Translations under genes and position numbers: made by a program | Notes under the pieces: generated by a model | What the model saw: the letters and a program-made list of their open reading frames with translations, nothing else | Told to the model about the DNA's origin: nothing | Database searches by the model: none | Shown: piece by piece, positions 1 through 64,000 of the stretch | Numbering within the stretch: the stretch's first letter is position 1 | Layout of the letters: every line of letters starts with the position of its first letter | DNA from: Phycisphaerae bacterium | GTDB lineage: Bacteria > Planctomycetota > Phycisphaerae > UBA1845 | Reading direction: 5' to 3' | DNA length: 64,000 nucleotides | Assembly: GCA_024102815.1 (NCBI GenBank) | Contig: JAGFJJ010000069.1 | Location: forward strand, 202,950 to 266,949

Positions 1-1
1 C

Positions 2-496
2 CGCATTGTCAGCAACGGCGAGCGGCTTTTCGTCTACCCGGGCTTTAAGCTCGTGACCTCCGTCGACGAATCCAAGGCCATCAACCGCATTCGCGGTTCA
101 TGCATCATTCTGGCCGGTTCGGGGATGTGTACCGCCGGCCGCATCAAGCACCACCTGACCCGCAACATCGACCGGCCGGAAAGCGCGATCGTGTTCGTCG
201 GTTACCAGGCCCACGGAACGCTGGGGCGACAGATTCTCGACGGCGCCCACAAGGTGCGCATCCACGGCCGGGAGTTCCCGGTCCGCGCCCGCATTGTTCA
301 GATTCACGGTCTTTCGGGACACGCGGACCAGGGGGAGCTGCTTCGTTGGGTCGGAAACCTGCAAAAACCGCCCCGCAAGGTGTTCGTCACCCACGGAGAG
401 GAGCAAGCCGCGATGACCCTGGCGGAGGAAATCCGCAAGCGCTTCGATTTTGAGACGAACGTGCCGCAATACCGCGACGAAGTGCACCTCGACTGA
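2..496 (+). CDS. Beta-CASP metallo-beta-lactamase-fold RNase, C-terminal part
   Basis: The reading frame is open from base 2, so the gene starts before the window; only its last 164 residues are present. They match the end of bacterial MBL-fold RNA-processing nucleases of the beta-CASP/CPSF type. Visible are the strand with SGMCTAGRI, the His of motif B in HGLSGHADQGELL, and the closing VFVTHGEE with the motif C His followed by the amphipathic end helix. The N-terminal HxHxDH zinc site lies outside the window and cannot be checked. By family knowledge such proteins cleave or trim RNA in the cytoplasm. An in-frame GTG at 53 is internal, because the upstream codons already encode family sequence (YPGFKLVTS). 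The next gene converges, with 8 bases between the stop codons. Confidence 0.85.
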   Translation, partial: RIVSNGERLFVYPGFKLVTSVDESKAINRIRGSCIILAGSGMCTAGRIKHHLTRNIDRPESAIVFVGYQAHGTLGRQILDGAHKVRIHGREFPVRARIVQIHGLSGHADQGELLRWVGNLQKPPRKVFVTHGEEQAAMTLAEEIRKRFDFETNVPQYRDEVHLD

Positions 497-504
497 TGGG
501 ACGG

Positions 505-3500
505 CTACGCGGCGCCCGACGGTGCCAGGGACGTTCCCGCAGTGGATTCGCGCCGCCCGATGCGATCTCCGTGAAGCTCGAGCACGATGCCGGGGTAGCG
601 GGGATGGGATCGGAACCCGAATGGCTCCAGCCAGCTCGCCCGGATGAACTCGGCCGACACCACCTTGACGCCGTCCGCCGCCTGCCGCCGCAGGAACTCC
701 TCGAGCAGGATTTGCCCGATGCCCCGCCCGCGGTTTCGCGGCAGCACGGCGATCTTGTCGAGAATCACGTGTGACGGCGTCCGGCGAATAAACGCCACCC
801 CGCCGACCACGTAGCCCGCCTGGTCGGTGCCCACGAGAAGGCGTTCGCGGGAAGTCAGGCCGCCGCCGATGCCGCTCGCGTAGAAAATGCGATTGAGCGT
901 GTCGACTTCTCGGGAGTTGGCCGCGGGGCGGATTTTCAGGAACCGCCCGATCCGGTCGGTATGGTGCGTTGCCAGTTCGGCGCGGTCCTGTCCGACCTCG
1001 CCGGAGCGCACCAGCTCCGCCCGTGTATCGACTTCGAGGTGCGGATACGTGGCCCGCGTCAGGAAGTACTGTTGATCCTGCGACGGCATGGTCTCCTTCA
1101 GTTCCACGTACAAGCGCCCCAGCACGTCCTTGATGCTCGCGCCGTCGCGCAATCGGACAATCGCCTCGCGAATGGTCCGCTGTCCCTCCGGCGGGGCATT
1201 TCGCAGGACCGTCTCCGCGAAAAGCCACAGGCGCGATCCGGGGAACTTCCGTCGCACCTCTTCGATGCGGTAGTTGTTCTTGATCTCGTGCAACTGCGCC
1301 GCCCGGGCGTGCGTGTTTGCTTCGGGAACCTGCTGTTCCCAGGCGCGATATCGTTCGATCGCGCAATACAGGGCACGCGGCATGTAGCCGTCGCGCCGAA
1401 CGGCTCCAATGTACTTGCGGAGCTCCTCGGCCAGCTCGACGACCTCGCGGTCCGGTTCCACCGTTCTACCCGCCTCGGACAGTGCTTCCTCCAGAAACGA
1501 CAGCCCGTCCCGCATTCCAAGCGCTTCAATCGCCGCTGCAAACAGAATCTCATCCTGCGTGTGCGGGATCAGGGCCGGGAAATGAAAGCGTACGCGGTCC
1601 AGCAGGGCTCGCTTGAGCCGCAGGACCATGTCCAGCGTTCCCTCAAACGGCCGCCAGCCTGCGGCGGATACCACGCGAATGTTCTCATCAAAATCGTTGA
1701 GCGGAACGCTCACATCGCGCGTTACCGTTCCCACGAGCATCCACTGACGTTCGGTGCGCCGATGGAATTCGTAGGCTGCGGTGAGCGCCGCCCAGGAGAG
1801 ATGCCTCCACGAACCCCGCAGGCGCTGCAAGACGTCGCGATCGGGATGGTCGTGCATGTGCCGGGTGAGAGACTCCAGCGGTTCGCCGGGAATGTACTCG
1901 AGCGTGGCCAGTCCGTACTGAGGCCAATATCCCCCGACCTTGGGTGTCAGTGCCGTTTCGCCGGGGCCGCCGGCCGCCACGGTCATCAGGCGCAGATCGG
2001 TCACAAAGGCCTCGGTCGCGGCCGTGCTGTTCACGTAGAGCGTGAAGTCTACCCGTTCCCGGTTCCGCAGCCGCACGCCGACGTGGTAGACGCTGCGTCC
2101 GAAGCGCGTGCCGAGGAGACTGATCCAGACACTACCGGGCGTGAGATCCTCCAAACCGAGTTTGTGCCGTTGATGAAGGAGATGGACGGCTTCGGGAATC
2201 AGGTCGGTGGCCAGCATCGCCGCCGTAATCCGCGCCAACTCGCCCGGATCGATTCCGTCTTCGAAGCGGCACGCATCCGCCCAGGTGAATGTCTCGCCGG
2301 TGTCCGGGTCCACGACCTCCGGTTCCCGTGGCGGCAGCCTGTGGCGCACGCCCTCCACGAGTCGATTGGCGATTCGCTCCGCGTTCTTCGGCAATGGCGG
2401 AGCGAGCTTGGCCAGCATCCACGCCGTCAACTCCCTGCGAACCGGAAGGAAATAATCCGGGTTGCGCTCCGGGATGCGCCCGAGCGCCTCCAAGAGTCCC
2501 TGCGCAAACGATTCCGCTTGTCCATTCCGCGAGTGGGCCACGATGCGTCGGAGCGATGCCAGCGCGGCTGCCAGGCAACTCCATTTCCCACCGTCCACCG
2601 GAAGTGCGGCGATCGTGGCCACCGCCTCTTCGTCGAGAAACGGGCGGAGCGACTCGCAGAACATCGCGGCGGTCCGGCCGAAGTTCTCGACCGGCTGATG
2701 CTCGAACAGCGCTGCGAACGCCCGGCTCCGCACAACTTCCTGGGGATGCATGGCCGCGAGCTGGAGATGGGTTTCGGCCAGTTCCTGGTAGCTCGCCCGA
2801 CCGGCCGTGATGGCGCGCGTCAGATGCTCCACCGCGACCAGCGCGTCATTCGGGTCGGGCGCGGAGAGGAACACGGCCGCGGAGTGGATCGTCATCAGGC
2901 TGGGCGTTGCCGTGCCGGTCGTATCCAATCGCCTCCGCCATTCCTCCACCGGGGAGATCGGCGTCCGCATGCCAACCAGCCGCGCCGGCGTGGAGCGATC
3001 TCCGCGCGACAGCGACCAGAGAAGAATGCTCTCGCCGGCGATGTGGGAAAGTTCGGCATTGCCCACCCAGAGTCTTGGCAGCCGCAGCCAGTCATCCAGA
3101 TCGAATTGATCCCCGTCGATCTCGTAGCAGCAGTTGCCCACCCAGACCCGTCCGACCACGACGGAGTCCCTTCGGACGGTCAACTTCCGGTCGATGGCGC
3201 GAAATGCCAGCCCATCGGGCACGGTCTGAAGCCCGGACTCCGTGCCCCCGAGATGCTGAAGAAATGCAAAGGGCACACGGATGCGGAGCCCGTCGATCTT
3301 TCGCTCAATGGTCGACGACTCGTACATCCGTTCGATGACGTCGCGGAAATTCTCCGCAACCGCCGACCGGCGAAACGAACCCTTGTCGGTCAACTCTCCG
3401 CGCTCGGCCGAGAAATCGCGGTCGATCACGGCGAACTTCACGACGCGTTCGAACGGAGCGAGGAATCGGTTGCAGGTCGCCACGAGGCCGCGGAAGTACT

Positions 3501-5304
3501 CCTCCACCTCGGTCGGCGGCATCTCCGCGAATCTTACCTCCGGATAGCTCATGTTGGGGCGGATGAGGAGCGAGACGTACTCCCGCCCATCGCCGACGGC
3601 AAACACACGCGAGACTTCGGGGAAGTCCGCGAAGAGCGATTCCACGCGCTGGGGCGCGACGGTCCGCCCCTGGGCGTTCTTGTAGATGTCTTTCTTGCGA
3701 TCGACATGGCGGATAAAGCCGACTTCATCCTTCTGGACCACATCGCCGGTGCAGAACCAGCCGTCGCGGAACACGCCCTTGTTGTCTTCGGGATTCGTAT
3801 ATCCCTGGGTGACATAGGGTCCGCGGAGCATGAGCTCTCCATCCTCGCCGAGGCCCAGTTCGATGCCCGGCAGGGCTTTGCCGATGGAATCGTCCCGATA
3901 TTGTCCCGGCGGCGTCATGGTGATGCCCCCGGTCGCTTCGGTCATGCCGTATCCACTGAGAAGATCGACGCCGGCATTCTGGAAGAACCGGAACACGGCG
4001 GGGTCGAGCCGACCGGCGGCGCTGAGCCCCCAGCGCAATCGGCCGCCCGTCAATTGCGCCAGCGCCTTGCGCACTTCGTCGGGATTGTCCGGCGGCTCGT
4101 CATGGGCGACCACGGCCCGCCGAAGGTCGATCCACTTCTTGGGGACGCTGATCATCGCCGTCGGTCGAAATGTCTGCATGTTCCGTATGATGGTTTCCGT
4201 CGAGGCGTCTTCCGCGAACACGTAGGCGGCGGCCAGGTGTACACATCCCAGCATTTCGAGAAACCGGCCGAAGGTGTGATAGAGCGGCAGGTAGCACAGC
4301 AAGACCTCGTGTTCGTCGATTTCGGGAAGCGCCGCCGCCCGGCAATAGCGCTTGCTAACCAGGCTCAATTGAGTGAACTGAATGCCCTTCGGCGCCCCCG
4401 TGGTTCCTGATGTGTACATAGTCGTGGCGACGTCGAGCGCACGGACGCGCTTCGACCGTTCCGTGAGCAGGTCCGCCGGTGTCTCCGCGCCCCGTTCGAT
4501 CAACTCCGCGAGGGTCAGGACGTTGCCCCCGGGGACATGCGGCAGGACATCCAGCGATACGAGCCACTCAATCGACGGCACACGCTGGAGGGCCGCGAAT
4601 GCCTGAGGAACCTGCTGCGCGCCGGAAACCACGACGAGGCGCGCCCCGGATTCCGCGAGGATGTGCTCGACCTGTTCCTGGGTGGCGTTGGCCGGCACAC
4701 TGCAAACGAAGATACCGTTGCCCAGGAACGCGAGGTCGCAGAGCACGCCCTCGATCCGGTTGGGCGTGTACAAAGCCACGCGGGCGTCGTCGCCGAGCAG
4801 CGCCAGCGCGCCGCGAGCGATCCGCTCGGACTCCGCGAGCACCTCCGCCAACGCGTACTCGGCCACCTGATCGCGGCGGGGGACGACAAAGACGTTGCGA
4901 TCGGGATACTGACCCGCGCGTTGGCGCAGCATCGCCCCCACGTGAAAGTCGCTTTTTTCGATGAGCTTGCAGACCAGGTCGATCCAGACACCGCCCGGCC
5001 GACCGGGCTCCGGAGGGTAAGCCGCCGCGCGAACGCGTTTGTCGCGGGCGAGGTCGATGAAGCGATGGACGTTGTCCAGGAACGCGGATCGATCGGCAGC
5101 ATCCGAGGGGACATCCGGCAGTCGTTCCAGAATGGTGGTACCCGCGGCGGTGAGTGCGTCGATATCGATACTTGATCGCACATGGGCCCCAGCCGCCTGC
5201 AATACGGAGCGGGTCGCCGCAGCGATGTCCTTCGGTCCCTTCGCGGCGCGGAGGGTCACCACGGCACCGGGGAGGTCTCCGACGCCTTTTGCCGAGTCAA
5301 TCAT
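505..5304 (-). CDS. Giant adenylate-forming ligase fused to a GNAT acetyltransferase
   Basis: This encodes 1599 residues. The first ~650 form an AMP-binding (acyl-CoA synthetase class) enzyme: phosphate loop YTSGTTGAPKG near residue 295, GYGMTEATGG near 450, DGWFCTGD near 513, the hinge DRKKDIYKN near 535 and the catalytic-lysine motif TDKGSFRR near 640. The last ~130 residues are a GNAT fold with the acetyl-CoA loop RNRGRGIGQ near 1520. The ~800 residues between them match nothing I recognise; they begin with a beta-rich stretch, then become helical. ATG at 5304 was chosen because GGAG lies 6 bases upstream; an ATG at 5319 is possible. Family knowledge predicts ATP-dependent activation of a carboxylic acid, probably a fatty acid. 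Acetylation of a linked substrate is inference. The alpha/beta hydrolase gene lies 84 bases upstream on the same strand, so the two may be co-transcribed. Confidence 0.85.
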   Translation of the reverse strand: MIDSAKGVGDLPGAVVTLRAAKGPKDIAAATRSVLQAAGAHVRSSIDIDALTAAGTTILERLPDVPSDAADRSAFLDNVHRFIDLARDKRVRAAAYPPEPGRPGGVWIDLVCKLIEKSDFHVGAMLRQRAGQYPDRNVFVVPRRDQVAEYALAEVLAESERIARGALALLGDDARVALYTPNRIEGVLCDLAFLGNGIFVCSVPANATQEQVEHILAESGARLVVVSGAQQVPQAFAALQRVPSIEWLVSLDVLPHVPGGNVLTLAELIERGAETPADLLTERSKRVRALDVATTMYTSGTTGAPKGIQFTQLSLVSKRYCRAAALPEIDEHEVLLCYLPLYHTFGRFLEMLGCVHLAAAYVFAEDASTETIIRNMQTFRPTAMISVPKKWIDLRRAVVAHDEPPDNPDEVRKALAQLTGGRLRWGLSAAGRLDPAVFRFFQNAGVDLLSGYGMTEATGGITMTPPGQYRDDSIGKALPGIELGLGEDGELMLRGPYVTQGYTNPEDNKGVFRDGWFCTGDVVQKDEVGFIRHVDRKKDIYKNAQGRTVAPQRVESLFADFPEVSRVFAVGDGREYVSLLIRPNMSYPEVRFAEMPPTEVEEYFRGLVATCNRFLAPFERVVKFAVIDRDFSAERGELTDKGSFRRSAVAENFRDVIERMYESSTIERKIDGLRIRVPFAFLQHLGGTESGLQTVPDGLAFRAIDRKLTVRRDSVVVGRVWVGNCCYEIDGDQFDLDDWLRLPRLWVGNAELSHIAGESILLWSLSRGDRSTPARLVGMRTPISPVEEWRRRLDTTGTATPSLMTIHSAAVFLSAPDPNDALVAVEHLTRAITAGRASYQELAETHLQLAAMHPQEVVRSRAFAALFEHQPVENFGRTAAMFCESLRPFLDEEAVATIAALPVDGGKWSCLAAALASLRRIVAHSRNGQAESFAQGLLEALGRIPERNPDYFLPVRRELTAWMLAKLAPPLPKNAERIANRLVEGVRHRLPPREPEVVDPDTGETFTWADACRFEDGIDPGELARITAAMLATDLIPEAVHLLHQRHKLGLEDLTPGSVWISLLGTRFGRSVYHVGVRLRNRERVDFTLYVNSTAATEAFVTDLRLMTVAAGGPGETALTPKVGGYWPQYGLATLEYIPGEPLESLTRHMHDHPDRDVLQRLRGSWRHLSWAALTAAYEFHRRTERQWMLVGTVTRDVSVPLNDFDENIRVVSAAGWRPFEGTLDMVLRLKRALLDRVRFHFPALIPHTQDEILFAAAIEALGMRDGLSFLEEALSEAGRTVEPDREVVELAEELRKYIGAVRRDGYMPRALYCAIERYRAWEQQVPEANTHARAAQLHEIKNNYRIEEVRRKFPGSRLWLFAETVLRNAPPEGQRTIREAIVRLRDGASIKDVLGRLYVELKETMPSQDQQYFLTRATYPHLEVDTRAELVRSGEVGQDRAELATHHTDRIGRFLKIRPAANSREVDTLNRIFYASGIGGGLTSRERLLVGTDQAGYVVGGVAFIRRTPSHVILDKIAVLPRNRGRGIGQILLEEFLRRQAADGVKVVSAEFIRASWLEPFGFRSHPRYPGIVLELHGDRIGRRESTAGTSLAPSGAA

Positions 5305-5388
5305 CGTGTCTCCTGCCATGCATTTGATTTTCGTCGTCAAACCGCGCGGTCGCAACTTCGATCACGAATCAACGAACTCTGCCACCCG

Positions 5389-6207
5389 CTAGCCGTTCTC
5401 GTGGTTGAGAAAGTCGAGGATCGCCGCATCAAACGCTTCCTGCTGCTCCTCGAATACGCCGTGTCCGGCGCGGGGGATCATATGCAACGTTGCTCCTTTG
5501 ATCCCCTTGGCCAGCTCGCGCACAATCTCGGCCGGCATGAGCTGATCCTTCTCCGCGCCGATGACAAGGGTGCGCGCTCGAATCGCCGAAAGCACCGGAC
5601 GGGTGTCGAAATCCATACACGCCTCGACCGATACCACGAAATCACTCGGATCCTCTGTAACCTTGAGAAACAGTTTTCCCTCGGCGGGCAGGAGCGCCTC
5701 GTAGAATTGCCTCCTTGCGGGGCCGTACGTTCGAGCGACGAGCTCCAGGTAGACCTCGCGCCAACGTCCGTCTCGGGCGAGCTCAACCCAATGCCCGTAC
5801 ACGTCGTCGGAACCGGGCGGCGTGCGGCACCCGCACAGTGCCAGTACCAGCCGGTTGACCCGGTCGGGGTAAGCCGCGGCGAATTCCTGCGCAATGACGC
5901 CGCCCATGGAGATGCCCAGGACGTCGGTCCGGCCGACGGTCTTGTCGATCACCGCGGCGTAGTCACCGGCCATGTCGCGCATGGTCGCCCCGCGAGGAAG
6001 TCCGCGGCGCCGGCCGATCCAATACACGGTGCGGCCTTCGGCGAAGCGAGAGCAGAACCAGGTAATGAAACGCCTTCGGCTGGCCAGTTCCTGGAGGGCG
6101 TCATTGATTCCCGGAAACACGACGAGAGGCGGTCCGGGTTCGCCGACGCGCCCGTACGGAAACGCATCGAGGAACATCCCGAACTCGGCCTGGGGGAGCT
6201 TGGTCAT
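5389..6207 (-). CDS. Alpha/beta-fold hydrolase
   Basis: A 272-residue soluble alpha/beta hydrolase. The nucleophile elbow is GISMGG, about one third into the protein. The acid is probably the Asp in AEKDQLMP, and the catalytic His lies in AGHGVFEEQ near the end, so the Ser-Asp-His triad is intact. The oxyanion region follows VVFPGIND. The length is normal for small-molecule esterases, lactonases and C-C hydrolases of this family; no substrate can be named. It lies just upstream of the ligase/GNAT gene on the same strand, which suggests one transcript and perhaps thioesterase or esterase work on the same acyl group, but this is inference. It is divergent from the kinase gene at 6426. Confidence 0.88.
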   Translation of the reverse strand: MTKLPQAEFGMFLDAFPYGRVGEPGPPLVVFPGINDALQELASRRRFITWFCSRFAEGRTVYWIGRRRGLPRGATMRDMAGDYAAVIDKTVGRTDVLGISMGGVIAQEFAAAYPDRVNRLVLALCGCRTPPGSDDVYGHWVELARDGRWREVYLELVARTYGPARRQFYEALLPAEGKLFLKVTEDPSDFVVSVEACMDFDTRPVLSAIRARTLVIGAEKDQLMPAEIVRELAKGIKGATLHMIPRAGHGVFEEQQEAFDAAILDFLNHENG

Positions 6208-6425
6208 CGCCGAACCAGTTTACGGGACTGTGCGATGCAGGCGAGCCAGGCGGGAAGCAGGGGGGTTGTCCGATTTCGAACGAAATTCTGTCGGGTAAAC
6301 ATGCAAACTCCGCGCAAAGACGGGTATGATTACCAGGCGATCAGGAAGACTCAAATCACTTGGCCTGCAAAGGTTGCAGGTCTGCTGCCGCAGGCGCCAG
6401 CGATCCCGGGCAGGGGAACTTGGGC

Positions 6426-8306
6426 ATGGATCAGGCCGTGACATGCCGTTTGACGGAAGAAGAGCTTTGGAGCGGGCTTGATCGGAACGCGCCGGAGATT
6501 CTCGAGCACGTTGAAAACTGCCCAACCTGCCAGGAACGTGCCGGATCGTTGCGCGCCACGATTGCCGCAGTTGCGTCTGCATCCGAGCCCGAGGTATGTC
6601 CGATTCCGCAGCGCATCGGCCCGTACCTGATCCAGCGCCGACTTGGTCTCGGCGGAATGGGCATTGTCTATGAGGGCGAGCAGGAGAACCCTCGCCGGCT
6701 TGTCGCCGTCAAGGTCGTACGCGGAGGCCACTATGTCGACGACTATCGCGTTCGACTCTTCCAGCGCGAAGTGGAGACGCTTGCGAGGCTCAAGCATCCG
6801 GCCATCGCGGCGATTTACGAGGCAGGTCGGACGGCAGACGGCCAGCACTACTTTGCGATGGAACTCGTCCGGGGGATGCGGCTCAACGACTACGTCCTGG
6901 ATCGCCACGTGCCGCTGCGGCAGCGGCTCGAGTTGTTCATGAAGATCTGCGACGCGATCAACTACGCCCACCAGCGCGGGGTGATTCACCGCGACATCAA
7001 GCCCAGCAACATTCTCGTGGATGCAGAAGGTAATCCGAAGATTCTTGACTTCGGTCTGGCCCGGATCACGGACTCGGAAATGGGCGCGACCACCACCGGA
7101 TCACTCGTCGGCCGGATCATGGGCACCCTGCCCTACATGAGCCCGGAAGAAGCCCGGGGAAATCCCGACGAGATCGACGTCCGCGGTGACGTTTACTCGC
7201 TCGGCGTCATTCTCTACGAGATGCTCACTGGGAGCCTGCCGTACACTGTCAGCCGGCAGGCCATTCCCGAGGCCATTCGCGTCATCTGCGAGGAAGTGCC
7301 ACGGCGTCCCAGCCAGTTCGACCGCAGTCTGCGCGGTGATCTGGAGACGATCATCCTGAAATCGCTGGAGAAGGAGCGGGCCCGCCGCTACCAGAGCCCG
7401 GCCGCGCTCGCCGAGGATGTCGGGCGATTCCTGCGCAACGAGCCGATCCTGGCGCGGCGGACGAGCACGCTTTACCTCACGCGGAAGTTCGTCCAGCGGC
7501 ACAGCATCGTCGTGGCCTTGATCGTCCTGATGATAGCAGCCGGCGCGTTCGTCCAATACATGAGCGAGCGCGTTCAAACGGAAGCCAACAATGCTGCGCT
7601 GGTGAACAGCATGTTCAACGATCTCGCCACGGCCGCCAGTTTTGAGGAGCTGGCACGCGACTCGCGCAGCGTCGGGCAACCGGAAGTACTGGACAGAGCC
7701 GCGGCGCTGGACCGTTCGGCGCGTCTCTACCGTGAGGCTTTGCACACGTACGAGCGAATCGTGGACGAAGGCCCGGAGTCGGTGGCGAACACCGCACGGC
7801 AACGGCTGGGAGGCGTAAAGTTGGGTCTGGGCCAGACGCTCATCGTGCGCGGCGTAACCGCTCAGGCGAACGCTCGCCCGAGCGCCCCGGATTTCGATGA
7901 GGCCAAACGGCTTATCAAGGACGGGCTGGATCTCTACGAAGAGTACAAACTCGCGATCCCGGAAGCCGAGGCCGGCTCTATCATCAGCGCCTTGCGAATG
8001 CTCCGAAGGTTGGAGGAAGCGAACCCGCCAGCCGGTGATATGGCGGAGTTCCGCGACGATGCCGATCTCAATGAAGCCGGGGATTTTGCGGAAGGCCCAC
8101 CGGCGCCGGGCGGCTCGGCTCCCGTGCCGGAAGAGGGCGGCGCTTCCGAGCCAGGCGGTGACGCGGCGGCCAACGACCTGCTGCCTCCGGCCGGAGACCT
8201 CGAACAGGCCTTTAATCTCGGTGAAATCGATGCCATGATACGGCGTGTCGCCTCGCTATCAGGACAAGAGGTGCCCGAACTCCATACCTCGGGCACTTTG
8301 CAGTAA
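6426..8306 (+). CDS. Membrane Ser/Thr protein kinase with anti-sigma-like zinc motif
   Basis: The protein has 626 residues. Residues 28-35 read HVENCPTC (His-x3-Cys-x2-Cys), the zinc-binding pattern of ZAS anti-sigma domains. The kinase domain follows from about residue 66: glycine loop LGLGGMG, Lys in VAVKVV, HRDIKPSN with Asp190, DFG, and SPEE for APE. A single membrane segment lies at about 359-379. Beyond it is a helical, TPR-like region and an acidic Pro/Gly-rich tail. ATG at 6426 is preferred over upstream codons because GGGGAA precedes it and the zinc motif then sits near the N terminus. The ECF sigma gene begins 24 bases downstream. In planctomycetes such kinase/ECF pairs are known; here the kinase probably binds the sigma factor and senses an outside signal. 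The signal is unknown. Confidence 0.9.
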   Translation: MDQAVTCRLTEEELWSGLDRNAPEILEHVENCPTCQERAGSLRATIAAVASASEPEVCPIPQRIGPYLIQRRLGLGGMGIVYEGEQENPRRLVAVKVVRGGHYVDDYRVRLFQREVETLARLKHPAIAAIYEAGRTADGQHYFAMELVRGMRLNDYVLDRHVPLRQRLELFMKICDAINYAHQRGVIHRDIKPSNILVDAEGNPKILDFGLARITDSEMGATTTGSLVGRIMGTLPYMSPEEARGNPDEIDVRGDVYSLGVILYEMLTGSLPYTVSRQAIPEAIRVICEEVPRRPSQFDRSLRGDLETIILKSLEKERARRYQSPAALAEDVGRFLRNEPILARRTSTLYLTRKFVQRHSIVVALIVLMIAAGAFVQYMSERVQTEANNAALVNSMFNDLATAASFEELARDSRSVGQPEVLDRAAALDRSARLYREALHTYERIVDEGPESVANTARQRLGGVKLGLGQTLIVRGVTAQANARPSAPDFDEAKRLIKDGLDLYEEYKLAIPEAEAGSIISALRMLRRLEEANPPAGDMAEFRDDADLNEAGDFAEGPPAPGGSAPVPEEGGASEPGGDAAANDLLPPAGDLEQAFNLGEIDAMIRRVASLSGQEVPELHTSGTLQ

Positions 8307-8330
8307 ACCACCGGGGCAAGGGTTCTGCAC

Positions 8331-8885
8331 ATGACGTCGAGCGAATGGGGAGAAACGGCGGAACTTGTCGAGCAGTTGCGGTCGGGCGGGGCCCAGGCCG
8401 CGCCGATCTTCGATCGGCAATATCGCGAGTCCCTCGTGCGATTCTGCTGGGGCTATCTCGGCGACATTGCCGACGCCGAGGATGCCGTGCAGGAAATCGC
8501 CTTCAAGGTTCTGACGGCTGAGAATATCCCCGATCGTTTTCGGCCCTGGCTCTACCGCGTCGCGCGAAATCACTGCCTCAACCTTCTTCGGGATCGTGCC
8601 CGCCGACGCGATCGTTTTGAGCTTCCCACCGACGCCCGCGTTCGTGCCTCCATGACCGGAAATCTCACGCGTCTTGTGCGGGACGAGGACAAGCGAATCG
8701 TGATCGAGCTGGTTCAGCGGTTGCCGGAAAGCCAGCGCGAAGTCCTCCGCTTGCGCTATGTGGAGGGGCTCTCTCGAGCGGAGATCGCGGAAGTGCTGGA
8801 ACTGTCCGAGTCGGTGGTGAAAAGCAGGCTCTTCGAGGGCCTTCAACGGCTTCGAAACTCTACCGGCAGTGCTCAGGACACTTAG
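8331..8885 (+). CDS. ECF-type RNA polymerase sigma factor
   Basis: The protein has 184 residues. Region 2 contains the FDRQYRESLVRFCWGYLGD helix, then DAEDAVQEIAFKVL and the WLYRVARNHCLNLLRD -10-binding segment. Region 4 is a clear helix-turn-helix: LPESQREVLRLRYVEGLS, then IAEVLELSESVVKSRLFEGLQRL. Both promoter-binding domains are therefore intact, and the length is typical of ECF factors with no C-terminal extension. AAGGG lies about 9 bases before the ATG. The kinase gene ends 24 bases upstream, so the two are almost certainly co-transcribed. Control by phosphorylation or zinc-domain binding from the kinase is inferred from this arrangement. Confidence 0.92.
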   Translation: MTSSEWGETAELVEQLRSGGAQAAPIFDRQYRESLVRFCWGYLGDIADAEDAVQEIAFKVLTAENIPDRFRPWLYRVARNHCLNLLRDRARRRDRFELPTDARVRASMTGNLTRLVRDEDKRIVIELVQRLPESQREVLRLRYVEGLSRAEIAEVLELSESVVKSRLFEGLQRLRNSTGSAQDT

Positions 8886-9315
8886 AGCCACCACCGCTAC
8901 GTTAGGTATCCGCATCCTTACTCTAAATCCTACTTGCTTTGACTTACCTCGGGCCCGCGCAATCCTGGCATTACGACGATCGAATTCCATCGACTTTCGG
9001 GTCCCTCGACTCACCCGAAGAGCCTGAGTGAATCGCTGCCTTGTTCAGGCTCCAGCCGGTCGCGCGGGGCGATATTCTCGCGCCTGCACTCCGCGCAGGC
9101 TCAGTTGGCGCGGGTGATTCATGATGCGGCCGTGCCATTCACCGGACCTGTCCCTTGACGTTGTGGGGCTGCGGGGACGAGGCCGTCCGCCCAAAAAAGC
9201 TGCGCGAAATTCTTGAGTTAATTCGCCCGATTGTTCAAGGCGCGCTCCTCTCGGTCCGATGTACGCGCAGTCTGGGAAAAGTGTTCCCTGTCACGAATTG
9301 GTTCTTGGAGAATTG
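8886..9315. other. 430-base stretch without a convincing gene
   Basis: It lies between the ECF sigma gene and the small basic protein gene. An 8-bp inverted repeat (GAGCCTGA / TCAGGCTC, near 9023-9054) and a 6-bp one (GCCTGC / GCAGGC) around 9081-9100 could form hairpins, but no T-run follows, so these are not clear terminators. A 31-codon reading frame at 9121-9216 encodes an AT-hook-like GRGRPPKK but has no ribosome binding site. The promoter of the 9316 gene should be here; I could not identify it. Given the length, a structured leader or small RNA is possible. Confidence 0.5.
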
Positions 9316-9813
9316 ATGATGCCTACGTATGCACGACGCACTTTCGGAACGACGACGCGCGGTTACAACCGTTTCGGTGGCTACACCGGCACGGCGGGCA
9401 ACCGCACCACGAATCGGACCCGCACGACGGGGACGAGCCAGCCGACGACGGCCTACAAGAACGTCTGCAACACGTTCAACAACAAGATCAGCTCGTATCG
9501 CACGCTGATCAATCAGACGAAGGGTCCGGCCAAGTTCCCGCGTCCCACGCCCACCACGCTGAACAATTTCGCGAATTGGATCGAGAAGGGCGCCGTCGTG
9601 CAGACGTGCAGCCCGCAGCAGGTTGCCCGTTGGGCTCGCACCACGCGGGCGAACTTCAACCCGACGACGTCGTCGGTCACGGCCTGCAAGAACGTGCTGA
9701 CCAAGAAGTTCGGCAAGAACTGCATCAAGGCCGTCGCCCGGGCGAAGAACGGCGCCTTCATGGTCGCCACGGCCCAGACGAACAACGGCAAGGCTTTCCG
9801 TTTCCCCAAGTAG
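9316..9813 (+). CDS. Small, very basic Thr/Asn-rich protein of unknown function
   Basis: I do not recognise this 165-residue protein. Its first ~45 residues are low in complexity, rich in Thr, Arg, Gly and Asn (RTFGTTTRGYNRFGGY), with no signal peptide or membrane segment. The rest is ordered-looking, with repeated Lys-Asn pairs (YKNVCNTFNNK, CKNVLTKKFGKN) and four Cys that recur in similar VC/TC contexts, suggesting an internal duplication. Net charge is strongly positive, so binding to nucleic acid or another polyanion is plausible. GGAG lies 5 bases before the ATG at 9316 and 8 before the in-frame ATG at 9319. Codons are almost all C- or G-ending (AAG, AAC, ACG), as in highly expressed genes, and a strong terminator follows. 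Confidence 0.75.
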   Translation: MMPTYARRTFGTTTRGYNRFGGYTGTAGNRTTNRTRTTGTSQPTTAYKNVCNTFNNKISSYRTLINQTKGPAKFPRPTPTTLNNFANWIEKGAVVQTCSPQQVARWARTTRANFNPTTSSVTACKNVLTKKFGKNCIKAVARAKNGAFMVATAQTNNGKAFRFPK

Positions 9814-9871
9814 TTCAGGGACCATCCTCACACGCCCAAACTGGGGGGTCTGCGTGACGGATGGGGACACG

Positions 9872-9911
9872 AATGGGGCGGATCCATGAGGGATCCGCCC
9901 CATTTGTATTT
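9872..9911 (+). terminator. Strong intrinsic terminator
   Basis: The 14-base arm AATGGGGCGGATCC (9872-9885) pairs perfectly with GGATCCGCCCCATT (9891-9904) across a 5-base loop and is followed by the T-rich TGTATTT. It ends the transcript of the small basic protein gene. Because the convergent sirtuin gene ends at 9952, it may work in both directions. Confidence 0.85.
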
Positions 9912-9951
9912 GTGCCGCGGGATCGTTCGACCTCGCGAACGTACCGATCTT

Positions 9952-10698
9952 TCAGGCTTCGATCCTGTCCATCACGGCGCCAAGCGTGGCGCCGATTCCG
10001 TCACGAATGATCAACTCAGCGGAGCCGTCCAGGGGCGTTTCGGTGCGGTTGATGAGGACGAGCCTGGCACCTCGAGCGCAAGCGATCCGCGGCAGCGACG
10101 CGGCGGGCTCCACCACCAGCGACGATCCAATTGAAAGAAACAGATCGGCCTCCGCCGCGAGTCCGGCGGCCTCGGCCATGACGTCCGCCGGCATGGCTTG
10201 CCCGAACGAGATCGTCTTGGATTTCAGCGGGCCGCCGCAGTGGTCACAATCCGGCGCTTCTTCACCCGCCTCGTACCGGGCGATAACCACTTCCGGCGCC
10301 CACTCCTTGCCGCAGACGCAGCAGGCGACGACGCGATTCGTGCCGTGCAGCTCCAGCACGCGCCGGCTCCCGGCATCCTGGTGCAGGCCGTCGATGTTCT
10401 GCGTGATTACCGCGACGATGCGGCCGAGGTCCTCCAACCGAGCGATCGCGCGGTGGCCATCGTTGGGCCTGGCACCGCGGAACTCGGCGTACATCTCTTG
10501 GCGCATCTTCCAATACCGGACCCTTTCCGCCCGCGAGCGCATGAAGTCGTCGTAGTACACGGGTTGATGTTTGGACCATACGCCGCCGGGACTGCGGAAG
10601 TCCGAGATGCCGCTTTCCGTGCTCATGCCCGCGCCGGTGAACACGACGGCGTGGCGGGCGTCCCGCAGAAAGCCGGCAAGTTGTTCGATCGGATTCAA
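9952..10698 (-). CDS. cobB: Sir2-family NAD-dependent protein deacylase
   Basis: The protein has 248 residues and removes acyl groups from lysines using NAD. The NAD-binding GAGMSTESGISDFR, the TQNIDGLH motif, the catalytic His in ELHGTN, two zinc Cys pairs (CCVCGKEW and CDHCGG) and GSSLVVEPA are all present, so the enzyme looks complete. TTG at 10698 is my choice of start: GAGG lies 8 bases upstream, and it gives the usual sirtuin N-terminal length (NPIEQLAGFLRDARHAVVFTGAG). TTG at 10728 or GTG at 10716 are alternatives. The gene stands alone. By family it acts in the cytoplasm, often on acetyl-CoA synthetase; the ligase in this window is a conceivable target, but nothing here shows that. 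Confidence 0.92.
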   Translation of the reverse strand: MNPIEQLAGFLRDARHAVVFTGAGMSTESGISDFRSPGGVWSKHQPVYYDDFMRSRAERVRYWKMRQEMYAEFRGARPNDGHRAIARLEDLGRIVAVITQNIDGLHQDAGSRRVLELHGTNRVVACCVCGKEWAPEVVIARYEAGEEAPDCDHCGGPLKSKTISFGQAMPADVMAEAAGLAAEADLFLSIGSSLVVEPAASLPRIACARGARLVLINRTETPLDGSAELIIRDGIGATLGAVMDRIEA

Positions 10699-10767
10699 TG
10701 CATCGACCTCACGCACGATGGATGGCAACTCTCCGCCTCATGGGCTGGCCGCGTTGCTCTTTACCCC

Positions 10768-10773
10768 TATAAT
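10768..10773 (+). promoter_or_regulatory. Perfect -10 element
   Basis: TATAAT lies 55 bases before the ATG of the tiny membrane peptide at 10829. No good -35 box is seen at the right distance (the hexamer 17 bases upstream is poor), so only the -10 is claimed. Confidence 0.4.
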
Positions 10774-10828
10774 GTCCTTAAGCGTTGCAACGCCAAACGG
10801 ATTGATCGATTCCACGAGGTGCTTCGGA

Positions 10829-10900
10829 ATGGAAAATGTTCTCCTGATCGCCCTCTTCGGCCTGGCGCTCTTCTTTATCTTCAAGCGAGGCGGCGGCTGA
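10829..10900 (+). CDS. Possible 23-residue single-span membrane peptide
   Basis: Reads MENVLLIALFGLALFFIFKRGGG. It is one hydrophobic helix with an N-terminal acidic residue and a C-terminal Lys-Arg, giving N-out/C-in topology by the positive-inside rule. GAGG lies 10 bases upstream and a perfect TATAAT 55 bases upstream. It sits alone between the sirtuin and asparaginase genes, both on the other strand, in 270 bases that otherwise have no gene. Small membrane peptides of this size often tune larger membrane proteins; no partner is evident. It may be fortuitous. Confidence 0.45.
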   Translation: MENVLLIALFGLALFFIFKRGGG

Positions 10901-10967
10901 GGCACCAAAGGCTGCTAGGCGTGCCCTGGCAACGAAAGTGGACGGCGCCGACCGCATTGCAAGCTCA

Positions 10968-12041
10968 TCATTTCGTCCGCTCGTAAAGATACCCGGCTTC
11001 CTCCAGCCGCGCGCGTCCCCCTTCGAACACCGCACATTGCCCCCCGGACCAGATCGAGGCCGAACCGAATCGACCGTCCTTCGCCACGGCGTAGAACTTC
11101 ACGTCGAAGTTCGGGCGCCCCTGGGAATCCAGCAGCCGTTTCTCCGTGGTCGTTGCCACGATGCGCTTGAGCGCCGATCGGCATGCCTCGGCCGGGCTCA
11201 TTCCGTGACGCATTCCCTCGACGACGGTGTGTGCTCCGCAGATCTTGATGACCGCTTCGCCGCGTCCCGTCGCGCCGGCCGCGCCGACTTCGTTGTCCAC
11301 GTACAGCCCGGCTCCGATGATGGGGGAGTCGCCCACGCGTCCCGGGATCTTGAATGCGAGCCCGCTCGTCGTGGTCACGCCGCCGAGATCTCCCCCCGGC
11401 GTGACGGCACAGCAGTTGATCGTCCCGTAATGGCGCTTGGCATGCTCGATGGGCGCCGCGCCCTGGCGACTGTCCGCCGGCGGCAGCCAGTCGTCCTCGT
11501 TCGAGAGGCCTTCTTTCCATTCCAGCCAGAGCTTCCTCGCGCGATCGGTGAGCAGATTCGTTTCCTCGAAGCCGTGTGCCCGGGCGAAACGCAACGCTCC
11601 CTCGCCCACGAGCAGGACGTGGTCGGTGCGCTCCATGACCACGCGCGCGACGCGGGAGGGGTAGACGATATTGTGCAGCGCCGCGACCGCCCCCGCCCGG
11701 CAGGTCGGGCCGTGCATCACGCTGGAGTCCAGCTCGACCACGCCGTCTTCGTTGGGCAGACCGCCGAGCCCCACGGTGATGTCGTCCGGATCTTCCTCGA
11801 CGAGGTTCACGCCGGCGATCACGGCATCCAGCGGGTCTGCGTTCTTGAGAATCATCTGCGCGGCGCGGTCGACGGCGCGGATGCCGTTTGCGCTGGCGAT
11901 CACGACCGGGCCCCCGGTCCCGCGGGCGGGTTTGATTCCCTGGACTCTTGTCTGTCCGTGGGACTTGGCCGCCAGGGTTCCCGTCGCAATTGCGGCAGCC
12001 GCTGCCCGCCCGAGGAACTCACGCCGATCAATCCGGTTCAT
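10968..12041 (-). CDS. Tat-exported glycosylasparaginase (Ntn hydrolase)
   Basis: The 357-residue protein begins with a twin-arginine signal, DRREFLGRAAAAAIATGTLAA. The rest is the glycosylasparaginase/isoaspartyl peptidase fold: EEDPDDITVGLGGLPNEDG, the autoproteolysis site HYGTINC with Thr207 as the predicted new N-terminal nucleophile, GGVTTTSGLAFK, and GRVGDSPIIGAGLYVDN. Family members split the N-glycan-Asn bond or hydrolyse beta-aspartyl bonds. Autocleavage between Gly206 and Thr207 into alpha and beta chains is expected. Export to the periplasm suggests use on external glycopeptides, in line with polymer-degrading planctomycetes. The gene stands alone. The start is supported by GTGGGG about 10 bases upstream. 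Confidence 0.9.
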   Translation of the reverse strand: MNRIDRREFLGRAAAAAIATGTLAAKSHGQTRVQGIKPARGTGGPVVIASANGIRAVDRAAQMILKNADPLDAVIAGVNLVEEDPDDITVGLGGLPNEDGVVELDSSVMHGPTCRAGAVAALHNIVYPSRVARVVMERTDHVLLVGEGALRFARAHGFEETNLLTDRARKLWLEWKEGLSNEDDWLPPADSRQGAAPIEHAKRHYGTINCCAVTPGGDLGGVTTTSGLAFKIPGRVGDSPIIGAGLYVDNEVGAAGATGRGEAVIKICGAHTVVEGMRHGMSPAEACRSALKRIVATTTEKRLLDSQGRPNFDVKFYAVAKDGRFGSASIWSGGQCAVFEGGRARLEEAGYLYERTK

Positions 12042-12334
12042 GGGAAGGGCCCCACAGGGTATTATGTAGCGAACTCGGGCGCAAGCTGCCGATAAGCTCG
12101 CTGCGTTGACAATTTGCGTACCCGATGCCGCCGGGTCCGGGGTTATTACAATTTTGTATCCGATCTTCTACTGGGCGCCCATCGTAGTCGATCCTAGAAC
12201 CCTGGTGCATCGAGCGCTGTCGGCCGCGGTGACGAAGTCAGCCGCCGCGGAGGAAAAAGCAGCTCGCCCGCAATCAGGACAGCGGCGCGGAGACTGCCCC
12301 GACAGCGGCGACCACGGAAGGAGCTAGGCAGGCC

Positions 12335-13054
12335 ATGCATCCGCTTGCGTTCATCATGTTCGACCCGATGTATTTCATCATCGTCGGCCCGGCCATCCTG
12401 TTGGCCATGTGGGCCCAAGCGGCGGTGAGTTCCGCATTTGCCAAGGGGAAGCGTCGCGCGGCGCGGAGCGGTTTAAGCGGGGCCGAGACCGCCCAGCGGA
12501 TCCTGAACTACTACGGGATCAGCGATGTCGCCGTGGAGCCCATCCGGACGCAACTCGGCGACCATTACGATCCAAAGCATAAGGTGCTGCGACTGAGCCC
12601 GGATGTGTATCACGGGCGGTCGCTGGCGGCGCTCGGCGTGGCTGCGCACGAAGTCGGACATGCCATTCAACACGCCAGCGGTTACGCTCCGCTGACGATG
12701 CGCAACCTGATCGTGCCGCTCGCCTCTACGGGCAGCCAATTGTCGTTCCTGCTGATCATTGGCGGGCTGATCTTGTCGTACATGCAGATCGGGCTGGGCA
12801 TGCCCGTGGCCTTGGCGGGCCTGATCCTATTCGGAGCGGTCGTGCTCTTTCAGATCGTGAACCTGCCGGTGGAGTTCAACGCGTCCAGCCGCGCCCGCGC
12901 GATCCTGCTCGATAACAACATGATCACGCGTGAAGAGGATGTGGTGGTTGGCAAGGTACTCAACGCGGCCGCCATGACCTACGTGGCCGCCACGATCACG
13001 GCGCTGGCGCAGATGATCTACTTCGCCATGCTGGTCTTCGGCCGCCGGAACTGA
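12335..13054 (+). CDS. YugP-type membrane zinc metallopeptidase
   Basis: The 239-residue membrane protein has an N-terminal membrane helix (residues ~9-30), then a soluble segment with AQRILNYYGI, then the zinc motif AAHEVGHAIQHA, and further helices (~135-175 and ~215-235). This order matches the neutral zinc metallopeptidase family of B. subtilis YugP (DUF2268/peptidase_Mx clan). FNASSRA near residue 188 is the usual third-ligand region. GGAAGGAG precedes the ATG. The family's role is unclear, probably turnover of membrane or envelope proteins. It converges with mtaB across 16 bases. Confidence 0.88.
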   Translation: MHPLAFIMFDPMYFIIVGPAILLAMWAQAAVSSAFAKGKRRAARSGLSGAETAQRILNYYGISDVAVEPIRTQLGDHYDPKHKVLRLSPDVYHGRSLAALGVAAHEVGHAIQHASGYAPLTMRNLIVPLASTGSQLSFLLIIGGLILSYMQIGLGMPVALAGLILFGAVVLFQIVNLPVEFNASSRARAILLDNNMITREEDVVVGKVLNAAAMTYVAATITALAQMIYFAMLVFGRRN

Positions 13055-13070
13055 TCGCGAGGCGAGCGCG

Positions 13071-14675
13071 TTATCCGACGTGGATGCTCAGGTGGGTTGC
13101 GCGTTCGATGTCCGGGGGGCGGTCGGGCCTGGAAGTCACAACCGTTCCATGCGTTCGCGTCGGTGTCGCGCGTTGGATCCGTACGCGAACCAGGTTGCCG
13201 GGAATTGCCCTTCCGGACGGGAAGTGGACGCGGAAGTAGCGATCGGTCCGGCCTTGGGCCAGCACCTCGGAATTCACAGGCGCGGGACGGACTGAGGAGT
13301 GCCCCGGCGGTCCTTCGTCGCCATCGCCCGCCGTCGATTCAACAATCACGCGCTCCACGGATCCCACCGCCTGTTGCCGGAACGTCAGCGACAGCTCGCG
13401 TTCCAGCTCCGCCAACCGATTCATCCGCTCCCGCACGACATCGGACCGAATAAACTGTCGCTGCCAGCGCGCGGCCGCGGTTCCTGCGCGTGGGCTGAAG
13501 GGAAAGGCGTGGATCTTGATGAACCCGGCAAATCGCGCGGTTTCGAGCGTCTTTGCAAAGTCGCCTTCGCTTTCTCCAGGGAATCCCACGATCACGTCCG
13601 TGGAGATTGCAGGCCGTTGGAGCTTTGTCCGAACCCGCTCGACCATCTCGTGGAAGTTTTCCCGGTCATACTGGCGGTTCATTCGCCGAAGCACGTCTTC
13701 GCTGCCGGATTGCAGCGGCAGATGCAGGTGGGGGACGCAATTCTCGTGACGGCGGAGAACGTCGAGGAGGGCGTGGCCGACGTCGCCGGGCTCCAAGCTC
13801 GAAAGCCGCAGCCGCGCAAGTCCTTCGACCTGAGCGAGGGCATCGACGAGTTCGGCCAGGGGTGCGTCATGGCGGTGAATGCGGCGCCGCAGGGCCGTCT
13901 CCCGCCCGTAGGCGCCGAGGAAAATGCCGGTCAGGACGATTTCGCGATGACCCGCGGCGACCAGTTGCCGCGCCTCGGCTACGGCATCATGAACTGACTT
14001 GGAGCGCAAGTCCGGGCGCAACCGGGGAATGATGCAGTAGGTGCAATGCGCGTCGCAGCCGTCCTGGATTTTGAGGAAGGCGCGCTGGTGCCGATCGAAA
14101 CGGCGGATCAATCCGATCGGGGTGCCCGCCTTGACACCCTCATCTTCGAGCGGAATAATCGGAAGTGGATGTATCGGCGGAGCTTGCCGCAATCGTCGGT
14201 CGTGGGTCGCCGGACCGGGCGTCGCCAAGCCTGATGTGGTCCTCGTTCCAATTGCCTGCCCAGGTATGTTATCCCCGGCGTCATGCGCGACGTGATTGTT
14301 CTCCGAAGACGGCGTGCCGGAGCTTACCGGCGGACGCGCTTCCAACAGCAGGCAAAGGCTCTTCCGAAGATCGGTTCCGTGCCCCCAGACGGCGTCGACG
14401 CCGTCGATACGGCGAAAGCGATCCGCGTCGGCCGAGGCGCCGCAGCCAAAGACGACGATTTGCTCGGCCGGTCCACCCAGGAGGCGTCGAACCTCCTGCC
14501 CGCTGCGGCGCAGCGCGTTCGTGGTGACTGCACAGGTGTTCACGACGGCGATGGAAGCCTGCTCGCCTTGGAGAGCGGGCTTGCCCCCGAGCGACTCGAG
14601 GATCTCGCGAACCTGTTGCGACTCGTACTGATTAACTTTACAGCCGAGTGTGCTCACCCGATACTTCCAGCCCAT
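13071..14675 (-). CDS. mtaB: tRNA threonylcarbamoyladenosine methylthiotransferase MtaB
   Basis: This radical-SAM enzyme adds a methylthio group to t6A37 of tRNAs reading ANN codons. The N-terminal UPF0004 domain carries STLGCKVNQYE, NTCAVT and GCGA (the three Cys of the second Fe-S cluster). The radical-SAM site is GCDAHCTYC from Cys207, followed by REIVLTGIFLGAYG and HLHLPLQSGSEDVLRRMNR. A TRAM-like C-terminal part follows. The protein has 534 residues, clearly longer than typical MtaB (about 430). The extra length includes a Pro/Gly/Thr-rich insert of ~55-60 residues between the two iron-sulfur regions (around residues 125-190), with no recognisable domain. ATG at 14675 precedes the conserved start GWKYRVSTLGC. 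The gene is divergent from the pil operon. Confidence 0.92.
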   Translation of the reverse strand: MGWKYRVSTLGCKVNQYESQQVREILESLGGKPALQGEQASIAVVNTCAVTTNALRRSGQEVRRLLGGPAEQIVVFGCGASADADRFRRIDGVDAVWGHGTDLRKSLCLLLEARPPVSSGTPSSENNHVAHDAGDNIPGQAIGTRTTSGLATPGPATHDRRLRQAPPIHPLPIIPLEDEGVKAGTPIGLIRRFDRHQRAFLKIQDGCDAHCTYCIIPRLRPDLRSKSVHDAVAEARQLVAAGHREIVLTGIFLGAYGRETALRRRIHRHDAPLAELVDALAQVEGLARLRLSSLEPGDVGHALLDVLRRHENCVPHLHLPLQSGSEDVLRRMNRQYDRENFHEMVERVRTKLQRPAISTDVIVGFPGESEGDFAKTLETARFAGFIKIHAFPFSPRAGTAAARWQRQFIRSDVVRERMNRLAELERELSLTFRQQAVGSVERVIVESTAGDGDEGPPGHSSVRPAPVNSEVLAQGRTDRYFRVHFPSGRAIPGNLVRVRIQRATPTRTHGTVVTSRPDRPPDIERATHLSIHVG

Positions 14676-14794
14676 GATGCCCAGCCTATCCGACGGACTC
14701 GGATGGGGAAAGTCGCTTGGCGGTCGTCGGGCGACGAATGCTGGCCCGCAACCCGCCGGACAGAGCGCACGGCGGAACACTGGAGTTCTCGAGC

Positions 14795-16810
14795 ATGGCT
14801 ACTCCCCAAACCGCATGGGGCATTGATCTGGGACGCGCCGCCCTCAAGGCCGTCAAGCTGCGACTCGGGACCGACGGCGCCGTCGAGGTCGTCGCGGCCG
14901 ACCTGATCGAACACGCCCAGATCCTGACGCAGCCTGACGCCGATCGAACGGAGCTGATCAGCAGCGCTCTGGAGAAGTTCCTTTCGCGCAATGACATCTC
15001 CAAGGATCGGGTGGTCGTCAGCGTTGCCGGACAAAACACCCTCGCCCGATTCACGAAGTTGCCGCCGGTCGCACCGAAGCGAATCCCGGACATCGTCCGT
15101 TACGAGGCGGACCAACAGATTCCATTCGATATGGACGAGGTCATCTGGGACTATCAGACCTTCCAGGCCGAGGGTCTGCCTGACATCGAAGTCGGCATCT
15201 TTGCCATGAAGCGCGAGCTGCTTCGGGAGCATCTGCTTTACTTTGAGCAGGCCGCCATCGAGCCCGTCGCCGTTCAGACCACGCCCCTGGCCGTGTACAA
15301 CACCGGGTTCTATTCGGAGCTGATCTCGGAGCAGACGACCATTCTCCTCGACGTCGGCGCCGAGAATACCGACCTGGTGATCGCCACGCGCAATGGGCTG
15401 TGGACGCGAACCATCGCCATCGGCGGCAACCGTTTCACCGAAGCCCTGGTCAAGGCGTTCAAGCTTTCCTTCGGCAAAGCCGAGGCCTTGAAGCGCTCCG
15501 CGGACACCAGCAAGTATCGGCGTCAGATCTTCCAGGCCATGCGGCCCGTATTCTCCGACCTTGTGCAGGAACTCCAGCGTTCCATCGGCTTCTATTCATC
15601 GACGCACCGCGACGCCGAGATTGACCGCGTGATCGGTCTGGGCGCCGGGTTCCAGCTCTCGGGATTGAACAAGTACATCACGCAGAACCTGGGGATCGAG
15701 ACCGAAGTTCCCAAGAGCTTCGCGAAACTGAGCGTGCCCGCTCCGATTCCGGCGATGGAGTTTCAGCCGGCGTTTGCCGCGGCTATCGGCCTCGCGTTGC
15801 AGGGAATCGACCAAGCCCGCGTGACCAGCAATCTTTTGCCCGTCGAGATCGCCAAGCAGATTGTGTGGCGCAAGAAAAAGCCCACCTTCGCGGCAGCGGC
15901 GGCTTGTCTGGTTCTGGCCGGCGGGATCGTCTGGTTCCGCCAGACTTCGGATATGCGGGCGCTGGCATCGGGGGCGCGGGAGGCCGAGCAAGTTCGCGTG
16001 GCGGGCGTCGACGACGCCGTCAACGTCATCAACAACGGCCCGCCGCCGAGTCTTGGGGATCGCGCCAAGGCCGCCGAAGTCAACCAGGCCGGAGACATCC
16101 TCCGCAAGGAACTCAGCGACCTGCGCGGACAGGGCGTCAGCGAGCGCAGCACCACGGAGACCCTGGTCCAGCTTCAGGAAAACAAGGTTCTTATTCCGCG
16201 CATCATGGAAGTCGTACACCAGTCCCTTCCCCAGCCGGACCCGGTACTGGCATCGGCGGATACCGGTCCGGAGCTCGCGGAGAAGATCAAGGAAGGGGGG
16301 CCGCCTCGGTCCCAGCGGCGCATCGTGCGGATTCAGTCGATGGATATCCAGTATACGTCGGACATCCACCTGCTGATCTGGCCCAATCTTGTCGAGGCAC
16401 CGCCGCCGCTCCTTCCGCAAGAGGAGATCAAGCCGGGCATGTGGTTGCGTATCACCTGCCGAACGCCCAATGCCGGCGGTGCCGCGTTTATCAATGAGAA
16501 TTTCATCAAACCGTTACGCGAGAACGGCCGGAAGCCCGGGCAAGGCTTCTATTTCGACCGCATCAACCTGGTCGACGGACGCAAGCTCGAGGCGGAGCTG
16601 GAGGCGCCTGCCAGCCCCTTCGGTCGTCCGGGCTCCCGCGGGGTGGATGAGACCTTGAAGTACGATCCGGTTACGAACGAGCTTTGGACGGACGATTGGG
16701 AATTCAGCATCAATGCGGACGTGGTCCTTTCGGATATTCCCGAAGAGTTCCTCGAGGTGGCGGAATCTCCGGAAGGGGAACCGGGAAGTGAGGGCACCGA
16801 GGGCGGTTGA
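14795..16810 (+). CDS. pilM: PilM-like actin-fold protein fused to a PilN-like segment
   Basis: The protein has 671 residues. Residues 1-340 are a PilM/FtsA-like ATPase: GIDLGRAALKAVKL, the PPVAPKRIPDIVRYEADQQIPF region, TTILLDVGAENTDLVI and IGLGAGFQLSGL. Residues 346-349 (NLLP) just before a membrane helix at ~366-383 look like the INLLP motif by which PilN docks in the PilM groove. The long part after the helix is predicted periplasmic and ends in an acidic Glu/Gly tail. PilM is normally soluble, about 350 residues, with PilN separate, so this appears to be a fusion. GGAG lies 9 bases before the ATG at 14795. It is the first gene of a long operon ending in a secretin, in the order of pilMNOPQ, and probably forms the inner-membrane platform of a pilus or secretion machine. 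Confidence 0.85.
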   Translation: MATPQTAWGIDLGRAALKAVKLRLGTDGAVEVVAADLIEHAQILTQPDADRTELISSALEKFLSRNDISKDRVVVSVAGQNTLARFTKLPPVAPKRIPDIVRYEADQQIPFDMDEVIWDYQTFQAEGLPDIEVGIFAMKRELLREHLLYFEQAAIEPVAVQTTPLAVYNTGFYSELISEQTTILLDVGAENTDLVIATRNGLWTRTIAIGGNRFTEALVKAFKLSFGKAEALKRSADTSKYRRQIFQAMRPVFSDLVQELQRSIGFYSSTHRDAEIDRVIGLGAGFQLSGLNKYITQNLGIETEVPKSFAKLSVPAPIPAMEFQPAFAAAIGLALQGIDQARVTSNLLPVEIAKQIVWRKKKPTFAAAAACLVLAGGIVWFRQTSDMRALASGAREAEQVRVAGVDDAVNVINNGPPPSLGDRAKAAEVNQAGDILRKELSDLRGQGVSERSTTETLVQLQENKVLIPRIMEVVHQSLPQPDPVLASADTGPELAEKIKEGGPPRSQRRIVRIQSMDIQYTSDIHLLIWPNLVEAPPPLLPQEEIKPGMWLRITCRTPNAGGAAFINENFIKPLRENGRKPGQGFYFDRINLVDGRKLEAELEAPASPFGRPGSRGVDETLKYDPVTNELWTDDWEFSINADVVLSDIPEEFLEVAESPEGEPGSEGTEGG

Positions 16811-16866
16811 TCGTCGCGGCCCAGCCGAACGGCGATTTCTCCGGGGACCGCACGGGAGCATATTGA

Positions 16867-18147
16867 ATGGACTTCCTCAAGCGACATGCTTTTTACATCG
16901 CCTCTATCGGCCTGGCACTGCTGGGCATCGCCTTGCTTGTGACCGGAGTCCAGGCCATGGGTCGGGTGCCCAAGGAGATGGACAAGGCGCGCAGCCTCTA
17001 CAGCAGCCTCAACCAGTTGAGCGGGTCGGCTGTGAACGACCGCGTGATCCGCGCCGAAGAGGAACGCATCGCCGCGGCCCGTGCCGACTACGACGCCGTA
17101 CTCGCCAAGGCCAATACGCTGTATGGCTGGGAGCCGCTGGTCGAAGGCGTCTTTCCGACCGGGACGGATGAGCAGCGGCGCAAGTTCCGCCGTGAATACA
17201 ACAAGGCCATGCGTGCCCTGCTCGATACGGAGAAGCTCCGCTGGGGGCAACCGGCCGACCAGGCTGCCATCGACCTCATGAAGGATCGGATTGAGGATGA
17301 GCTCTACCGCGAGCAGTTCGGGAAAGAGGGGGAGGGGGCGGCGCGACCGCCTCGGCCAGTCACCGGGCCGGAAAAGACGCCGGCCGGCATCCTGACGTAC
17401 GCCGGAGCCAGGCTCGACGCCGCCGCCCGGGCGAATATGGCGGCCGCCCAGCGGATCTATCTCTATGCCACGCCCATCGACGCGCCGGCCACGCGGGAAT
17501 ACAAGCCCGTTCCCAGTCTCGACTTCTACGGCACGATGACCGAAACGGGCACCGTCGATGCACCATTTCCGGAAGATTGCTGGCATGCCCAGATCGCCTA
17601 CTGGGTTCAAAAGGATGTCATCCAGGCCATCGAAGCCACCAACAACGAAGTGGCCGATGAGCTCAAGGCGAACGAGACGCCCCGCTGGGTGGGAACGATG
17701 GCCGTCAAGGACATCATTTCGATCCGGGTCTTTACCGGATACATCGAACCGGAAGAGGAGTCCTCGATCATCGGTGCGGCGCCGGGTGGGCGCGATCCGG
17801 CCCTGCCGCCCGCCACCTCCGCCAACGTCTTCACGCACAACGCGAACAGCCCCCTTTACGAGGTGAAGCAGTTCACCCTCAAGCTGGTGATGGACCAGCG
17901 GGAAATCAGCCGCTTTGTTGAAAAGCTCTGTGCCAACAGCTTCTACACACTGCTTCGTGTTTCTTATGTCGCCGAGCCGGTGAATCGCAACATGATGGGC
18001 AAGATCTACGGTTCCGGTCCGGTTGTCAGTGTCGTCATGGATTTCGATGTGGTGATGCTGGGCGACGTCTTCCGCCCGCTCATGCCGCCGATCGTTTGCG
18101 ACAATTACGGGATTTCGTGCCCGGCGCCCCCGGAGGAAGAACCATAG
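16867..18147 (+). CDS. Bitopic membrane protein at the PilO position
   Basis: I do not recognise this 426-residue protein by sequence. It has a short cytoplasmic start (MDFLKRHAF), one membrane helix at about residues 8-30, a charged helical stretch to ~150 that could be a coiled coil, then a mixed alpha/beta periplasmic part ending in Pro/Glu. This topology (short N tail, one helix, coiled coil, C-terminal domain) is that of PilO/GspM-type proteins, and its place between the PilM-like gene and the secretin agrees. The C-terminal half holds FTLKLVMDQREISRFVEKL, which resembles the ferredoxin-like strand-helix pattern of such proteins; this is a structural guess. GGGAG lies 8 bases before the ATG. 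It lies 56 bases after pilM. Confidence 0.75.
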   Translation: MDFLKRHAFYIASIGLALLGIALLVTGVQAMGRVPKEMDKARSLYSSLNQLSGSAVNDRVIRAEEERIAAARADYDAVLAKANTLYGWEPLVEGVFPTGTDEQRRKFRREYNKAMRALLDTEKLRWGQPADQAAIDLMKDRIEDELYREQFGKEGEGAARPPRPVTGPEKTPAGILTYAGARLDAAARANMAAAQRIYLYATPIDAPATREYKPVPSLDFYGTMTETGTVDAPFPEDCWHAQIAYWVQKDVIQAIEATNNEVADELKANETPRWVGTMAVKDIISIRVFTGYIEPEEESSIIGAAPGGRDPALPPATSANVFTHNANSPLYEVKQFTLKLVMDQREISRFVEKLCANSFYTLLRVSYVAEPVNRNMMGKIYGSGPVVSVVMDFDVVMLGDVFRPLMPPIVCDNYGISCPAPPEEEP

Positions 18148-18227
18148 TCGGGCGGGCTGGTTCGATTGCGGTGTTCGATGTAGGGCGTTCGGCAGCGGAT
18201 GATCACCTGATTGGGAGTTAACGTACC

Positions 18228-20123
18228 ATGGCCAAACAGATTGTTGGTCCCCTGGAACGACATCTGGAGAAAGCAGTCATCGGCCTCGCCGCCCTCGTGC
18301 TTCTGGGTTGTGTGGTCCGTTACCTGATCGCTTCGCCCAATCAGATGGACCTCGGAAACGGCAAGCCCGTTTCCCCCGGGCAGGTCGACGACGTGCTCGC
18401 GACCAAGGCCAACGAGGTGCGCGAACGACTTCGCCAGGCCACGCCTCAGTCGCAGATTCCTCAGCCGCTGGAAGTCGAGTTCGAGCAGATGCTCAACCCG
18501 TTTCCGAAGCTCGGCCTGGACGATCCTCTGACGCTGGCCGCTCCGCTCGGTCCGGAAATTCCGATCATCGATCCCCCTGAGGTGATCATCGGCGGCGCCA
18601 AGCTTGTCGATGTGCTTAAGCCCCCTGCGCCGACTTGCGTGCAAGGCAGGAGCTGGCTGCGCGAAGATCGCGATGGCGGTGTGTACACGTTCGCGCGGAA
18701 TTGGGTGACCTGCACCACCGTCTTTGATCGCCGCAAGCAGGAGGACCTCCAGGCCCAGGCTTACGGCAACACGCGCCGGGATGTGTTCTTCGGCCCCATC
18801 GAAATGCAACGTCGCGCCCAGCGCCCGGATGGAAGCTGGTCCGACGACGACTGGCAGACCATTCCTCCGGAGCCCGCTCCCGGGATCGAACGAATCCGGG
18901 ATGTTCCCAAGTTGACGCTTGAAGAAGACGGGCGGCAGATCGTTGTCCCCGTGGATGATCTGACACGTTATACCCAATTCCGCGAGAAGCTGACCGATCC
19001 GCGGACGCAGCTCGACTTGCTCCGCCCGATTCTGTACGGAATCATCTCCGGCGACGTATGGCGCTTCGCGGAATTGATCCCCCGGCGCGAACTGGTCCAG
19101 CAGGACGACGAGTATCTCAGCCCCGTGCAACCCTCGCCGCGCCCCGTCGATCGCTACGATTTCGGGCAGGAGGAGGAAGTCGCCGCACCGGCGGAAGAAA
19201 AGGAATCGGAAGCCCCTCAGGTGGAGACACTTTCACAGCGACTCCAGGACCTGGAGAACCGGTTGAACAAGGCGGATACGGAAGAAGAATGCATTCGCAT
19301 TTACAACACACTCTTCGATATTGCCCACAACGACGCCTCGGCCACCCGCTCCGAGAAGAACCGCGCCCAGGATCTCATGCAACGCGCCGAGCAGAAGCAG
19401 CGCGACCTTCGGCGGCAGAGGCAACGGGGAGGGCCGGGCGGTCCCGGTCCCGGACAGCAACCGGGCGAACCCGGCGAGAAGCCCCGTGAGCATCTGCCGC
19501 GCGTCCAGTTCTGGGTGATCGATTCCGCGGAAGGAAGCGTCGAGCCCGAAGCAACTTATGAGTATCGGGTGCGCGTCAACCTGCTGAATCGGCTCGTGGG
19601 AGAACCCAACAAGTTCGACAACCCGGATATGGCCACCGTTATTTTCGTTCCGGGTCCCTGGACGGAACCGTCTTCGCCTGTCGCGGTTCCGCCGATCCAC
19701 GAGTTCTTCGTAACCGGCGCTGATGCGAGGCGCAAGGAAGTCACCGCGGAGCTCTTTCAGTGGTTCGAGGGCTACTGGGTCAAGACGAGAGAGCGATTCG
19801 AGGTCGGACGACCGCTGGCCCGGACGACGCGCGCTGCGATTCCCGATCGCTTCGGTGGTGCCGGGGTCGACAACGCCCTGGTTCAGTTCGATGCGCATGT
19901 GGCGCTCATCGACCTCGAGTTCGACGTGCCGTTCCGCGAACGCTCCCGCGGCGCATCGCGCGAGGGGGCGACGTACCCGGCGGGCGGAAAGACCGATGCG
20001 GCCGTCCTCGTCGATGAGCGCGGCAGGCTCGACATCCGTTTCGTTGCCGTGGACAAGATCCACCCCGAGAAGAAGCGGTACACCGACATGGTCTGGCAGC
20101 CTCCTCGCGGGGCGGGGCCGTAA
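18228..20123 (+). CDS. Bitopic membrane protein with coiled coil, at the PilP position
   Basis: The 631-residue protein is unrecognised by sequence. It has a cytoplasmic tail, one membrane helix at about residues 17-36, then ~250 residues of periplasmic sequence. A charged Glu/Ala stretch and the helix LSQRLQDLENRLNKADTEEECIRIY follow, which looks like a coiled coil. A low-complexity Gly/Pro/Gln linker (residues ~395-420) precedes a C-terminal region with PEATYEYRVRVNLLNRLVG, which looks like a beta-sandwich. Such a layout could span the periplasm between the platform and the secretin. GGGAG precedes the ATG by 10 bases. It is 80 bases after its neighbour and 255 before the secretin, so it belongs to the operon. 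No catalytic motif is seen. Confidence 0.75.
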   Translation: MAKQIVGPLERHLEKAVIGLAALVLLGCVVRYLIASPNQMDLGNGKPVSPGQVDDVLATKANEVRERLRQATPQSQIPQPLEVEFEQMLNPFPKLGLDDPLTLAAPLGPEIPIIDPPEVIIGGAKLVDVLKPPAPTCVQGRSWLREDRDGGVYTFARNWVTCTTVFDRRKQEDLQAQAYGNTRRDVFFGPIEMQRRAQRPDGSWSDDDWQTIPPEPAPGIERIRDVPKLTLEEDGRQIVVPVDDLTRYTQFREKLTDPRTQLDLLRPILYGIISGDVWRFAELIPRRELVQQDDEYLSPVQPSPRPVDRYDFGQEEEVAAPAEEKESEAPQVETLSQRLQDLENRLNKADTEEECIRIYNTLFDIAHNDASATRSEKNRAQDLMQRAEQKQRDLRRQRQRGGPGGPGPGQQPGEPGEKPREHLPRVQFWVIDSAEGSVEPEATYEYRVRVNLLNRLVGEPNKFDNPDMATVIFVPGPWTEPSSPVAVPPIHEFFVTGADARRKEVTAELFQWFEGYWVKTRERFEVGRPLARTTRAAIPDRFGGAGVDNALVQFDAHVALIDLEFDVPFRERSRGASREGATYPAGGKTDAAVLVDERGRLDIRFVAVDKIHPEKKRYTDMVWQPPRGAGP

Positions 20124-20378
20124 GGGCCGTATGTGGCGGGCTGGAATTCCGGCAATCCGGAAAACCGGCGCTTGCGACAAGCGGAGCGTAACCCTAGAAT
20201 CGCGCCCCGTTCAGCATCGCTGAGGCGCTTGCGATGCGGCGGAGGAGACCGGCCTTCCCGGCGGAGGGCTCTCCTGCAATGACCTGCCTGTGGCGCGGCC
20301 TTCCGACGAGCGGTGGAGGAGCGTGTTGCGGGCCCTGCCGAAGGTGAAACGCCCGCGTTTCCACGAGGAGGAGTTCCC

Positions 20379-23300
20379 TTGCGAAGCCTTCAGGTGTTCC
20401 GAGCAGCCGCGCTGCCCCTGGTCGCGCTGGTGTTGTTAGCCTCCCCCCGACCGGCTCTTGCCGAGGACGATTCGCAACGGCTGCGGGAGGCCGTCAAGCT
20501 CTTCGACGAGGGCGACTATCTCGCCGCGCAAGAGCTGCTGGTGGCGATCGATCCCGAAGCGCTGTCCAGTGACGAACAGACTCGTCGCGGCGACTACCTG
20601 CAACGCGTGCAGGTGGCGCTGACGATGTACGAAAAGGCTCTCCGCGATCTGGAAGACGCCGAGACTGCGATTGATGACAACGACCCGGCGCGGGCTCGCG
20701 AGTTGCTCAATCGCGTCATAGAAAACGAGTACGCGGCTCCTGCCCTCCGCGAAGCGGCCAGGACACATCTGGCCGGACTGGATGGTGGGGAAGGGCGTGC
20801 CGCCGCGCGACAGGACCTGATCGAGGCCGCCGGCGAGGCGCCTGCCGATACCGACGAGCGCCGTGGTACCCGCCCGGATCGCCCCTCGTCCGACGAGGTC
20901 GCGCAAGCACGCCAGTTGACACGTGAAGGCCAGGACCTGATTCAGAGCGCCCAGTACGACGAAGCGGTCCAACGCTTCCAGTCGGCGCTGGAACTTGTTC
21001 CCGGTTTACCGGAGGCCGTCCAGGGCTTGGAGCTCGTCCGTGCCCACAGGGAGAATATCGCGGCCGATCGCGCCGAATCGCTCGCCGAGCGCATTCGCCG
21101 CCTGGACGAAATCAACTGGCAACGTGCCGTTGCCAACTACCGGCAACTGGAACGCGACATCCGCGATCTCGTCTCCAAGAATCGATATGACGAAGCTCAG
21201 CAGGCGCTCGTTCGTGCCCGCCAGGTGCTCGACGCCGCGCGTCAGTTTGCCGAGCCTTACAGAAAGTACGAAAATCTCGATGCGGAGCTCAAGTCGCTTT
21301 CGAACTACGTCTCTGAATCCCAGCGGAAATACCTGGAAGAGCAGGTGGCCCAAACGCGGGAGGAGATCCTCCAGCAGCGCAGCAAGCGGCTGAAGGATTA
21401 TGAGGCTAATCGCGAGCGACAGGTCGACGCCCTCATGGAAGAGGCCGAGCAGCATCGCAAGGACGGCGACCTTGAGGCGGCCTTGAACACGCTCCAGCAG
21501 GTGGTGGTCATCGACCCATCCTACCGCCCCGCGCGGATGCTCATGGACATCCTTGAGGACCAACGCCTTTACCGCAAAGAACGCGACACAAAAGAGGAAT
21601 TCTACCGGCAGCAGCGGAAGTCTCTGCTCGAGGTCGAAGAAGCCAAGATTCCCTGGCACGAGGAAATCAACTATCCGGACAACTGGTTGGAGATTATCTC
21701 GCGGCCGGAGCGCATCCTTCCCGGCCAGACGCGGGTGGATCGTCAGCTCATCAGTGCGCTGGACCGACCAACATCCGTCGACTTCCCCAAAGTCCCGTTC
21801 AACCAGGTGGTGGAGCGCCTGGCGGATACCCACGGTCTCAACATCGTGGTGGACTGGCACGATCTGTCGACAGCGGGAGTCGAGCGTTCCGTAACCGTCG
21901 ATCTCACGTTGCCGCAGGAAATCTCCCTGCGCAAAGTGCTGACGGAGGTTCTCGACCAGGCTGGTGCGGGAGTGCCGCTGGATTTCGCCGTCCAGGACGG
22001 CGTCATCAACGTGGCCACGAGGGACAAGCTTCGCCGGTCGACCTATACGGTCGTCTACGACGTGACCGACCTCCTGATGGAGCTACCTAACTTCACCGAC
22101 GCTCCGGTGCCCGACCTGCGCCATGCGACCACCACGGCGAAGCCCGCCATCGAATCTTCGTCGATGCCGTGGCGCGTTGGCGACGACGACGATGACGAAG
22201 CCGAAGAGGATCCACGGCGGAAGGAACTCCTGGAGCAGCTCTCGGATATCATTCGCAACAACGTCGATCAGGACAGTTGGCACAGGAACGGCGGCGACGT
22301 CGGCCGGATCGATCAATTCAACGGCCAGCTTGTCGTCACGCAGAACGCCGCGGCGCACGGCAGGATCGTGGGTCTTCTGGAGCAGCTTCGCGCCGAGCGC
22401 GCCATCCAGATTTCGGTCGAGGCACTCTTCATTACGGTATCGAGCCATTACCTCGAGGAAATCGGTATCGACCTCGACGTGGTTCTGAATGCGGGCAACG
22501 CCGGGTACGACTTCGTCGACAGCGGCACGGGTCCCCTCACCGATCCGGTGCTGGGAAGCAATCTGCTGCTTCCGCGTTCGTTCTCGCGTCTGGGGTTCGG
22601 CTCTCAACCGCCCAATACCGGCCTCCCGTTGACTACGCCGGGTAACGCTCCGGCCCAGCCATATAGCCGCCCGTTCCTGGTGCCCCAGGCCAACGGCGGC
22701 GCCGGTCGGCAGCTCACCCCTGTCCCGGTCAACAACAGCGTTCTCGGGTTCACCAACCCCGCCAATCTTCCGTCCGACGTTCCGGGCAGCTTCGGCGGCC
22801 AGTCCATCCCGCCGGCGCTCAACGTGTTCGGCAGCTTCCTGGACAATATCCAGGTGGATTTCCTGATTCGCGCCACCCAGGCTGATTCGCGCACCACGGT
22901 TCTCACGGCGCCGCGCCTCGTCGTCTTCAATGGGGCGTCCGCCTGGATCGCGGTGACCATTCAGCAGAATTTCATCAGTCAGCTTCAGCCGGTCGTCGCC
23001 CAAGGTGCTGTTGCTCAGGCTCCCATCACGGGAACGATTGACGCCGGTGCCAGCCTCTTTGTCCGCGCGACTGTCACCGCGGACCGCCGTTACGTGATGA
23101 TGCTTCTCTCGCCCGGCGTGACCCGGTTGCTCGACCTCCAGACGTTCAACTTCAGCGGTGGTACGGGCGCCAACCAGGCCTTTGTCCAGTTGCCCACGCT
23201 GTCCGCGCAGCGCGTTCAGACCCTGGTCTCCGTGCCGGATGGCGGGACCTTGCTCATCGGCGGGCAAAAGCTGGCGAGCGAGACCGAAGTCGAAGCGGGC

Positions 23301-23459
23301 GTTCCCATTCTCTCGCGCATACCGCTCCTCAAGCGGCTCTATTCCTCGCGGACGATGGTGAAAGACGAGCAGGTTCTGCTCATCCTCATCAAGCCGAAAA
23401 TCCTGATCCAGTCGGAGCAGGAGGAATTGGCCTACCCCGGTTTCGCAAAGCGTGAATGA
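20379..23459 (+). CDS. Outer-membrane secretin with N-terminal TPR/coiled-coil region
   Basis: TTG at 20379 is preferred: a perfect GAGGAGGAG lies just upstream, and the product (1026 residues) then begins with a signal peptide cleaved near ALA-EDD. Residues ~30-230 hold TPR-like repeats (for example YDEAVQRFQSALELVPGLPE). Residues ~230-450 are Glu/Arg-rich and probably coiled coil. From ~460 come secretin N-domains (INVATRDKL, VTDLLMELPNF), and from ~690 the multimer-forming C domain, with the hallmark VPDGGTLLIGGQ and GVPILSRIPLLKRLY near 950-985. It therefore makes an outer-membrane pore for type II secretion or type IV pili. Classic PilQ/GspD lack a long TPR front, so this is an extended variant. 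It overlaps the next gene by 4 bases. Confidence 0.9.
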   Translation: MRSLQVFRAAALPLVALVLLASPRPALAEDDSQRLREAVKLFDEGDYLAAQELLVAIDPEALSSDEQTRRGDYLQRVQVALTMYEKALRDLEDAETAIDDNDPARARELLNRVIENEYAAPALREAARTHLAGLDGGEGRAAARQDLIEAAGEAPADTDERRGTRPDRPSSDEVAQARQLTREGQDLIQSAQYDEAVQRFQSALELVPGLPEAVQGLELVRAHRENIAADRAESLAERIRRLDEINWQRAVANYRQLERDIRDLVSKNRYDEAQQALVRARQVLDAARQFAEPYRKYENLDAELKSLSNYVSESQRKYLEEQVAQTREEILQQRSKRLKDYEANRERQVDALMEEAEQHRKDGDLEAALNTLQQVVVIDPSYRPARMLMDILEDQRLYRKERDTKEEFYRQQRKSLLEVEEAKIPWHEEINYPDNWLEIISRPERILPGQTRVDRQLISALDRPTSVDFPKVPFNQVVERLADTHGLNIVVDWHDLSTAGVERSVTVDLTLPQEISLRKVLTEVLDQAGAGVPLDFAVQDGVINVATRDKLRRSTYTVVYDVTDLLMELPNFTDAPVPDLRHATTTAKPAIESSSMPWRVGDDDDDEAEEDPRRKELLEQLSDIIRNNVDQDSWHRNGGDVGRIDQFNGQLVVTQNAAAHGRIVGLLEQLRAERAIQISVEALFITVSSHYLEEIGIDLDVVLNAGNAGYDFVDSGTGPLTDPVLGSNLLLPRSFSRLGFGSQPPNTGLPLTTPGNAPAQPYSRPFLVPQANGGAGRQLTPVPVNNSVLGFTNPANLPSDVPGSFGGQSIPPALNVFGSFLDNIQVDFLIRATQADSRTTVLTAPRLVVFNGASAWIAVTIQQNFISQLQPVVAQGAVAQAPITGTIDAGASLFVRATVTADRRYVMMLLSPGVTRLLDLQTFNFSGGTGANQAFVQLPTLSAQRVQTLVSVPDGGTLLIGGQKLASETEVEAGVPILSRIPLLKRLYSSRTMVKDEQVLLILIKPKILIQSEQEELAYPGFAKRE

Positions 23460-24484
23460 TGGCGGCGTCTGACCGATCGCTCGTCCTACAGATCACACGC
23501 ATAGCGCGCAGGCGGCTGAGATTCGCGGCGGTGGTCCTCAGCGCCGGCGCAATTCTCTCCGTTCCGCACGTCGCGGCCGATGCCGGGCAGCCGAAGGCTG
23601 CTCCGCAGGCCCTTCCATCCGGCAGCGAATCCGCCAAAGACGCAGCCAAGGAGTTTGTCGAGGGCATACGAATCGACTGGAAGCGGCGAGCGGTTGAGGT
23701 CGATTCGCGCGTCGTTCTGCGGGAGGGCCCATTGGAGCTGCTCGCGTGCAGCCCCATGACCCGCGAACACGAAAGCATCCTGGTGGTTCCCGCTCGTCCA
23801 CGCGATATTTATCACGCCATGGGACTCATGGGCCTGGAGCCCGGCTCTCCGCCGCGCTACGACATGGAGAAGCAGCGCGCGATTCCGGCCACCGGGGAAT
23901 CGCTGCGGATCATGATTCAGTGCGATGCCTCCGGCCACCGGGACCCTGTACCGGCCGCCCGATGGCTTCTCGACAAGAACACGGATAAGCCGCTCGACGA
24001 CATCGACTGGGTCTTCGCCGGGTCGCGGTCATCGCCCGAGGGGAGGTTTCTCGCCGATCTTGAAGGCACCGTCATTTGCGTTGTCGATTTCGACATGGCC
24101 CTCATCAGTCCTGCTTCGTCGCACACCTCGGACAACGAGGCCCTCTGGCTCAGTACCAACACCGACGCTATTCCTCCGATCGGGACCAATTGCGTCATTT
24201 CCATCGAATCCCGCGACCGGCGGGCGGAAGTGGAGATCGAGCTTGATCCCGGAGGCGGGCTGTCTGCGGGCGGAAAGCCAGCTTCACTTGACGACATCGC
24301 CCGCGGCATTGTGCAGAGCGTCGAACGTGGCGAGAATGTCCGCATCACGATGGTGGCGCCTTCGGCAATGCGGTCAAAGGCCGACGGCGAGTTATCTTCG
24401 GATGTAAAGCGCGTTGTCGACGGACTTGTCGATCGCGGAATCCGCCGCGAGTGGATCCGTGTCCGATATCGAGACGGTAATTGA
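23456..24484 (+). CDS. Exported YdjY-domain protein
   Basis: The 342-residue protein has a positively charged start (ARRRLRFAAVV) and a signal peptide ending near VAADA. The mature part carries the YdjY-like domain: REGPLELLACSPMTREHESIL followed by HAMGLMGLEPGSPPR, a pairing conserved in planctomycete proteins. The C-terminal ~80 residues (GKPASLDDIARG to the end) are an additional alpha/beta stretch. The start ATG at 23456 overlaps the secretin stop codon, so translation is coupled; an ATG at 23459 is equally possible. Function is not established for the family. Coupling to a secretin suggests a periplasmic accessory of the secretion or pilus machine. Confidence 0.8.
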   Translation: MMAASDRSLVLQITRIARRRLRFAAVVLSAGAILSVPHVAADAGQPKAAPQALPSGSESAKDAAKEFVEGIRIDWKRRAVEVDSRVVLREGPLELLACSPMTREHESILVVPARPRDIYHAMGLMGLEPGSPPRYDMEKQRAIPATGESLRIMIQCDASGHRDPVPAARWLLDKNTDKPLDDIDWVFAGSRSSPEGRFLADLEGTVICVVDFDMALISPASSHTSDNEALWLSTNTDAIPPIGTNCVISIESRDRRAEVEIELDPGGGLSAGGKPASLDDIARGIVQSVERGENVRITMVAPSAMRSKADGELSSDVKRVVDGLVDRGIRREWIRVRYRDGN

Positions 24485-24507
24485 CGAACCGAAGTGATCG
24501 AGGCTGA

Positions 24508-25563
24508 ATGAACCCCGACACACCCACTTTGTCGAGAACCCCGGCAGGAAGCTCCGTCGCGGCGCCCCAGGCGCGTTCGACGGACGCCGCGCTGCTGTCC
24601 GCAGGTCGGCGCATCCTGACCGCCGAATCCGCCGCGATTCAGGACGCCGCCCGGAGGCTGGATGCTTCTTTTGCGGGCGCCGTTCGCGCGATTCTTGATT
24701 GTCGAGGGCGTGTCTGCGTCACGGGCATGGGCAAGGCCGGTCTCGTCGGCAACAAGATCCAGGCCACGCTTGCCAGCACTGGCACGCTCAGTTTCAGTCT
24801 GCATCCTGTCGAAGCCCTCCACGGCGACCTGGGCATGGTCCACGGCGACGACGTGATCCTTGCCCTGTCCAAGAGCGGTAGCTCCGAACTGGTCGAGCTT
24901 CTGCCCCGGCTTCGTGCCCTGGGATGTCGTGTGATCCTTCTCACCGCGCGGCCCGATTCCGCCGCCGCGAAGTTGGCGGACTTCGTGCTCGACATTGGCC
25001 GGACGGAAGAGGCCTGTCCGCTCCGCCTGGCGCCCAGTTCCTCGACTGCGGCCATGCTGGCAATGGGCGATGCGCTCGCGCTGACGGTCATGGAGGTGAA
25101 AGCCGTTCAGCCGGAGCAATACGCCAGCTACCACCCCGGCGGGGCGCTTGGGCGATTCCTGATGAAGGCGGGCGAGATCATGCGTACCGGTCAGGATTGC
25201 CCGACGGTAGGCGCGGAGACGACCCTCGCCGAGTGTCATGAGACGATCCTCCGCGCGCCGCATCGCGCCGGTGCGGCCTGCGTTGTCGATGACCGGCGGC
25301 TTCTCCTGGGCATCATCACGCACGGCGATTTTTTCCGGCTCTTCAAGGAACGCGATTACGCCGCTGATCGCCCCGTTTCCGAGAAAATGACGCGAAATCC
25401 CAAGCGTCTTTCGGCCGACGCTCGCGTTGTGGAGGGTCTGGCACTGATGCGCCGCCACGCCATCGACGAGCTTCCCGTGGTTGATGACGACGGCCGGCTC
25501 CTCGGCCTTATCGACATCCAGGACCTGCTCGCCCGCGGCTTCTCGGAGTTTGATCCGTCCTGA
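24508..25563 (+). CDS. kdsD: Arabinose-5-phosphate isomerase (KpsF/GutQ family)
   Basis: The 351-residue protein interconverts ribulose-5-phosphate and arabinose-5-phosphate, the first step toward Kdo. A SIS domain occupies about residues 50-190: CVTGMGKAGLVGNKI, SLHPVEALHGDLGM, LALSKSGSSELVELLP, PSSSTAAMLAMGDALA, ASYHPGGALGRFL. Two CBS domains follow (about 220-280 and 290-345), with the typical ends ACVVDDRRLLLGIITHGD and LPVVDDDGRLLGLIDIQD. The length matches KdsD. GAGG lies 5 bases before the ATG. It is 23 bases after the YdjY gene, so it belongs to the secretin operon. This links the operon to lipopolysaccharide synthesis, implying a Gram-negative type envelope. Confidence 0.95.
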   Translation: MNPDTPTLSRTPAGSSVAAPQARSTDAALLSAGRRILTAESAAIQDAARRLDASFAGAVRAILDCRGRVCVTGMGKAGLVGNKIQATLASTGTLSFSLHPVEALHGDLGMVHGDDVILALSKSGSSELVELLPRLRALGCRVILLTARPDSAAAKLADFVLDIGRTEEACPLRLAPSSSTAAMLAMGDALALTVMEVKAVQPEQYASYHPGGALGRFLMKAGEIMRTGQDCPTVGAETTLAECHETILRAPHRAGAACVVDDRRLLLGIITHGDFFRLFKERDYAADRPVSEKMTRNPKRLSADARVVEGLALMRRHAIDELPVVDDDGRLLGLIDIQDLLARGFSEFDPS

Positions 25564-25602
25564 TGTTCCGCCGCGAGTCCGGTCATCTTCGACGCTTCTT
25601 CA

Positions 25603-25631
25603 CTGTTGGCTGTTGCCCGTTGCCTGTTGCC
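25603..25631 (+). repeat. Tandem heptamer repeat, four copies of CTGTTGC
   Basis: CTGTTGG, CTGTTGC, CCGTTGC and CTGTTGC stand head to tail with a final C. The array ends 8 bases before the ATG of the GT2 gene and covers where a ribosome binding site would be. Confidence 0.8.
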
Positions 25632-25639
25632 TTCTCCGC

Positions 25640-26356
25640 ATGAAGCTCACCGTCGTCATCCCTGTCTTCAACGAAGCCGACACGCTCGAGCTGCTGCTCG
25701 CCCGCGTCATCGCCGTCGACGTGGGCATGCCCAAGCAGATCGTCATTGTCGACGACGCCTCCAATGACGGCACGCGGGACCTCTACCCGCGGATCAAGGC
25801 CCGCTGGCCGGATCAGGACCTCGTCGTCAAACTTCAATCGGTCAACCGGGGGAAGGGGGCGGCGCTTCGCGAGGGATTCCAGCTCGCCACCGGCGACATC
25901 ATTCTCATTCAGGACGCCGACCTGGAGTACAACCCGGAAGACTACGGCTACCTGCTCAAGCCCATTATCGAGGACCGCGCCGACGTGGTATACGGCTCGC
26001 GGTTTCGCGGCGGCGCCGCCCACCGCGTCGATCGCTTCTGGCACATGATCGGCAACCGCATGATCACCCTCGCCTCAAACATGTTCACCAACCTCAACCT
26101 GACGGACATGGAGACCTGCTACAAGGTCTTCCGCCGCGAGGTGCTCGACGGCCTGAAACTCCGCTGCAACCGTTTCGACTTCGAGCCGGAGTTCACCGCC
26201 AAGGTCTCCCGCCGCAGTCGCCAGGGCCGGCATTGGCGGGTCTACGAAGTGGGCATCAGCTACGCCGGCCGGGCCCGCGACGAGGGCAAGAAAATCAGTT
26301 GGCTCGACGGCTTTCCCGCCCTCTGGGCGATCATTCGGTTTCGGTTTTTTGATTGA
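25640..26356 (+). CDS. Family 2 glycosyltransferase, polyprenyl-phosphate sugar synthase type
   Basis: The 238-residue cytoplasmic enzyme has a GT-A fold: start TVVIPVFNEADT, nucleotide-binding IVDDASNDGTRD, VNRGKGAALREGF, the metal-binding IQDADLEYNPEDY, and GSRF. It lacks membrane helices, as do small dolichyl-phosphate-mannose/polyprenyl-phosphate-sugar synthases, and Cys/Asp residues in DMETCYKVFRREVL fit that group. It probably moves a sugar from a nucleotide onto a lipid phosphate for surface glycan assembly. The ATG was chosen because the domain starts here; no clear ribosome binding site is seen because a heptamer repeat lies immediately upstream. It is the last gene of the secretin/kdsD operon and is convergent with the next gene. 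Confidence 0.92.
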   Translation: MKLTVVIPVFNEADTLELLLARVIAVDVGMPKQIVIVDDASNDGTRDLYPRIKARWPDQDLVVKLQSVNRGKGAALREGFQLATGDIILIQDADLEYNPEDYGYLLKPIIEDRADVVYGSRFRGGAAHRVDRFWHMIGNRMITLASNMFTNLNLTDMETCYKVFRREVLDGLKLRCNRFDFEPEFTAKVSRRSRQGRHWRVYEVGISYAGRARDEGKKISWLDGFPALWAIIRFRFFD

Positions 26357-26458
26357 GCTGAACCGTACGGTTCGATTCCTGCGGAACAGCAAAAGACATT
26401 GTCCGCATTCGCACGCCATCGCTGTCGCCGTCTTCGCCCGAAGGGCACACGATCGTTG

Positions 26459-26478
26459 CCGGCGGTTTCAGCCGCCGG
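26459..26478. terminator. Possible hairpin between convergent genes
   Basis: CCGGCGG pairs with CCGCCGG around a TTTCAG loop, in the 151 bases between the convergent GT2 and ADP-ribosylglycohydrolase genes. There is no T-run, so termination is uncertain; a 14-base palindrome GAACCGTACGGTTC lies close to the GT2 stop at about 26361-26374. Confidence 0.3.
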
Positions 26479-26507
26479 TCCGATGGCTGCGGTACAAGCA
26501 TCTGGCC

Positions 26508-27416
26508 TCACTTTTCCAGCGGCTCGCGACGGCGCAACCATTCCCTTGGTAGCTCTTCACCGCCAACGGCCAATGCCACAATCCCACCGACCACGGCGCA
26601 AGTGGTGTCAACGTCGCCCAGGCCTGCTGCGGTGTTCCATAATGCCTCCTCGAAATCGGTGAGATGACGGCCGGCGCACCAGATCGCGTAAGGAACCGTG
26701 TCGGATGCGAGAAGCCTCTGGCCACTCCCCAGAGCGACGGCAACATCTTGCGACGTAGCTGTCGGGCCAACTTCCATAGCCCGCCCGATACCGTCGCGGG
26801 TCAGACCATCGGGAGTCAAGTCGTAGGCTTTTCTGAGTAGGACACCGCTCGCCTGGTTTGAGTCATCGCGCGTGCGCCATGCCATGGCAGCCGCCACAGC
26901 AATTGCGATGGCACCAGCTTGGCCCTCGGGATGGGCATGTGTGACCGCAGCGGAGGCCTTTGCCTCAGAGACAACGCGGTCGAGGTCATCGGCAAAGTAG
27001 GCACCGACTGGCGCAGCGCGCATTGCCCCGCCATTCCCCATCGATCCGTCGCCATCAAAGAGGCGGGCGGCTTCACTTCGCCAGCCGAATCCGGTGGCCA
27101 CGCGCTCCAACAGTCCAATAGTTGCTGCACCATACCCACGATTCGGCTGCTTGCGAAACCTGTCGGCGAAGAGCTGCGCGAGCCGATCCTGATTAACCGT
27201 CCCATGTTCGGCCAGCACATCCACAACGCTCCAGGCCATCATCGTGTCGTCGGTGTAGAACCACGGTCCGTCGGGCAACTCCCGGCTCTCAAGGGACTCG
27301 CGCATGGACGGATCGAAGAAGCACTCGCCGAAAGCATCGCCAAGCGACAGGCCCTCCAGCGAAAGCCAGGCACGATCCAGAGAGTCAGTGTTGCTGCAGC
27401 TTGCTGGATTCATCAT
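26508..27416 (-). CDS. ADP-ribosylglycohydrolase
   Basis: The 302-residue protein is of the DraG/ARH family, which removes ADP-ribose from proteins or nucleotides with two magnesium ions. Metal-binding motifs are intact: GLSLGDAFG at the start, YTDDTMMAWSV near residue 55, GNGGAMRAAPVG near 130, THAHPEGQAGAIAIA near 160, and LGDVDTTCAVVGGIVAL near 275. Cytoplasmic. The gene overlaps by 4 bases the end of a small upstream frame, suggesting coupled translation. No ADP-ribosyltransferase is present in the window, so the target is unknown. Confidence 0.93.
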   Translation of the reverse strand: MMNPASCSNTDSLDRAWLSLEGLSLGDAFGECFFDPSMRESLESRELPDGPWFYTDDTMMAWSVVDVLAEHGTVNQDRLAQLFADRFRKQPNRGYGAATIGLLERVATGFGWRSEAARLFDGDGSMGNGGAMRAAPVGAYFADDLDRVVSEAKASAAVTHAHPEGQAGAIAIAVAAAMAWRTRDDSNQASGVLLRKAYDLTPDGLTRDGIGRAMEVGPTATSQDVAVALGSGQRLLASDTVPYAIWCAGRHLTDFEEALWNTAAGLGDVDTTCAVVGGIVALAVGGEELPREWLRRREPLEK

Positions 27417-27607
27417 GCCTCGTCGTTAAGTGCCGTTCGGCGAGCGCGAATCAGAAAGTCGTTCGCTCGCTCGTAGTCCGGCCGTTCCGGCAGCTTCGCT
27501 TCCCGGAATGCTTCCTCAAACTCAATGTGGAATTTGGCTCCCCCGAAAGCGCTTCGCGGCTTTCCTGTTCTTCCAGAGCAAGCACGCCGAGTTGGTCGTG
27601 GCGCCAT
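27413..27607 (-). CDS. Small frame coupled to the ADP-ribosylglycohydrolase gene
   Basis: The 64-residue frame is unrecognised. The C-terminal ~40 residues (FEEAFREAKLPERPDYERANDFLIRAR) look like a real helical protein with charged amphipathic character; the first ~22 residues are basic and less convincing, so the true start may be internal. Its TGA stop overlaps the ATG of the hydrolase gene. It may be the remnant of a longer gene, an antidote-like partner, or a leader peptide. Moderate support only. Confidence 0.45.
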   Translation of the reverse strand: MAPRPTRRACSGRTGKPRSAFGGAKFHIEFEEAFREAKLPERPDYERANDFLIRARRTALNDEA

Positions 27608-27621
27608 GCTCTGCGCTCGGG

Positions 27622-27656
27622 ATTCCGCATTCCGAATTCAGCATTCCGTCTTCCGT
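27622..27656 (+). repeat. Degenerate tandem heptamer repeat, five copies of ATTCCGN
   Basis: ATTCCGC, ATTCCGA, ATTCAGC, ATTCCGT, CTTCCGT stand in tandem. The array overlaps the 3' end of the formamidase gene and supplies its last codons and stop. Confidence 0.7.
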
Positions 27657-28267
27657 AGCACCGCCCGCACGGGACTCGCATCGAAACCCACCAGCTTGAG
27701 CGGCAGGGAGATCAGCTCGTACACACCGGCCGGAACGTTGGTGAGAACAAGTCCCTCAAGCACGGCCATGTCATTCCGCAGCAACGCCTGATGCGACGGC
27801 AGGTCCTTCGAATCGAACAGGTCCACGCTCGGCGTATCGATGCCCACCAGCCGGACGCCGCGCGAAGCCAGGGCATCGATCAGCGCCGGCTCGAACGCCG
27901 CGAAGTCCTTGTTCCAGTTCCGCGGGTCCGGAAACGTTCCCGTGGCAAACAGAACGCGCTCCGTGGTGATCCGGGGCGGCAGGGCATCGAGTCCCAACCT
28001 CCGGCCCCGCTGGGCGGCAACACGCACGACTTCGCATGGCCCAAGATAGAGCTCCAGCGCCCGCTGCTCGATCGTCGCCGCATCCTTCCCGTAGTGGCTT
28101 GGGGCGTCTGCGTGTGCTCCCAAATGAACCGTCGCGGTAAGGGAGGAAAGTGTCAGGTTGTCGCCGCGGGCCATGTCCAGCAGCACTTGGCGCGATAGGG
28201 GGGTATCGCCCGGCCAGACAGCCAGAGCGGGATCCAACGGCGGACTGATGTCGATGAGGCGCGACAT
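27638..28267 (-). CDS. kynB: Kynurenine formamidase / cyclase family
   Basis: The 209-residue metal-dependent hydrolase cuts N-formylkynurenine to kynurenine in tryptophan breakdown. The KynB markers are all here: VWPGDTPLSR near residue 18, the metal site HLGAHADAPSHYG near 48, VLFATGTFPDP, and IDTPSVDLFDSKDLPSHQALL near 145. The length fits KynB (about 205). Its final residues LRKTEC come from a heptamer repeat that runs across the stop. No other kynurenine-pathway gene is in the window, so it may instead serve as a general cyclase-family amidohydrolase. It stands 19 bases before the membrane protein gene reading the same way. Confidence 0.9.
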   Translation of the reverse strand: MSRLIDISPPLDPALAVWPGDTPLSRQVLLDMARGDNLTLSSLTATVHLGAHADAPSHYGKDAATIEQRALELYLGPCEVVRVAAQRGRRLGLDALPPRITTERVLFATGTFPDPRNWNKDFAAFEPALIDALASRGVRLVGIDTPSVDLFDSKDLPSHQALLRNDMAVLEGLVLTNVPAGVYELISLPLKLVGFDASPVRAVLRKTEC

Positions 28268-28286
28268 GATCGCCGCGCATTATGGG

Positions 28287-28748
28287 TCAGGGAATGGCCG
28301 GGGCAATAGGGGGTCCGGCGCTGGCCAGGTTGGGCGTGTGATAGAACGACAGCGTGTAAAGCTCGTAGCACGAGGACCAGCGGACGGCCAGCATCGCATA
28401 GACGATGAGCACGGTCATGGCCGCCATCTCGGCTATCCGTGCGGACCGAAATCGCAGCAGCGGATAGCTCCCGAGGAGGACCAGGCCGATCTTGTAGCAC
28501 ACGATCGACGGTGTCCCCAGGCTCAGGATGAAGCTCGCCACGGGGTTCGACTCGTGGAGCATGCCCTGCTCATGGGACAGGACGGTGAACGCCAGATCGA
28601 ACGCGTTCAAGATCCAGATTCCGATAACCAACGATATGACCCTGCGGGAGCGAGCGTCCACGACCCATTCCAGGGCGCTCTCCCACCAACCCCGGCGGGC
28701 CCCCACGGGGGCAATGGCGGTCATCGAGGGCAATTCGCAGACGCTCAT
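28287..28748 (-). CDS. DUF5658-like integral membrane protein
   Basis: The 153-residue protein has three or four predicted membrane segments (about residues 38-60, 80-100, 110-125). WILNAFDLAFTVLSH followed by ESNPVASFILSL and KIGLVLLGSYPLLRF is the pattern of the DUF5658 family. The function of the family is not known. It lies 19 bases upstream of kynB on the same strand, so the two may be co-transcribed. No signal peptide, no enzyme motif. Confidence 0.75.
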   Translation of the reverse strand: MSVCELPSMTAIAPVGARRGWWESALEWVVDARSRRVISLVIGIWILNAFDLAFTVLSHEQGMLHESNPVASFILSLGTPSIVCYKIGLVLLGSYPLLRFRSARIAEMAAMTVLIVYAMLAVRWSSCYELYTLSFYHTPNLASAGPPIAPAIP

Positions 28749-29048
28749 AAGGACGGTATCGGAATTCGCGAAATCTTAATTTATCGAGCGGGAAAGTCGG
28801 GGAGCGGGTCCCGAGGCGGAAAGGGCCGCCTGCATTCGACGCCAACGGCAGGGGGGAATCCGCTCGCGCATTGGAGGAAACCTGGCGGGCCGGTCGGGTG
28901 ATTGCGGAACGATAAGAGCCTCCGCTTTTCGCTACTTTCAAAACTTTCGAAAGCTGCTGGAGAGTAGCTGCGGCGCGTTTAGAATGCTGTTTTCGGAACG
29001 CCTCCACGCGCGGCGGACCCGGTACACCCGAAGAAGACTCCGTTATCC
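28749..29048. other. 300-base noncoding divergent region
   Basis: It lies between the DUF5658 gene (minus) and the polyprenyl synthase gene (plus). It holds a GGCGG-AAAGGG-CCGCC hairpin near 28815-28830 and a CTTTCGAAAG palindrome near 28941-28950. TAGAAT at 28980 might be a -10 for the plus-strand gene but lacks a good -35. Nothing else seen. Confidence 0.5.
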
Positions 29049-30032
29049 ATGATCCAGTTATCTACAACGCTGACCGAACTATATGCCCCGATCGGCGACG
29101 AACTTGCCGAGTGCGTCACGATTTTTGACGCGGAAATCGAGTCTGATCTTCCGTTTCTCGGTGCCTTGTGCGATACGGTTCGGTCGTACCGGGGAAAGAT
29201 GCTCCGACCGGCGTTGCTTCTTCTGTCGGGTAAGGCAGCCGGCCGGCTTCGCCCCGCGCATCCTGCGCTCGCGGCCGTGGTCGAAATGGTCCACATGGCC
29301 ACGCTGGTCCACGACGACGTGCTCGATGAGGCGACGGAGCGGCGTCGCCAGCCGACGGTGGGGCGGATTGCGGGAAACGTCGCGGCCGTGCTGTTGGGCG
29401 ATTTCTTGATCAGCCACGCTTTTCACCTGTGCAGCAGCCTGGACGACCAGTACGCCTCCCGGCGCATTGGCGCGGCCACCAATGAAGTCTGCGAAGGCGA
29501 GCTGCTGCAGAATCACCACGCGGGAACGCTGGACGTCACCGAGGCAACGTACTTCGAGATTCTGAAGCGAAAGACAGGCGCACTTACGGCCGTGTCTTGC
29601 GAGCTTGGAGCCCGATTCGCAGGGGCGGATCAAGACGTGATTCAGCGCATGCGCGAATTCGGACTGAGCGCGGGTGTGGCCTTCCAGATCGTTGACGATG
29701 TGCTCGATGTGACCGGTAGCGAGGCCGTCGTGGGGAAGACGCTGGGGCGGGACGCGGCCCTGGGGAAGGTTACTCTGCCGGTCATCCATGCCCTCCATCA
29801 CACGTCCGAAAGCGTTGCTCGGAAGGTGAAGGACTTGCTCCTGACGGACCGCTCGGACGATTCGCTCGCCCTGCGATCGCTGCTGTCCGAATCAGGAAGC
29901 CTGAACCATGCGCTGGACGCGGCCCGCGGCTACGTGTCCCGAGCACGAACCTGCCTGAGTGACCTGCCGGACAGCGATGCGAAGGCGTCGCTCGCTGCCA
30001 TGGCTGACTTCATCGTTGACCGGAGCTTCTGA
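29049..30032 (+). CDS. Polyprenyl diphosphate synthase
   Basis: The 327-residue all-trans prenyltransferase is of the IspB/HepT class. The first Asp-rich motif is VHDDVLDEATERRR, preceded by SYRGKMLRP for diphosphate binding; the second is FQIVDDVLDVTG, followed by GKTLGRDAALGKVTLPVI. All family motifs are present. The residues before the first motif (EMVHMATLVHDD) are of the long-chain type, so it probably makes the side chain of a quinone, with length not certain. It is a soluble cytoplasmic enzyme that works at the membrane. Monocistronic by context: divergent from its left neighbour, convergent with the right one. Confidence 0.93.
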   Translation: MIQLSTTLTELYAPIGDELAECVTIFDAEIESDLPFLGALCDTVRSYRGKMLRPALLLLSGKAAGRLRPAHPALAAVVEMVHMATLVHDDVLDEATERRRQPTVGRIAGNVAAVLLGDFLISHAFHLCSSLDDQYASRRIGAATNEVCEGELLQNHHAGTLDVTEATYFEILKRKTGALTAVSCELGARFAGADQDVIQRMREFGLSAGVAFQIVDDVLDVTGSEAVVGKTLGRDAALGKVTLPVIHALHHTSESVARKVKDLLLTDRSDDSLALRSLLSESGSLNHALDAARGYVSRARTCLSDLPDSDAKASLAAMADFIVDRSF

Positions 30033-30170
30033 TCGGGAATGGGGGCGAACAGTCCGGAGCTTCCGGCGGCCGCTCCTGACCGAAGCTGCAGAAGCTCGGA
30101 CACTTCGGAGCCGGACTGAGGTCATCCGGATTCCAACTTGGCTCGGCACGATGGACTCGGCGGGTTTCCC

Positions 30171-31358
30171 TTATTTCGAAAGAAGTCGGCTGAGGAATCC
30201 TCGCCGGTTCTCGGCAGATGTATCCGCCCTGGCGGCATCCCCCACCAGAGACCTGGCGATCTTGGCGATGGCGGTGCGAACGGAGCTGTTGCGTTCCGCA
30301 GTGGAGAAGGGTCGGCCGAAATCAAGAGAGCGGGCGACGTAGTGGTAGTCGTTGGGCACGACACCGAAGACGGGCTTCTTGATGGCCTCTTCAATGTCCT
30401 TCGTGGTGACGCGCCCGCCTGTGGCGTCCGAACGGTTTACGATGACCTCCAGACGGTCTTCAGGAATGCCCAGTCGCATAAGCGCGTCGTGGTAGCGGAC
30501 GGCGTTTCTCAGGCTTGGGACAATCAACTGGCAGACAATGAGAATTTTGTCCGCCTGCCCGAGCGCGGCGTTCGTGCAGGCATCAAGCCGTCGCGGCACA
30601 TCGACGACGGCGAATTCGTAGGTGCTCGTGAGCAGTTCGATGGCACGGTGAACGACGTCGGCGGTAATGCCTTCGGTCTGCTCAATTTTCTCGGGCCTCG
30701 GCAGCAGCACGACGTTGGTCCCAGGGAACTTGCTGACGACGCTTTCCAGAACGGTGCGATCGAAGTGAGCCCCCGAGTCGGCCAGATGGTAAAACGTGTA
30801 CTTGGGGTCGCAATCGAACAGCAACGCCAGATCGCCGAACTGGAAATCCAGATCCACGAGGGCACAGGGCTTCGCGGTCAACTGGCCGATTTCGAGAGCC
30901 AAATTGCTGGCCAGTGACGTGACGCCAACGCCGCCGCTTGCGGCCGTGATACAGATGCACTGGCTGGTGGATCGCGTCAGCAGGCGTTTGCTTGCCACGC
31001 GGCTGACGGCTGTGGCAAGGTCGTTCGGATCAATCGGCCAGCAGACGAACTGATCGCATCCGGCACGAATCGGGGCGAGAATGGACTCCGGGTTCGTGTT
31101 GCGACCGATGGCGATCATCGCCAGCCCGGGGTATCGGGCGGAAACCTCGTCGATCAGGGCGATGACCTCCGCTGGATCAGGTCCAAGAAAGAAGAAGGCC
31201 AGATTCGGCGACGAGTTCGCAAGCAATTCGGCGAGCCCGGAGGCATCCGAAACTTCGCCGTTGACCCTGACAAAGTTCAGGGCATAGATGTGCTCGCGGA
31301 GGTCAGCGGCGGCCTCCTCGCTCGCATTAAAGATGATCGCTTGGATCGTGGAACTCAT
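30171..31358 (-). CDS. CpaE/TadZ-like pilus ATPase family protein
   Basis: The 395-residue protein has two parts. The first ~125 residues are an atypical receiver-like domain (IIFNASEEAAADLREHIYAL, LAMIAIGRNTNPESILAPI). The second is a MinD/ParA-type ATPase. Its Walker A reads ASGGVGVTSLASNLA, missing both signature lysines; the Walker A-prime/B line LVDLDFQFGDLALLFD and the region FAVVDVPRRLD are typical of CpaE/TadZ. Family members position Tad/Flp pili or related machines at the cell pole; with no lysine, ATP hydrolysis is doubtful. ATG at 31358 follows GGGA; ATG at 31364 is possible. The gene stands alone, with no tad cluster nearby. Confidence 0.85.
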   Translation of the reverse strand: MSSTIQAIIFNASEEAAADLREHIYALNFVRVNGEVSDASGLAELLANSSPNLAFFFLGPDPAEVIALIDEVSARYPGLAMIAIGRNTNPESILAPIRAGCDQFVCWPIDPNDLATAVSRVASKRLLTRSTSQCICITAASGGVGVTSLASNLALEIGQLTAKPCALVDLDFQFGDLALLFDCDPKYTFYHLADSGAHFDRTVLESVVSKFPGTNVVLLPRPEKIEQTEGITADVVHRAIELLTSTYEFAVVDVPRRLDACTNAALGQADKILIVCQLIVPSLRNAVRYHDALMRLGIPEDRLEVIVNRSDATGGRVTTKDIEEAIKKPVFGVVPNDYHYVARSLDFGRPFSTAERNSSVRTAIAKIARSLVGDAARADTSAENRRGFLSRLLSK

Positions 31359-31787
31359 GCCCATTCCCGAGATCATCGACGCCCGCCGGTCCGCGCGGAG
31401 AGCCCTCCCGCCGGCAGAGCCGTGTCGTCGAGTTACCGGTATATCGGTGAATCCGCCGCGTGGGTTTGGGCTGAAAACCGTGAACCTGCAGCCGCGAACC
31501 GATGATCTCGTGGTGGGAGGGATTCCGACGCGTACTACGGCCCGGCTGCGAATCAGGCCCAATCCGAGATGCAGGGCTGAAGGGCCGCGGCGCATGGATC
31601 GCCTCGTTGGCAAGGGGGGCCGCCTCCGTCTGTTTGAGCGGGCAGTTCTTTGAGGTCGTCTCTTTTCCTTGGTACACTGCATCTTCCGCATGGCCTTGGT
31701 TTACGGAGGCAGGGGAGTGCGTTTGACAGGCCGTGCCCGATGCCGGGGCCGTGATGCGTTATCGGAACTCGTGAAGGGGGGAGAAGC
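31359..31787. other. 429-base divergent noncoding region
   Basis: It separates the CpaE-like gene (minus) from the anchored protein gene (plus). A candidate plus-strand promoter is at 31650-31678. No RNA gene or repeat recognised; apart from the promoter and a GGGGGGAG ribosome site, I see nothing in it. Confidence 0.5.
31650..31678 (+). promoter_or_regulatory. Candidate sigma-70-like promoter of the anchored protein gene
   Basis: TTGAGG (31650-31655), 17 bases, then TACACT (31673-31678). The gene begins 110 bases downstream. Confidence 0.4.
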
Positions 31788-32462
31788 ATGAAGGTTGAGC
31801 GTCTCGCCACGCTGCTCGTGCCTCTGGCTTGCGCGGCTTTCGCCACAAACGCCTGGGCGTTTCGATCCAATCCTCCGTCAGGGCGGACCGGAAGCCCGGC
31901 CAGCGGCGGAGCCACATGCATGGTTTGCCACGGCAGTAACGTGGGTTCGGGCTCGGTATCCCTCAGCGGAGCGCCGACCCTTTACAGTCCAAACACGGTC
32001 TACAACCTGATCGTTCGCGTAGCTGACCCGGTTCAGGTCGGGGGCGGATTCCAGATCAGCGTGGAAGATCCGGTCGGTAACCATGTGGGAACGCTCCTTC
32101 TCAGCGACACGACGAACACGCGTTTCAATTCCGGTGCCCAGGTCTTCGTTAACCACACGTCGACGGGCGTGGACAACTCGGTAGCCAACTGGGCGGCCAA
32201 TGGAAACGCGGTGGACTACGTGCTCCAGTGGCAGTCCCCTGGCATGGATGTGGGGCCGGTCACTTTCTGGGTTGCGGGCAACGCCATCGACGACAATGGG
32301 TCGAATACCGGGGATTTCGTCTACCTGACCAATAAGACGGCGACGTTCAGCAGCGGAGACGTGCCTACGGTTTCGGAATGGGGCATGCTGGCGATGGCCA
32401 TGATGGTGTTGACCAGCGGCACCGTGTTGGGCCTTCGAGAACGTCTGCCTGCACCAATCTGA
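31788..32462 (+). CDS. Exported CxxCH protein with choice-of-anchor V and IPTL-CTERM
   Basis: The 224-residue protein has a signal peptide ending near TNAWA. Directly after it comes a cytochrome-like haem-binding motif, CMVCH, in the context GSPASGGATCMVCHGS, which is typical of choice-of-anchor V domains; a beta-sandwich follows (residues ~60-180). The tail has VPTVSEWGM, a hydrophobic helix and then RER, the IPTL-CTERM sorting signal. It is thus probably exported, bound to haem, and processed at the C terminus by a sorting enzyme not in this window. The start has GGGGGGAG just upstream. It is convergent with the anti-sigma gene, one base apart. Confidence 0.88.
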   Translation: MKVERLATLLVPLACAAFATNAWAFRSNPPSGRTGSPASGGATCMVCHGSNVGSGSVSLSGAPTLYSPNTVYNLIVRVADPVQVGGGFQISVEDPVGNHVGTLLLSDTTNTRFNSGAQVFVNHTSTGVDNSVANWAANGNAVDYVLQWQSPGMDVGPVTFWVAGNAIDDNGSNTGDFVYLTNKTATFSSGDVPTVSEWGMLAMAMMVLTSGTVLGLRERLPAPI

Positions 32463-32463
32463 G

Positions 32464-32886
32464 TTAGTGAGTGCCGGCGGCCGAGCGTTGAATTCCGGCA
32501 AAGTCGGCAAGGCTGACGCGCTGATCACGGTCGACGTCGAACCGGGCGCAATCGCCGGAAGCAACGCCGGACGGGCCTTCGATACAGCGATCGAACCCGC
32601 GATATGCAGCGAGAAGCACCGGCTTGGCCGGCGAAGGCTCCTCGATTCGAGGGGTGGAATTCCACGGGGCAAATCGAAGTACGGCCGCGGCGCCCAGGAG
32701 CGCGGCAATCGCTGCGGCGCCAGAAATCCAGCGATAGAGCCGAATTCCGCGAGGCGCCTCGATCCGGCGCGTCAGCGCATCCAGAGCCGATTGCTCGGGC
32801 GTGGTTCGAAACACGCCGGCGCGCTCCGCGAAGTCTGCCTCCGCCAGAAGCGACTCGATTCGAAGTTTTGATTGATTCCCGCTCAT
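32464..32886 (-). CDS. Membrane anti-sigma-like protein with dockerin-like C terminus
   Basis: The 140-residue protein is paired with the upstream ECF gene: its start lies just past the sigma stop. N-terminal residues 1-55 are helical and charged (cytoplasmic anti-sigma-like). A membrane helix follows at about 64-82 (GAAAIAALLGAAAVL). The outside part ends in GDCARFDVDRDQRVSLADFAGIQ, a dockerin-like calcium loop with the D-x-D-x-D pattern. ATG at 32886 is preferred since GGAG sits 9 bases upstream; ATG at 32901 is also in frame and lies two codons past the sigma stop. No zinc-binding Cys pair is present. A dockerin-like element on an anti-sigma factor is unusual. Function inferred. Confidence 0.7.
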   Translation of the reverse strand: MSGNQSKLRIESLLAEADFAERAGVFRTTPEQSALDALTRRIEAPRGIRLYRWISGAAAIAALLGAAAVLRFAPWNSTPRIEEPSPAKPVLLAAYRGFDRCIEGPSGVASGDCARFDVDRDQRVSLADFAGIQRSAAGTH

Positions 32887-32902
32887 ATTCTGCAACTCCA
32901 TT

Positions 32903-33562
32903 TCAGGAGTCCGCCTGATCTTGGTCCGGCGCGAAATCCACCCCGGTTTTCTGCTGCATGCGCTCGCGAATGAGGCGCAGAAACCCCGGCCAGCGGGAGC
33001 GCAACGTCGATTCGGCGACGCCCAGCTTTCGAGCGGCTTCGCCCCAGCGGCGGCCGAGAAGCGCCTCGATCTGGGACACCATTTTCCGCTCAGGCTCGTC
33101 CAGTTCGGACAGACATTCCCGAAGCTGAGCAAGCAGCTCGAAGCGCCCCAGAATCGCGGCCGGATCGGAATCGTCTTGATCGTGCGACCGTTCGGGTGGC
33201 GACGTCTCCATCCCTGGGGCGGCCGCTTTTGCGGCGCGGCTCTTTTCGGTGAGCGTTTGGTTTCGCGCGATCTGGATCAAATAGGTGGCCAGGCTGGAGA
33301 TCTCGGGGCGGTCGGGGCGGCGGATCGAGCGAGCGAAGCCGGCCCACGTCAGCGAGGCCACGGAGTCGAGCCACTGCGGATCGCGCCGAGCGAAATCGCC
33401 GCTTGTTCGAAAGATCGTGTAGCGGACGAGCCGGTCGAAACGGCGCATCAATTCTGAGAAGGCGGCGCGATCACCCGCGGCGGCTGCGGCGATGAGGAAT
33501 GCATCCTCGGGCGTCCGCTTCGGCAAAGATGAAGGGGAATGGCCTGCGTCGTCGGACGACAT
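32903..33562 (-). CDS. ECF-type sigma factor
   Basis: The 219-residue protein shows region 2 (AFSELMRRFDRLVRYTIFRTSG, then LIQIARNQTLTEKSR) and region 4 (LSELDEPERKMVSQIEALLGRRWGEAARKLGVAESTLRSRWPGFL). Between them are ~35 residues of acidic, Ser/Pro-rich linker. Region 2 has a WLDSVASLTWAGFARSI insert unlike classic ECFs, so it belongs to a divergent planctomycete group. No clear ribosome site marks the start; ATG at 33562 was taken, with a TTG 11 codons earlier possible. It overlaps or abuts the anti-sigma gene. Confidence 0.82.
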   Translation of the reverse strand: MSSDDAGHSPSSLPKRTPEDAFLIAAAAAGDRAAFSELMRRFDRLVRYTIFRTSGDFARRDPQWLDSVASLTWAGFARSIRRPDRPEISSLATYLIQIARNQTLTEKSRAAKAAAPGMETSPPERSHDQDDSDPAAILGRFELLAQLRECLSELDEPERKMVSQIEALLGRRWGEAARKLGVAESTLRSRWPGFLRLIRERMQQKTGVDFAPDQDQADS

Positions 33563-33652
33563 GGTTGCATTATCGTCGGAATCGCCCGGGGGCAAGAGGG
33601 GATGAACGCCGGTCGAGCGGGGACCGGTGTATTCCAGCGGGACGGCGAAATC

Positions 33653-34105
33653 TCAGGAGGTGTTATCCGCTTGTGCGTTCATTCGGGCACGGCACCGGCC
33701 CAAGAGATAATACGTCCAAAGCAACGCGGCGGCAGGAAGTCCCAGCTTAAATAGGAAAGGCATGACCTGAGCCAGATCCTGCCAGATGGACCGCTGGTCC
33801 TGACGGGCAATGAACACGGCGATGTGAAAGACGATGGGAATCACGAGAAACAGGACGGCCGGAACATACATCCAGAAATTGAAAGCGAAGTTCGGCGTGA
33901 CCTGGTCGACGGCTTTCTTGCGCGCGTACAGGTTGACCGCAATGGTGGCGGCCGCAGCGATCAAACCAATGGCAACTTCCTGAGATTGCGTGACCACGTC
34001 GTAGACATACACGGCGATGAGCCAGATCAGGATGAGCATGATCCAGCGTCGGGCTCGGTCCAACAGGCGATGCTCGGCGCTTGCTGCGGGGTTCGTCTGT
34101 TCCAT
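33653..34105 (-). CDS. Four-helix integral membrane protein, unknown
   Basis: The 150-residue protein has membrane segments at about residues 22-40, 44-60, 78-98 and 115-135, separated by short charged loops. It has no signal peptide and I see no motif that names a family. GGAG lies 7 bases before the ATG. It reads toward the sigma gene, 90 bases upstream of it, and may belong to the same transcript. Confidence 0.7.
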   Translation of the reverse strand: MEQTNPAASAEHRLLDRARRWIMLILIWLIAVYVYDVVTQSQEVAIGLIAAAATIAVNLYARKKAVDQVTPNFAFNFWMYVPAVLFLVIPIVFHIAVFIARQDQRSIWQDLAQVMPFLFKLGLPAAALLWTYYLLGRCRARMNAQADNTS

Positions 34106-34183
34106 ACGCTGCTCCGAGGCGGGTCCGACATGGGCGTAAGAAAATAAGGGCTGTTCACAGCTTACGCAGCCGCTGCGGAATCG

Positions 34184-34840
34184 TCACGTGCGTTCCAGTT
34201 TCGCAAGTGGCTGGCGGGCGAGCTCGACGGCGAAGGGTTCAAGTTTGAAGTTGTCACTGAGCGTCTGGCGGAGCGTTGCCAGGTGGTGGCGAAGTCTGCG
34301 AAGCGCGTCAGCTTGCGTGGCCCCGTCGGCATCAATGGCCTCCCGAGCCACGTCCACGGATTTTTCGAGCAGTTTGAGTTCGGCTTCCCGGGTGACGCGA
34401 TGGGCTCGAACGACGCGGGCGAAGGCGGCATGCAGCTCGCGGAATTCATCTCGTCGGCGCAGGCCGCGAAGCCGGGGTACTCGGCCGTCCGCGAGCTCGT
34501 TCATCTGGCGTTCCAGGAGGGACAGCGGGCCGCAGATGCGCCGCGTGGCCAGAACCACCCACACGAGAAAGCCCAGTCCCGCCACCGCACCGAACGCGGC
34601 GCTGAAGATCAAGCCGAGCAGCCAGACAATCGATGCTCCATCCTGCGGGGCGATAAGCTGGTGCCTTGCTTCCTGGAGCATCAGCGCGTTGAGGAGGAAA
34701 CCCAGGGTCATCGAGAAGAGGAAAACTCCGGCGGCGACAGGCACAGCGAATCGGAGTTGGAAGGATGGCCGAATGAGCCGCCGGCGGCGGCGATGGGCGC
34801 GCGCTTCCGTCGCTGAGGCGGAACGATGAGCAATGGGCAT
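34184..34840 (-). CDS. Membrane protein with HAMP-like linker
   Basis: The 218-residue protein has a basic N terminus (RRRRR), two membrane helices (about residues 36-56 and 75-100) and after the second a HAMP-like linker: RICGPLSLLERQMNELADGRVPRLRGLRRRDEFRELHAAFARVV. A helical C-terminal stretch follows with no kinase, cyclase or methyl-accepting domain. GGAGG lies about 10 bases before the ATG. It may be a signal-transducing adaptor or a cut-down receptor. The nearby two-component genes at 36.6-39 kb are not adjacent. Confidence 0.78.
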   Translation of the reverse strand: MPIAHRSASATEARAHRRRRRLIRPSFQLRFAVPVAAGVFLFSMTLGFLLNALMLQEARHQLIAPQDGASIVWLLGLIFSAAFGAVAGLGFLVWVVLATRRICGPLSLLERQMNELADGRVPRLRGLRRRDEFRELHAAFARVVRAHRVTREAELKLLEKSVDVAREAIDADGATQADALRRLRHHLATLRQTLSDNFKLEPFAVELARQPLAKLERT

Positions 34841-35060
34841 GGCAGCGGAACCTCCGCCGACTGGTGCCGGGAATGGATCATTCGCGGGGAGCACGGGGCC
34901 CCAGCGATGCCGGCGCGGAAAGTGTACGATTCATTGGGGGAACGCTGATTCAGGACGTTCCGCTCGGCGGGGGTCTTGATTCTATCGGACGCGCCCCGAC
35001 TCGCTGGTTACCGAACAGAACGGGCAGATTTGCATTCTGGCGGAGGCTAGGCGCCGCGCA

Positions 35061-35294
35061 TTAGTTTCCGTCGCTGGAGTTATCGTTGGCGTTATCGCTG
35101 CCGCCGTTGGAGCCGGGATCGAAGGAATCAAAGAGGGGGCTCAGGGCAAGCGAAATCAGTCCGTCGGTGATGGCGACGGCAACGTTCCGTGTGGTCAGGG
35201 CGAAGTAGTTGTCGGGCAGGCATCCGCCCAGGAGCGTGAGTGAAGTGCCCCAGACCAGCAGTCGCTTGTGTCGTTTTATGGGCCGGCAGTTCAT
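35061..35294 (-). CDS. Small predicted lipoprotein
   Basis: The 77-residue protein has a lipobox near residue 25 (LTLLGGC), after RHKRLLVWG, so the mature form would start with a lipid-bound Cys, CLPDNYFAL. The rest is short, ending in an acidic Gly/Asn/Asp/Ser tail (SNGGSDNANDNSSDGN). I recall similar small planctomycete lipoproteins but cannot assign a function. ATG at 35294 puts the signal peptide at the right spot. Confidence 0.65.
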   Translation of the reverse strand: MNCRPIKRHKRLLVWGTSLTLLGGCLPDNYFALTTRNVAVAITDGLISLALSPLFDSFDPGSNGGSDNANDNSSDGN

Positions 35295-35385
35295 GATGCG
35301 TTTCCCGTAACCGTGGATTTCAGATTCTCCGGGTTTATCGGCAGTTTGGGGGCTTGACCCACAACCGGTCTGTTCAAGTAGCACT

Positions 35386-36534
35386 TCAACGCTTGCCCTG
35401 GCGGACTTGCACCTCCGCAACGGCTTTTCCCTTTAACGAGAACGAACCAGTCCACTCGGCCCCGGACGCCGAGGTGCATACCAGGCGTGGCGGACGCGCC
35501 CGGGGAGAGTCGAGCTTGCAGGAAAGCGATGCGATTTGCTCGAGAGCGCCGGCACCCAGGCTTGACGGCAGCCATTGGTTTCGGGGCATGCGGATGTCCC
35601 CCTTGCGGACGGCATCGACGAATGCGTCGAATCCCGCAAAGTGCTGGCCGGACGCCGTCGCCCGCGCGAGGAGTGAGGTGAACTTGGCAACGGCGGCGCG
35701 GTCATACTCGGCTCCGGTGGGGTTCTCCGGCTGGGCAAGCCAATACGCCTTCCAGCGTGCCTCGAAGTCCTCCACGCCGACTCCGAAGTTCCGCCGCCAG
35801 GCGATGTCCCAGGCCAAACCTTTCCGGCTGACGTCGCGAAGGAACCCGTCGAAAAACGGACGGAATCGCCCATCCTCCGCATGGGCGAGGAAGTGGACCA
35901 TGGACCAGGCTTGATCGTAGTTTGCCCTCTTGATCTCGGCGTTCCACGTCTTGCCATCAATCGTCATCATCTTCGGGAAGGGAATGAATTCGTTGTTCCG
36001 TAGTCCGCTCTGGATGCGCGCCAGCCGATCCGGTGGAACCAAGCCCGAGATCATCCCGTCGCCGGTGAATATCGCTGCTCCAAAGTACTCGGCGAGACCC
36101 TCATTCACCCATACGGGGATGTCGCCCCCGATCACAGAGGCAACGAATTGGTGGAAGCCCTCGTGTTGAACCACGATCCAGGATCGCTCGCCCACAGGGG
36201 GCTCGAGCGTCGCCAGCAGTCGCTTGGCCCGGGCGTCGTACATGCCATAGCTCCCAGGGATGGTTCCGGCCGCGCGGTAATCTTCGAATCGAGCGAAAAG
36301 GAAGAACGGCAGGCGTGTGGTGATGCGTCCGGTGAAGCCGCTGGTGCGATCCTGATACTCATCGGCCATCGCGGTGACGCGAAGGCACGCCTCGCGGACC
36401 GTTTCCTCGTCAAGATCGGAATGGACGATGTAGTAGCGTGTGGGGTACTCGCGCCACTTTGGCCCGGACCGCGCGAGCACGAGCGAAGCCGTAACCGGGA
36501 GCACCAGCAACAAGACAGACAGCGCAATACGCAT
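35386..36534 (-). CDS. Exported DUF1570-like zinc metalloprotease
   Basis: The 382-residue protein begins with a signal peptide (RIALSVLLLVLPVTASLVLA). The catalytic part has HEGFHQF (His124, Glu125, His128) and downstream NEGLAEYF with Glu145 as third zinc ligand, giving a gluzincin site as in DUF1570/peptidase-MA proteins. Residues before it hold YYIVHSDLDEETV, the usual front strand of such proteins. It is probably periplasmic or on the surface. Length is normal. The two-component response regulator lies just upstream on the same strand and could drive it. Substrate unknown. Confidence 0.85.
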   Translation of the reverse strand: MRIALSVLLLVLPVTASLVLARSGPKWREYPTRYYIVHSDLDEETVREACLRVTAMADEYQDRTSGFTGRITTRLPFFLFARFEDYRAAGTIPGSYGMYDARAKRLLATLEPPVGERSWIVVQHEGFHQFVASVIGGDIPVWVNEGLAEYFGAAIFTGDGMISGLVPPDRLARIQSGLRNNEFIPFPKMMTIDGKTWNAEIKRANYDQAWSMVHFLAHAEDGRFRPFFDGFLRDVSRKGLAWDIAWRRNFGVGVEDFEARWKAYWLAQPENPTGAEYDRAAVAKFTSLLARATASGQHFAGFDAFVDAVRKGDIRMPRNQWLPSSLGAGALEQIASLSCKLDSPRARPPRLVCTSASGAEWTGSFSLKGKAVAEVQVRQGKR

Positions 36535-36641
36535 GCGGCGGGAATGCTGCCAACATCGCTTTTCGCTGCCGGTGGTCCGACACATGGCGGAGACGCTTCG
36601 AGGAAACGAGGGCGGGTGCGGCCGCCGGTCAATTCGCTTGC

Positions 36642-37322
36642 TTAGGGTACGAACTTATAACCGATGCTGTGCACGGTAACGATGTAGCGGGGGTGCTTGG
36701 GATCCGGTTCGATCTTCCGCCGCAGGCTGACAATATGGTTATCGACGGTCCGGGTGGCGGGGAACCCTTCAAGGCCCCAGATGACGTCCAGGAGCATGTT
36801 TCGGTCGACGGGCTCCTCGGCATGCTCGATGAGGATCTTCAGGATCTGCAATTCGAAATGGCCGAGATTGTAAACGGCGCCGCCGCGCTCGATGCGTCCC
36901 TTGACCAGATCGACGGTGGCGTCGCCGATGCGCATGATCCGCGAGAGGCCTTTTCCGGCGTCGGTCCGCCGCAAGGCGGCTTTGATGCGGGCGAGCAGTT
37001 CGCGGATGCTGAAAGGCTTGGTGACGTAGTCGTCGGCGCCAACTTCCAAGCCGCGAACCACGTCGATTTCCTGGCTCCTGGCGGTGAGCATGAGCACCGG
37101 TACGACGAATCCCGCCTCGCGAATCCGCCGGCATACTTCGAGCCCGTCCATGACGGGCATCATGATGTCGAGCAGGATCAGGTCGGGATTCTCGCGCGTT
37201 GCGGCCTTCAGCGCGGCCTCGCCATCCTTGGCCAGCACCACCTCGTACCCTTCGAATTCGAGGTTGTCGCGTAGTCCCGCTGCGACTGCTTCTTCGTCTT
37301 CGGCCACCAGAATTCGAGCCAT
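36642..37322 (-). CDS. OmpR/PhoB-type response regulator
   Basis: The 226-residue regulator has a receiver domain with the acidic pair Glu8/Asp9, the phosphorylated Asp52 in LILLDIMMP, Thr in MLTAR and Lys in VTKPFS. The winged-helix domain (about 130-226) has FELQILKILIEHAEEPVDRNMLLDVIWG and TVDNHIVSLRRKIEPDPKHPRYIVTVHSIGYKF. It binds DNA at its target promoters after phosphotransfer from the sensor kinase encoded just upstream (37404-39038). GGAGG lies 8 bases before the ATG. Same family as PhoB and KdpE; the regulon is unknown. Confidence 0.95.
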   Translation of the reverse strand: MARILVAEDEEAVAAGLRDNLEFEGYEVVLAKDGEAALKAATRENPDLILLDIMMPVMDGLEVCRRIREAGFVVPVLMLTARSQEIDVVRGLEVGADDYVTKPFSIRELLARIKAALRRTDAGKGLSRIMRIGDATVDLVKGRIERGGAVYNLGHFELQILKILIEHAEEPVDRNMLLDVIWGLEGFPATRTVDNHIVSLRRKIEPDPKHPRYIVTVHSIGYKFVP

Positions 37323-37403
37323 AAGTGCAACCTCCGTATGCCGTCACGATCGCACATCGGCCAAGCCGAACCTGTTCGGCTCGCGCCGCCGCACATTCTA
37401 CCA

Positions 37404-39038
37404 TCAGCCTGCGGTGTTGTCTGCGGGCTGGAGCACTCCACTTCCGCTTCCTTCAGCCGGGGCCGAAATGGGAGAGCCGCTACTCGATGCCGTGGGCTCG
37501 GCACCGGCCGAGACCTCCGACGCGGGCAAGAAGATCCGGAAAGTCGTTCCGCGCACCAGACGGCCTTCGACGTCGATCGAGCCGTGATGGGCATCGACGA
37601 TGTGTTTAACCAGGGCCAGTCCGAGACCGGCGCCGCTCCGGCGGCGGACGCGATCGTCCGGGGAGCGATAGAATCCCTCAAACAAACGAAGGCGGTCTTC
37701 AGGGCTGATGCCGATTCCGCGGTCGCTCACGGCGATGGCGATGCCATGCTTGCCGCGGCGCGTGTCCCGCTTTACGTCCACCTCGACGAATTTCTCTTCG
37801 TCCGAGTATTTCGTGGCATTGCTGAGCAGGTTGAACAGAATCTGAACGATGGCGTCGCGATCGGCGTTGACGAAAGGCAGCGCCGGTTCGATGCGAAGCT
37901 GGTGTTGAAACCCCGCCCGATCCAGTTCGGGGCGGTAAGCTTCGAAAGTCTCCTCGACAACCTGTCCGACGTCGGTGGGCTTGAACCGATACTCGCCTCG
38001 GCCGGCTTCGATGCGGGCGAAGTCGAGGATGTTGTTGATCATGTTGGTAAGGCGGGCGCTCTCCCGGGTGATGATCGCGTAATACTCCTGTCGCTTGGCT
38101 TCGTCCTTGACCCGGCCGCTCTGGAGCGTTTCGCCATACAAGCGGAGCACCGCCAGAGGCGTTTTGAGTTCGTGGGAGACATCCGCTACGAAGTTGGCCT
38201 TCATTTCCGCGAGGGCGATCTCCCGGCGGGTCACGCGCAGAAGGATGACCATGGCGATCAACAGCGTGATCAACGCCACGCCTGTCAAGGTGAGATGGAA
38301 CCACGTGTTCCAACGGACGGCGGCGGTTTGTTCCGCAAGGTACTCGACAGTCGGTCGAAGCTCCCACAAGGCCGTACCCTCGCGCACGCCGCCGAGAGAA
38401 ATCGGCTGGACCCAGGGGGCCAGGTTGGGCTGGTTCGCGGGAACAAGTTCGAGCCCGTAGACGAGCAGTGGCTCGACGATCTCGCGGACAAGGCGATGAT
38501 CGTCGAGCCAGGCGACCAGCGTACCGGGGGCCTCGGCAGGGCGCCGCGCGGTCTCGATGGCAATCAGGTAAGCGGCTCCGGACTGAGCGTCGGTCACGAG
38601 TTGCGTGCGAACCGGCGTCTCAACATCGGCAAGGAGTTGCAGGGCGATCAACCGTTCCGATACCACCGCCTCCAATTCGCGGGGCGGATCGGTTCTGCCC
38701 AGGCGCAGCAGCAACTTCCCGCGGTTCCATTCATAGAGCGCCTTGACCCACGGGGGCCTGACGGCAGCGCCCGGTGCCGAGCCGTCACCCATGCCCGCAG
38801 ATTCGGAATGGGCCGCCTCGAATAGCGTCTCGAGATCCATGGTGACCTCGGCACGAGACTTGTTGGCGATTTCGATGGCGATATTTCTCGCCTGGAGCGT
38901 CAGAAGGCTGCTCAAGCGTTCCGACTGCTGGATGGCCAGGACGACGCCGAGTGCGATCAGGGAAATGGCGAAGACGACAAGCCAGGCGCCGGTGCGTCCG
39001 ATCAGCGGGCGCCGAGGTTGTCTGGCTGGTCTTGGCAT
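37404..39038 (-). CDS. Membrane sensor histidine kinase
   Basis: The 544-residue protein has a membrane helix near residues 17-38, a periplasmic sensor part of ~190 residues, a second helix (~230-255), then the H-box VSHELKTPLAVL with His289, N-box NLLSNATKYSDEEKF, G1 SDRGIGIS, F-box GFYRSPDD and G2 RRSGAGLGLALVKHIVDAH. Everything required for autophosphorylation is present. A Ser/Ala/Pro-rich C-terminal tail of ~40 residues lies past the catalytic domain, which is unusual. GGGAG is 5 bases before the start. It is the first gene of a two-gene operon with the response regulator. Confidence 0.94.
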   Translation of the reverse strand: MPRPARQPRRPLIGRTGAWLVVFAISLIALGVVLAIQQSERLSSLLTLQARNIAIEIANKSRAEVTMDLETLFEAAHSESAGMGDGSAPGAAVRPPWVKALYEWNRGKLLLRLGRTDPPRELEAVVSERLIALQLLADVETPVRTQLVTDAQSGAAYLIAIETARRPAEAPGTLVAWLDDHRLVREIVEPLLVYGLELVPANQPNLAPWVQPISLGGVREGTALWELRPTVEYLAEQTAAVRWNTWFHLTLTGVALITLLIAMVILLRVTRREIALAEMKANFVADVSHELKTPLAVLRLYGETLQSGRVKDEAKRQEYYAIITRESARLTNMINNILDFARIEAGRGEYRFKPTDVGQVVEETFEAYRPELDRAGFQHQLRIEPALPFVNADRDAIVQILFNLLSNATKYSDEEKFVEVDVKRDTRRGKHGIAIAVSDRGIGISPEDRLRLFEGFYRSPDDRVRRRSGAGLGLALVKHIVDAHHGSIDVEGRLVRGTTFRIFLPASEVSAGAEPTASSSGSPISAPAEGSGSGVLQPADNTAG

Positions 39039-39221
39039 GTCACTCCCGTTGCTCGCCGAATTGTCGGAGTCGACAAGCGTGTTGCGGTCAGGACCTGGAA
39101 CCTGAGAATACTTGGATCGTTCACCCGTTGCCAGTCAGAAGGCGTCGGCATCGCAGAGCCGGTACCACCGGCGGTACCCGCTGGCGTCATGAACCTCCTA
39201 TCACTATAGTCCGGTAACCGC

Positions 39222-39250
39222 GGGCCGAGCGATCGGCCCTGTTATTTCTT
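39222..39250 (+). promoter_or_regulatory. Hairpin in the leader of the Mrp gene
   Basis: GGGCCGA and TCGGCCC pair across GCGA, followed by TGTTATTTCTT. It is terminator-shaped but stands upstream of the gene, just after a TATAGT (39205-39210) that could be its -10. It may cap the mRNA 5' end, attenuate it, or be chance. The other ~200 bases between the histidine kinase and Mrp genes hold nothing further I can identify. Confidence 0.3.
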
Positions 39251-39281
39251 AGCGCCTTTCCATCCTCACGAGGTGTTTCCG

Positions 39282-40367
39282 GTGGCTGCGCTGACCCCAG
39301 ACGCGATTCTCGAACGGCTCAAGACGGTAAGGGATCCCGAACTCCACCGCGACATCGTTTCGCTCAACATGGTCCGCGACATCCGGCTGGACGGCTCCCG
39401 GGTGCAGCTCAAGATTGAGCTCACCACGCCGGCATGTCCCATGAAGGACCAGATCGAGCACGACGTCCGGCAGGCCCTGGCTTCCCTGTCGGAAATCGGC
39501 AATGTGACGATCGAGTGGGGTGCCCAGGTCCGCTCCACTCGAGGAGCAGGGGCGGAACAGTTGCCGGGCGTGAAGAACATTCTGGCCGTGGGCGCGGGCA
39601 AGGGTGGCGTGGGCAAGAGCACGGCCGCGGTCCTGCTGGCCTATGGACTTCACCGCAGTGGGGCGTCGGTGGGATTGCTCGATGCCGACGTCTATGGTCC
39701 GAGCATTCCGACGCTGACGGGAATCGAAGGAGCCCGGCCGGAGGTGCAGGACAACATGATCATTCCCGTCGATGCGGGCGGCGTGAAGGTGATCAGCATC
39801 GGATTCATGGTGGACCGCGACAAGCCGCTGATCTGGCGTGGTCCCATGGCCCACGGAGTCATCAAGCAGTTTCTCGAGCAGGTGGCGTGGGGCGAACTTG
39901 ACTACCTGATCGTTGACCTGCCGCCGGGAACCGGTGACGTGCCGCTGACGCTGGCGCAGTCCATCCCCGCGCTCACCGGGGCGGTGGTTATCTGTACGCC
40001 CCAGGATGTCGCCTTGCTCGATGCACGTCGGGCGGTTCGCATGTACGAACATCTGAACGTGGGGTGCCTGGGCATCATCGAGAATATGAGCTATTACCTC
40101 TGCCCGAATTGCGGGCATCGTGACGAGTTATTCGATCACGGCGGCGCGCGGCGCGCGGCCGAGGAAATGGGCGTGCCCTTCCTGGGCGAAATTCCGCTGA
40201 ACGCTCAGATTCGCGTTCACGGCGATCGTGGCGAACCCGGCAGGCTGTTTACCGACACCGACGATCACGTCCGCCAGGCGCTGGACCAGGTGGTCGCCGC
40301 GACCGCCGGCAGGATCAGCATAAGGAGCCAGGAAGTATCCGGAGCGCCCACGCTGTCGATCGAATAA
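39282..40367 (+). CDS. Mrp/NBP35-family Fe-S carrier ATPase
   Basis: The 361-residue protein has an N-terminal MIP18-like domain (residues 1-90: LKTVRDPELHRDIVSLNMV, TTPACPMKDQIEHDVR) and a P-loop ATPase domain. The deviant Walker A is GKGGVGKSTAAVLLAYGL (Lys112). DADVYGPSIPTLTG, WRGPMAHGVIKQFLEQVAWGELDYLIVDLPPGTGD and the Cys pair CPNCGH carry the family's signature. It helps assemble or transfer Fe-S clusters as a dimer. GTG at 39282 is the start, with GAGG 8 bases upstream; GTG at 39273 lies inside that ribosome site and is unlikely. The DinB-like, methyltransferase and nth genes follow within 50-60 bases each. Confidence 0.93.
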   Translation: MAALTPDAILERLKTVRDPELHRDIVSLNMVRDIRLDGSRVQLKIELTTPACPMKDQIEHDVRQALASLSEIGNVTIEWGAQVRSTRGAGAEQLPGVKNILAVGAGKGGVGKSTAAVLLAYGLHRSGASVGLLDADVYGPSIPTLTGIEGARPEVQDNMIIPVDAGGVKVISIGFMVDRDKPLIWRGPMAHGVIKQFLEQVAWGELDYLIVDLPPGTGDVPLTLAQSIPALTGAVVICTPQDVALLDARRAVRMYEHLNVGCLGIIENMSYYLCPNCGHRDELFDHGGARRAAEEMGVPFLGEIPLNAQIRVHGDRGEPGRLFTDTDDHVRQALDQVVAATAGRISIRSQEVSGAPTLSIE

Positions 40368-40403
40368 CCGTCGGATCGGCGAACCGCCCTCAAGGATATG
40401 CGC

Positions 40404-40907
40404 ATGAAAATCTCGGACTTGCTGGCCGACCAGATTGACGGAACCCGCGACTGGACGCTCAAGCTGATCGCGGACATCGAGGGAGACGAGTGGTTCTATC
40501 AGCCGGCGCCGGGGCTGGCGCATGCGCTGTGGCTTTGCGGTCATTTGGCATCCTCCCAGCATACCCTCGTTTTTGATCGGTGTCTGGGTAAGCCGTTTAT
40601 CGACGCCGGATTCAAGTCGCATTTCCCGATTGGCGGCCCGGTGAAATCGGCAAGGGAGCATGACTATCCCGCTCCGGCCGTCGTCCTCGACGCCATGAAG
40701 CAGATTCATATCCGGACGGTGGACGCGGTACGGAACATGTCAGATGCCTTGTTAGCGGAACCGGCATTCGGCGCCGACGGAAAGAGCATCCACCCGCATT
40801 ACCGGGACAAGGCCGGGGTGGTGGCGCACTGCAATCGACACGAGGCGTTTCACGCTGGCCAGATCGCCACGATTCGCCGCTTGTTGGGCAAGCCGTTTCT
40901 CCGGTAG
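40404..40907 (+). CDS. DinB-like metal-binding protein
   Basis: The 167-residue protein forms a four-helix bundle of the DinB/YfiT superfamily. Metal ligands are visible: His in LCGHLASSQ near residue 51 and the C-terminal HEAFHAGQIATIRRLLG, where the two His are the typical HxxxH pair. The family covers thiol-dependent transferases with unassigned substrates. ATG at 40404 was chosen since AGGA sits 7 bases upstream; ATG at 40398 overlaps that ribosome site. It lies between Mrp and an O-methyltransferase, in one likely operon. Confidence 0.83.
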   Translation: MKISDLLADQIDGTRDWTLKLIADIEGDEWFYQPAPGLAHALWLCGHLASSQHTLVFDRCLGKPFIDAGFKSHFPIGGPVKSAREHDYPAPAVVLDAMKQIHIRTVDAVRNMSDALLAEPAFGADGKSIHPHYRDKAGVVAHCNRHEAFHAGQIATIRRLLGKPFLR

Positions 40908-40967
40908 CACTGCCGCGCACGGCAAGACCCCGCTAAGGCGAAGCATCATACGAGGAACAGGAATCTC

Positions 40968-41534
40968 ATGGATCCCCAACGCGTACAGACCGTCCTCGCG
41001 GAACTCGAACACTTCATGTCCCGAACGGACGACGCCCTGAATCTCCCCAGGGAATCGGCCGAATTCGTTCACGCGCTCGTACTTTCCCGCGGATGCCGGC
41101 GGGTCGTGGAAATCGGCACGAGTTACGGCTACAGCGGAATCTGGATCGCATCCGGGCTGGCGGCGTCGGGCGGGCAACTTATCACCATCGATCGCGAGCG
41201 GCGCAAGACCGACACGGCACGTGTCCGATTTGAAGAGGCCGGACTGAGCCATGTGGTGGACTTCCGCGTAGGGAGGGCCGTGGACCTGCTGCCTGCGATC
41301 GACGGGCCGATCGACTTCGTGCTCAACGACGCCGACAAGGAAAACTGCATCCGCTATGTGGAAATCCTGGCGGAGAAACTCTCGGAGCGTGCCATCCTTC
41401 TGACGGACAACACGACGTCTCATGCCACGCAGTTGGCGCCGTTTCTGGAGTGGATCCATCGGCGCGACGATTTCTTCACGGTGATCGTGCCCATCGGGAA
41501 CGGTATGGCTTTGTCGGTGAAGCGCGGCGGGTAG
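40968..41534 (+). CDS. Class I O-methyltransferase
   Basis: The 188-residue SAM-dependent enzyme is of the caffeoyl-CoA O-methyltransferase type. Motif I is VVEIGTSYGYSGIWIA, the acidic SAM-binding end follows in LITIDRERRKTDTARVRFEEAGL, and the metal-binding line FVLNDADKENCIRYVEI with DNTTSH follow. Small for the class, but complete. A ribosome site AGGAA precedes the ATG. The substrate is unknown. It shares a strand and close spacing with Mrp, DinB and nth. Confidence 0.88.
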   Translation: MDPQRVQTVLAELEHFMSRTDDALNLPRESAEFVHALVLSRGCRRVVEIGTSYGYSGIWIASGLAASGGQLITIDRERRKTDTARVRFEEAGLSHVVDFRVGRAVDLLPAIDGPIDFVLNDADKENCIRYVEILAEKLSERAILLTDNTTSHATQLAPFLEWIHRRDDFFTVIVPIGNGMALSVKRGG

Positions 41535-41581
41535 GGTCGATCAATCTGTACGAGGAGCCTTCCGCCGGGGAGAAACTGGAA

Positions 41582-42352
41582 ATGGCCAAGCCTCAACCTG
41601 CCCGACTGGAAACGGGGGAATCGCCCGCGCAGCGCCGCCGGCGCGCCGGCAAGATCGTCGCGCAATTGCATGCGCTCTATCCCGAAGCTGACTGCGCCCT
41701 TCGTCATTGCGATCCGTTCCAACTCCTCGTCGCCACCATTCTTTCCGCTCAAAGCACGGACGAGACGGTCAACAAGGTTACGCCCGCGCTGTTCGCGGCC
41801 TACGCGACGGCGCCCGACCTGGCTGCCGCTTCACTCGCCGATATCGAACGGATCATTCGACCGACGGGCTTTTTCCGCCAAAAGGCCAAGAACATCAAAG
41901 CTGCTGCGCAGCGAATTGTGGAGAGCTTTGGCGGCGAAGTTCCCAGCGACATGGACGCGCTGATCAGCCTGCCGGGCGTCGCGAGAAAGACGGCCAATGT
42001 CGTTCTGGGAACGGCGTTCGGTAGGAACGCAGGCGTGGTGGTGGATACGCACATTGGGCGACTGGCGCTCAGATTGGCCCTGGCGCCCAGCGCGCGAGAC
42101 AGCAAGGATGCCGTAAAAATCGAACGCGACCTCATGGCCGTCGTCCCGCAGTCCGAATGGACATTTGTCGGCCACGCTTTGATCTGGCATGGACGAAGGG
42201 TCTGTTCGGCGCGCAAACCAAATTGCCCGGGGTGTGCGCTTTCGCGATGGTGTCCCTCGGCCGAGCTCACATCCGACAGTCCGGCACCGGCAGTGAGACT
42301 GAAGAAAACAAGCCGCAAGCCCCGATCAACTTCAGAATCTGCCGTCCGCTGA
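41582..42352 (+). CDS. nth: Endonuclease III
   Basis: The 256-residue DNA glycosylase/AP lyase removes oxidised pyrimidines. The helix-hairpin-helix LPGVARKTANVVL contains the catalytic Lys; the catalytic Asp is in VVDTHIGRLALRL. Four Cys form the Fe-S cluster in the C-terminal part (CSARKPNCPGCALSRWC). LLVATILSAQSTDETVN is the usual first helix. It has ~35 extra basic residues at both ends compared with E. coli Nth. GGAG lies ahead of ATG 41582. Last gene of a small operon. Confidence 0.95.
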   Translation: MAKPQPARLETGESPAQRRRRAGKIVAQLHALYPEADCALRHCDPFQLLVATILSAQSTDETVNKVTPALFAAYATAPDLAAASLADIERIIRPTGFFRQKAKNIKAAAQRIVESFGGEVPSDMDALISLPGVARKTANVVLGTAFGRNAGVVVDTHIGRLALRLALAPSARDSKDAVKIERDLMAVVPQSEWTFVGHALIWHGRRVCSARKPNCPGCALSRWCPSAELTSDSPAPAVRLKKTSRKPRSTSESAVR

Positions 42353-42496
42353 GCATCGCGCGTCGAGCGCCGGCGGGCACCTGGGCCAAATTTCGTATTT
42401 CCCGGCCCCATAAGAATGTGCTAAGATAGCGACTCTACACAGTCTCTTGCGGCCGGCTGAGCACCGGCTCGTCAGATCAATTGGAAAGGGTCTGGA

Positions 42497-45400
42497 ATGT
42501 TGCGATCAGGTCTAGTTGCGTTCTTCTTGCTGTGCGGCTCGCTGGCCGTTGCCAGCGGACAAACCGAACCGTTCGATTACCGGGCGGCGATTGAACAACT
42601 CAAAGCGGAAAGACCCGGTGTTCAAGTCCGGGAAGAGCAGGGTCGCGTCGTGGCACTGTTCGGCGTCGCGCTGGCCAACGGGGGCTCAGCGCGCGAGTCG
42701 GCCGATCAGGTTGCCGTCCAATACGCCCAACTGCTGGGGGCGGATCCGGCCGATTTGGCACCGGGAAGCCTGGTCGACAACAATCGCGAGACCGTTGGGG
42801 TCATGTTTGACCCGGACACGGGCTCGTACAAGTTTACGCTGGCCTATTACAACCAGGTTCGCAGCGGGCTGCCGGTTTACGGGAGAGAGCTGCGGGTGCT
42901 GGTGCGGAACGAGCCGGGCCACCCGGCGGTGTGGGCACGGTCGAACCTGCGAAATCTGGGCGGTTTCAACGCCGCGCAGCGTGGACCGGTGGCCGACTTC
43001 GCCTCCGCCCGTGCGGCAGTCGTGAGCAGGTTTCCGCAGGTCGATCGGTTTGCGGAGGAGCGGGCCGTCATTTGGGCGGGGCCTGAAGAGGCGGCGTCCG
43101 ACCCGCGCGTGGCGGTTTCTTTCGTCGCGGAAGGCGGCAATCCCGCAGCCGGTGAGTACTTCAAGCATCGCCTGGTCGTCGATAACGCCACCGGGGAAAT
43201 CCTCCTCGACGAAGACCTGATCGTTTTCGAGAACGTACTGGGCAGCGTCACCGGCAACTACACGCCGGGTCCCAAGGCGGCCCAGTGCACCAATGAAGTG
43301 TCCGCGGCATTCCGGTATGCCACGGTCTCCATTCAGGGCGGCGCATCCGCATTCGCCACGCCGTTCGGGAATTTCGAGATTCCCAACGCCGGCACGAGTT
43401 CCGTGACCGTCCTTTCGCCGATTCGCGGGCAGTACTTCCAGGTGATCAATGCGGCGGGAATTACGGAGGAGCTCACGCAGACGGTCACCCCGCCTGGTCC
43501 GGCCAGCTTTGTACATAACCTGCCGAACACCGACGAGCTGGTTCTCGCCCAGGTCAACGGGTACATGAACGCCAACGACGTGCGTGATTTCGTGCTCAGC
43601 GTACATCCCACGTATCCGGTCGTATCCACACAAACCAATTTCACCGTCCGGGTGAACCGCAACGATTTCTATTGCCCGGGGAACGCCTGGTATGACGGCA
43701 GCGCCCTCAATTTCTGCCGGGCGACATCGACGTACGGCAACACGTCTTTCGCCAGCGTGTCGCAGCACGAATACGGCCACCACCTGGTGGAGATGGCCGG
43801 AAGCGGTCAGGCAGAATATGGCGAGGGCATGTCCGACTGCATCGCCATGCTGGTGGCCGATGACCCAGGCCTGGGCTACGGGTTCTTTTTTAACGATTGC
43901 AACACGCCGCTACGCAATGCGGACAACAACTGCCAGTACAGCGCGACGAGTTGCTCCACGTGCGGCAGCGAATCCCATGATTGCGGAAATCTGCTGTCCG
44001 GGTGCGTCTGGGACCTGCGCGAGAATCTGGGGCAGAGCCAACCGCTCATGGGCCTGGCGATTGTTCGTAACCTGACGGTCAACTCCATTCTGCTGCACTC
44101 GGGATCGGGTATCACGCCGCAGATCGCGATCGACTTCCTGACGCTGGATGACGACGACGCGAACATCAACAACGGCTCGCCGCACTGGAGCGAGATCTGC
44201 ACGGCCTTCGGTGCGCATGGAATCGATTGCCCGCCGGTCCAGGCCATCGAGTTTTCCTATCCGCAGGGCATTCCATCCACGATTCCGCCGGGAGCGCCCT
44301 ACCCGCTGCTCGTAGACGTTGTGCCGACGAACGGCAGTCCCGTGCCGGGTTCCGGCGTGTTGCATTGGCGGAACGGCACGAGCGGGGGATTCATCACCGC
44401 GTCCATGACGGAGTCAAGCCCGAATTCGTATCAGGGGGAGATTCCCGCGGCTACTTGCGGTGAGGTCTTGGAGTTCTTCGTCTCGGCGGAGGCGAGTGGG
44501 TTCGGTCCGATGTACGATCCACCGAACGGCGAGAGCGCCCCTTACGCACGGATTGTGGCCACCGGCGTGGATGTCGAAGCGTCCTTTGATTTCGAGTCGG
44601 CGCCGGGCTGGGCGGTCTCGGGCACCGCCACGGACGGGCAGTGGACCCGAGGCATACCTGCCGGCGGCGGCAGTCGCGGCGACCCGCCCACCGACTACGA
44701 TGGTTCCGGCCAGTGCTACGTTACGGACAACGTGGCGGGCAACTCCGACGTGGACAACGGTGATACGATCCTCACCTCCCCGGCCTTTGACCTGACGGGA
44801 ATGGGCAATCCGTACGTCCGCTACGCCCGTTGGTACTCGAACACCGCCGGTGACAATCCGCAAGCCGACGTTTTCGATGTGCAGGTCAGTGACGATAACG
44901 GGGCCACTTGGACGCTTCTGGAGCGGGTAGGGCCGACCGGCATTGAAGCAGCCGGAGGCTGGTATTTCCGCATGCTCCCGCTTGCCGGGCTGATCGACTA
45001 TACCAACTCCGTCCGAATTCGGTTCATCGCCTCGGACTTCGGCGGCGGCTCGGTCATTGAGGCGGGAGTGGATGCATTGGAGGTATTCGACCTCGTCTGC
45101 GGAGCGGCCAGTCCGATTGCCGCCGATTGGCCGGACAGCGCCGAAACAAACCGGTACATCTCCTTCGCGCCCAATAATGGCACAGACGCGGTGAACTTCC
45201 AGGTCGAACTGCTGAGCGGGCCGGGGACCCCTGGCATCGTCGGATGGGTGGACGCGCCAAACGCCATGGGCGTTTCGCGGCTGTCGGCCAGTCCGCCCGC
45301 ACCGCGGGTCTGGTCGGAATCCGTCGTGCACGTGGGCGACTGCCCAATCGTGCCCGGATCGAGCTATGCCGTTCGCTCCAGCTATGACGGCGTCCTGTTC

Positions 45401-45703
45401 TCGGGAGATCTGGTCGTGAATACGACGCCGATCCCGGCCGACGGGCGTTTCTGGGCGGACGTCGTCGGAACGTTCGACGGTGTCGCACAAGAGTGGCTGC
45501 CGCCGGACGGCAATGTGGGCGGGTTTGACATTACAGCCGTAGTGCAGGGATTCCAGCAAGGTTCGGCGTCGCCTCCAATGACATGGGCTGATTTGCATCC
45601 TGAGGCGCCTGACGGGCTGGTAAACGGTAACGATATCCTTCAGACCGTCCGGGCGTTCGCGTTTGAGCCGTATCCGTTCTCGGTGCCGAGCGACTGCCCG
45701 TAA
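42497..45703 (+). CDS. Large secreted zinc metalloprotease, fungalysin/thermolysin-like
   Basis: The 1068-residue protein starts with a signal peptide (FFLLCGSLAVASG). Residues ~25-240 are an FTP-like propeptide (FTLAYYNQVRSGLPVYGRELRV). The catalytic site is QHEYGHHLVEM with His424, Glu425, His428 and the third ligand Glu443 in EYGEGMSD. The region after ~600 holds beta-sandwich domains (DFESAPGWAVSGTATDGQWTRG, VRYARWYS) as in choice-of-anchor modules. The C-terminal ~60 residues (VGGFDITAVVQGF, NGNDILQTVRAF) are a dockerin-like element. GGAAAGGG precedes the ATG. It probably digests proteins outside the cell or on its surface. It stands alone between nth and rpmF. Confidence 0.87.
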   Translation: MLRSGLVAFFLLCGSLAVASGQTEPFDYRAAIEQLKAERPGVQVREEQGRVVALFGVALANGGSARESADQVAVQYAQLLGADPADLAPGSLVDNNRETVGVMFDPDTGSYKFTLAYYNQVRSGLPVYGRELRVLVRNEPGHPAVWARSNLRNLGGFNAAQRGPVADFASARAAVVSRFPQVDRFAEERAVIWAGPEEAASDPRVAVSFVAEGGNPAAGEYFKHRLVVDNATGEILLDEDLIVFENVLGSVTGNYTPGPKAAQCTNEVSAAFRYATVSIQGGASAFATPFGNFEIPNAGTSSVTVLSPIRGQYFQVINAAGITEELTQTVTPPGPASFVHNLPNTDELVLAQVNGYMNANDVRDFVLSVHPTYPVVSTQTNFTVRVNRNDFYCPGNAWYDGSALNFCRATSTYGNTSFASVSQHEYGHHLVEMAGSGQAEYGEGMSDCIAMLVADDPGLGYGFFFNDCNTPLRNADNNCQYSATSCSTCGSESHDCGNLLSGCVWDLRENLGQSQPLMGLAIVRNLTVNSILLHSGSGITPQIAIDFLTLDDDDANINNGSPHWSEICTAFGAHGIDCPPVQAIEFSYPQGIPSTIPPGAPYPLLVDVVPTNGSPVPGSGVLHWRNGTSGGFITASMTESSPNSYQGEIPAATCGEVLEFFVSAEASGFGPMYDPPNGESAPYARIVATGVDVEASFDFESAPGWAVSGTATDGQWTRGIPAGGGSRGDPPTDYDGSGQCYVTDNVAGNSDVDNGDTILTSPAFDLTGMGNPYVRYARWYSNTAGDNPQADVFDVQVSDDNGATWTLLERVGPTGIEAAGGWYFRMLPLAGLIDYTNSVRIRFIASDFGGGSVIEAGVDALEVFDLVCGAASPIAADWPDSAETNRYISFAPNNGTDAVNFQVELLSGPGTPGIVGWVDAPNAMGVSRLSASPPAPRVWSESVVHVGDCPIVPGSSYAVRSSYDGVLFSGDLVVNTTPIPADGRFWADVVGTFDGVAQEWLPPDGNVGGFDITAVVQGFQQGSASPPMTWADLHPEAPDGLVNGNDILQTVRAFAFEPYPFSVPSDCP

Positions 45704-45764
45704 CGGTTCTTTTTTGAGTTTCGCCCAGTGAATTCCGCTGCCGGAACGAGTTGGTGGCGCTTTC

Positions 45765-45793
45765 TTGACAAGTATTGCCCTCCGAAATACGCT
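45765..45793 (+). promoter_or_regulatory. Candidate promoter of rpmF and the fatty-acid cluster
   Basis: TTGACA (45765-45770), 17 bases, then TACGCT (45788-45793); a perfect -35 box with a weak -10. The rpmF start lies 115 bases downstream. Confidence 0.5.
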
Positions 45794-45907
45794 GCGCGGG
45801 AGGTGTAGTTCAGGGCCGCAGAGCGAGCGCCCCAAAGCCTGGTCGCCCAGATTAACAGACCCCGTTGGATGCCTCCGATTGGTGTCCTCGGAGGAGGAAT
45901 TGTTTAC

Positions 45908-46093
45908 ATGCTCCCGGTTCAGAAGAAATCGAAATCGCGAAGTCGGACGCGGCGGGCGCATCATGCGTTGCGCGCAGTCACGCTCAGCCCGTGTCCGAAG
46001 TGTGGGAAACCCAAGTTGCCGCATACGGCATGCGAGCTTTGTGGTTACGTCAGTGCCAAGCTTGTGCTGCCGGTGGGTAAGGAAGAAGAATAA
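45908..46093 (+). CDS. rpmF: Ribosomal protein bL32
   Basis: The 61-residue basic protein of the large ribosomal subunit starts with PVQKKSKSRSRTRRAHHAL and has a four-cysteine zinc ribbon, CPKCGKPKLPHTACELCGYV. GGAGGA lies ~10 bases before the ATG. In many bacteria rpmF is followed by plsX-fabH; here fabH follows after 199 bases with plsX missing. The short acidic C terminus (KEEE) is unusual but harmless. Confidence 0.95.
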   Translation: MLPVQKKSKSRSRTRRAHHALRAVTLSPCPKCGKPKLPHTACELCGYVSAKLVLPVGKEEE

Positions 46094-46292
46094 TTGCGGC
46101 GCGGCTTCAAGAACGGCTATTGAGCAAACACGACAGCTAATCCGCCGAGACAGCCATCGGCGTAATGAATCGGGCAGAAGGGCGGGGCCCCGGCGCGGGG
46201 TTCGTCATGGCTTCCTGGTTCGATTGATCCGTCCTTAGCAGAGAAGCTCGGCCTGACCGCCGGCACGCAGTCTATCCAGGGAACCGAGAAGG

Positions 46293-47288
46293 ATGACATT
46301 GCGAATGCCCGTCCGCGTCCGGGGCACAGGGATGTACGTTCCGGCGGACGTCCGTGATAACCAGAGCTTCTGCAATTACCTGGACACCACCGACGAGTGG
46401 ATCGTTACCCGTACGGGGATCAGGGAGAGGCACTACGCGGCGCCGGAGCAGGCTGCTTCCGATCTGGCTCTCGAAGCATCGCGGGCAGCGCTGAAGGACG
46501 CGGGGATCTCTGCCGACGACATCGACCTAATCGTTTGCTGTACGGCCACGGGCGATCATCCATTTCCTGCAACGGCAGCCTTCATTCAGGCGGGGCTGGG
46601 GTCCGCCAAGCCAACCGCAGCCATGGATGTCAGTGCGGCCTGCGCGGGTTTCCTGTACGGCTCATCGCTTGTCTCCGGTCTGCTCTCTTCGGGCGTTTAC
46701 GAGAACGTGCTCGTCGTGGGTGCCGAGGTTCTCACGCGGGTGGCTGACGCGGAGGATCGAACGACCTGCGTACTCTTCGGAGATGGGGCGGGAGCGGTGG
46801 TTTATTCGCGTTCGAACGATCCGGAACAAGGGATTCTGTACTCGGAATTGGGCTGCGAGGGGTCACGGACGGATCATATTTGGATCCCGGCGGGCGGATC
46901 GCGCCTGGCGACGTCATCGAATACCGTCGCGGAGCGTCTGCACTATCTGCGCATGAAGGGGCGTGAGGTCTATCGCTTCGCCGTCAACAAGATGCAGGAA
47001 CTCATCGATCGGGCGTTGGAATCCTGCAACCTGACGCCGGAGGATATCCGCTTGATTATCCCGCACCAGTCCAACATGCGGATCATCGAGTCGGTGCGAG
47101 AGAAACTCGGGCTGCCGGCGGAGCGGGTCTCCATGAACATCGATCGCTACGGGAATACTTCGGCGGCTTCCGTGCCCATTGCCTTGCACGAGGCGCGCAA
47201 GGCGGGGCGGGTCAAGGCCGGCGATCTGATTCTGATGGTGGCCATCGGTGCCGGGCTGTCGTGGGGCCTGATGATCTTACGGTTGTAG
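46293..47288 (+). CDS. fabH: 3-oxoacyl-ACP synthase III
   Basis: The 331-residue condensing enzyme starts fatty-acid synthesis by joining acetyl-CoA (or a branched starter) with malonyl-ACP. Catalytic Cys117 is in SAACAGFLYG, His in IPHQSNMRI and Asn in RYGNTSAASV; DEWIVTRTGIRERH is the family's N-terminal line. Length is normal. GGGA precedes the ATG; an ATG at 46305 (PVRVRGTGMYVP) is possible. First gene of the fabHDG-acpP-fabF cluster. Confidence 0.96.
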   Translation: MTLRMPVRVRGTGMYVPADVRDNQSFCNYLDTTDEWIVTRTGIRERHYAAPEQAASDLALEASRAALKDAGISADDIDLIVCCTATGDHPFPATAAFIQAGLGSAKPTAAMDVSAACAGFLYGSSLVSGLLSSGVYENVLVVGAEVLTRVADAEDRTTCVLFGDGAGAVVYSRSNDPEQGILYSELGCEGSRTDHIWIPAGGSRLATSSNTVAERLHYLRMKGREVYRFAVNKMQELIDRALESCNLTPEDIRLIIPHQSNMRIIESVREKLGLPAERVSMNIDRYGNTSAASVPIALHEARKAGRVKAGDLILMVAIGAGLSWGLMILRL

Positions 47289-47302
47289 GAGGAGTCTGCT
47301 CC

Positions 47303-48244
47303 ATGGTTCATTCAGCAGTCGTATTCCCGGGACAGGGGGCGCAGCAAGTCGGCATGGGCGCCGACATTGCGGCGTCAAGTTCTGCCGGCCGGAGTGTTTT
47401 CCAGCGTGCCAATGACGTACTGGGATTTGACCTCGCCACGGCGTGTTTCGAAGGCCCGGCAAGTCTGCTCGAAAAGACGGACGTTCAGCAGCCTGCGATT
47501 TTCGTGACGAGCATGGCGATCTGGGAGGCGTTTCTGGAAGCGGGCGGCTCCCTGGATCAATTTGAATTCGCGGCCGGACTTAGTCTTGGGGAATACTCGG
47601 CTCTGTGCGCCGCCGGGGCGATCGAGTTCGTCGATGCGGTCCGGCTCGTGCGGCGTCGCGGCGAGCTGATGCAAGAGGCGGCGGAAGCGTCGGCCGGCGG
47701 AATGGTCACCGTGGTCGGTGCTGATATTCCCACCGCCAAGGAACTGTGCAACCGCGCCCGCGAGGGCGAAGTGCTCGTGACCGCGAATTTCAACTGTCCC
47801 GGCCAGATCGTGCTTTCGGGGCATGCGAGTGCCTGCGATCGCGTCGCCAAACTGGCGGAGGAATCGGGGCTTCGGTCGGTACGATTGCCGGTGGCCGGGG
47901 CGTTTCACTCGCCGCTTATGGAACCGGCTGCGCGGGGATTGCAGGAAGAATTGCTCCGCACAACGATCCGATCACCGAGCGTGCGCGTCGCGGCCAACGT
48001 GGACGCGAATTACCATGGCGCCCCGGAATCCATCCGTCAGGCGCTCTCTCGGCAACTGGTCGAACCTGTTCTTTGGCAACAGTGTGTGGAGAGGTTGCAA
48101 AAGGACGGGGCTGAGAGCTTCGTGGAGATGGGTCCGGGGCGGGTGCTTACCGGCCTGATGCGTAAGATCGATCGCGCGGCGCGTTGTGTGAATGTCAGCG
48201 CGGTCGCGGCCATCGGCGGGGCCGTGGCCGGTCAGCCGGTATAA
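47303..48244 (+). CDS. fabD: Malonyl-CoA:ACP transacylase
   Basis: The 313-residue enzyme loads malonyl onto ACP. FPGQGAQQVGMG opens the sequence; the nucleophile Ser94 lies in GLSLGEYSALCAAG, where the residue before Ser is Leu93 rather than the usual His; the catalytic His sits in GAFHSPLM. QQPAIFVTSMA binds substrate. AGGAGGAG lies ahead of ATG 47303, 14 bases after fabH. Confidence 0.95.
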   Translation: MVHSAVVFPGQGAQQVGMGADIAASSSAGRSVFQRANDVLGFDLATACFEGPASLLEKTDVQQPAIFVTSMAIWEAFLEAGGSLDQFEFAAGLSLGEYSALCAAGAIEFVDAVRLVRRRGELMQEAAEASAGGMVTVVGADIPTAKELCNRAREGEVLVTANFNCPGQIVLSGHASACDRVAKLAEESGLRSVRLPVAGAFHSPLMEPAARGLQEELLRTTIRSPSVRVAANVDANYHGAPESIRQALSRQLVEPVLWQQCVERLQKDGAESFVEMGPGRVLTGLMRKIDRAARCVNVSAVAAIGGAVAGQPV

Positions 48245-48279
48245 ACAAGCGGACTTTGACGCAGGGCAGGAAATCGCCA

Positions 48280-49020
48280 ATGAGCGGGCAAATCGCCATC
48301 GTCACAGGAGGAAGCCGGGGTATCGGCCGGTCAATCTGCGAGGTCCTGGCCGAGCATGGCACCACGGTCATTGCTTCGGCCCGATCAGCGGAAGCGCTTC
48401 AGTCGCTCTCCGAGGAGGTTCGCCGGCGTGAGCTTCCGGGACGGATCGAGCCTCGTACGCTTGACGTGACCGACCGGTCTGCCGTTGAGGCCTTCGTGGA
48501 CAGCGTGGCCGAGTCATTCGGGCGCATCGACATCCTGGTCAATAATGCCGGTATCACGCGGGATGGCCTGCTTCTGAATATGGAAGACGAGCAGTTCGAG
48601 AGCGTGTTGACGACGAATCTGCGTTCGGCGTTCTGGCTGACGCGCTCGGTCAGCAAATACATGGTCCGGCAGCGGAACGGCAGGATCATCAACATCGGCA
48701 GCGTTTCGGGTGTCATGGGCAATGCCGGGCAGGCGAATTACGCGGCGAGCAAGGCGGGCCTGATCGGCCTTTCCAAGTCGATCGCCAAAGAGCTGGGGAA
48801 GCGCAATATCACCTGCAACGTCGTTGCCCCGGGCTTCATTGCCACGGACATGACCGACGTGCTTCCCGATAAGATCAAGGAATCGGTCAAGCAGTTTGTC
48901 CCGTTGGGGCGGATGGGCGAAGCGCGGGAAGTCGCCGAGATGGTGTCATTTCTGGCCGGGCCGGGTGCGTCGTATATCACCGGCCAGGTATTCCTCGTGG
49001 ACGGCGGGATGCACATGTAA
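48280..49020 (+). CDS. fabG: 3-oxoacyl-ACP reductase
   Basis: The 246-residue short-chain dehydrogenase reduces beta-ketoacyl-ACP with NADPH. The Rossmann start is VTGGSRGIGRSI; NNAGITRDGLL, then the catalytic Ser in IGSVSG and Tyr/Lys in NYAASKAG, then CNVVAPGFIATDM and the closing GQVFLVDGGMHM. All catalytic residues are kept. AGGA lies before ATG 48280. It follows fabD by 35 bases. Confidence 0.96.
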   Translation: MSGQIAIVTGGSRGIGRSICEVLAEHGTTVIASARSAEALQSLSEEVRRRELPGRIEPRTLDVTDRSAVEAFVDSVAESFGRIDILVNNAGITRDGLLLNMEDEQFESVLTTNLRSAFWLTRSVSKYMVRQRNGRIINIGSVSGVMGNAGQANYAASKAGLIGLSKSIAKELGKRNITCNVVAPGFIATDMTDVLPDKIKESVKQFVPLGRMGEAREVAEMVSFLAGPGASYITGQVFLVDGGMHM

Positions 49021-49179
49021 TGGTCATCCGTTCGGGCGGGGTGGCAGATTCCAGAGGTCTGATTGGCGGCTTTGAAGTTGAGGATCGGCGTGCCTTGCTC
49101 GGGAAGGGCGGACGGTATAGGATTCCGACAATTCGCGGTGCGCGGTACCGCTATACGCTAATTACGGGAGGACTGCGGC

Positions 49180-49431
49180 GTGCATTCTCTTGAGGAAATT
49201 CAGGAGAAGGTCATTCAGGTTGTCGCTGACCAGCTCAGCGTAGATAAGGGCGAAATCACGCTCTCATCGTCGTTCCAGAATGATCTCAATGCGGACTCGC
49301 TCGACATAGTCGAGTTGGTAATGGAACTCGAAGACGAGTTTGACCTCACCATTCCTGATGAGGAGGCTGAGAAGCTCAAGACCGTCGGCGAGGCCATCGA
49401 GTACATCAAACAGCATCGTAAGGCCGGGTAG
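49180..49431 (+). CDS. acpP: Acyl carrier protein
   Basis: The 83-residue acidic helical protein carries growing acyl chains on a phosphopantetheine arm at Ser40 in [18 protein letters not shown]. The start is GTG at 49180 with GGGAGGA upstream. The 159 bases before it hold TATACG and TATAGG hexamers but no certain promoter, and a GCGGTACCGC palindrome; acpP often has its own promoter, which may lie here. Confidence 0.96.
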
Positions 49432-49451
49432 CCAGGTTTTTGGTCGTCACC

Positions 49452-50693
49452 ATGTCCGGTAAGCGCGTGGTCATAACCGGGATGGGCGCCGTTACACCCT
49501 TCGGTATCGGCGTCGACCCGCTGTGGGATGGGCTTGTTCAAGGCCGAAGCGGCATCCGCCCGGTGTCTCTTTTTGACGCCTCAGGGTTTGATGTGCGCAT
49601 CGGCGGGGAAATTCCCTCGTTCCAGCCGGACCAATATCTCGACCGAAAGCTCGTCAAGCGGCTCGATCGATTCTCGACCCTGGCGATGATCGCGGCCGAT
49701 GAAGCCCTGCGGGCGTCGGGCCTCGACGTATCCAGGGAGAACCCGCGTCGCCTGGCGGCCATCATCGGGTCGGGCATCGGAGGTATGAACGAGCTCGAAG
49801 AGCAGTTCACACGTCTGGCGGAAAAGGGCCCGGGCAAGGTTTCCGCATTCACCATTCCCAAGCTGATGGTCAACGCGGCCGCCGGCAACATATCTATTCA
49901 ATATGGTGCGAAGGGCGAGAGCATTGCGGTCAGTACGGCCTGTGCTTCCGCGACGAACGCGATGGGGATCGCATTGCATCGTATCCGCCGCGGCGAGGCC
50001 GACGTGATCTTCACGGGCGGTTCTGAGGCGGCTCTCACGCCTCTCGCTCTGGCGGCATTTGCATCGATGAAGGCATTGAGCTCGCGCAATGATCAGCCCG
50101 AAGTGGCAAGCCGACCTTTCGATCGGGACCGGGACGGATTCGTGCTGGCCGAGGGCGCCGGTGTTCTGATCTTTGAGGAGCTCGAACACGCCCGACAGCG
50201 GGGGGCGAATATTCTGGCAGAAGTCATCGGTTTCGCCACGACGTGCGACGCCGAGCATCTTACGCAGCCGGCCGAGAGCGGAGCCGGCGCCGCCGAGGCC
50301 ATGCGCTTGGCCTTGGAAGACGCCCACGTCGCGCCCAGCGACGTGGACTACATTAACGCCCACGGGACGGGAACGCCGCTTGGTGACGTGGCCGAGACCA
50401 CAGCGATCAAGCAGGTGTTCGGCTCGGCTGCCAGCCGCCTCGTGGTCAGCAGCACGAAGAGCTCGGTGGGTCATTCTCTGGGGGCTAGTGGGGGGGTCGA
50501 AGCGGTTGCCTGCATACGCGCCATCCACAACGCCACCATCCCTCCGACGATCAACCTGGACCATCCCGCCGAGGGCTGCGATCTCGATTATTGCCCCAAC
50601 ACGGCGCGCGACGCCCGGGTTCGCATCGCCATGAGCAATTCCTTCGGATTCGGCGGCCACAACGCCTGTATTGTCATTCGCCAGTGGGCCTGA
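49452..50693 (+). CDS. fabF: 3-oxoacyl-ACP synthase II
   Basis: The 413-residue enzyme elongates acyl-ACP. Catalytic Cys164 is in STACASATNA, His in NAHGTGTPLGD and the second His in SVGHSLGASG; GFGGHNACIV closes the site. VVITGMGAVTPFG opens the protein. ATG 49452 was preferred to a TTG four codons earlier; it follows acpP by 20 bases. It completes the fabHDG-acpP-fabF set; fabZ, fabI/K and plsX are not in the window. Confidence 0.96.
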   Translation: MSGKRVVITGMGAVTPFGIGVDPLWDGLVQGRSGIRPVSLFDASGFDVRIGGEIPSFQPDQYLDRKLVKRLDRFSTLAMIAADEALRASGLDVSRENPRRLAAIIGSGIGGMNELEEQFTRLAEKGPGKVSAFTIPKLMVNAAAGNISIQYGAKGESIAVSTACASATNAMGIALHRIRRGEADVIFTGGSEAALTPLALAAFASMKALSSRNDQPEVASRPFDRDRDGFVLAEGAGVLIFEELEHARQRGANILAEVIGFATTCDAEHLTQPAESGAGAAEAMRLALEDAHVAPSDVDYINAHGTGTPLGDVAETTAIKQVFGSAASRLVVSSTKSSVGHSLGASGGVEAVACIRAIHNATIPPTINLDHPAEGCDLDYCPNTARDARVRIAMSNSFGFGGHNACIVIRQWA

Positions 50694-50795
50694 CCAAGGG
50701 ATTGGAGTGGAGCCGACGCCTCTGTCGATAAGAACGACAGGGCGCTCAAGGTTGGCTTGCGCCCGGAAGTGGAGTTCTGCGCACCGCCGTGAAAT

Positions 50796-51101
50796 ATGCC
50801 GTCTGCGACAATGCAAGCCAATCCTGGTACCGGCAGTAACACCGTAGCGCGCCTGCTCCAGTTGGACGTGCCACTAACGGTGACACTGGCCGAGCGGGAC
50901 ATGTCGATCGAATCGATCCTGGAGATGAAAGTCGGCACGATTATCGAGTTCGAGGTGCCTTTCGACGCGGAACTGACCCTGGTGGTAGCCAACCAGCCCA
51001 TCGCGCGCGGCCACGCCGTCAAGGTCGGCGAGAATTTCGGGGTTCGACTGACCTGCGTCCGATCCGTCCACGACCGGATCGAGATGCTGGGAAAAAAGTG
51101 A
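50796..51101 (+). CDS. Stand-alone SpoA (FliN/FliM-like) domain protein
   Basis: The 101-residue protein consists of one SpoA domain: LQLDVPLTVTLAERDMSIESILEMKVGTIIEFEVPFDAELTLVV-type start, then ARGHAVKVGENFGVRLT, as in FliN/SctQ. It starts 103 bases after fabF on the same strand. No other flagellar or type III genes are in the window. It may be part of a flagellar motor encoded elsewhere, or have been adapted to another ring complex. It converges with the cca gene with two bases between stops. Confidence 0.85.
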   Translation: MPSATMQANPGTGSNTVARLLQLDVPLTVTLAERDMSIESILEMKVGTIIEFEVPFDAELTLVVANQPIARGHAVKVGENFGVRLTCVRSVHDRIEMLGKK

Positions 51102-51103
51102 AA

Positions 51104-52345
51104 CTACCCATCACTACCTGCACCGAGCAGACCGCGAACCATGGTCATCGCGGCGTCCGGATCCGTGATCTCTTCATTGAGTTGAGCTCGGTAAACTGCG
51201 TCGAGAACTCGGCCCAGCTTCCGTCCAGGTGTCAGGCCCAGTGCCAGAAGATCGTCGCCCGTAACGAAAGGTGGGGGGGCCACGGCGTCCTCATCGATCA
51301 TGGCCGCGCGGGCTTTCAGCCCATCCAGGAAAACCGGCTCGCGCCCTTCCGATTTCCAGATGGCCTCAAGGAGGAATATCAGATCGGGCCAGTCCGGCCG
51401 GGCCATCAGCAACTTCAGATCGGCTAACTCGAGGTCGGGACAGGCAGAGAGGCTTCGCGCGCACGCGACCAGCCACCGAACGCTTTCCGCTTGGCGATTA
51501 CTGAGCCGAAGTGCCGGAAACAGGTCGGAAATCTCGGGTGGGGCGTTGTACAGGGCTGAGGCGAGCGTCAGGCTGAATTCGGAGGGTATTTCGGGCATCG
51601 CCTGGTATCGTGCCAGGGCCGCCTGGTCCGCATTCGCATCGACCGGCCAGGAGGCCGACAGGTGCGGGCGCAACCCGGTCTCGAGTATCAGCTCCCAACC
51701 TCGGGCCCGCGTGGGCGCTTCAAGGATGGCTTCGAGTTCCATACGGATGCGTTCCGGGCTGATGCGCCGCAATCGCTCGGCGTGGGATTGAATCTGGTGC
51801 AGGGTCTCCGCCTCGATGGTGAAACCCAGCCGCCCGGCGAACCGCACTGCGCGGAGCATACGCAGGTGATCCTCAGCAAAGCGGAGCCGGGGATCACCGA
51901 TGGTCCGCAGGATTCGGGCGTCGAGATCGGCCCGGCCGCCGACGTAATCGATAATGTGATCAGCGTCGGGATCGAGGAACAGGCCATTAATTGTGAAATC
52001 TCGGCGACGGGCGTCCTCTGCCGCGGTGCCGAAGATGACCCGATCGGGGCGTCGCCCATCGGAGTAATCGCCCTCGGTGCGGAATGTGGCAACCTCGATG
52101 TCAAAGCCATATTTCCGAACCAGGATAACGCCAAACTGGGCGCCGACTTTGCGGCCCCGGGGAAAGATTGCCAGCACGCTCTCCGGCGGAGCGTTCGTGG
52201 CCACGTCGTAGTCCTTGGGCTCGATGCCGAGGAGTCGATCCCGAACGCATCCGCCAGCCAGCAATGCCTGGTAGCCACGCGCGCGCAGCGCGTGGAGAAC
52301 GAATAGCGCCGCTTCCCAATTGTCACGCTTGGAGCCGGTCATCAT
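51104..52345 (-). CDS. tRNA nucleotidyltransferase / poly(A) polymerase family
   Basis: The 413-residue class II nucleotidyltransferase has the head motif LAGGCVRDRLLGIEPKDYDVATNA, with the two catalytic Asp in DYD; then RRDFTINGLFLDP, RADLDARILRTIGDPRLRFAEDHLRMLRAVRFAGRLGF (template region) and a C-terminal helical part. By family it adds CCA to tRNA 3' ends or A tails; the two activities cannot be separated by eye. The tRNA-His in this window has no encoded CCA, so such an enzyme is needed. The first 23 bases overlap the end of rsmD, so translation is probably coupled. Confidence 0.92.
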   Translation of the reverse strand: MMTGSKRDNWEAALFVLHALRARGYQALLAGGCVRDRLLGIEPKDYDVATNAPPESVLAIFPRGRKVGAQFGVILVRKYGFDIEVATFRTEGDYSDGRRPDRVIFGTAAEDARRRDFTINGLFLDPDADHIIDYVGGRADLDARILRTIGDPRLRFAEDHLRMLRAVRFAGRLGFTIEAETLHQIQSHAERLRRISPERIRMELEAILEAPTRARGWELILETGLRPHLSASWPVDANADQAALARYQAMPEIPSEFSLTLASALYNAPPEISDLFPALRLSNRQAESVRWLVACARSLSACPDLELADLKLLMARPDWPDLIFLLEAIWKSEGREPVFLDGLKARAAMIDEDAVAPPPFVTGDDLLALGLTPGRKLGRVLDAVYRAQLNEEITDPDAAMTMVRGLLGAGSDG

Positions 52346-53006
52346 TAGCTATTGTGCCGCGAACTCGCGGCCGAAAGAAGCTCACCGCGTTGGAGCCGAT
52401 TTCGCGCCGGTCGAGAACGAACCAGTTCCGCGGATCCGGATATCGCACTGGCCGCGGATGGTGCAATAGCACCAGCGGGATTACTCCGTTGTCGACCATC
52501 GAATCGCGTTCAATACCTTCGTTGCAGGCACTGCGGGAGTGGCTCCCGGAAATGCCCGAGACCGCGCGAGCAAGGAAACCCACCACGTTTCCTGATTCGG
52601 TCGTGTCCATGGAGTCGGCGTAGGGCGGATCAAGGAAAATGAGGTCGAAAGGGCGGTTTTCGGTCTGTCTTGTCGCGACGCGCCAGGCATCAGCCGTGAC
52701 GACGTCCGCCCGGGCTTCGGCCTGAAGACTGTGAATGTTGCTTCGCAGCGATTCCAGGGCCTGGCGATCACGCTCGTAAAAGGTGCAGCGGCGCGCCCCG
52801 CGGGAAAGGGCCTCAAGTCCCATCGATCCGCTGCCGGCAAAGACGTCTGCGACGTCCAAGAGTGGCAACTGTCCAGGGCATCCGTAATAGCTCGAGAGGA
52901 TATCAAATATACTCTGCCGCACCCGGGCGGGCATAGGCCGGGTCGTTTCGGTGGGCGGTCGCTCGAGGCGGCGCGTTCGCCATTGTCCGGCGATGATTCG
53001 CATCAT
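52323..53006 (-). CDS. rsmD: 16S rRNA guanine-966 N2-methyltransferase
   Basis: The 227-residue SAM enzyme starts with MRIIAGQWRTRRLERPP, close to the family's RIIGGxWRGRKL line, followed by RPMPARVRQSIFDIL, the SAM site VADVFAGSGSMGLEALSRGA and the catalytic FLDPPYAD. A stretch of ~60 residues after DPPY (SMDTTESG to ERDSMVDNG) is longer and less conserved than usual. It is divergent from the YkgJ gene and overlaps the nucleotidyltransferase gene downstream. Confidence 0.9.
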   Translation of the reverse strand: MMRIIAGQWRTRRLERPPTETTRPMPARVRQSIFDILSSYYGCPGQLPLLDVADVFAGSGSMGLEALSRGARRCTFYERDRQALESLRSNIHSLQAEARADVVTADAWRVATRQTENRPFDLIFLDPPYADSMDTTESGNVVGFLARAVSGISGSHSRSACNEGIERDSMVDNGVIPLVLLHHPRPVRYPDPRNWFVLDRREIGSNAVSFFRPRVRGTIANDDRLQA

Positions 53007-53067
53007 GATGTATCATGGTACGTCCGGCAAAGAGGTTCGTCTGCGCTGCCGGTTTCGCTTGTCCCGT

Positions 53068-53095
53068 TTGACCGGGTGATGCCCGGTTCTATAAT
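53068..53095 (+). promoter_or_regulatory. Sigma-70-like promoter of the YkgJ gene
   Basis: TTGACC (53068-53073), 16 bases, TATAAT (53090-53095): five of six and six of six to consensus. The gene begins 40 bases downstream. It is one of the best housekeeping promoters in the window. Confidence 0.75.
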
Positions 53096-53135
53096 CGCCA
53101 GCGACGTCCCGAAGCTGAGAGGAACACGAAACCGC

Positions 53136-53537
53136 ATGGGCTCGATTCTCTGCGAACATTGCACGGCGGCGTGCTGCCGATACCTCGCCCTGCCCCTGGA
53201 CAAGCCACGCTCGAAGCGCGACTACGATGACATACGCTGGTACATCCTGCACGAGGGAATCAGCGTGTTCGTAGAAGATGGCGACTGGTACATCCAGATC
53301 CAGACCCGATGCAAACATCTCGGCGCGAACAATCTTTGCCAGATCTACGATACGCGCCCGGAGATCTGCCGAGAATACGAGCCGGGCGATTGCGATTACG
53401 TTGGCGGGCAGTATGGCTACGAGCATCTTTTTACGCATGCCAGCCAGCTGGAAGAATACTACGAGAAAAAAACCGGCCGCCGCCTGGGAGCACCGGATCC
53501 CGCCACGCGACGCACGCGGAAGCGCAAATCGGCCTGA
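53136..53537 (+). CDS. YkgJ-family cysteine-cluster protein
   Basis: The 133-residue protein has the pattern CEHCTAACCRY near the start, CKHLGANNLCQIY, and later RPEICREYEPGDC: together a set of Cys that would bind zinc or an Fe-S cluster (UPF0153/YkgJ). The end is very basic (RRTRKRKSA). The function of the family is unknown; it may be an oxidoreductase or metal chaperone. The ATG has GAGAGGA ~12 bases upstream. A nuclease-like gene follows by 29 bases and is likely in the same transcript. Confidence 0.85.
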   Translation: MGSILCEHCTAACCRYLALPLDKPRSKRDYDDIRWYILHEGISVFVEDGDWYIQIQTRCKHLGANNLCQIYDTRPEICREYEPGDCDYVGGQYGYEHLFTHASQLEEYYEKKTGRRLGAPDPATRRTRKRKSA

Positions 53538-53566
53538 ACGCCGCAACCCTGCCGGGGAAGTAGCGA

Positions 53567-54064
53567 ATGCTCCGGAACAATCATTACGAAGCCGCCTTCG
53601 AGGACTTCATCCGCTCGCGGGGCTGGCCCTATGTTCCCGTAGACGAACAGCGCCGGGCGATTTTCGGCGGCGCGCGCATCAAATCCTTCGATTTCATCGT
53701 CTACCGTCCGGGGGAATCGGCGTGGATCGTGGATTCGAAGGGGCGCAAGATGGAGACGGAACCCGGCCGGCGCTCATCGCATCGCCAGAACTGGGTCACG
53801 CGGGAAGACCTCGAAGACCTCCGTCGCTGGCACGGCGTATTCGGTGAGCGATTCGAGCCGGTTCTCGTCTTTGTTTACTGGTATCCGGAATGGTCCGACA
53901 TCGGGCGCGACGAGCACGTCCACCTGTTTCGCAACCGATGGTATCACTTCGGTTACATATCCGCTTCCCAGTACGACCGTTACGCCCGACAGCGCTCGAA
54001 ATCTTGGGATACCGTATTCTTGCCCGCCGATGCCTTCCGCACGCTTTTTCGACCCTTGAATTAG
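53567..54064 (+). CDS. HYE-motif putative nuclease
   Basis: The 165-residue protein begins NNHYEAAFEDFIRSRGWPYV, the motif of a planctomycete family of proteins starting HYExAFE. Then come IKSFDFIVYRPGESAWIVDSKGRKM, in which Asp, then Asp-x-Lys, fit a PD-(D/E)xK nuclease core, and RQNWVTREDLEDLRRWHGVF. I infer a DNA- or RNA-cutting fold, but activity is unproven. GGGGAAG lies 6 bases before the ATG. It sits next to YkgJ, and both are followed by exported small proteins after a new promoter. Confidence 0.72.
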   Translation: MLRNNHYEAAFEDFIRSRGWPYVPVDEQRRAIFGGARIKSFDFIVYRPGESAWIVDSKGRKMETEPGRRSSHRQNWVTREDLEDLRRWHGVFGERFEPVLVFVYWYPEWSDIGRDEHVHLFRNRWYHFGYISASQYDRYARQRSKSWDTVFLPADAFRTLFRPLN

Positions 54065-54083
54065 AGCATCGAGGATAGGGCGT

Positions 54084-54111
54084 TTTACCGGATCCCCGGC
54101 GGGCCTATAAT
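54084..54111 (+). promoter_or_regulatory. Promoter of the small exported-protein cluster
   Basis: TTTACC (54084-54089), 16 bases, TATAAT (54106-54111). The gene starts at 54138 after AGGGAGG. Confidence 0.6.
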
Positions 54112-54137
54112 GTACCGGTCAAGGGAGGTTCAAGCGC

Positions 54138-54332
54138 ATGACCTTACGACGCGTGCTGACGATGGTTGCGATTCCTGTGCTGCATTTGTCGGCGGCGGCG
54201 GCCATGGCTCAGACGCCGGCCAGGCTGCCGGACGAAGAGGGCGTGGTGGTGACCTGGGCAATCGCCGCAGGCATCGTGGTGATCGTCTGTCTTGCTTCCT
54301 TCCTGAATCCCAAGCGGTCCCACCTGTCCTGA
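54138..54332 (+). CDS. Small membrane protein with signal peptide
   Basis: The 64-residue protein has a signal peptide (LTMVAIPVLHLSAAAAMA), a short acidic stretch (LPDEEG) and a membrane helix (WAIAAGIVVIVCLASFL) followed by NPKRSHLS. It would be a peptide held in the inner membrane with a cytoplasmic end. No family is recognised. The strong ribosome site AGGGAGG and a good promoter upstream suggest real expression. First in a row of three small exported-protein genes. Confidence 0.65.
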   Translation: MTLRRVLTMVAIPVLHLSAAAAMAQTPARLPDEEGVVVTWAIAAGIVVIVCLASFLNPKRSHLS

Positions 54333-54432
54333 GGCCGGCACTCGGCTCATGCAAGACGCACGCCGTGCTGCACCGTCTCACTCCTCAATAACCGTGGTTC
54401 AGGCTGAATTCCAATCGCACCGGAGAACAGAG

Positions 54433-54723
54433 ATGCTTACTCGACGCTCGTGGATCGTTCTGCTGGCCGGAATCAACCTATTTCTACTAGGGGTCCTGCT
54501 CGCCGGCAGCTACTCGCCGACGACGGCCTTCGGGCAGACCAAGGCACGTCCCGGCGACTTCGCCATGGTTACTGCGAAGGCACAGGGCTGGTCCTATGAC
54601 GTGGTCTACGTCGTGGACAAGGCCAACCGCCGCCTGCACGCGTATTACCCGACGAATCCGCAGCTCAACAACTATGCCTATGGCGGATCGCGCGACCTCG
54701 CACAGGATTTCGGGCGGAAGTAG
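54433..54723 (+). CDS. Small exported protein, paralogue A
   Basis: The 96-residue protein has one membrane/signal helix (WIVLLAGINLFLLGVLLAG), then a short periplasmic part with GDFAMVTAKAQGWSYDVVYVVDKANRRLHAYYPTN-like order and DLAQDF at the end. It shares the pattern GDF/Y-...-DVVY-V/I-...-D-...-Y-...-NP/TNP-...-G-...-DLA with the next gene. GGAG lies ahead of ATG 54433. Unrecognised; probably a periplasmic component made with its neighbours. Confidence 0.7.
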   Translation: MLTRRSWIVLLAGINLFLLGVLLAGSYSPTTAFGQTKARPGDFAMVTAKAQGWSYDVVYVVDKANRRLHAYYPTNPQLNNYAYGGSRDLAQDFGRK

Positions 54724-54821
54724 CTGCCCGCTCCACAGGCCCGCGAGGCCTCTTACGAGCATCCCGGAAACGTCGATTGCAATACGGAACCCCTAATCAA
54801 CTCCAACCTGGAGCGACTACG

Positions 54822-55148
54822 ATGGATTCGAGAGATTTCACGATCGGCATCCTGGCAACGACGGCGACGATCCTTCTCGTCGGCGTCCTACTCATTTCTA
54901 CACGACCTGCCCCGGTCCTCGCGGCCGGCATGACCCAGACACTCGGCGACTACGTGATCACCGTGGGCGTCGGCCTCCAGAACGACCAGGACGTCGTGTA
55001 CATTCTGGATGCCCAGGAGCAGAAAGTAGCCGGGTACCAGTTCAACCCGGGTCGCAAAGAAATCGAATTGCGCGCCGGAATCGATCTGGCCCCGGCCCTG
55101 GAAAGTCAGAACAAGGCGCCACAGCCGGGTCGACGCGGCAGGCCCTAG
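54822..55148 (+). CDS. Small exported protein, paralogue B
   Basis: The 108-residue protein has a signal/anchor helix (IGILATTATILLVGVLL), then the shared core: GDYVITVGVGLQNDQDVVYILDAQEQKVAGYQFNP and GIDLAPALE. The tail is basic, Pro/Arg-rich (PQPGRRGRP). The core aligns with paralogue A. GGAG lies 8 bases before ATG 54822. Likely a periplasmic, planctomycete-specific protein; function unknown. The tRNA-His gene follows after 236 bases. Confidence 0.7.
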   Translation: MDSRDFTIGILATTATILLVGVLLISTRPAPVLAAGMTQTLGDYVITVGVGLQNDQDVVYILDAQEQKVAGYQFNPGRKEIELRAGIDLAPALESQNKAPQPGRRGRP

Positions 55149-55384
55149 GCGGATGCTGGTTGGGACCGGGTGTGAGCAAGTGCAATATTCAACGTCCGAT
55201 AATGTATGTTCTGTTGCATTCGAGCAAATCCGAAAGCAGGGCGTTTCCTCCCGCCCTGAGATGGACGGCGAGGAATTGCAGCGTAGCCCCCGTCGCCGCT
55301 CGTTGCCAGTCCGCGGCCGTAGATGGCCTCGGGCCACTGCGGCGTGTTGCCTTCGGGCGGCGTCGCGTTAATCTACAGTTGGCC

Positions 55385-55458
55385 GCCGACGTAGCTCAGT
55401 TGGTTAGAGCGCCTGCCTGTGGAGCAGGATGTCGCTGGTTCGAGTCCAGCCGTCGGTA
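55385..55458 (+). tRNA. tRNA-His (GTG)
   Basis: Cloverleaf: acceptor GCCGACG/CGTCGGT (55385-55391, 55451-55457), D arm GCTC-GAGC, anticodon stem CCTGC/GCAGG with loop CTGTGGA (anticodon GTG at 55419-55421), T arm GCTGG-TTCGAGT-CCAGC, discriminator A at 55458. CCA is not encoded. The base before the acceptor is C, so the usual G-1 is not encoded and the discriminator is A, not C. A candidate promoter is TTGCCT-16-TAATCT (55347-55374). Confidence 0.92.
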
Positions 55459-55523
55459 ATTTCCGTAAATGACTTCATGGCGGTGAGTTACGACCGATTC
55501 GTAACCTTGGACGACAGCGCCAG

Positions 55524-55745
55524 ATGTTCCTGTTCATGCTTGAGGACGATGCCGACCGGATCAAACAGTTCGAATCGGCAGTATTACAACTACACGCGTC
55601 GATTGATTTCCGACATTGGCGCACTGCGTTGGGGTTCATATCGGGCGTGGTTTCAACGCAGCGTGAGCCACAGCTGATCTGTTTGGACCACGATTGGATT
55701 TTCTCGTCGTGGCTTCCATTGGTGAAGCGACTACTCGCCCTCTGA
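55524..55745 (+). pseudogene. Internally deleted cyclic-phosphate-processing receiver-domain gene
   Basis: The 73-residue frame starts MFLFMLEDDADRIKQFE and has FRHWRTAL and PQLICLDHD, the first half of the cyclic-phosphate-processing receiver family. It then jumps directly to DWIFSSWLPLVKRLLAL, which looks like the family's C terminus. About 40-50 residues in between appear to be missing. The short identical CGAT/GATTGG around the join (LDHD followed by DDWI-like sequence) fits a deletion by slippage. No ribosome site is clear. A shortened functional form cannot be excluded. Confidence 0.55.
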
Positions 55746-55787
55746 CTTGGTGGAAGGAAGTCAGCTTGGCGAGGGTTCCCGCTTCGT

Positions 55788-56801
55788 TCAGTGCAAGTCT
55801 CCGCCGCACGTTTGCCATAATTCATCCAAAGTCGGCTCCGCTCCACATTCCGGGCAGCGGGTTGAGGTAAGCCCGATGAGCGGGTAGCCGCATTCGATGC
55901 AACGGGGGCAATCCACGTCAGGTCCCCCACCGGGTGCATATCCGACTCCGTGGAACCACAGCCGGGGCGTGAGCCCCATCCAGACTCCCCAACCGATGAT
56001 CGGGCCCACGTAAAGGGTTTGCTGCAGCAGCGTCGCCGAATTCGGAACCAACATCAACAAGGCGGCCGGGATGTCGATCAGAAGAACGGCGCAAAGTACT
56101 GCCCGCGCAATCATCGGCTTGGGTGCGGGCAGGAGGCGCTTCCAAATCACCGCCCATATGACGATGGCTGGAATGCTTCCGGCCAGGTAAGAGACTCCCA
56201 TATCGTAGGGGTCGTTGAGTGATATGACGAGCGAATCAATTGCCACACTCACAATCCAGAACAGGCCAAATACGACCGGAATATAGCCCATCGAAAGGAT
56301 GATCCGTATGCCAAGCGGCGATATACTTTTCGTGATTGGAGATTCAGAAGTCTTGGTCGTTTCGCTCTGCATTCGGGTTTTCTCCATCCCCCACCATACC
56401 CACACAAGCAGCCAGCTCCAGAAGCCCAGACCGAGATGAAATTGTCCCGTACGGAGAAGCTCCGGGCGGAAGTCAAAACAACCGCTGGATTGAAAGCTCC
56501 ACCATCCTTGGGCGATGGCTACCTGCACGAAGGGAATCATCCCGATCATGCCGGTGAGGAGCGACTTCCCCAGCGTCCACAGGACCATTCGACGCCAGAT
56601 GATTATTACCGCGGCCTCAGTCAGGGTGGCCAGGAGAAGGTGCCAGCAGCGCAACTCGTCCCAGGCGGCTGGAGGAGGTCGCATTTCCCATAGGCATATG
56701 GTCAGGAGTGAGGAAGTCGCCGGAATTATGGGAATCAGGGCAAGCGAATAGAGCAGACGCCGGCTGATATCACTGAATTGCTGTTGATGACTTGACGCCA
56801 T
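55788..56801 (-). CDS. Multi-span membrane protein with C-terminal zinc ribbon
   Basis: The 337-residue protein has about eight hydrophobic helices, then DCPRCIECGYPLIGLTSTRCPECGAEPTLDELW at the end. The Cys-x2-Cys...Cys-x2-Cys ribbon of this form (CxxCGYxLxGL-RCPECG) is frequent in planctomycete membrane proteins. The zinc-ribbon role is unknown. ATG at 56801 was taken; a start 21 codons earlier is open. It reads the same way as recJ, 59 bases after its stop. Confidence 0.75.
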   Translation of the reverse strand: MASSHQQQFSDISRRLLYSLALIPIIPATSSLLTICLWEMRPPPAAWDELRCWHLLLATLTEAAVIIIWRRMVLWTLGKSLLTGMIGMIPFVQVAIAQGWWSFQSSGCFDFRPELLRTGQFHLGLGFWSWLLVWVWWGMEKTRMQSETTKTSESPITKSISPLGIRIILSMGYIPVVFGLFWIVSVAIDSLVISLNDPYDMGVSYLAGSIPAIVIWAVIWKRLLPAPKPMIARAVLCAVLLIDIPAALLMLVPNSATLLQQTLYVGPIIGWGVWMGLTPRLWFHGVGYAPGGGPDVDCPRCIECGYPLIGLTSTRCPECGAEPTLDELWQTCGGDLH

Positions 56802-56860
56802 CGAATTACACAGTCGGCAGAGCGTCGCGCAGGGGCGCGAAGTATGTGAATAGGCGGCGT

Positions 56861-58594
56861 TCAAGTCTCGTTCGGAAACCTCAGGTCCAACACCTGCATT
56901 TCCACGGTGCGCCGTCCGTTGAATTCGTTGACCGTCGGCTCAAACGCCGCTCGGCATCGGCGATGATGCTTGAGATCCTCGAGGTGTGCCCCGAGTCCGA
57001 AGCCGATCGCGCGAACGCGTGTTTTGCCGTCCACAAATGAAGCCTGCAAATGGTCCGACTGCCGGCCAACGCAGCGCGGCTCGTCGGCAAGTTCAATCCA
57101 ACCCGTGGCCAGCCGAGGGCGGGGATTGCCCAGCCCGAAGGGGCCCAGGTTAAGAATATGCTCCGTGGTGGCCATGGTGAGCTCGCCCAGCGACACCTCA
57201 GCATCCAGTTTCAGCCTCGGGCGCAGATCGGCGCCGCTCAGACGATTGTTGGCCACTTCGACGAAGGCCTCCGTGAATGCGGGCACGCGGTCGGTGGAAA
57301 TGCGCAGCCCCGCGGCCATGGCATGTCCGCCGAAAGAGACAAGGTGCTCCTCGCATCGGGCCAGTGCTGCGGAAAGGTCGAAAGGTTGAATGCTCCGCGC
57401 GGAGCCCTGACCTTCGCCATTGGAAAGGGCGATGAGGACGGCCGGGCGGTGATAGCGGCCAACAAGGCGGGCAGCAACAATGCCAATGACGCCGGGGTGC
57501 CACCCTTCCCCCGCCAGCACGAGCGCCCGCCGCCCGTCACCCGCAAGGCCGTCGCGCTCGACGATCTCCGTCGCCTGCCGGGTAATCTTTCGTTCGGTGG
57601 ACTGCCGGGAGCGGTTGTGCTCTTCGAGATAAAGGGCGATTTCCTGGGCGCGGGCCTGGTCAGCCCGGGTCATTAACTCGACGGCAAGGCGTGCGTGGCC
57701 CATCCGGCCGGCAGCGTTGATGCGCGGGGCCAGTTTGAACCCAACGTCGTAGTCGCTGATCTTGCCGCCGGACAAACCGGCCGCTTCGATCAGAGCGCGA
57801 ACACCGGGCAGGATGGAATGCGGAAGCAGACGCAGGCCGTGGCGTGCGATTATGCGGTTTTCGCCCACCAACGGGACAACATCAGCAATCGTGCCCAAGG
57901 CCGCAAGCGAGAGAAGTTCCATGAGCAGGTCGCGAAGATCCGGTCGGACTCTCTCGTTGCCACTTGCATCCTGCGCGATTGCCCAGGCAAGCTTGAAGGC
58001 GACTCCCGCACCGCAAAGGTGGGGATTGGGGTACGCCCCCCCCACCGTCGGATGGACAATGGCCTCGACCTGGGGCAATTGCGCGTGAGGCGTGTGATGG
58101 TCCGTAATGATCAGCGGGACGCCGGCCGCCCTGGTCACATCGGCGACGTCGACGGCGGTGATGCCGCAGTCCACGGAGATGATCAGGTCGGCCCCGTCCT
58201 GCCGAATCAACTTCTGCACGGCCTCGACATTCAGGCCGTAGCCTTCCTCGATGCGGTGCGGAACGTAGAACGACACCTTGGCGCCCAGACGGGTCAGCAT
58301 GTGCCATAAGATGCTGACGCCCGTTGTGCCATCCACGTCGTAGTCGCCGTAGAGGACGATCCGTCTTCCGTTACGGACGGCGTCGATGACAAGGGGTACG
58401 GCCTGGGGTATGCCCGGCAGCATGGCCGGGGCATGCAGGTCGCGAAGCTGAGGCGAAAGGAATGAATCGCAGGGCGTTTCTTCGGATAGCCCGCGATTGA
58501 TCAGCAGGCGGGCGACAAGTGGGGGAACACCCCATAACTGCGCAAGGCGGTCGACGGGTTCGTTCGGTGTCGGAACCAGCCATTCCTTGGCCAC
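56861..58594 (-). CDS. recJ: Single-stranded-DNA exonuclease RecJ
   Basis: The 577-residue DHH-family nuclease degrades single strands 5' to 3' in repair and recombination. Motifs are intact: YGDYDVDGTTGV, DLIISVDCGITA, LIITDHHTPHAQLP, HPTVGGAYPNPHLCGAGVAFKLAW, LAALGTIADVVPLVGENR; the DHHA1 part has VLAGEGWHPGVIGIVAARLVGRYHRPAVLI and GGHAMAAGLRI. GTG at 58594 was chosen (GGAG 8 bases upstream); TTG at 58618 is possible. Divergent from the regulator gene at 58815. Confidence 0.94.
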   Translation of the reverse strand: MAKEWLVPTPNEPVDRLAQLWGVPPLVARLLINRGLSEETPCDSFLSPQLRDLHAPAMLPGIPQAVPLVIDAVRNGRRIVLYGDYDVDGTTGVSILWHMLTRLGAKVSFYVPHRIEEGYGLNVEAVQKLIRQDGADLIISVDCGITAVDVADVTRAAGVPLIITDHHTPHAQLPQVEAIVHPTVGGAYPNPHLCGAGVAFKLAWAIAQDASGNERVRPDLRDLLMELLSLAALGTIADVVPLVGENRIIARHGLRLLPHSILPGVRALIEAAGLSGGKISDYDVGFKLAPRINAAGRMGHARLAVELMTRADQARAQEIALYLEEHNRSRQSTERKITRQATEIVERDGLAGDGRRALVLAGEGWHPGVIGIVAARLVGRYHRPAVLIALSNGEGQGSARSIQPFDLSAALARCEEHLVSFGGHAMAAGLRISTDRVPAFTEAFVEVANNRLSGADLRPRLKLDAEVSLGELTMATTEHILNLGPFGLGNPRPRLATGWIELADEPRCVGRQSDHLQASFVDGKTRVRAIGFGLGAHLEDLKHHRRCRAAFEPTVNEFNGRRTVEMQVLDLRFPNET

Positions 58595-58740
58595 GCCAGC
58601 GCTCCGTTCGGACTGCAATTGCCCTCATAAACGGCAGGCGCGCGAGTCTATCGCCGCGCAGCGCGGCCGTAAAGCCGCGTCACCGAATTGAAACTCCAGT
58701 TCACGCGACAATAACGCACAAAGGGAATGCCCCAACCGAC

Positions 58741-58769
58741 TTGAACACACAATCCCGGCTGCCTATATT
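58741..58769 (+). promoter_or_regulatory. Promoter of the receiver-only regulator
   Basis: TTGAAC (58741-58746), 17 bases, TATATT (58764-58769). The gene begins 45 bases downstream. Confidence 0.7.
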
Positions 58770-58814
58770 CTCACGCAGCGGCTCAATCATTTGAATTGTT
58801 CGGGGTCTAACGTC

Positions 58815-59216
58815 GTGACTGCAACCTTAGCTGGAAAAACCGTCCTCGTGGTCGATGATGACCGCGATTTGGTCAGTGCCTTGTGCGCCATGCTGGAGGA
58901 AACCGGCGCCACGGTTGAAACCGCCGGCGACGGCAATGCGGCGCTTGAGGCGGCATCGCAGCACGATCCGGACCTTGTTCTGCTCGACGCGATGCTGCCC
59001 AAGCGTAGCGGATTTCTCGTGCTCGAGAAGCTGAAGAGCAATGGGAAGAAGCGCGGCCAGCGCCCCTTCGTCATCATGATCACGGGTAACGAGGGCAAGC
59101 GCCACCAGGCGTTCGCCCAGAGCCTTGGGGTGGATGACTACCTCAACAAGCCGTTCCGCATGGACCGGCTCATGCAATGCATCGACCGCCTCTTTGCCGC
59201 CGAGACACCGTCGTAA
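58815..59216 (+). CDS. Receiver-only response regulator
   Basis: The 133-residue protein is a single CheY-like receiver: acidic residues DDD (14-16), phosphorylated Asp58 in LVLLDAMLPKRSGF, Thr in MITGNEGK and Lys in LNKPFRMDRL. There is no output domain. A GTG start follows GGGG; TTG at 58791 is also in frame. It is followed 176 bases later by the TPR protease. It probably relays phosphate or binds a partner protein. No kinase is adjacent except the Ser/Thr kinase at 62512. Confidence 0.9.
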   Translation: MTATLAGKTVLVVDDDRDLVSALCAMLEETGATVETAGDGNAALEAASQHDPDLVLLDAMLPKRSGFLVLEKLKSNGKKRGQRPFVIMITGNEGKRHQAFAQSLGVDDYLNKPFRMDRLMQCIDRLFAAETPS

Positions 59217-59391
59217 TCTCCGCATGATGCGGCACAGCACGTCGAGCCCATGGCGCCTTGAAACGTTGCGCGCCCCCCGCCGCACGATCGCCGCTACAAT
59301 AGGATACCGAGGGCGAGTGCTTGCAGTTCCAGCGGCCCATTGTCCCATGCGCCCGGAGCACAGGCCGCCGGATAAGGCAGGGATGTTCAGC

Positions 59392-62283
59392 ATGAATCGA
59401 CCGGCGAATCCCGTTTCTCTCGCGGCGGCCTGCACGATTCCGTGGGTTCTTTCCTTCGCCGTGTTCGGTTTCGGAGCTGCGACGGCGCAGGAGACAGCGG
59501 AAGAGTCCGTCCCCCCTACCGCCGAGCTTTCTCCCGATGAACTCTACATCAAAGGGGAATACGGGGCTGCGATCGACGCCTATCGCACCCGACTCGGGGA
59601 TGAGCCCGGCGACGTCGCCTCGGCCGTCGGACTGGCGCGTTGCCTGATGCAGACCGGCAACTATGAAGGCGCCTCGTCCGCCTTGGGACAAGTAAGCGGT
59701 GTCGACTCGGCCGACTGGCAGACAACGTCGGCTGAACTTCAGATGGTGCTTGGTCGATACGATGCGGCGTTCAGGCATGCCGAGCGGGCCGTCGAGATTG
59801 CTCCCGAGCGTCCCGAATCGCGGCTGCTCATCGGCCAATGGCATGAGTTGTTCGGCGACTTCCAAAAGGCCATCGAGGCGTACCGCTGGTTTGATCGGCA
59901 GATCGTGGAGCGGGCGGAGCTTCCCCGCGATCCGACGTGGCTCACGGCCACCGCCCAGGGATTCCTGCGGTACAGTATGCTTACGCGAACGAATGTCGCC
60001 GATCGCACCCGCCACGTGCTCCGCGAGATGCTCCAACCGGTGTATTCGACTCTGGATCGGACCTATTGGCCCGCGCGACTTGCAGCGGCCGACTTGCTCC
60101 GGGAACGATATAACAATGACGAGATCGACGGGAGCGTCTCCGATTACCTCGCAGCACTGCGGATCAACGAGCACCTGCCGCAGGCGTATGTCGGCCTTGC
60201 CCGCGTTGCCCTCGACGCGTGGAACTTTGAAGACGCGGAAAAAAACGCACAGGAAGCTCTGAAAATCAACCCTCGTTTTCCTCCCGCATGGCACGTCCAG
60301 GCCGAACGACTGTTGATCGAACGACGCTATGACGAAGCAATCGCCGCAGCGAACGTGGCATTGGAAGTCAACCCGCGAGACCTGATTGCCCTCTCGCTGA
60401 CGGCCGCCGCTCATGCCTGCCGGTTTGACCAGGATGGCGTCGAAGGGTATCGCGAGCAGATCGAGTCCATCGCCCCGCGCTGTCCAGTATTCCATCAGAT
60501 ACTGGGCACGGCGCTGTCGGGAATCCGTCAGTATGCCGACTCGGAGCGCGAATTCCTGCGGGCTATCGAGCTGAATCCCAACGATGCCAACGCACGCAAC
60601 GAACTCGGGCTGATGTACATGCAATGGGGTCGGGAGGACAAGGCCCGGGATGTCCTTGGCACTGCTTTCCAGATCGACCCGTTCAACCAGCGTACGAAAT
60701 TCACGCTGGACTTGCTGGACGATCTGCGCGCTTTTTCCACCGTCGAGACGGACCACGTCATCGTCCGCTACAGGGGGGATGAAGACGGGGTCGTGGCCGA
60801 AGCCATCGCCCGATACATGGACAAGATCTACCCCGAGGTGACGGATGATTTCGAGACGACGCTCGGTGAAAAGACGATCATCGAAATCTTCCCATCGCTG
60901 CGCGAATTCGCCGTGCGGATTACCGGGCAGCCGTGGATCCACACGATCGGTGCCTGCACGGGGCGCATCATCGCCCTTTCCGCGCCACGCCGCGCGGCCG
61001 GCTTGACCGGTCCCTACCACTTTGCCCGCGTGGTCCGTCACGAATTCACGCACACCGTCACGCTTGCTGCGACACACAATCGTATTCCACACTGGTTTAC
61101 CGAAGGACTGGCCGTGCTCCAGGAGGACGCCCCGCGAAGCTACGACTGGATGCGCATGCTCTCTGAGGCCGTCCGTCGTGACGAGTTGTTCGATCTCGTT
61201 TCCGTAAGCTGGGCGTTCGTGAGGCCCCGCCGCCCTACCGACCGCGCCCAAGCCTACGCCCAAAGCGAATGGATGTGCGAGTACATCATCGACCGTTTTG
61301 GCTACGCGAAAATCTTCGACATGCTCGAGGCATTCCGCAACGGCAAGTCCCAGCCCGAGGTTTTTCGAGTCGTGCTGGGCGTTGAACCGGAGGACTTCTC
61401 AAGGGACTTCGCGGTTTGGGCGCGCCAGCAGGCGGTTGCGTGGGGCTTCGACCTCACCCCGCCCGAAGAGCCCGACACGGTCCGTGCCCTGCTGGCCGAG
61501 AACCCGGACAACCCCGATCTGCAAGCTCGCTTGGCCCAGGCCCTTCTGGACGCAGGAGAGATTGGTGAAGCCCTCAAGGTTGCCGACGAGGCGCTCGAAG
61601 AAAACCCCGGCTCGCCGGCCTGTCTAGCCGTCCTTGCTCGGGCAGTGGAAGCGGCCATGCCCCAGATTGAGTCTCCCACGACAAGAGCAAGCCTGGAGAA
61701 AAAGGCGTCGCCTCGCCTTCAAGAGCTGGTGGAGGTCGATCCGGAGAACTGCACGGCCCGAGGGCTGCTCGGCGACAAGGCCTTGCGCGAGGAACAATGG
61801 TCCGTGGCTCGCGAACATTACGAGCGCTTGCAGCGATCCTGCCCGCGTGATCCACGAAGCTGGCGGGGACTTGCGGCCGCATATCTGCACGGAGGCAATG
61901 ACGATCGGGCCCTGCCGCAACTCCTCGAATTGGCCCGGACTGAGGAGCACCAGGCCGATGTCCCGGCTGAGATCGCCCGAATCCAGCGGCGGCACGATCG
62001 GCTTTCCGAAGCCGTCTTCTGGTACGGGGAGGCCCTCTTCATCGATCCCCTGAATGCGGATTTTCGCCACGAGCTTGTGGAGACGTTGATGCGGGCCGAT
62101 CGCACCGAGGATGCTCTTCGAGAGTTGGAAACCCTGATTCGGCTCCATCCGCAGAATGCGGATTATCTGTCGCAGGCCGCCATTGCAGCGAACAAGATCG
62201 GACAGTCGGATCGCGCTCGGGAATTGGCTCAGCGCGCCGTGGCCATCGATCCGGATACTCCAGCCCGTGCCCTGCTCCGATAA
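59392..62283 (+). CDS. Exported TPR protein with an embedded zinc metalloprotease site
   Basis: The 963-residue protein starts with a signal peptide (ending GAATA-QE). TPR repeats fill residues ~40-440 (for example AYVGLARVALDAWNFEDAEKNAQEALKINPRFPP). A gluzincin domain follows at ~450-680 with RHEFTHTVTL (His550, Glu551, His554) and HWFTEGLAV (Glu571), as in peptidase-MA proteins. More TPRs then run to the end (VFWYGEALFIDPLNADFRHELVETLM). AGGGA lies 8 bases before ATG 59392; ATG at 59383 is possible. Probably a periplasmic protein-processing or assembly factor. It is followed 228 bases later by the kinase gene. Confidence 0.87.
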   Translation: MNRPANPVSLAAACTIPWVLSFAVFGFGAATAQETAEESVPPTAELSPDELYIKGEYGAAIDAYRTRLGDEPGDVASAVGLARCLMQTGNYEGASSALGQVSGVDSADWQTTSAELQMVLGRYDAAFRHAERAVEIAPERPESRLLIGQWHELFGDFQKAIEAYRWFDRQIVERAELPRDPTWLTATAQGFLRYSMLTRTNVADRTRHVLREMLQPVYSTLDRTYWPARLAAADLLRERYNNDEIDGSVSDYLAALRINEHLPQAYVGLARVALDAWNFEDAEKNAQEALKINPRFPPAWHVQAERLLIERRYDEAIAAANVALEVNPRDLIALSLTAAAHACRFDQDGVEGYREQIESIAPRCPVFHQILGTALSGIRQYADSEREFLRAIELNPNDANARNELGLMYMQWGREDKARDVLGTAFQIDPFNQRTKFTLDLLDDLRAFSTVETDHVIVRYRGDEDGVVAEAIARYMDKIYPEVTDDFETTLGEKTIIEIFPSLREFAVRITGQPWIHTIGACTGRIIALSAPRRAAGLTGPYHFARVVRHEFTHTVTLAATHNRIPHWFTEGLAVLQEDAPRSYDWMRMLSEAVRRDELFDLVSVSWAFVRPRRPTDRAQAYAQSEWMCEYIIDRFGYAKIFDMLEAFRNGKSQPEVFRVVLGVEPEDFSRDFAVWARQQAVAWGFDLTPPEEPDTVRALLAENPDNPDLQARLAQALLDAGEIGEALKVADEALEENPGSPACLAVLARAVEAAMPQIESPTTRASLEKKASPRLQELVEVDPENCTARGLLGDKALREEQWSVAREHYERLQRSCPRDPRSWRGLAAAYLHGGNDDRALPQLLELARTEEHQADVPAEIARIQRRHDRLSEAVFWYGEALFIDPLNADFRHELVETLMRADRTEDALRELETLIRLHPQNADYLSQAAIAANKIGQSDRARELAQRAVAIDPDTPARALLR

Positions 62284-62511
62284 CCTTCGCGTTACCGCCT
62301 GCGAATTCGATCAAGCGGCGGAGAGACGGCGAGGGTGCCGGCCGCCGCTTCAAGCACATGCGGCGGAATCGTCCGAGAATGCACCACGATTGTTCTCGCC
62401 GGGGCCGGTTGGACGAGACAAGGCGTTTCGCTATGCTCCGCAGCCGATCGATCAACAGCCGGATTGACCGGGGTCGGTGCCCCTCCGGCCGGTAATCGAG
62501 TATGATCGGCC

Positions 62512-63486
62512 GTGGGGAGTCCGATCGGAATCCAGACGGGACAGTTGCAGGTCGTCACCTTGCCCACGGAGATACCAGGCTACCGCATTACCCGCCTCCT
62601 CGGCGTCGGCGCCGCTTCGCGCATCAGCCTCGCCGTGGAGGTGGCCACCAATCGCCAGGTTGCCGTCAAGCACGTACTCCGCGAATCGGCAGAGGACGAT
62701 CCTTTCATTCGCCAGGTGGAGATCGAGCACGAAGTCGCCAGCAAGGCCGACCATGCCTACCTGCGCAAGAGCTACGCCATCCATCGCGTACGCAAGTTGT
62801 TGCAGCTACGCGAGGTGATCCTGATCATGGAGTACGTAGACGGCCTGCCCCTGGATAAGGCTCTGCCCAACCGGCTCAATACGTTTCTGATGCTCTTCCA
62901 GCGTGTGGCGGTGGGATTGGATGCACTCCACGACGCCGGTTACGTGCACAGCGATATCAAGCCGAACAACATCATGATCGGCCGCAAGGGCGTTGTGAAG
63001 ATCATCGATTTTGGGCAATCCTGCCCCATCGGACACCGCAAGTCGCGCATCCAGGGAACGCCGGATTACATCGCACCGGAGCAGGTACAGCGGCTGCCGC
63101 TCGACCGGCGTACAGATGTGTACAATCTTGGCGCAACGATGTATTGGCTGCTGACGGGGGAGAACTATCCGACAAAAATGTCAGGAGTGGGGACCTCGGG
63201 CGGGAGGCAGGTTATCGCGTCGAAGAAGGCGGTTGCCCCCATCGAGCGTAATGATAAGATTCCTTTGGCGCTGTCGCAGTTGGTGATGGAAAGCTGCCGG
63301 GAAAACCCCGGCGAGCGCCCCGCGGACATGAAACAGGTGGCGGCCAGGCTCGCCGTAATCCAGAAGCTCTGGAACAAGCAGCGCGACCAGGCGCGAGCCG
63401 AGCTTCTCGCTTCCCGCGCACCCGTGATCGATCCTCTGGCGCAAACCGTCGAGCAATCGGATGATAGATCGGAAACGAGCGGCTGA
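62512..63486 (+). CDS. Soluble Ser/Thr protein kinase, non-RD type
   Basis: The 324-residue kinase has glycine loop LLGVGAASRISLAV, Lys in VAVKHVL, the catalytic loop HSDIKPNNI (His146, Ser147, Asp148), DFG in IIDFGQS and APEQ. Ser replaces Arg in the usual HRD, so it belongs to the non-RD class and need not depend on activation-loop phosphorylation. It has no membrane helix, and a helical C-terminal tail of ~60 residues. GTG at 62512 is uncertain; a TATGAT just 6 bases upstream would favour a later start or a leaderless mRNA. Its last 26 bases overlap the metallophosphoesterase gene. Confidence 0.9.
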   Translation: MGSPIGIQTGQLQVVTLPTEIPGYRITRLLGVGAASRISLAVEVATNRQVAVKHVLRESAEDDPFIRQVEIEHEVASKADHAYLRKSYAIHRVRKLLQLREVILIMEYVDGLPLDKALPNRLNTFLMLFQRVAVGLDALHDAGYVHSDIKPNNIMIGRKGVVKIIDFGQSCPIGHRKSRIQGTPDYIAPEQVQRLPLDRRTDVYNLGATMYWLLTGENYPTKMSGVGTSGGRQVIASKKAVAPIERNDKIPLALSQLVMESCRENPGERPADMKQVAARLAVIQKLWNKQRDQARAELLASRAPVIDPLAQTVEQSDDRSETSG

Positions 63487-64000
63487 GATCTTCCGTCAGG
63501 CCGCCGACCTCAACCGTAACGACCCCCACCGCCGAGGGTCCCGGCTGGACTTCCCGAACTACGGGCAGTTGGTCATGACCGGTGACCTCCATGGCCACCG
63601 GCGCAATTTTGAGAAACTCCAGCGCTACTGCGATCTTGCCCAGTATGGTGCACGCCACGTCATTCTGCATGAGATCATCCACGAGGACGTGGAAACGCTT
63701 GACGGGCCGGATACATCGCATGAAGTGCTGCTCGAAGCCGCTCGCTGGAAGTGTGAATTCCCGGACCAGGTTCACTTTCTTCAGAGCAACCATGAGCTCG
63801 CCCAGATCCACCGGCACGAGATTACCAAGAATGGGCGGATTGTGACGGTCGGTTTCGAGCGCAGTGTCGCCCAGGCCTACGACGACCCGAATGGCGAGGT
63901 CCTCGAAGCCATCAACGAATTCATCCGCTCGCACCCCTTGGCCGGCCGGACGGCCAATCGCGTCTTCTGCTCCCATTCGCTGCCGGGCCCGCGAGAACTG
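63461..64000 (+). CDS. Metallophosphoesterase, cut off by the window end
   Basis: The open frame from ATG 63461 to the last base gives 180 residues with no stop. Metal-binding motifs of the calcineurin-like family are visible: MTGDLHGHRRNF (Asp42, His44) and SNHEL for the usual GNHE. A further His motif is near the cut end (FCSHSLPG). It is preceded by the kinase gene, with a 26-base overlap, so translation is coupled. A Ser/Thr phosphatase acting on the kinase's products is a natural inference. Confidence 0.85.
   Translation, partial: MIDRKRAAEIFRQAADLNRNDPHRRGSRLDFPNYGQLVMTGDLHGHRRNFEKLQRYCDLAQYGARHVILHEIIHEDVETLDGPDTSHEVLLEAARWKCEFPDQVHFLQSNHELAQIHRHEITKNGRIVTVGFERSVAQAYDDPNGEVLEAINEFIRSHPLAGRTANRVFCSHSLPGPREL

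Follow-up and report, generated by a model that had tools for sequence, protein, structure and literature searches.

The Pat/PatZ proteins, in which an acyl-CoA-synthetase domain is joined to a GNAT domain (PMC8556138), are the nearest known architecture to the protein analyzed here. In types I and II, of which E. coli patZ is a named example, one large acyl-CoA-synthetase-type domain accompanies one GNAT, placed C-terminally in type I. However, the Pat/PatZ synthetase domain is NDP-forming and inactive, whereas our protein has an AMP-forming ligase, a 780-residue middle with a putative kinase-like part, and no NDP-forming synthetase family among its Pfam or listed NCBIfam matches; it is therefore not a Pat/PatZ member. 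FadD11/FadD15-like long-chain ligases (AMP-binding plus AMP-binding_C_3) have the N-terminal 665 residues and the core motifs in common with it, but the fusion carries about 930 extra residues and its lysine is displaced two residues from A10. FeeM, NasY and OlsB, which are stand-alone enzymes using acyl-ACP, resemble it in the GNAT-type acyl transfer to an amine that we hypothesize for the fusion. The UbiB/ABC1 and choline-kinase/APH-type atypical kinases are similar to it in predicted N-lobe element order and, in its most distant relative (L032), in a DPxPxN-like loop, but they gave no HMM match and the window protein lacks the catalytic residues. Each end is a common enzyme; none of the family libraries searched contained the combination, and a few narrow text searches found no paper on such a ligase-middle-GNAT fusion.

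The window, the whole 64,000-nucleotide stretch of Phycisphaerae DNA that was analyzed, contains a stop-free open reading frame at 505-5304 on the minus strand that encodes 1599 amino acids. A ribosome-binding-like CAGGAG lies directly 5' of the ATG at 5304. Pfam placed AMP-binding (PF00501) at residues 127-502 (6e-58), AMP-binding_C_3 (PF23562) at 544-663 (4e-11) and a GNAT domain at 1487-1565 (2e-6, with PF13508 and PF00583 both above cut-off). GC3 was even across all parts (0.72-0.83), the pattern expected of one gene. The layout is as follows.

505-5304, minus strand: ligase / unassigned middle / GNAT fusion gene, 1599 aa (ORF, Pfam, homologues, GC3).
4951-5304, minus strand: N-terminal extension (residues 1-118) with low conservation (30-39% by per-domain identity).
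3694-4950, minus strand: large lobe of the AMP-forming ligase, residues 119-537 (PF00501 at 127-502, motifs).
Within the ligase, minus strand: conserved motifs YTSGTTGAPKG (residues 297-307), GYGMTEATGG (451-460), WFCTGD (516-521) and DRKKD (535-539).
3310-3693, minus strand: ligase C-terminal domain, residues 538-665 (PF23562 at 544-663).
2920-3309, minus strand: unassigned region, residues 666-795, strand-rich by eye (purifying selection).
2305-2919, minus strand: unassigned region, residues 796-1000, helical by eye (per-domain conservation).
1435-2304, minus strand: putative kinase-like (pseudokinase) region, residues 1001-1290 (low-confidence AlphaFold2 models, Foldseek/VIA, hhalign to UbiB).
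1876-1908, minus strand: ATLEYIPGEPL (residues 1133-1143), a strand and turn resembling a hinge (motif of the preliminary description).
1645-1743, minus strand: WMLVGTVTRDVSVPLNDFDENIRVVSAAGWRPF, residues 1188-1220, putative degenerate equivalent of the catalytic loop to DFG (aligned with L032 WILTDPNPHNVSIPLGDHEEDAKLRQIPERKKC).
1030-1584, minus strand: helical region, residues 1241-1425, joining to the GNAT (AlphaFold2 models, conservation).
574-1029, minus strand: GNAT domain and linker, residues 1426-1577, with the CoA P-loop RGRGIG at 1525-1530 (PF13508/PF00583).
5389-6207, minus strand: PcaD-like alpha/beta hydrolase gene upstream of the fusion, without a counterpart next to the homologues (profile matches, neighbourhood comparison).

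The same fusion was found in nine other planctomycete genomes at 29-60% identity, ten with the window's own. It was carried by 7 of 150 near relatives (the window's own genome counted in) and by 3 of 397 genomes in a class-wide scan, and a phylum-wide scan added three further genomes with homologues at 29-37% identity; its distribution is rare and patchy. These scans covered one phylum, and a contig scan of all phyla by exact peptide patterns reaches close relatives only. Plasmid records held no credible relative of the fusion protein, and one scan of viral contigs held none. The full-length homologues are single ORFs of 1588-1614 aa, and the remaining copies are cut by contig ends only. Wherever the contig permits, ligase, middle and GNAT lie in one frame, suggesting that the activities stay together without help from neighbours, and no stand-alone module of middle plus GNAT without the ligase was seen in any genome scanned. 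By per-domain identity and a simple dN/dS with dS near saturation, purifying selection on the middle was about as strong as that on the catalytic domains. The preliminary description, which took the frame to be one 1599-residue gene, had raised the concern that three separate genes were joined by assembly error. An artefact of assembly or annotation has next to no probability, because the same fusion occurs in ten genomes, two of them single-contig chromosomes (CP070685 among them), and because GC3 is uniform and purifying selection extends along the full length; the independent full-length homologues rule it out. One further locus, L024 (9895-10059, G041:C401), holds a C-terminal fragment of the family that runs off the contig end. 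The fragment differs only slightly from the L018 copy and represents either an additional copy or variation between strains.

The N-terminal domain has the AMP-binding fold with P-loop, A5, A7 and A8 motifs (PF00501, motif alignment). Every member whose sequence extends over YTSGTTGxPKG, G(Y/F)GMTEATGG, TGD and DRKK(D/E) has these motifs, differing by no more than single residues. The ligase proposed in the preliminary description is thus present, but it is not quite standard. The position of the canonical A10 lysine, which in the aligned stand-alone ligases sits in LTPSMKIRR and ELTATGKLVRR, is S643 of the C-terminal motif ELTDKGSFRR (637-646) in the window protein, and the family pattern ELTxKGSFRR (with small variations) has Ser/Thr there throughout. 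Since the A10 lysine is needed for adenylation in related ligases, the domain may be impaired unless K641 (window numbering) substitutes. This residue is invariant in the family and lies two residues before the A10 position; because a comparable DKG motif occurs in certain other acyl-CoA ligases, it may replace the lysine. The best curated models for the domain were long-chain fatty acyl-CoA ligases, and genes for thiolase and FadB/3-hydroxyacyl-CoA dehydrogenase adjoin those of the two closest stand-alone ligases (31% and 29% identical), suggesting that the substrate is a fatty acid. In L032, an enoyl-CoA hydratase gene lies about 1 kb downstream. Two other large ORFs with AMP-ligase parts were noticed. 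One (L104, 5123-8776; 1217 residues) is beside thiolase and 3-hydroxyacyl-CoA dehydrogenase genes; its first 630 residues, before the ligase, match nothing assigned and may be partly over-called. The other, in the home genome (L022, 6594-10850, G000:C26), is a 1418-aa ORF with an internal AMP-binding part, possibly an Aas-type acyltransferase/ligase.

The GNAT domain, also recognized in the preliminary description, spans about residues 1455-1577. Its CoA loop, of the R/Q-x-x-G-x-G/A type characteristic of GNATs (PMC8556138), is intact as RGRGIG (R-x-x-G-x-G) in the window protein; members of the close clade have it too, apart from single-residue changes in one or two of them. GNAT-fold enzymes that produce N-acyl amino acids exist, and PF13444 is the Pfam domain named for OlsB-type N-acyltransferases (PMC11631085). 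PF13444 was not among the Pfam matches of the fusion protein, so its GNAT is not of the ornithine-lipid type. The best GNAT matches, which were weak, were to ordinary N-acetyltransferases of small-molecule and protein types.

The large middle was correctly described as matching no known family, as judged by sequence. Residues 665-1455 had no credible Pfam match, residues 680-1455 no NCBIfam or PADLOC match and residues 796-1000 no significant HEAT match; weak Pfam matches such as CnrY and EAD2 were confined to one or two family members. Searched by sequence against solved structures, the fusion protein matched GNATs only. A possible link to PEP/pyruvate-binding (PPDK_N)-GNAT proteins gained nothing from the home genome, where the PPDK_N ORF examined lacks the module.

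AlphaFold2 models were built from three sequences and had pLDDT values of 38-41, with residues 660-944 outside the models. At this low confidence, the shorter model shows helices, beta1-beta2-beta3, a helix, beta4-beta5 and two helices, which is the order of elements in a kinase N-lobe. Protein kinases made up all of the best 50 Foldseek matches of the shorter model (E 0.01-0.04) and 49 of the best 50 of the longer one. The PDB, however, contains a disproportionate number of kinases, and no GNAT appeared among the listed matches of the longer model, which certainly includes one. In VIA-align, Z values for CDC7 and choline kinases reached at most 5.0, short of what the tool regards as informative. 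Of the APH and UbiB families compared by hhalign, only the UbiB/ABC1 kinases aligned in register, with the UbiB DPHPGN loop set on TDPNPHN of L032 and GNPTPDN of L030. The UbiB score was reached by 12 of 90 column-shuffled nulls for the full alignment and by 1 of 90 for three distant members, the latter being the best of several comparisons (two kinase families, three query sets). The profile likeness to UbiB is thus only suggestive, with little strength for the family as a whole and more for its distant members. These lines of evidence are weak but convergent, and we infer a putative kinase-like fold within residues 1001-1290, the likeness spanning about 1005-1250.

The preliminary description had seen in this region a faint resemblance to aminoglycoside kinases. 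The kinase-like hint gained from the element order, the Foldseek lists and the UbiB alignment, but the aminoglycoside-kinase (APH) assignment found no support: none of nine members matched PF01636, hhalign against 20 APH proteins gave no alignment in register, and the catalytic residues are missing. NDFDENIRV, proposed as the catalytic-loop equivalent, falls just after that loop. At the positions of the beta3 lysine, the catalytic loop and DFG, the window protein has FTLYV, VGTVTRD and SAAGW, an assignment that depends on the register. In the alignment the beta3 lysine is absent from every member, and the window protein has neither the catalytic-loop Asp/Asn nor the DFG Asp at the aligned positions, suggesting that the region, if it has a kinase fold at all, is a pseudokinase.

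The reading that we favour, with a probability of roughly 0.4, is that the protein activates a fatty acid and passes it to an amine. The AMP-forming domain would take a carboxylic acid, for which a long-chain fatty acid is the likeliest candidate, through acyl-AMP to acyl-CoA, and the GNAT, with its intact CoA-pyrophosphate loop, would shift the acyl group from CoA onto the amine. The 780-residue middle would be a scaffold or regulator including a kinase-fold domain that lost its catalytic residues and that probably binds nucleotide, lipid or acceptor, or gates transfer. Several features argue against this reading, namely Ser/Thr at A10, the missing PF13444, the resemblance of the GNAT to ordinary N-acetyltransferases and a gene context that gives no pointer to the product. 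More speculatively, and with rather low odds, a degenerate UbiB/choline-kinase-like domain between ligase and GNAT might actively help the acyl group along by binding acyl-AMP/acyl-CoA or the acceptor, which would make the protein a new class of megaenzyme and a one-polypeptide route to lipid amides or protein fatty-acylation. With this fusion one can ask in a defined way if a kinase fold stripped of kinase residues supports acyl transfer; it may also represent a new activity, forming lipid amides or acylating proteins, among planctomycetes that have received little study.

Somewhat unlikely is a Pat-like regulatory acetyltransferase, in which the GNAT acetylates protein lysines from acetyl-CoA while ligase and pseudokinase sense acyl-CoA or nucleotide; its targets might include the C-terminal lysine in its own ligase domain or the corresponding lysine in other AMP-forming ligases. 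Type I/II bacterial GNATs carry a fused large acyl-CoA-synthetase domain as an acetyl-CoA sensor, and AMP-forming Acs loses its activity when a conserved C-terminal lysine is acetylated (PMC8556138). The altered A10 motif would suit a sensor, and the weak N-acetyltransferase matches of the GNAT agree with such a role, but the known types have an NDP-forming synthetase minus its catalytic His, whereas this ligase is AMP-forming with motifs otherwise intact. The independence of the Pfam domain matches, together with weak GNAT matches to both small-molecule and protein enzymes, fits two separate steps on one lipid product: the ligase would activate a fatty acid for use elsewhere, while the GNAT would acetylate an amine, be it on that molecule or on a different one, and the fusion would serve co-location only. 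We consider this improbable, since similar constraint over the whole length, including the middle, suggests that the activities are coupled. That the kinase-like region is instead an active atypical ATP-using domain, phosphorylating or adenylylating as a third activity, would agree with the placement of L032 TDPNPHN on the UbiB loop; with the beta3 lysine in no member and the loop and DFG residues lost from the window protein, the chance of this is slight.

The partnership with the adjacent hydrolase suggested in the preliminary description did not hold up, since no relative of the PcaD-like hydrolase was found near any homologue and, across the window and homologue loci compared, close homologues have no neighbouring gene in common beside the fusion. 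A sigma-54 activator-type gene lies within 10 kb in the window's contig and in L005, in the window not beside the fusion. L030 and L031 are close sisters with common neighbours. In L016, a divergent citrate synthase gene (11827-13131) is close upstream of the homologue. In the window, beside the hydrolase, a Ser/Thr protein kinase gene adjoins a sigma-70-family (ECF-like) sigma factor gene at 6360-8885.

Follow-up and report, generated by a model that had tools for sequence, protein, structure and literature searches.

A non-RD Hanks-type kinase and a predicted PPP-fold phosphoesterase with an altered metal motif are a conserved gene pair in the Phycisphaerae

Hanks-type protein kinases that lack the HRD arginine and metallophosphoesterases with a predicted PPP fold are near-universal in the sampled genomes of the class Phycisphaerae, where their genes usually lie adjacent on the same strand and, when adjacent, overlap about half of the time. 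Except for the changes described below, both enzymes appear from their aligned sequences to keep their active-site residues, and the reading that we favour, with modest confidence, is that kinase and phosphoesterase constitute a conserved two-gene switch of the class for reversible phosphorylation. What is new is, as judged from sequence, a clade of PPP-fold phosphatases that carries a changed metal motif and is paired with a non-RD Hanks-type kinase across the class; no description of the pair, or of the [HQ]ExxH form of PPP motif II, was found in the open-licence literature, most subscription papers and supplements lying outside that scope.

The locus and its neighbours

The window is the whole 64,000-nucleotide stretch analysed (G000:C69:202950-266949), taken from a genome of 5.09 Mb in 79 contigs. 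Near its end, on the + strand, the kinase gene (62512-63486; 324 aa; PF00069 at 1.3e-36) closes with a stop codon at 63484-63486, and the phosphoesterase gene opens with an ATG at 63461; the 26 bases that they share (63461-63486) had been pointed out in an earlier note on the window, and translation of the two may be coupled through this overlap. The phosphoesterase occupies 63461-64000 of the window and, once the sequence is extended past 64000, is complete at 64315 with 284 aa (L010:6410-7264 on the extended contig).

Ahead of the pair on the same strand stand two local neighbours that lie outside the conserved unit. One is the receiver-only response regulator that the note had recognised (58791-59216; Pfam Response_reg, 4.2e-25), and the other is a TPR protein with a Peptidase_MA_2 domain (59395-62283; 3.7e-13), whose VRHEFTH motif and N-terminus, signal-like by eye, agree with its earlier description as a TPR-protease of the envelope; this protein is probably exported. 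The "own good promoter" that had been credited to the receiver was not confirmed, as TTGAAC-17-TATATT at 58741-58769 matches the consensus at 9 of 12 positions and does not clearly stand out from shuffled sequence (three rows, two of them a single site, in a scan of 58600-64000, against 1.1 +/- 1.3 in shuffles). Elsewhere in the window, a second Hanks-type kinase with a normal HRDIKPSN loop lies in a 658-aa frame at about 6585-7412 on the + strand (G000:C69:209534-210361).

The earlier note had gone on to propose that the four genes form a small signalling module, provided that their order is conserved in related genomes. The part of that order formed by kinase and phosphoesterase is indeed conserved (110 of 153 distinct class loci); the receiver and the TPR-peptidase precede the pair in the source genome and in four of 60 other loci only (L043, L045, L046 and L055), with L174 and L175 among the named loci showing them as well and taken as the same contigs as L045 and L046. 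That all four genes act as one signalling unit is consistent with the shared strand and order in these five loci, and is nevertheless very improbable, since gaps of 178 and 228 bases separate the receiver, TPR-peptidase and kinase genes and no match to receiver or TPR-peptidase was found beside the pair in the close relatives L044 and L172 (phosphoesterases 72% and 69% identical, respectively). As a conserved unit, the four-gene order is rejected, the two upstream genes not having been seen ahead of the pair in the other 56 of the 60 loci. The earlier observation is thus confirmed in part and its interpretation supported in part, and the pair is much more conserved than could be seen from the sequence of the window.

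Upstream neighbours of other kinds are met elsewhere: among the 38 proteins scanned, 13 match Pfam Amidase_2 and four are potassium channels. (A fitting same-strand ORF, called mechanically, was present in 42 of 61 loci, the 38 of at least 110 aa were scanned, and where the kinase is not adjacent the neighbour counted is that of the phosphoesterase.) An Amidase_2-match protein with an N-terminal hydrophobic stretch, noted by eye, precedes the kinase at L068:7176-7895, L071:6090-6779, L091:7331-7981 and others, and a TrkA_N/Ion_trans_2 potassium-channel gene does so in four loci of the window's family (L049:6873-7955, L050, L052 and L054). These recurring amidase-like and channel genes are not general and offer only a hint. 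Downstream, no Pfam family was found in more than four of 45 loci (45 of 46 proteins of at least 110 aa scanned, the antisense ORF of the source genome left out), and a glycosyltransferase-like cluster lies just beyond the phosphoesterase in five of 52 loci.

Distribution and adjacency of the pair

Within the class, the phosphoesterase was found in 278 of 298 genomes (223 of the 231 of high quality), with one match per genome except in a single genome with two, and a kinase-family match at 1e-70 in 273 of 298 (219 of 231). Nothing better than 1e-95 was obtained in 17 of the 273 kinase-positive genomes, so some of these may hold only a paralogue, as do five genomes of family f2 (1e-70 to 1e-73). 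In six class genomes, a kinase-family match is present without a phosphoesterase, and five kinase-lacking class genomes (G209, G223, G229, G246 and G253) were assigned by elimination. The two genes also tend to be missing together: five of the eight high-quality class genomes without the phosphoesterase are also without the kinase, against 0.4 expected (Fisher, 8e-6, on tables compiled by hand), a figure weakened by shared ancestry and by assembly gaps that span adjacent genes.

In a sample of the phylum, 79 of 392 genomes encode the phosphoesterase, comprising 40 of the 41 in the class and 39 of the 351 outside it. The kinase was matched at 1e-70 in four of these 351 out-of-class genomes, all four of which also have the phosphoesterase; three of them belong to one family, f57, in which the pair is adjacent.

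The kinase lies directly upstream of the phosphoesterase on the same strand in 48 of 60 loci (L043-L102), 11 of 30 (L103-L132) and 67 of 80 named loci. These sets were chosen differently: the first 60 were picked before adjacency was known, from listed class matches that favour near relatives, the next 30 come mostly from families not yet sampled, and the named loci are the best 80 of 265 GTDB relatives by similarity, mostly Phycisphaerae, Phycisphaerales, Sedimentisphaerales or Planctomycetota. With duplicates removed, as named loci repeat some of the genome-derived ones, the kinase is adjacent in 110 of 153 distinct class loci and non-adjacent in 43 (the distinct-sequence counts used here, 191, 153 and 110, leave out the window's own gene). 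Of 49 adjacent pairs that were measured, among them the source genome's, 25 overlap and no gap exceeds 148 bases, with starts chosen by script. No fusion of kinase and phosphoesterase was found at E 1e-4 in the open frames of 208 loci.

Pairing is not exclusive. When genomes without adjacency were searched, 29 of 34 matched the kinase at 1e-45 (the 34 include three adjacent controls), and five genomes of families f7 and f16 have the phosphoesterase and no kinase match at E 1e-45. Outside the class, the kinase is adjacent in three of 38 phosphoesterase loci, one of these matches being weak (56 bits) and three of the 38 loci having less than 1.2 kb of upstream sequence. This out-of-class range, mostly without an adjacent kinase, is the best evidence against exclusive pairing. 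It also lends some weight, as do families f7 and f16, to a reading in which the substrate of the phosphoesterase is a small molecule, be it a nucleotide, a dinucleoside polyphosphate or a phosphorylated cell-wall precursor, and its link to the kinase is one of co-regulation only, and diadenosine tetraphosphatases do belong to the PPP superfamily according to a 2004 paper (PMC535813). We consider this reading improbable, given that a protein kinase is by far the commonest neighbour (in 38 of 52 loci, the next families reaching 15, 7 and 6; nine of 61 loci, the source genome's included, were dropped where the simple ORF caller missed the phosphoesterase) and that the phosphoesterase matches the protein phosphatases PP1, PP5 and calcineurin over its whole length, in a structure library rich in these.

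A kinase family without the HRD arginine

The window's kinase is a bare kinase domain, predicted with a pLDDT of 90.9 that is low in residues 1-20 and over roughly the last 15; its true start may lie slightly downstream, since homology sets in only near residue 18-20. No sensor or transmembrane domain was found in it, nor any PASTA domain among its Pfam matches, and the PknB/PASTA kinase model NF033483 gave 140.7 bits against a cut-off of 450. Relatives of the kinase that are adjacent to the phosphoesterase measure 281-341 aa (for L046 and L097, the lengths were read across a stop, and both are left out of the kinase alignment, A2, because the script-delimited translation contains it).

In the catalytic loop, HSDIKPNN (62947-62970), serine takes the place of the HRD arginine of the consensus HRDxKxxN, bearing out the earlier remark that this arginine is lacking, and its absence is a trait of the family. 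At the corresponding column of A2 (147), 110 distinct class kinases have Ala (57), Cys (35), Thr (13), Ser (4) or Val (1), and none has Arg. The remaining catalytic elements are all present, namely the VAIK lysine (Lys53, kept in 108 of the 108 with a residue there), the C-helix acidic residue (E/D72), HxD (H146 and D148), the catalytic Asn153, the DFG motif (Asp166 and Gly168, with Phe, Leu or Tyr between them) and the APE glutamate (E190), the HxD, Asn153, Asp166 and Gly168 being kept in all 110; in most members the activation segment ends K-x-R-(I/V)-Q-G-T-P-x-(Y/F)-(I/M)-A-P-E-Q. The arginine is likewise absent from each of the 25 kinases whose motif was found among 27 non-adjacent loci scanned (L158 and L159 yielded no motif). 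Among three adjacent kinases outside the class, Thr is found in two and Arg in the weak one (L271).

The source genome has 36 PF00069 matches, and the 30 scanned comprise 25 HRD kinases, three non-RD kinases and two without a call, so the non-RD loop is a trait of this kinase family and not of the genome. The three non-RD kinases are the pair's own, a paralogue on contig C58 (L011:2914-4020; 39% identical; HAD) and one HGD kinase. As the genome has a single phosphoesterase match, none lies beside the C58 paralogue; two kinase-profile matches are found in 27 of 29 genomes of the window's family.

PD-T4-6 anti-phage kinase models of PADLOC match the pair's kinase at 1.2e-43, as kinase models generally do. 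A role in phage defence is considered unlikely, as these matches look like general kinase similarity and as the near-universal range in the class argues against the patchiness of defence genes.

A PPP fold with a rewired motif II

The phosphoesterase is recognised in Pfam by Metallophos alone, at 24.3 bits against a cut-off of 21.5, and NCBIfam gave no match at 0.01, so standard annotation may hide it. Its AlphaFold model, built on a 61-row alignment, has a mean pLDDT of 95.5 and matches PP1, PP5, PPZ1, PP2A and calcineurin over the whole chain in Foldseek/VIA-align (Z 25.5-26.6, about 26, with 242-252 residues aligned at an rmsd of 2.5-2.8 among the 50 rows shown, for a predicted model), and a profile search with the phosphoesterase reaches PP1 at 9.3e-10. 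The model thus points clearly to a PPP catalytic fold. The PDB rows shown are eukaryotic PPPs, and families that are not listed are not thereby excluded; as these rows reflect the library, which is rich in PP1, PP5 and calcineurin, as well as likeness, no closer kinship with eukaryotic than with bacterial PPPs is claimed. In five out-of-class phosphoesterases (L280, L281, L286, L287 and L288), the N-terminus may be extended by up to about 130-150 residues.

In PPPs, one aspartate of motif II bridges the two metals and another pairs with the catalytic histidine. This motif, GDxxDRG, is replaced in the phosphoesterase family by [HQ]ExxH, which in the window's protein is HEIIH (residues 70-74; codons 63668-63682), and the profile alignment sets LGDYVDRG of PP1 over LHEIIHED. 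Across 191 distinct sequences, Glu71 never varies, position 70 holds His (102) or Gln (89), and position 74 holds His in 190 and Asp in one. At column 75, Gly, Glu, Ala or Ser predominate, and arginine, the residue of PP1 at this column (Arg96), is absent from all sequences except that of L084. On this alignment, Glu71 would stand for the metal-bridging aspartate of PP1, His74 for the aspartate paired with the catalytic histidine and Glu75 for the phosphate-binding arginine. According to Kerk et al. (2021), the motif II arginine of PPPs binds phosphate (PMC8249667).

The rest of the site is strictly kept, as D42, H44, N110, H111, H172 and H233, which provide the other metal ligands and the catalytic histidine, are invariant in 191 of 191. 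Motif I (GDxHG) accordingly retains D42 and H44 throughout, with a final Gly, Asp or Asn, and motif III (GNH(E/D)) retains its NH core, with Gly (78), Ser (75) or Ala (38) at the glycine position and Glu (109), Asp (75), Ala (6) or Gly (1) at the last. R210, found in 190 sequences and replaced by Lys in one, comes after W208, whose partner in the alignment is the PP1 Trp two residues before Asp208; from the alignment to PP1 and the text of PMC8249667, R210 may be the bacterial second arginine of the two-arginine substrate clamp.

The motif could be mistaken for that of an HExxH zinc metallopeptidase, a candidate that was ruled out because, in the PPP-fold model, residues 71-85 are coil following a strand (65-70), with no helix.

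Loss of the motif II arginine and aspartate may leave low or different activity, and an alternative must be weighed in which the phosphoesterase is a pseudophosphatase or phospho-sensor, a regulatory subunit that keeps its metal site, takes up a phosphorylated or phosphate-like ligand and controls the kinase. Every member sampled has a rewired motif II, arginine at the Arg96 column persisting in just one of 191, and a kinase with neither an RD switch nor a detected sensor domain needs some other control. We hold this alternative to be unlikely, since the other metal ligands and the catalytic histidine are invariant and since the change from Asp to Glu is itself found without exception, a pattern that suggests selection for a functional metal site.

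Discussion

In the favoured reading, a reversible switch, the kinase would be catalytically competent without an RD-type activation-loop switch, so that the main determinants of its output would be expression, partner binding and the removal of its products. The phosphoesterase would be a monoesterase of the PPP superfamily with a two-metal site, in which the bridging aspartate of motif II has become Glu and the aspartate that pairs with the catalytic histidine has become His, and it would remove phosphate either from the products of the kinase or from the kinase itself. The "writer/eraser" label that the pair had been given is an interpretation of this kind, in which the phosphoesterase would undo the phosphorylation made by the kinase. 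An output at the cell envelope is faintly hinted at by the envelope and membrane genes upstream in some lineages (amidase-like, potassium channel and TPR-peptidase).

A bolder version, which we put forward tentatively and regard as doubtful, would make the phosphoesterase a class of its own among PPPs, with a rewired bimetal centre and a chemistry or substrate other than ordinary phospho-Ser/Thr, which together with a dedicated, always-on kinase would form a class-wide core switch that has been overlooked, the phosphoesterase being excluded by family models and motif filters. Motif II is named within the signature of all PPPs in the 2004 paper (PMC535813), and, according to Kerk et al. (2021), at least the archaeal bacterial-like set was selected on all six motifs (PMC8249667).

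The significance of the pair lies in several points. In a large clade, motif II has been swapped, yet the PPP fold, the catalytic histidine and five of six metal ligands are retained; an active phosphoesterase would be a test of which parts of PPP chemistry are truly essential, and an inactive one would represent a class-wide regulatory subunit. Across most of the class, moreover, it is paired with a non-RD kinase, which provides a defined and testable candidate for a core phosphorylation switch. Ser/Thr kinases are reported by one survey to be absent or very few in its Phycisphaera clade (PMC11032199), as against 36 PF00069 matches in the window's genome alone.

Comparison with known systems

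Several established systems resemble one or the other half of the pair. PPP phosphatases, including PP1, PP5, calcineurin and bacterial and phage PPPs such as lambda PP, share the whole-chain fold predicted for the phosphoesterase, and PPP-like features in its sequence include GD-x-H, NH(E/D), two late histidine metal ligands and a glycine before the last ligand. Out-of-class phosphoesterases, moreover, have ILDS-type sequences that come close to (I/L/V)D(S/T)G, which PMC535813 gives as a signature of bacterial PPPs. Unlike PPPs, the family has [HQ]ExxH in place of GDxxDRG and lacks the motif II arginine in 190 of 191 sequences, an arginine that Kerk et al. (2021) report to be conserved in every bacterial, archaeal and eukaryotic PPP of their alignment (PMC8249667); the active site of eukaryotic-like PPPs has been called "locked in" in another paper (PMC10214084).

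The non-RD loop likewise has a counterpart, as plant immune receptor kinases have HxD without the arginine (PMC8463890), as does the pair's kinase. Unlike these, the family described here is a minimal bacterial kinase in which the non-RD state is fixed in 110 of 110 distinct class copies.

The arrangement as a whole can be likened to PrkC-PrpC, StkP-PhpP and PknB-PstP, in which, as here, neighbouring genes encode a kinase and a phosphatase that are expected to oppose each other. In those pairs, the phosphatases are of the PP2C/PPM type, and the kinases possess transmembrane and PASTA sensor parts. The pair of the Phycisphaerae differs on both sides, given that the partner has a predicted PPP fold and that the window's kinase has no detected sensor domain.
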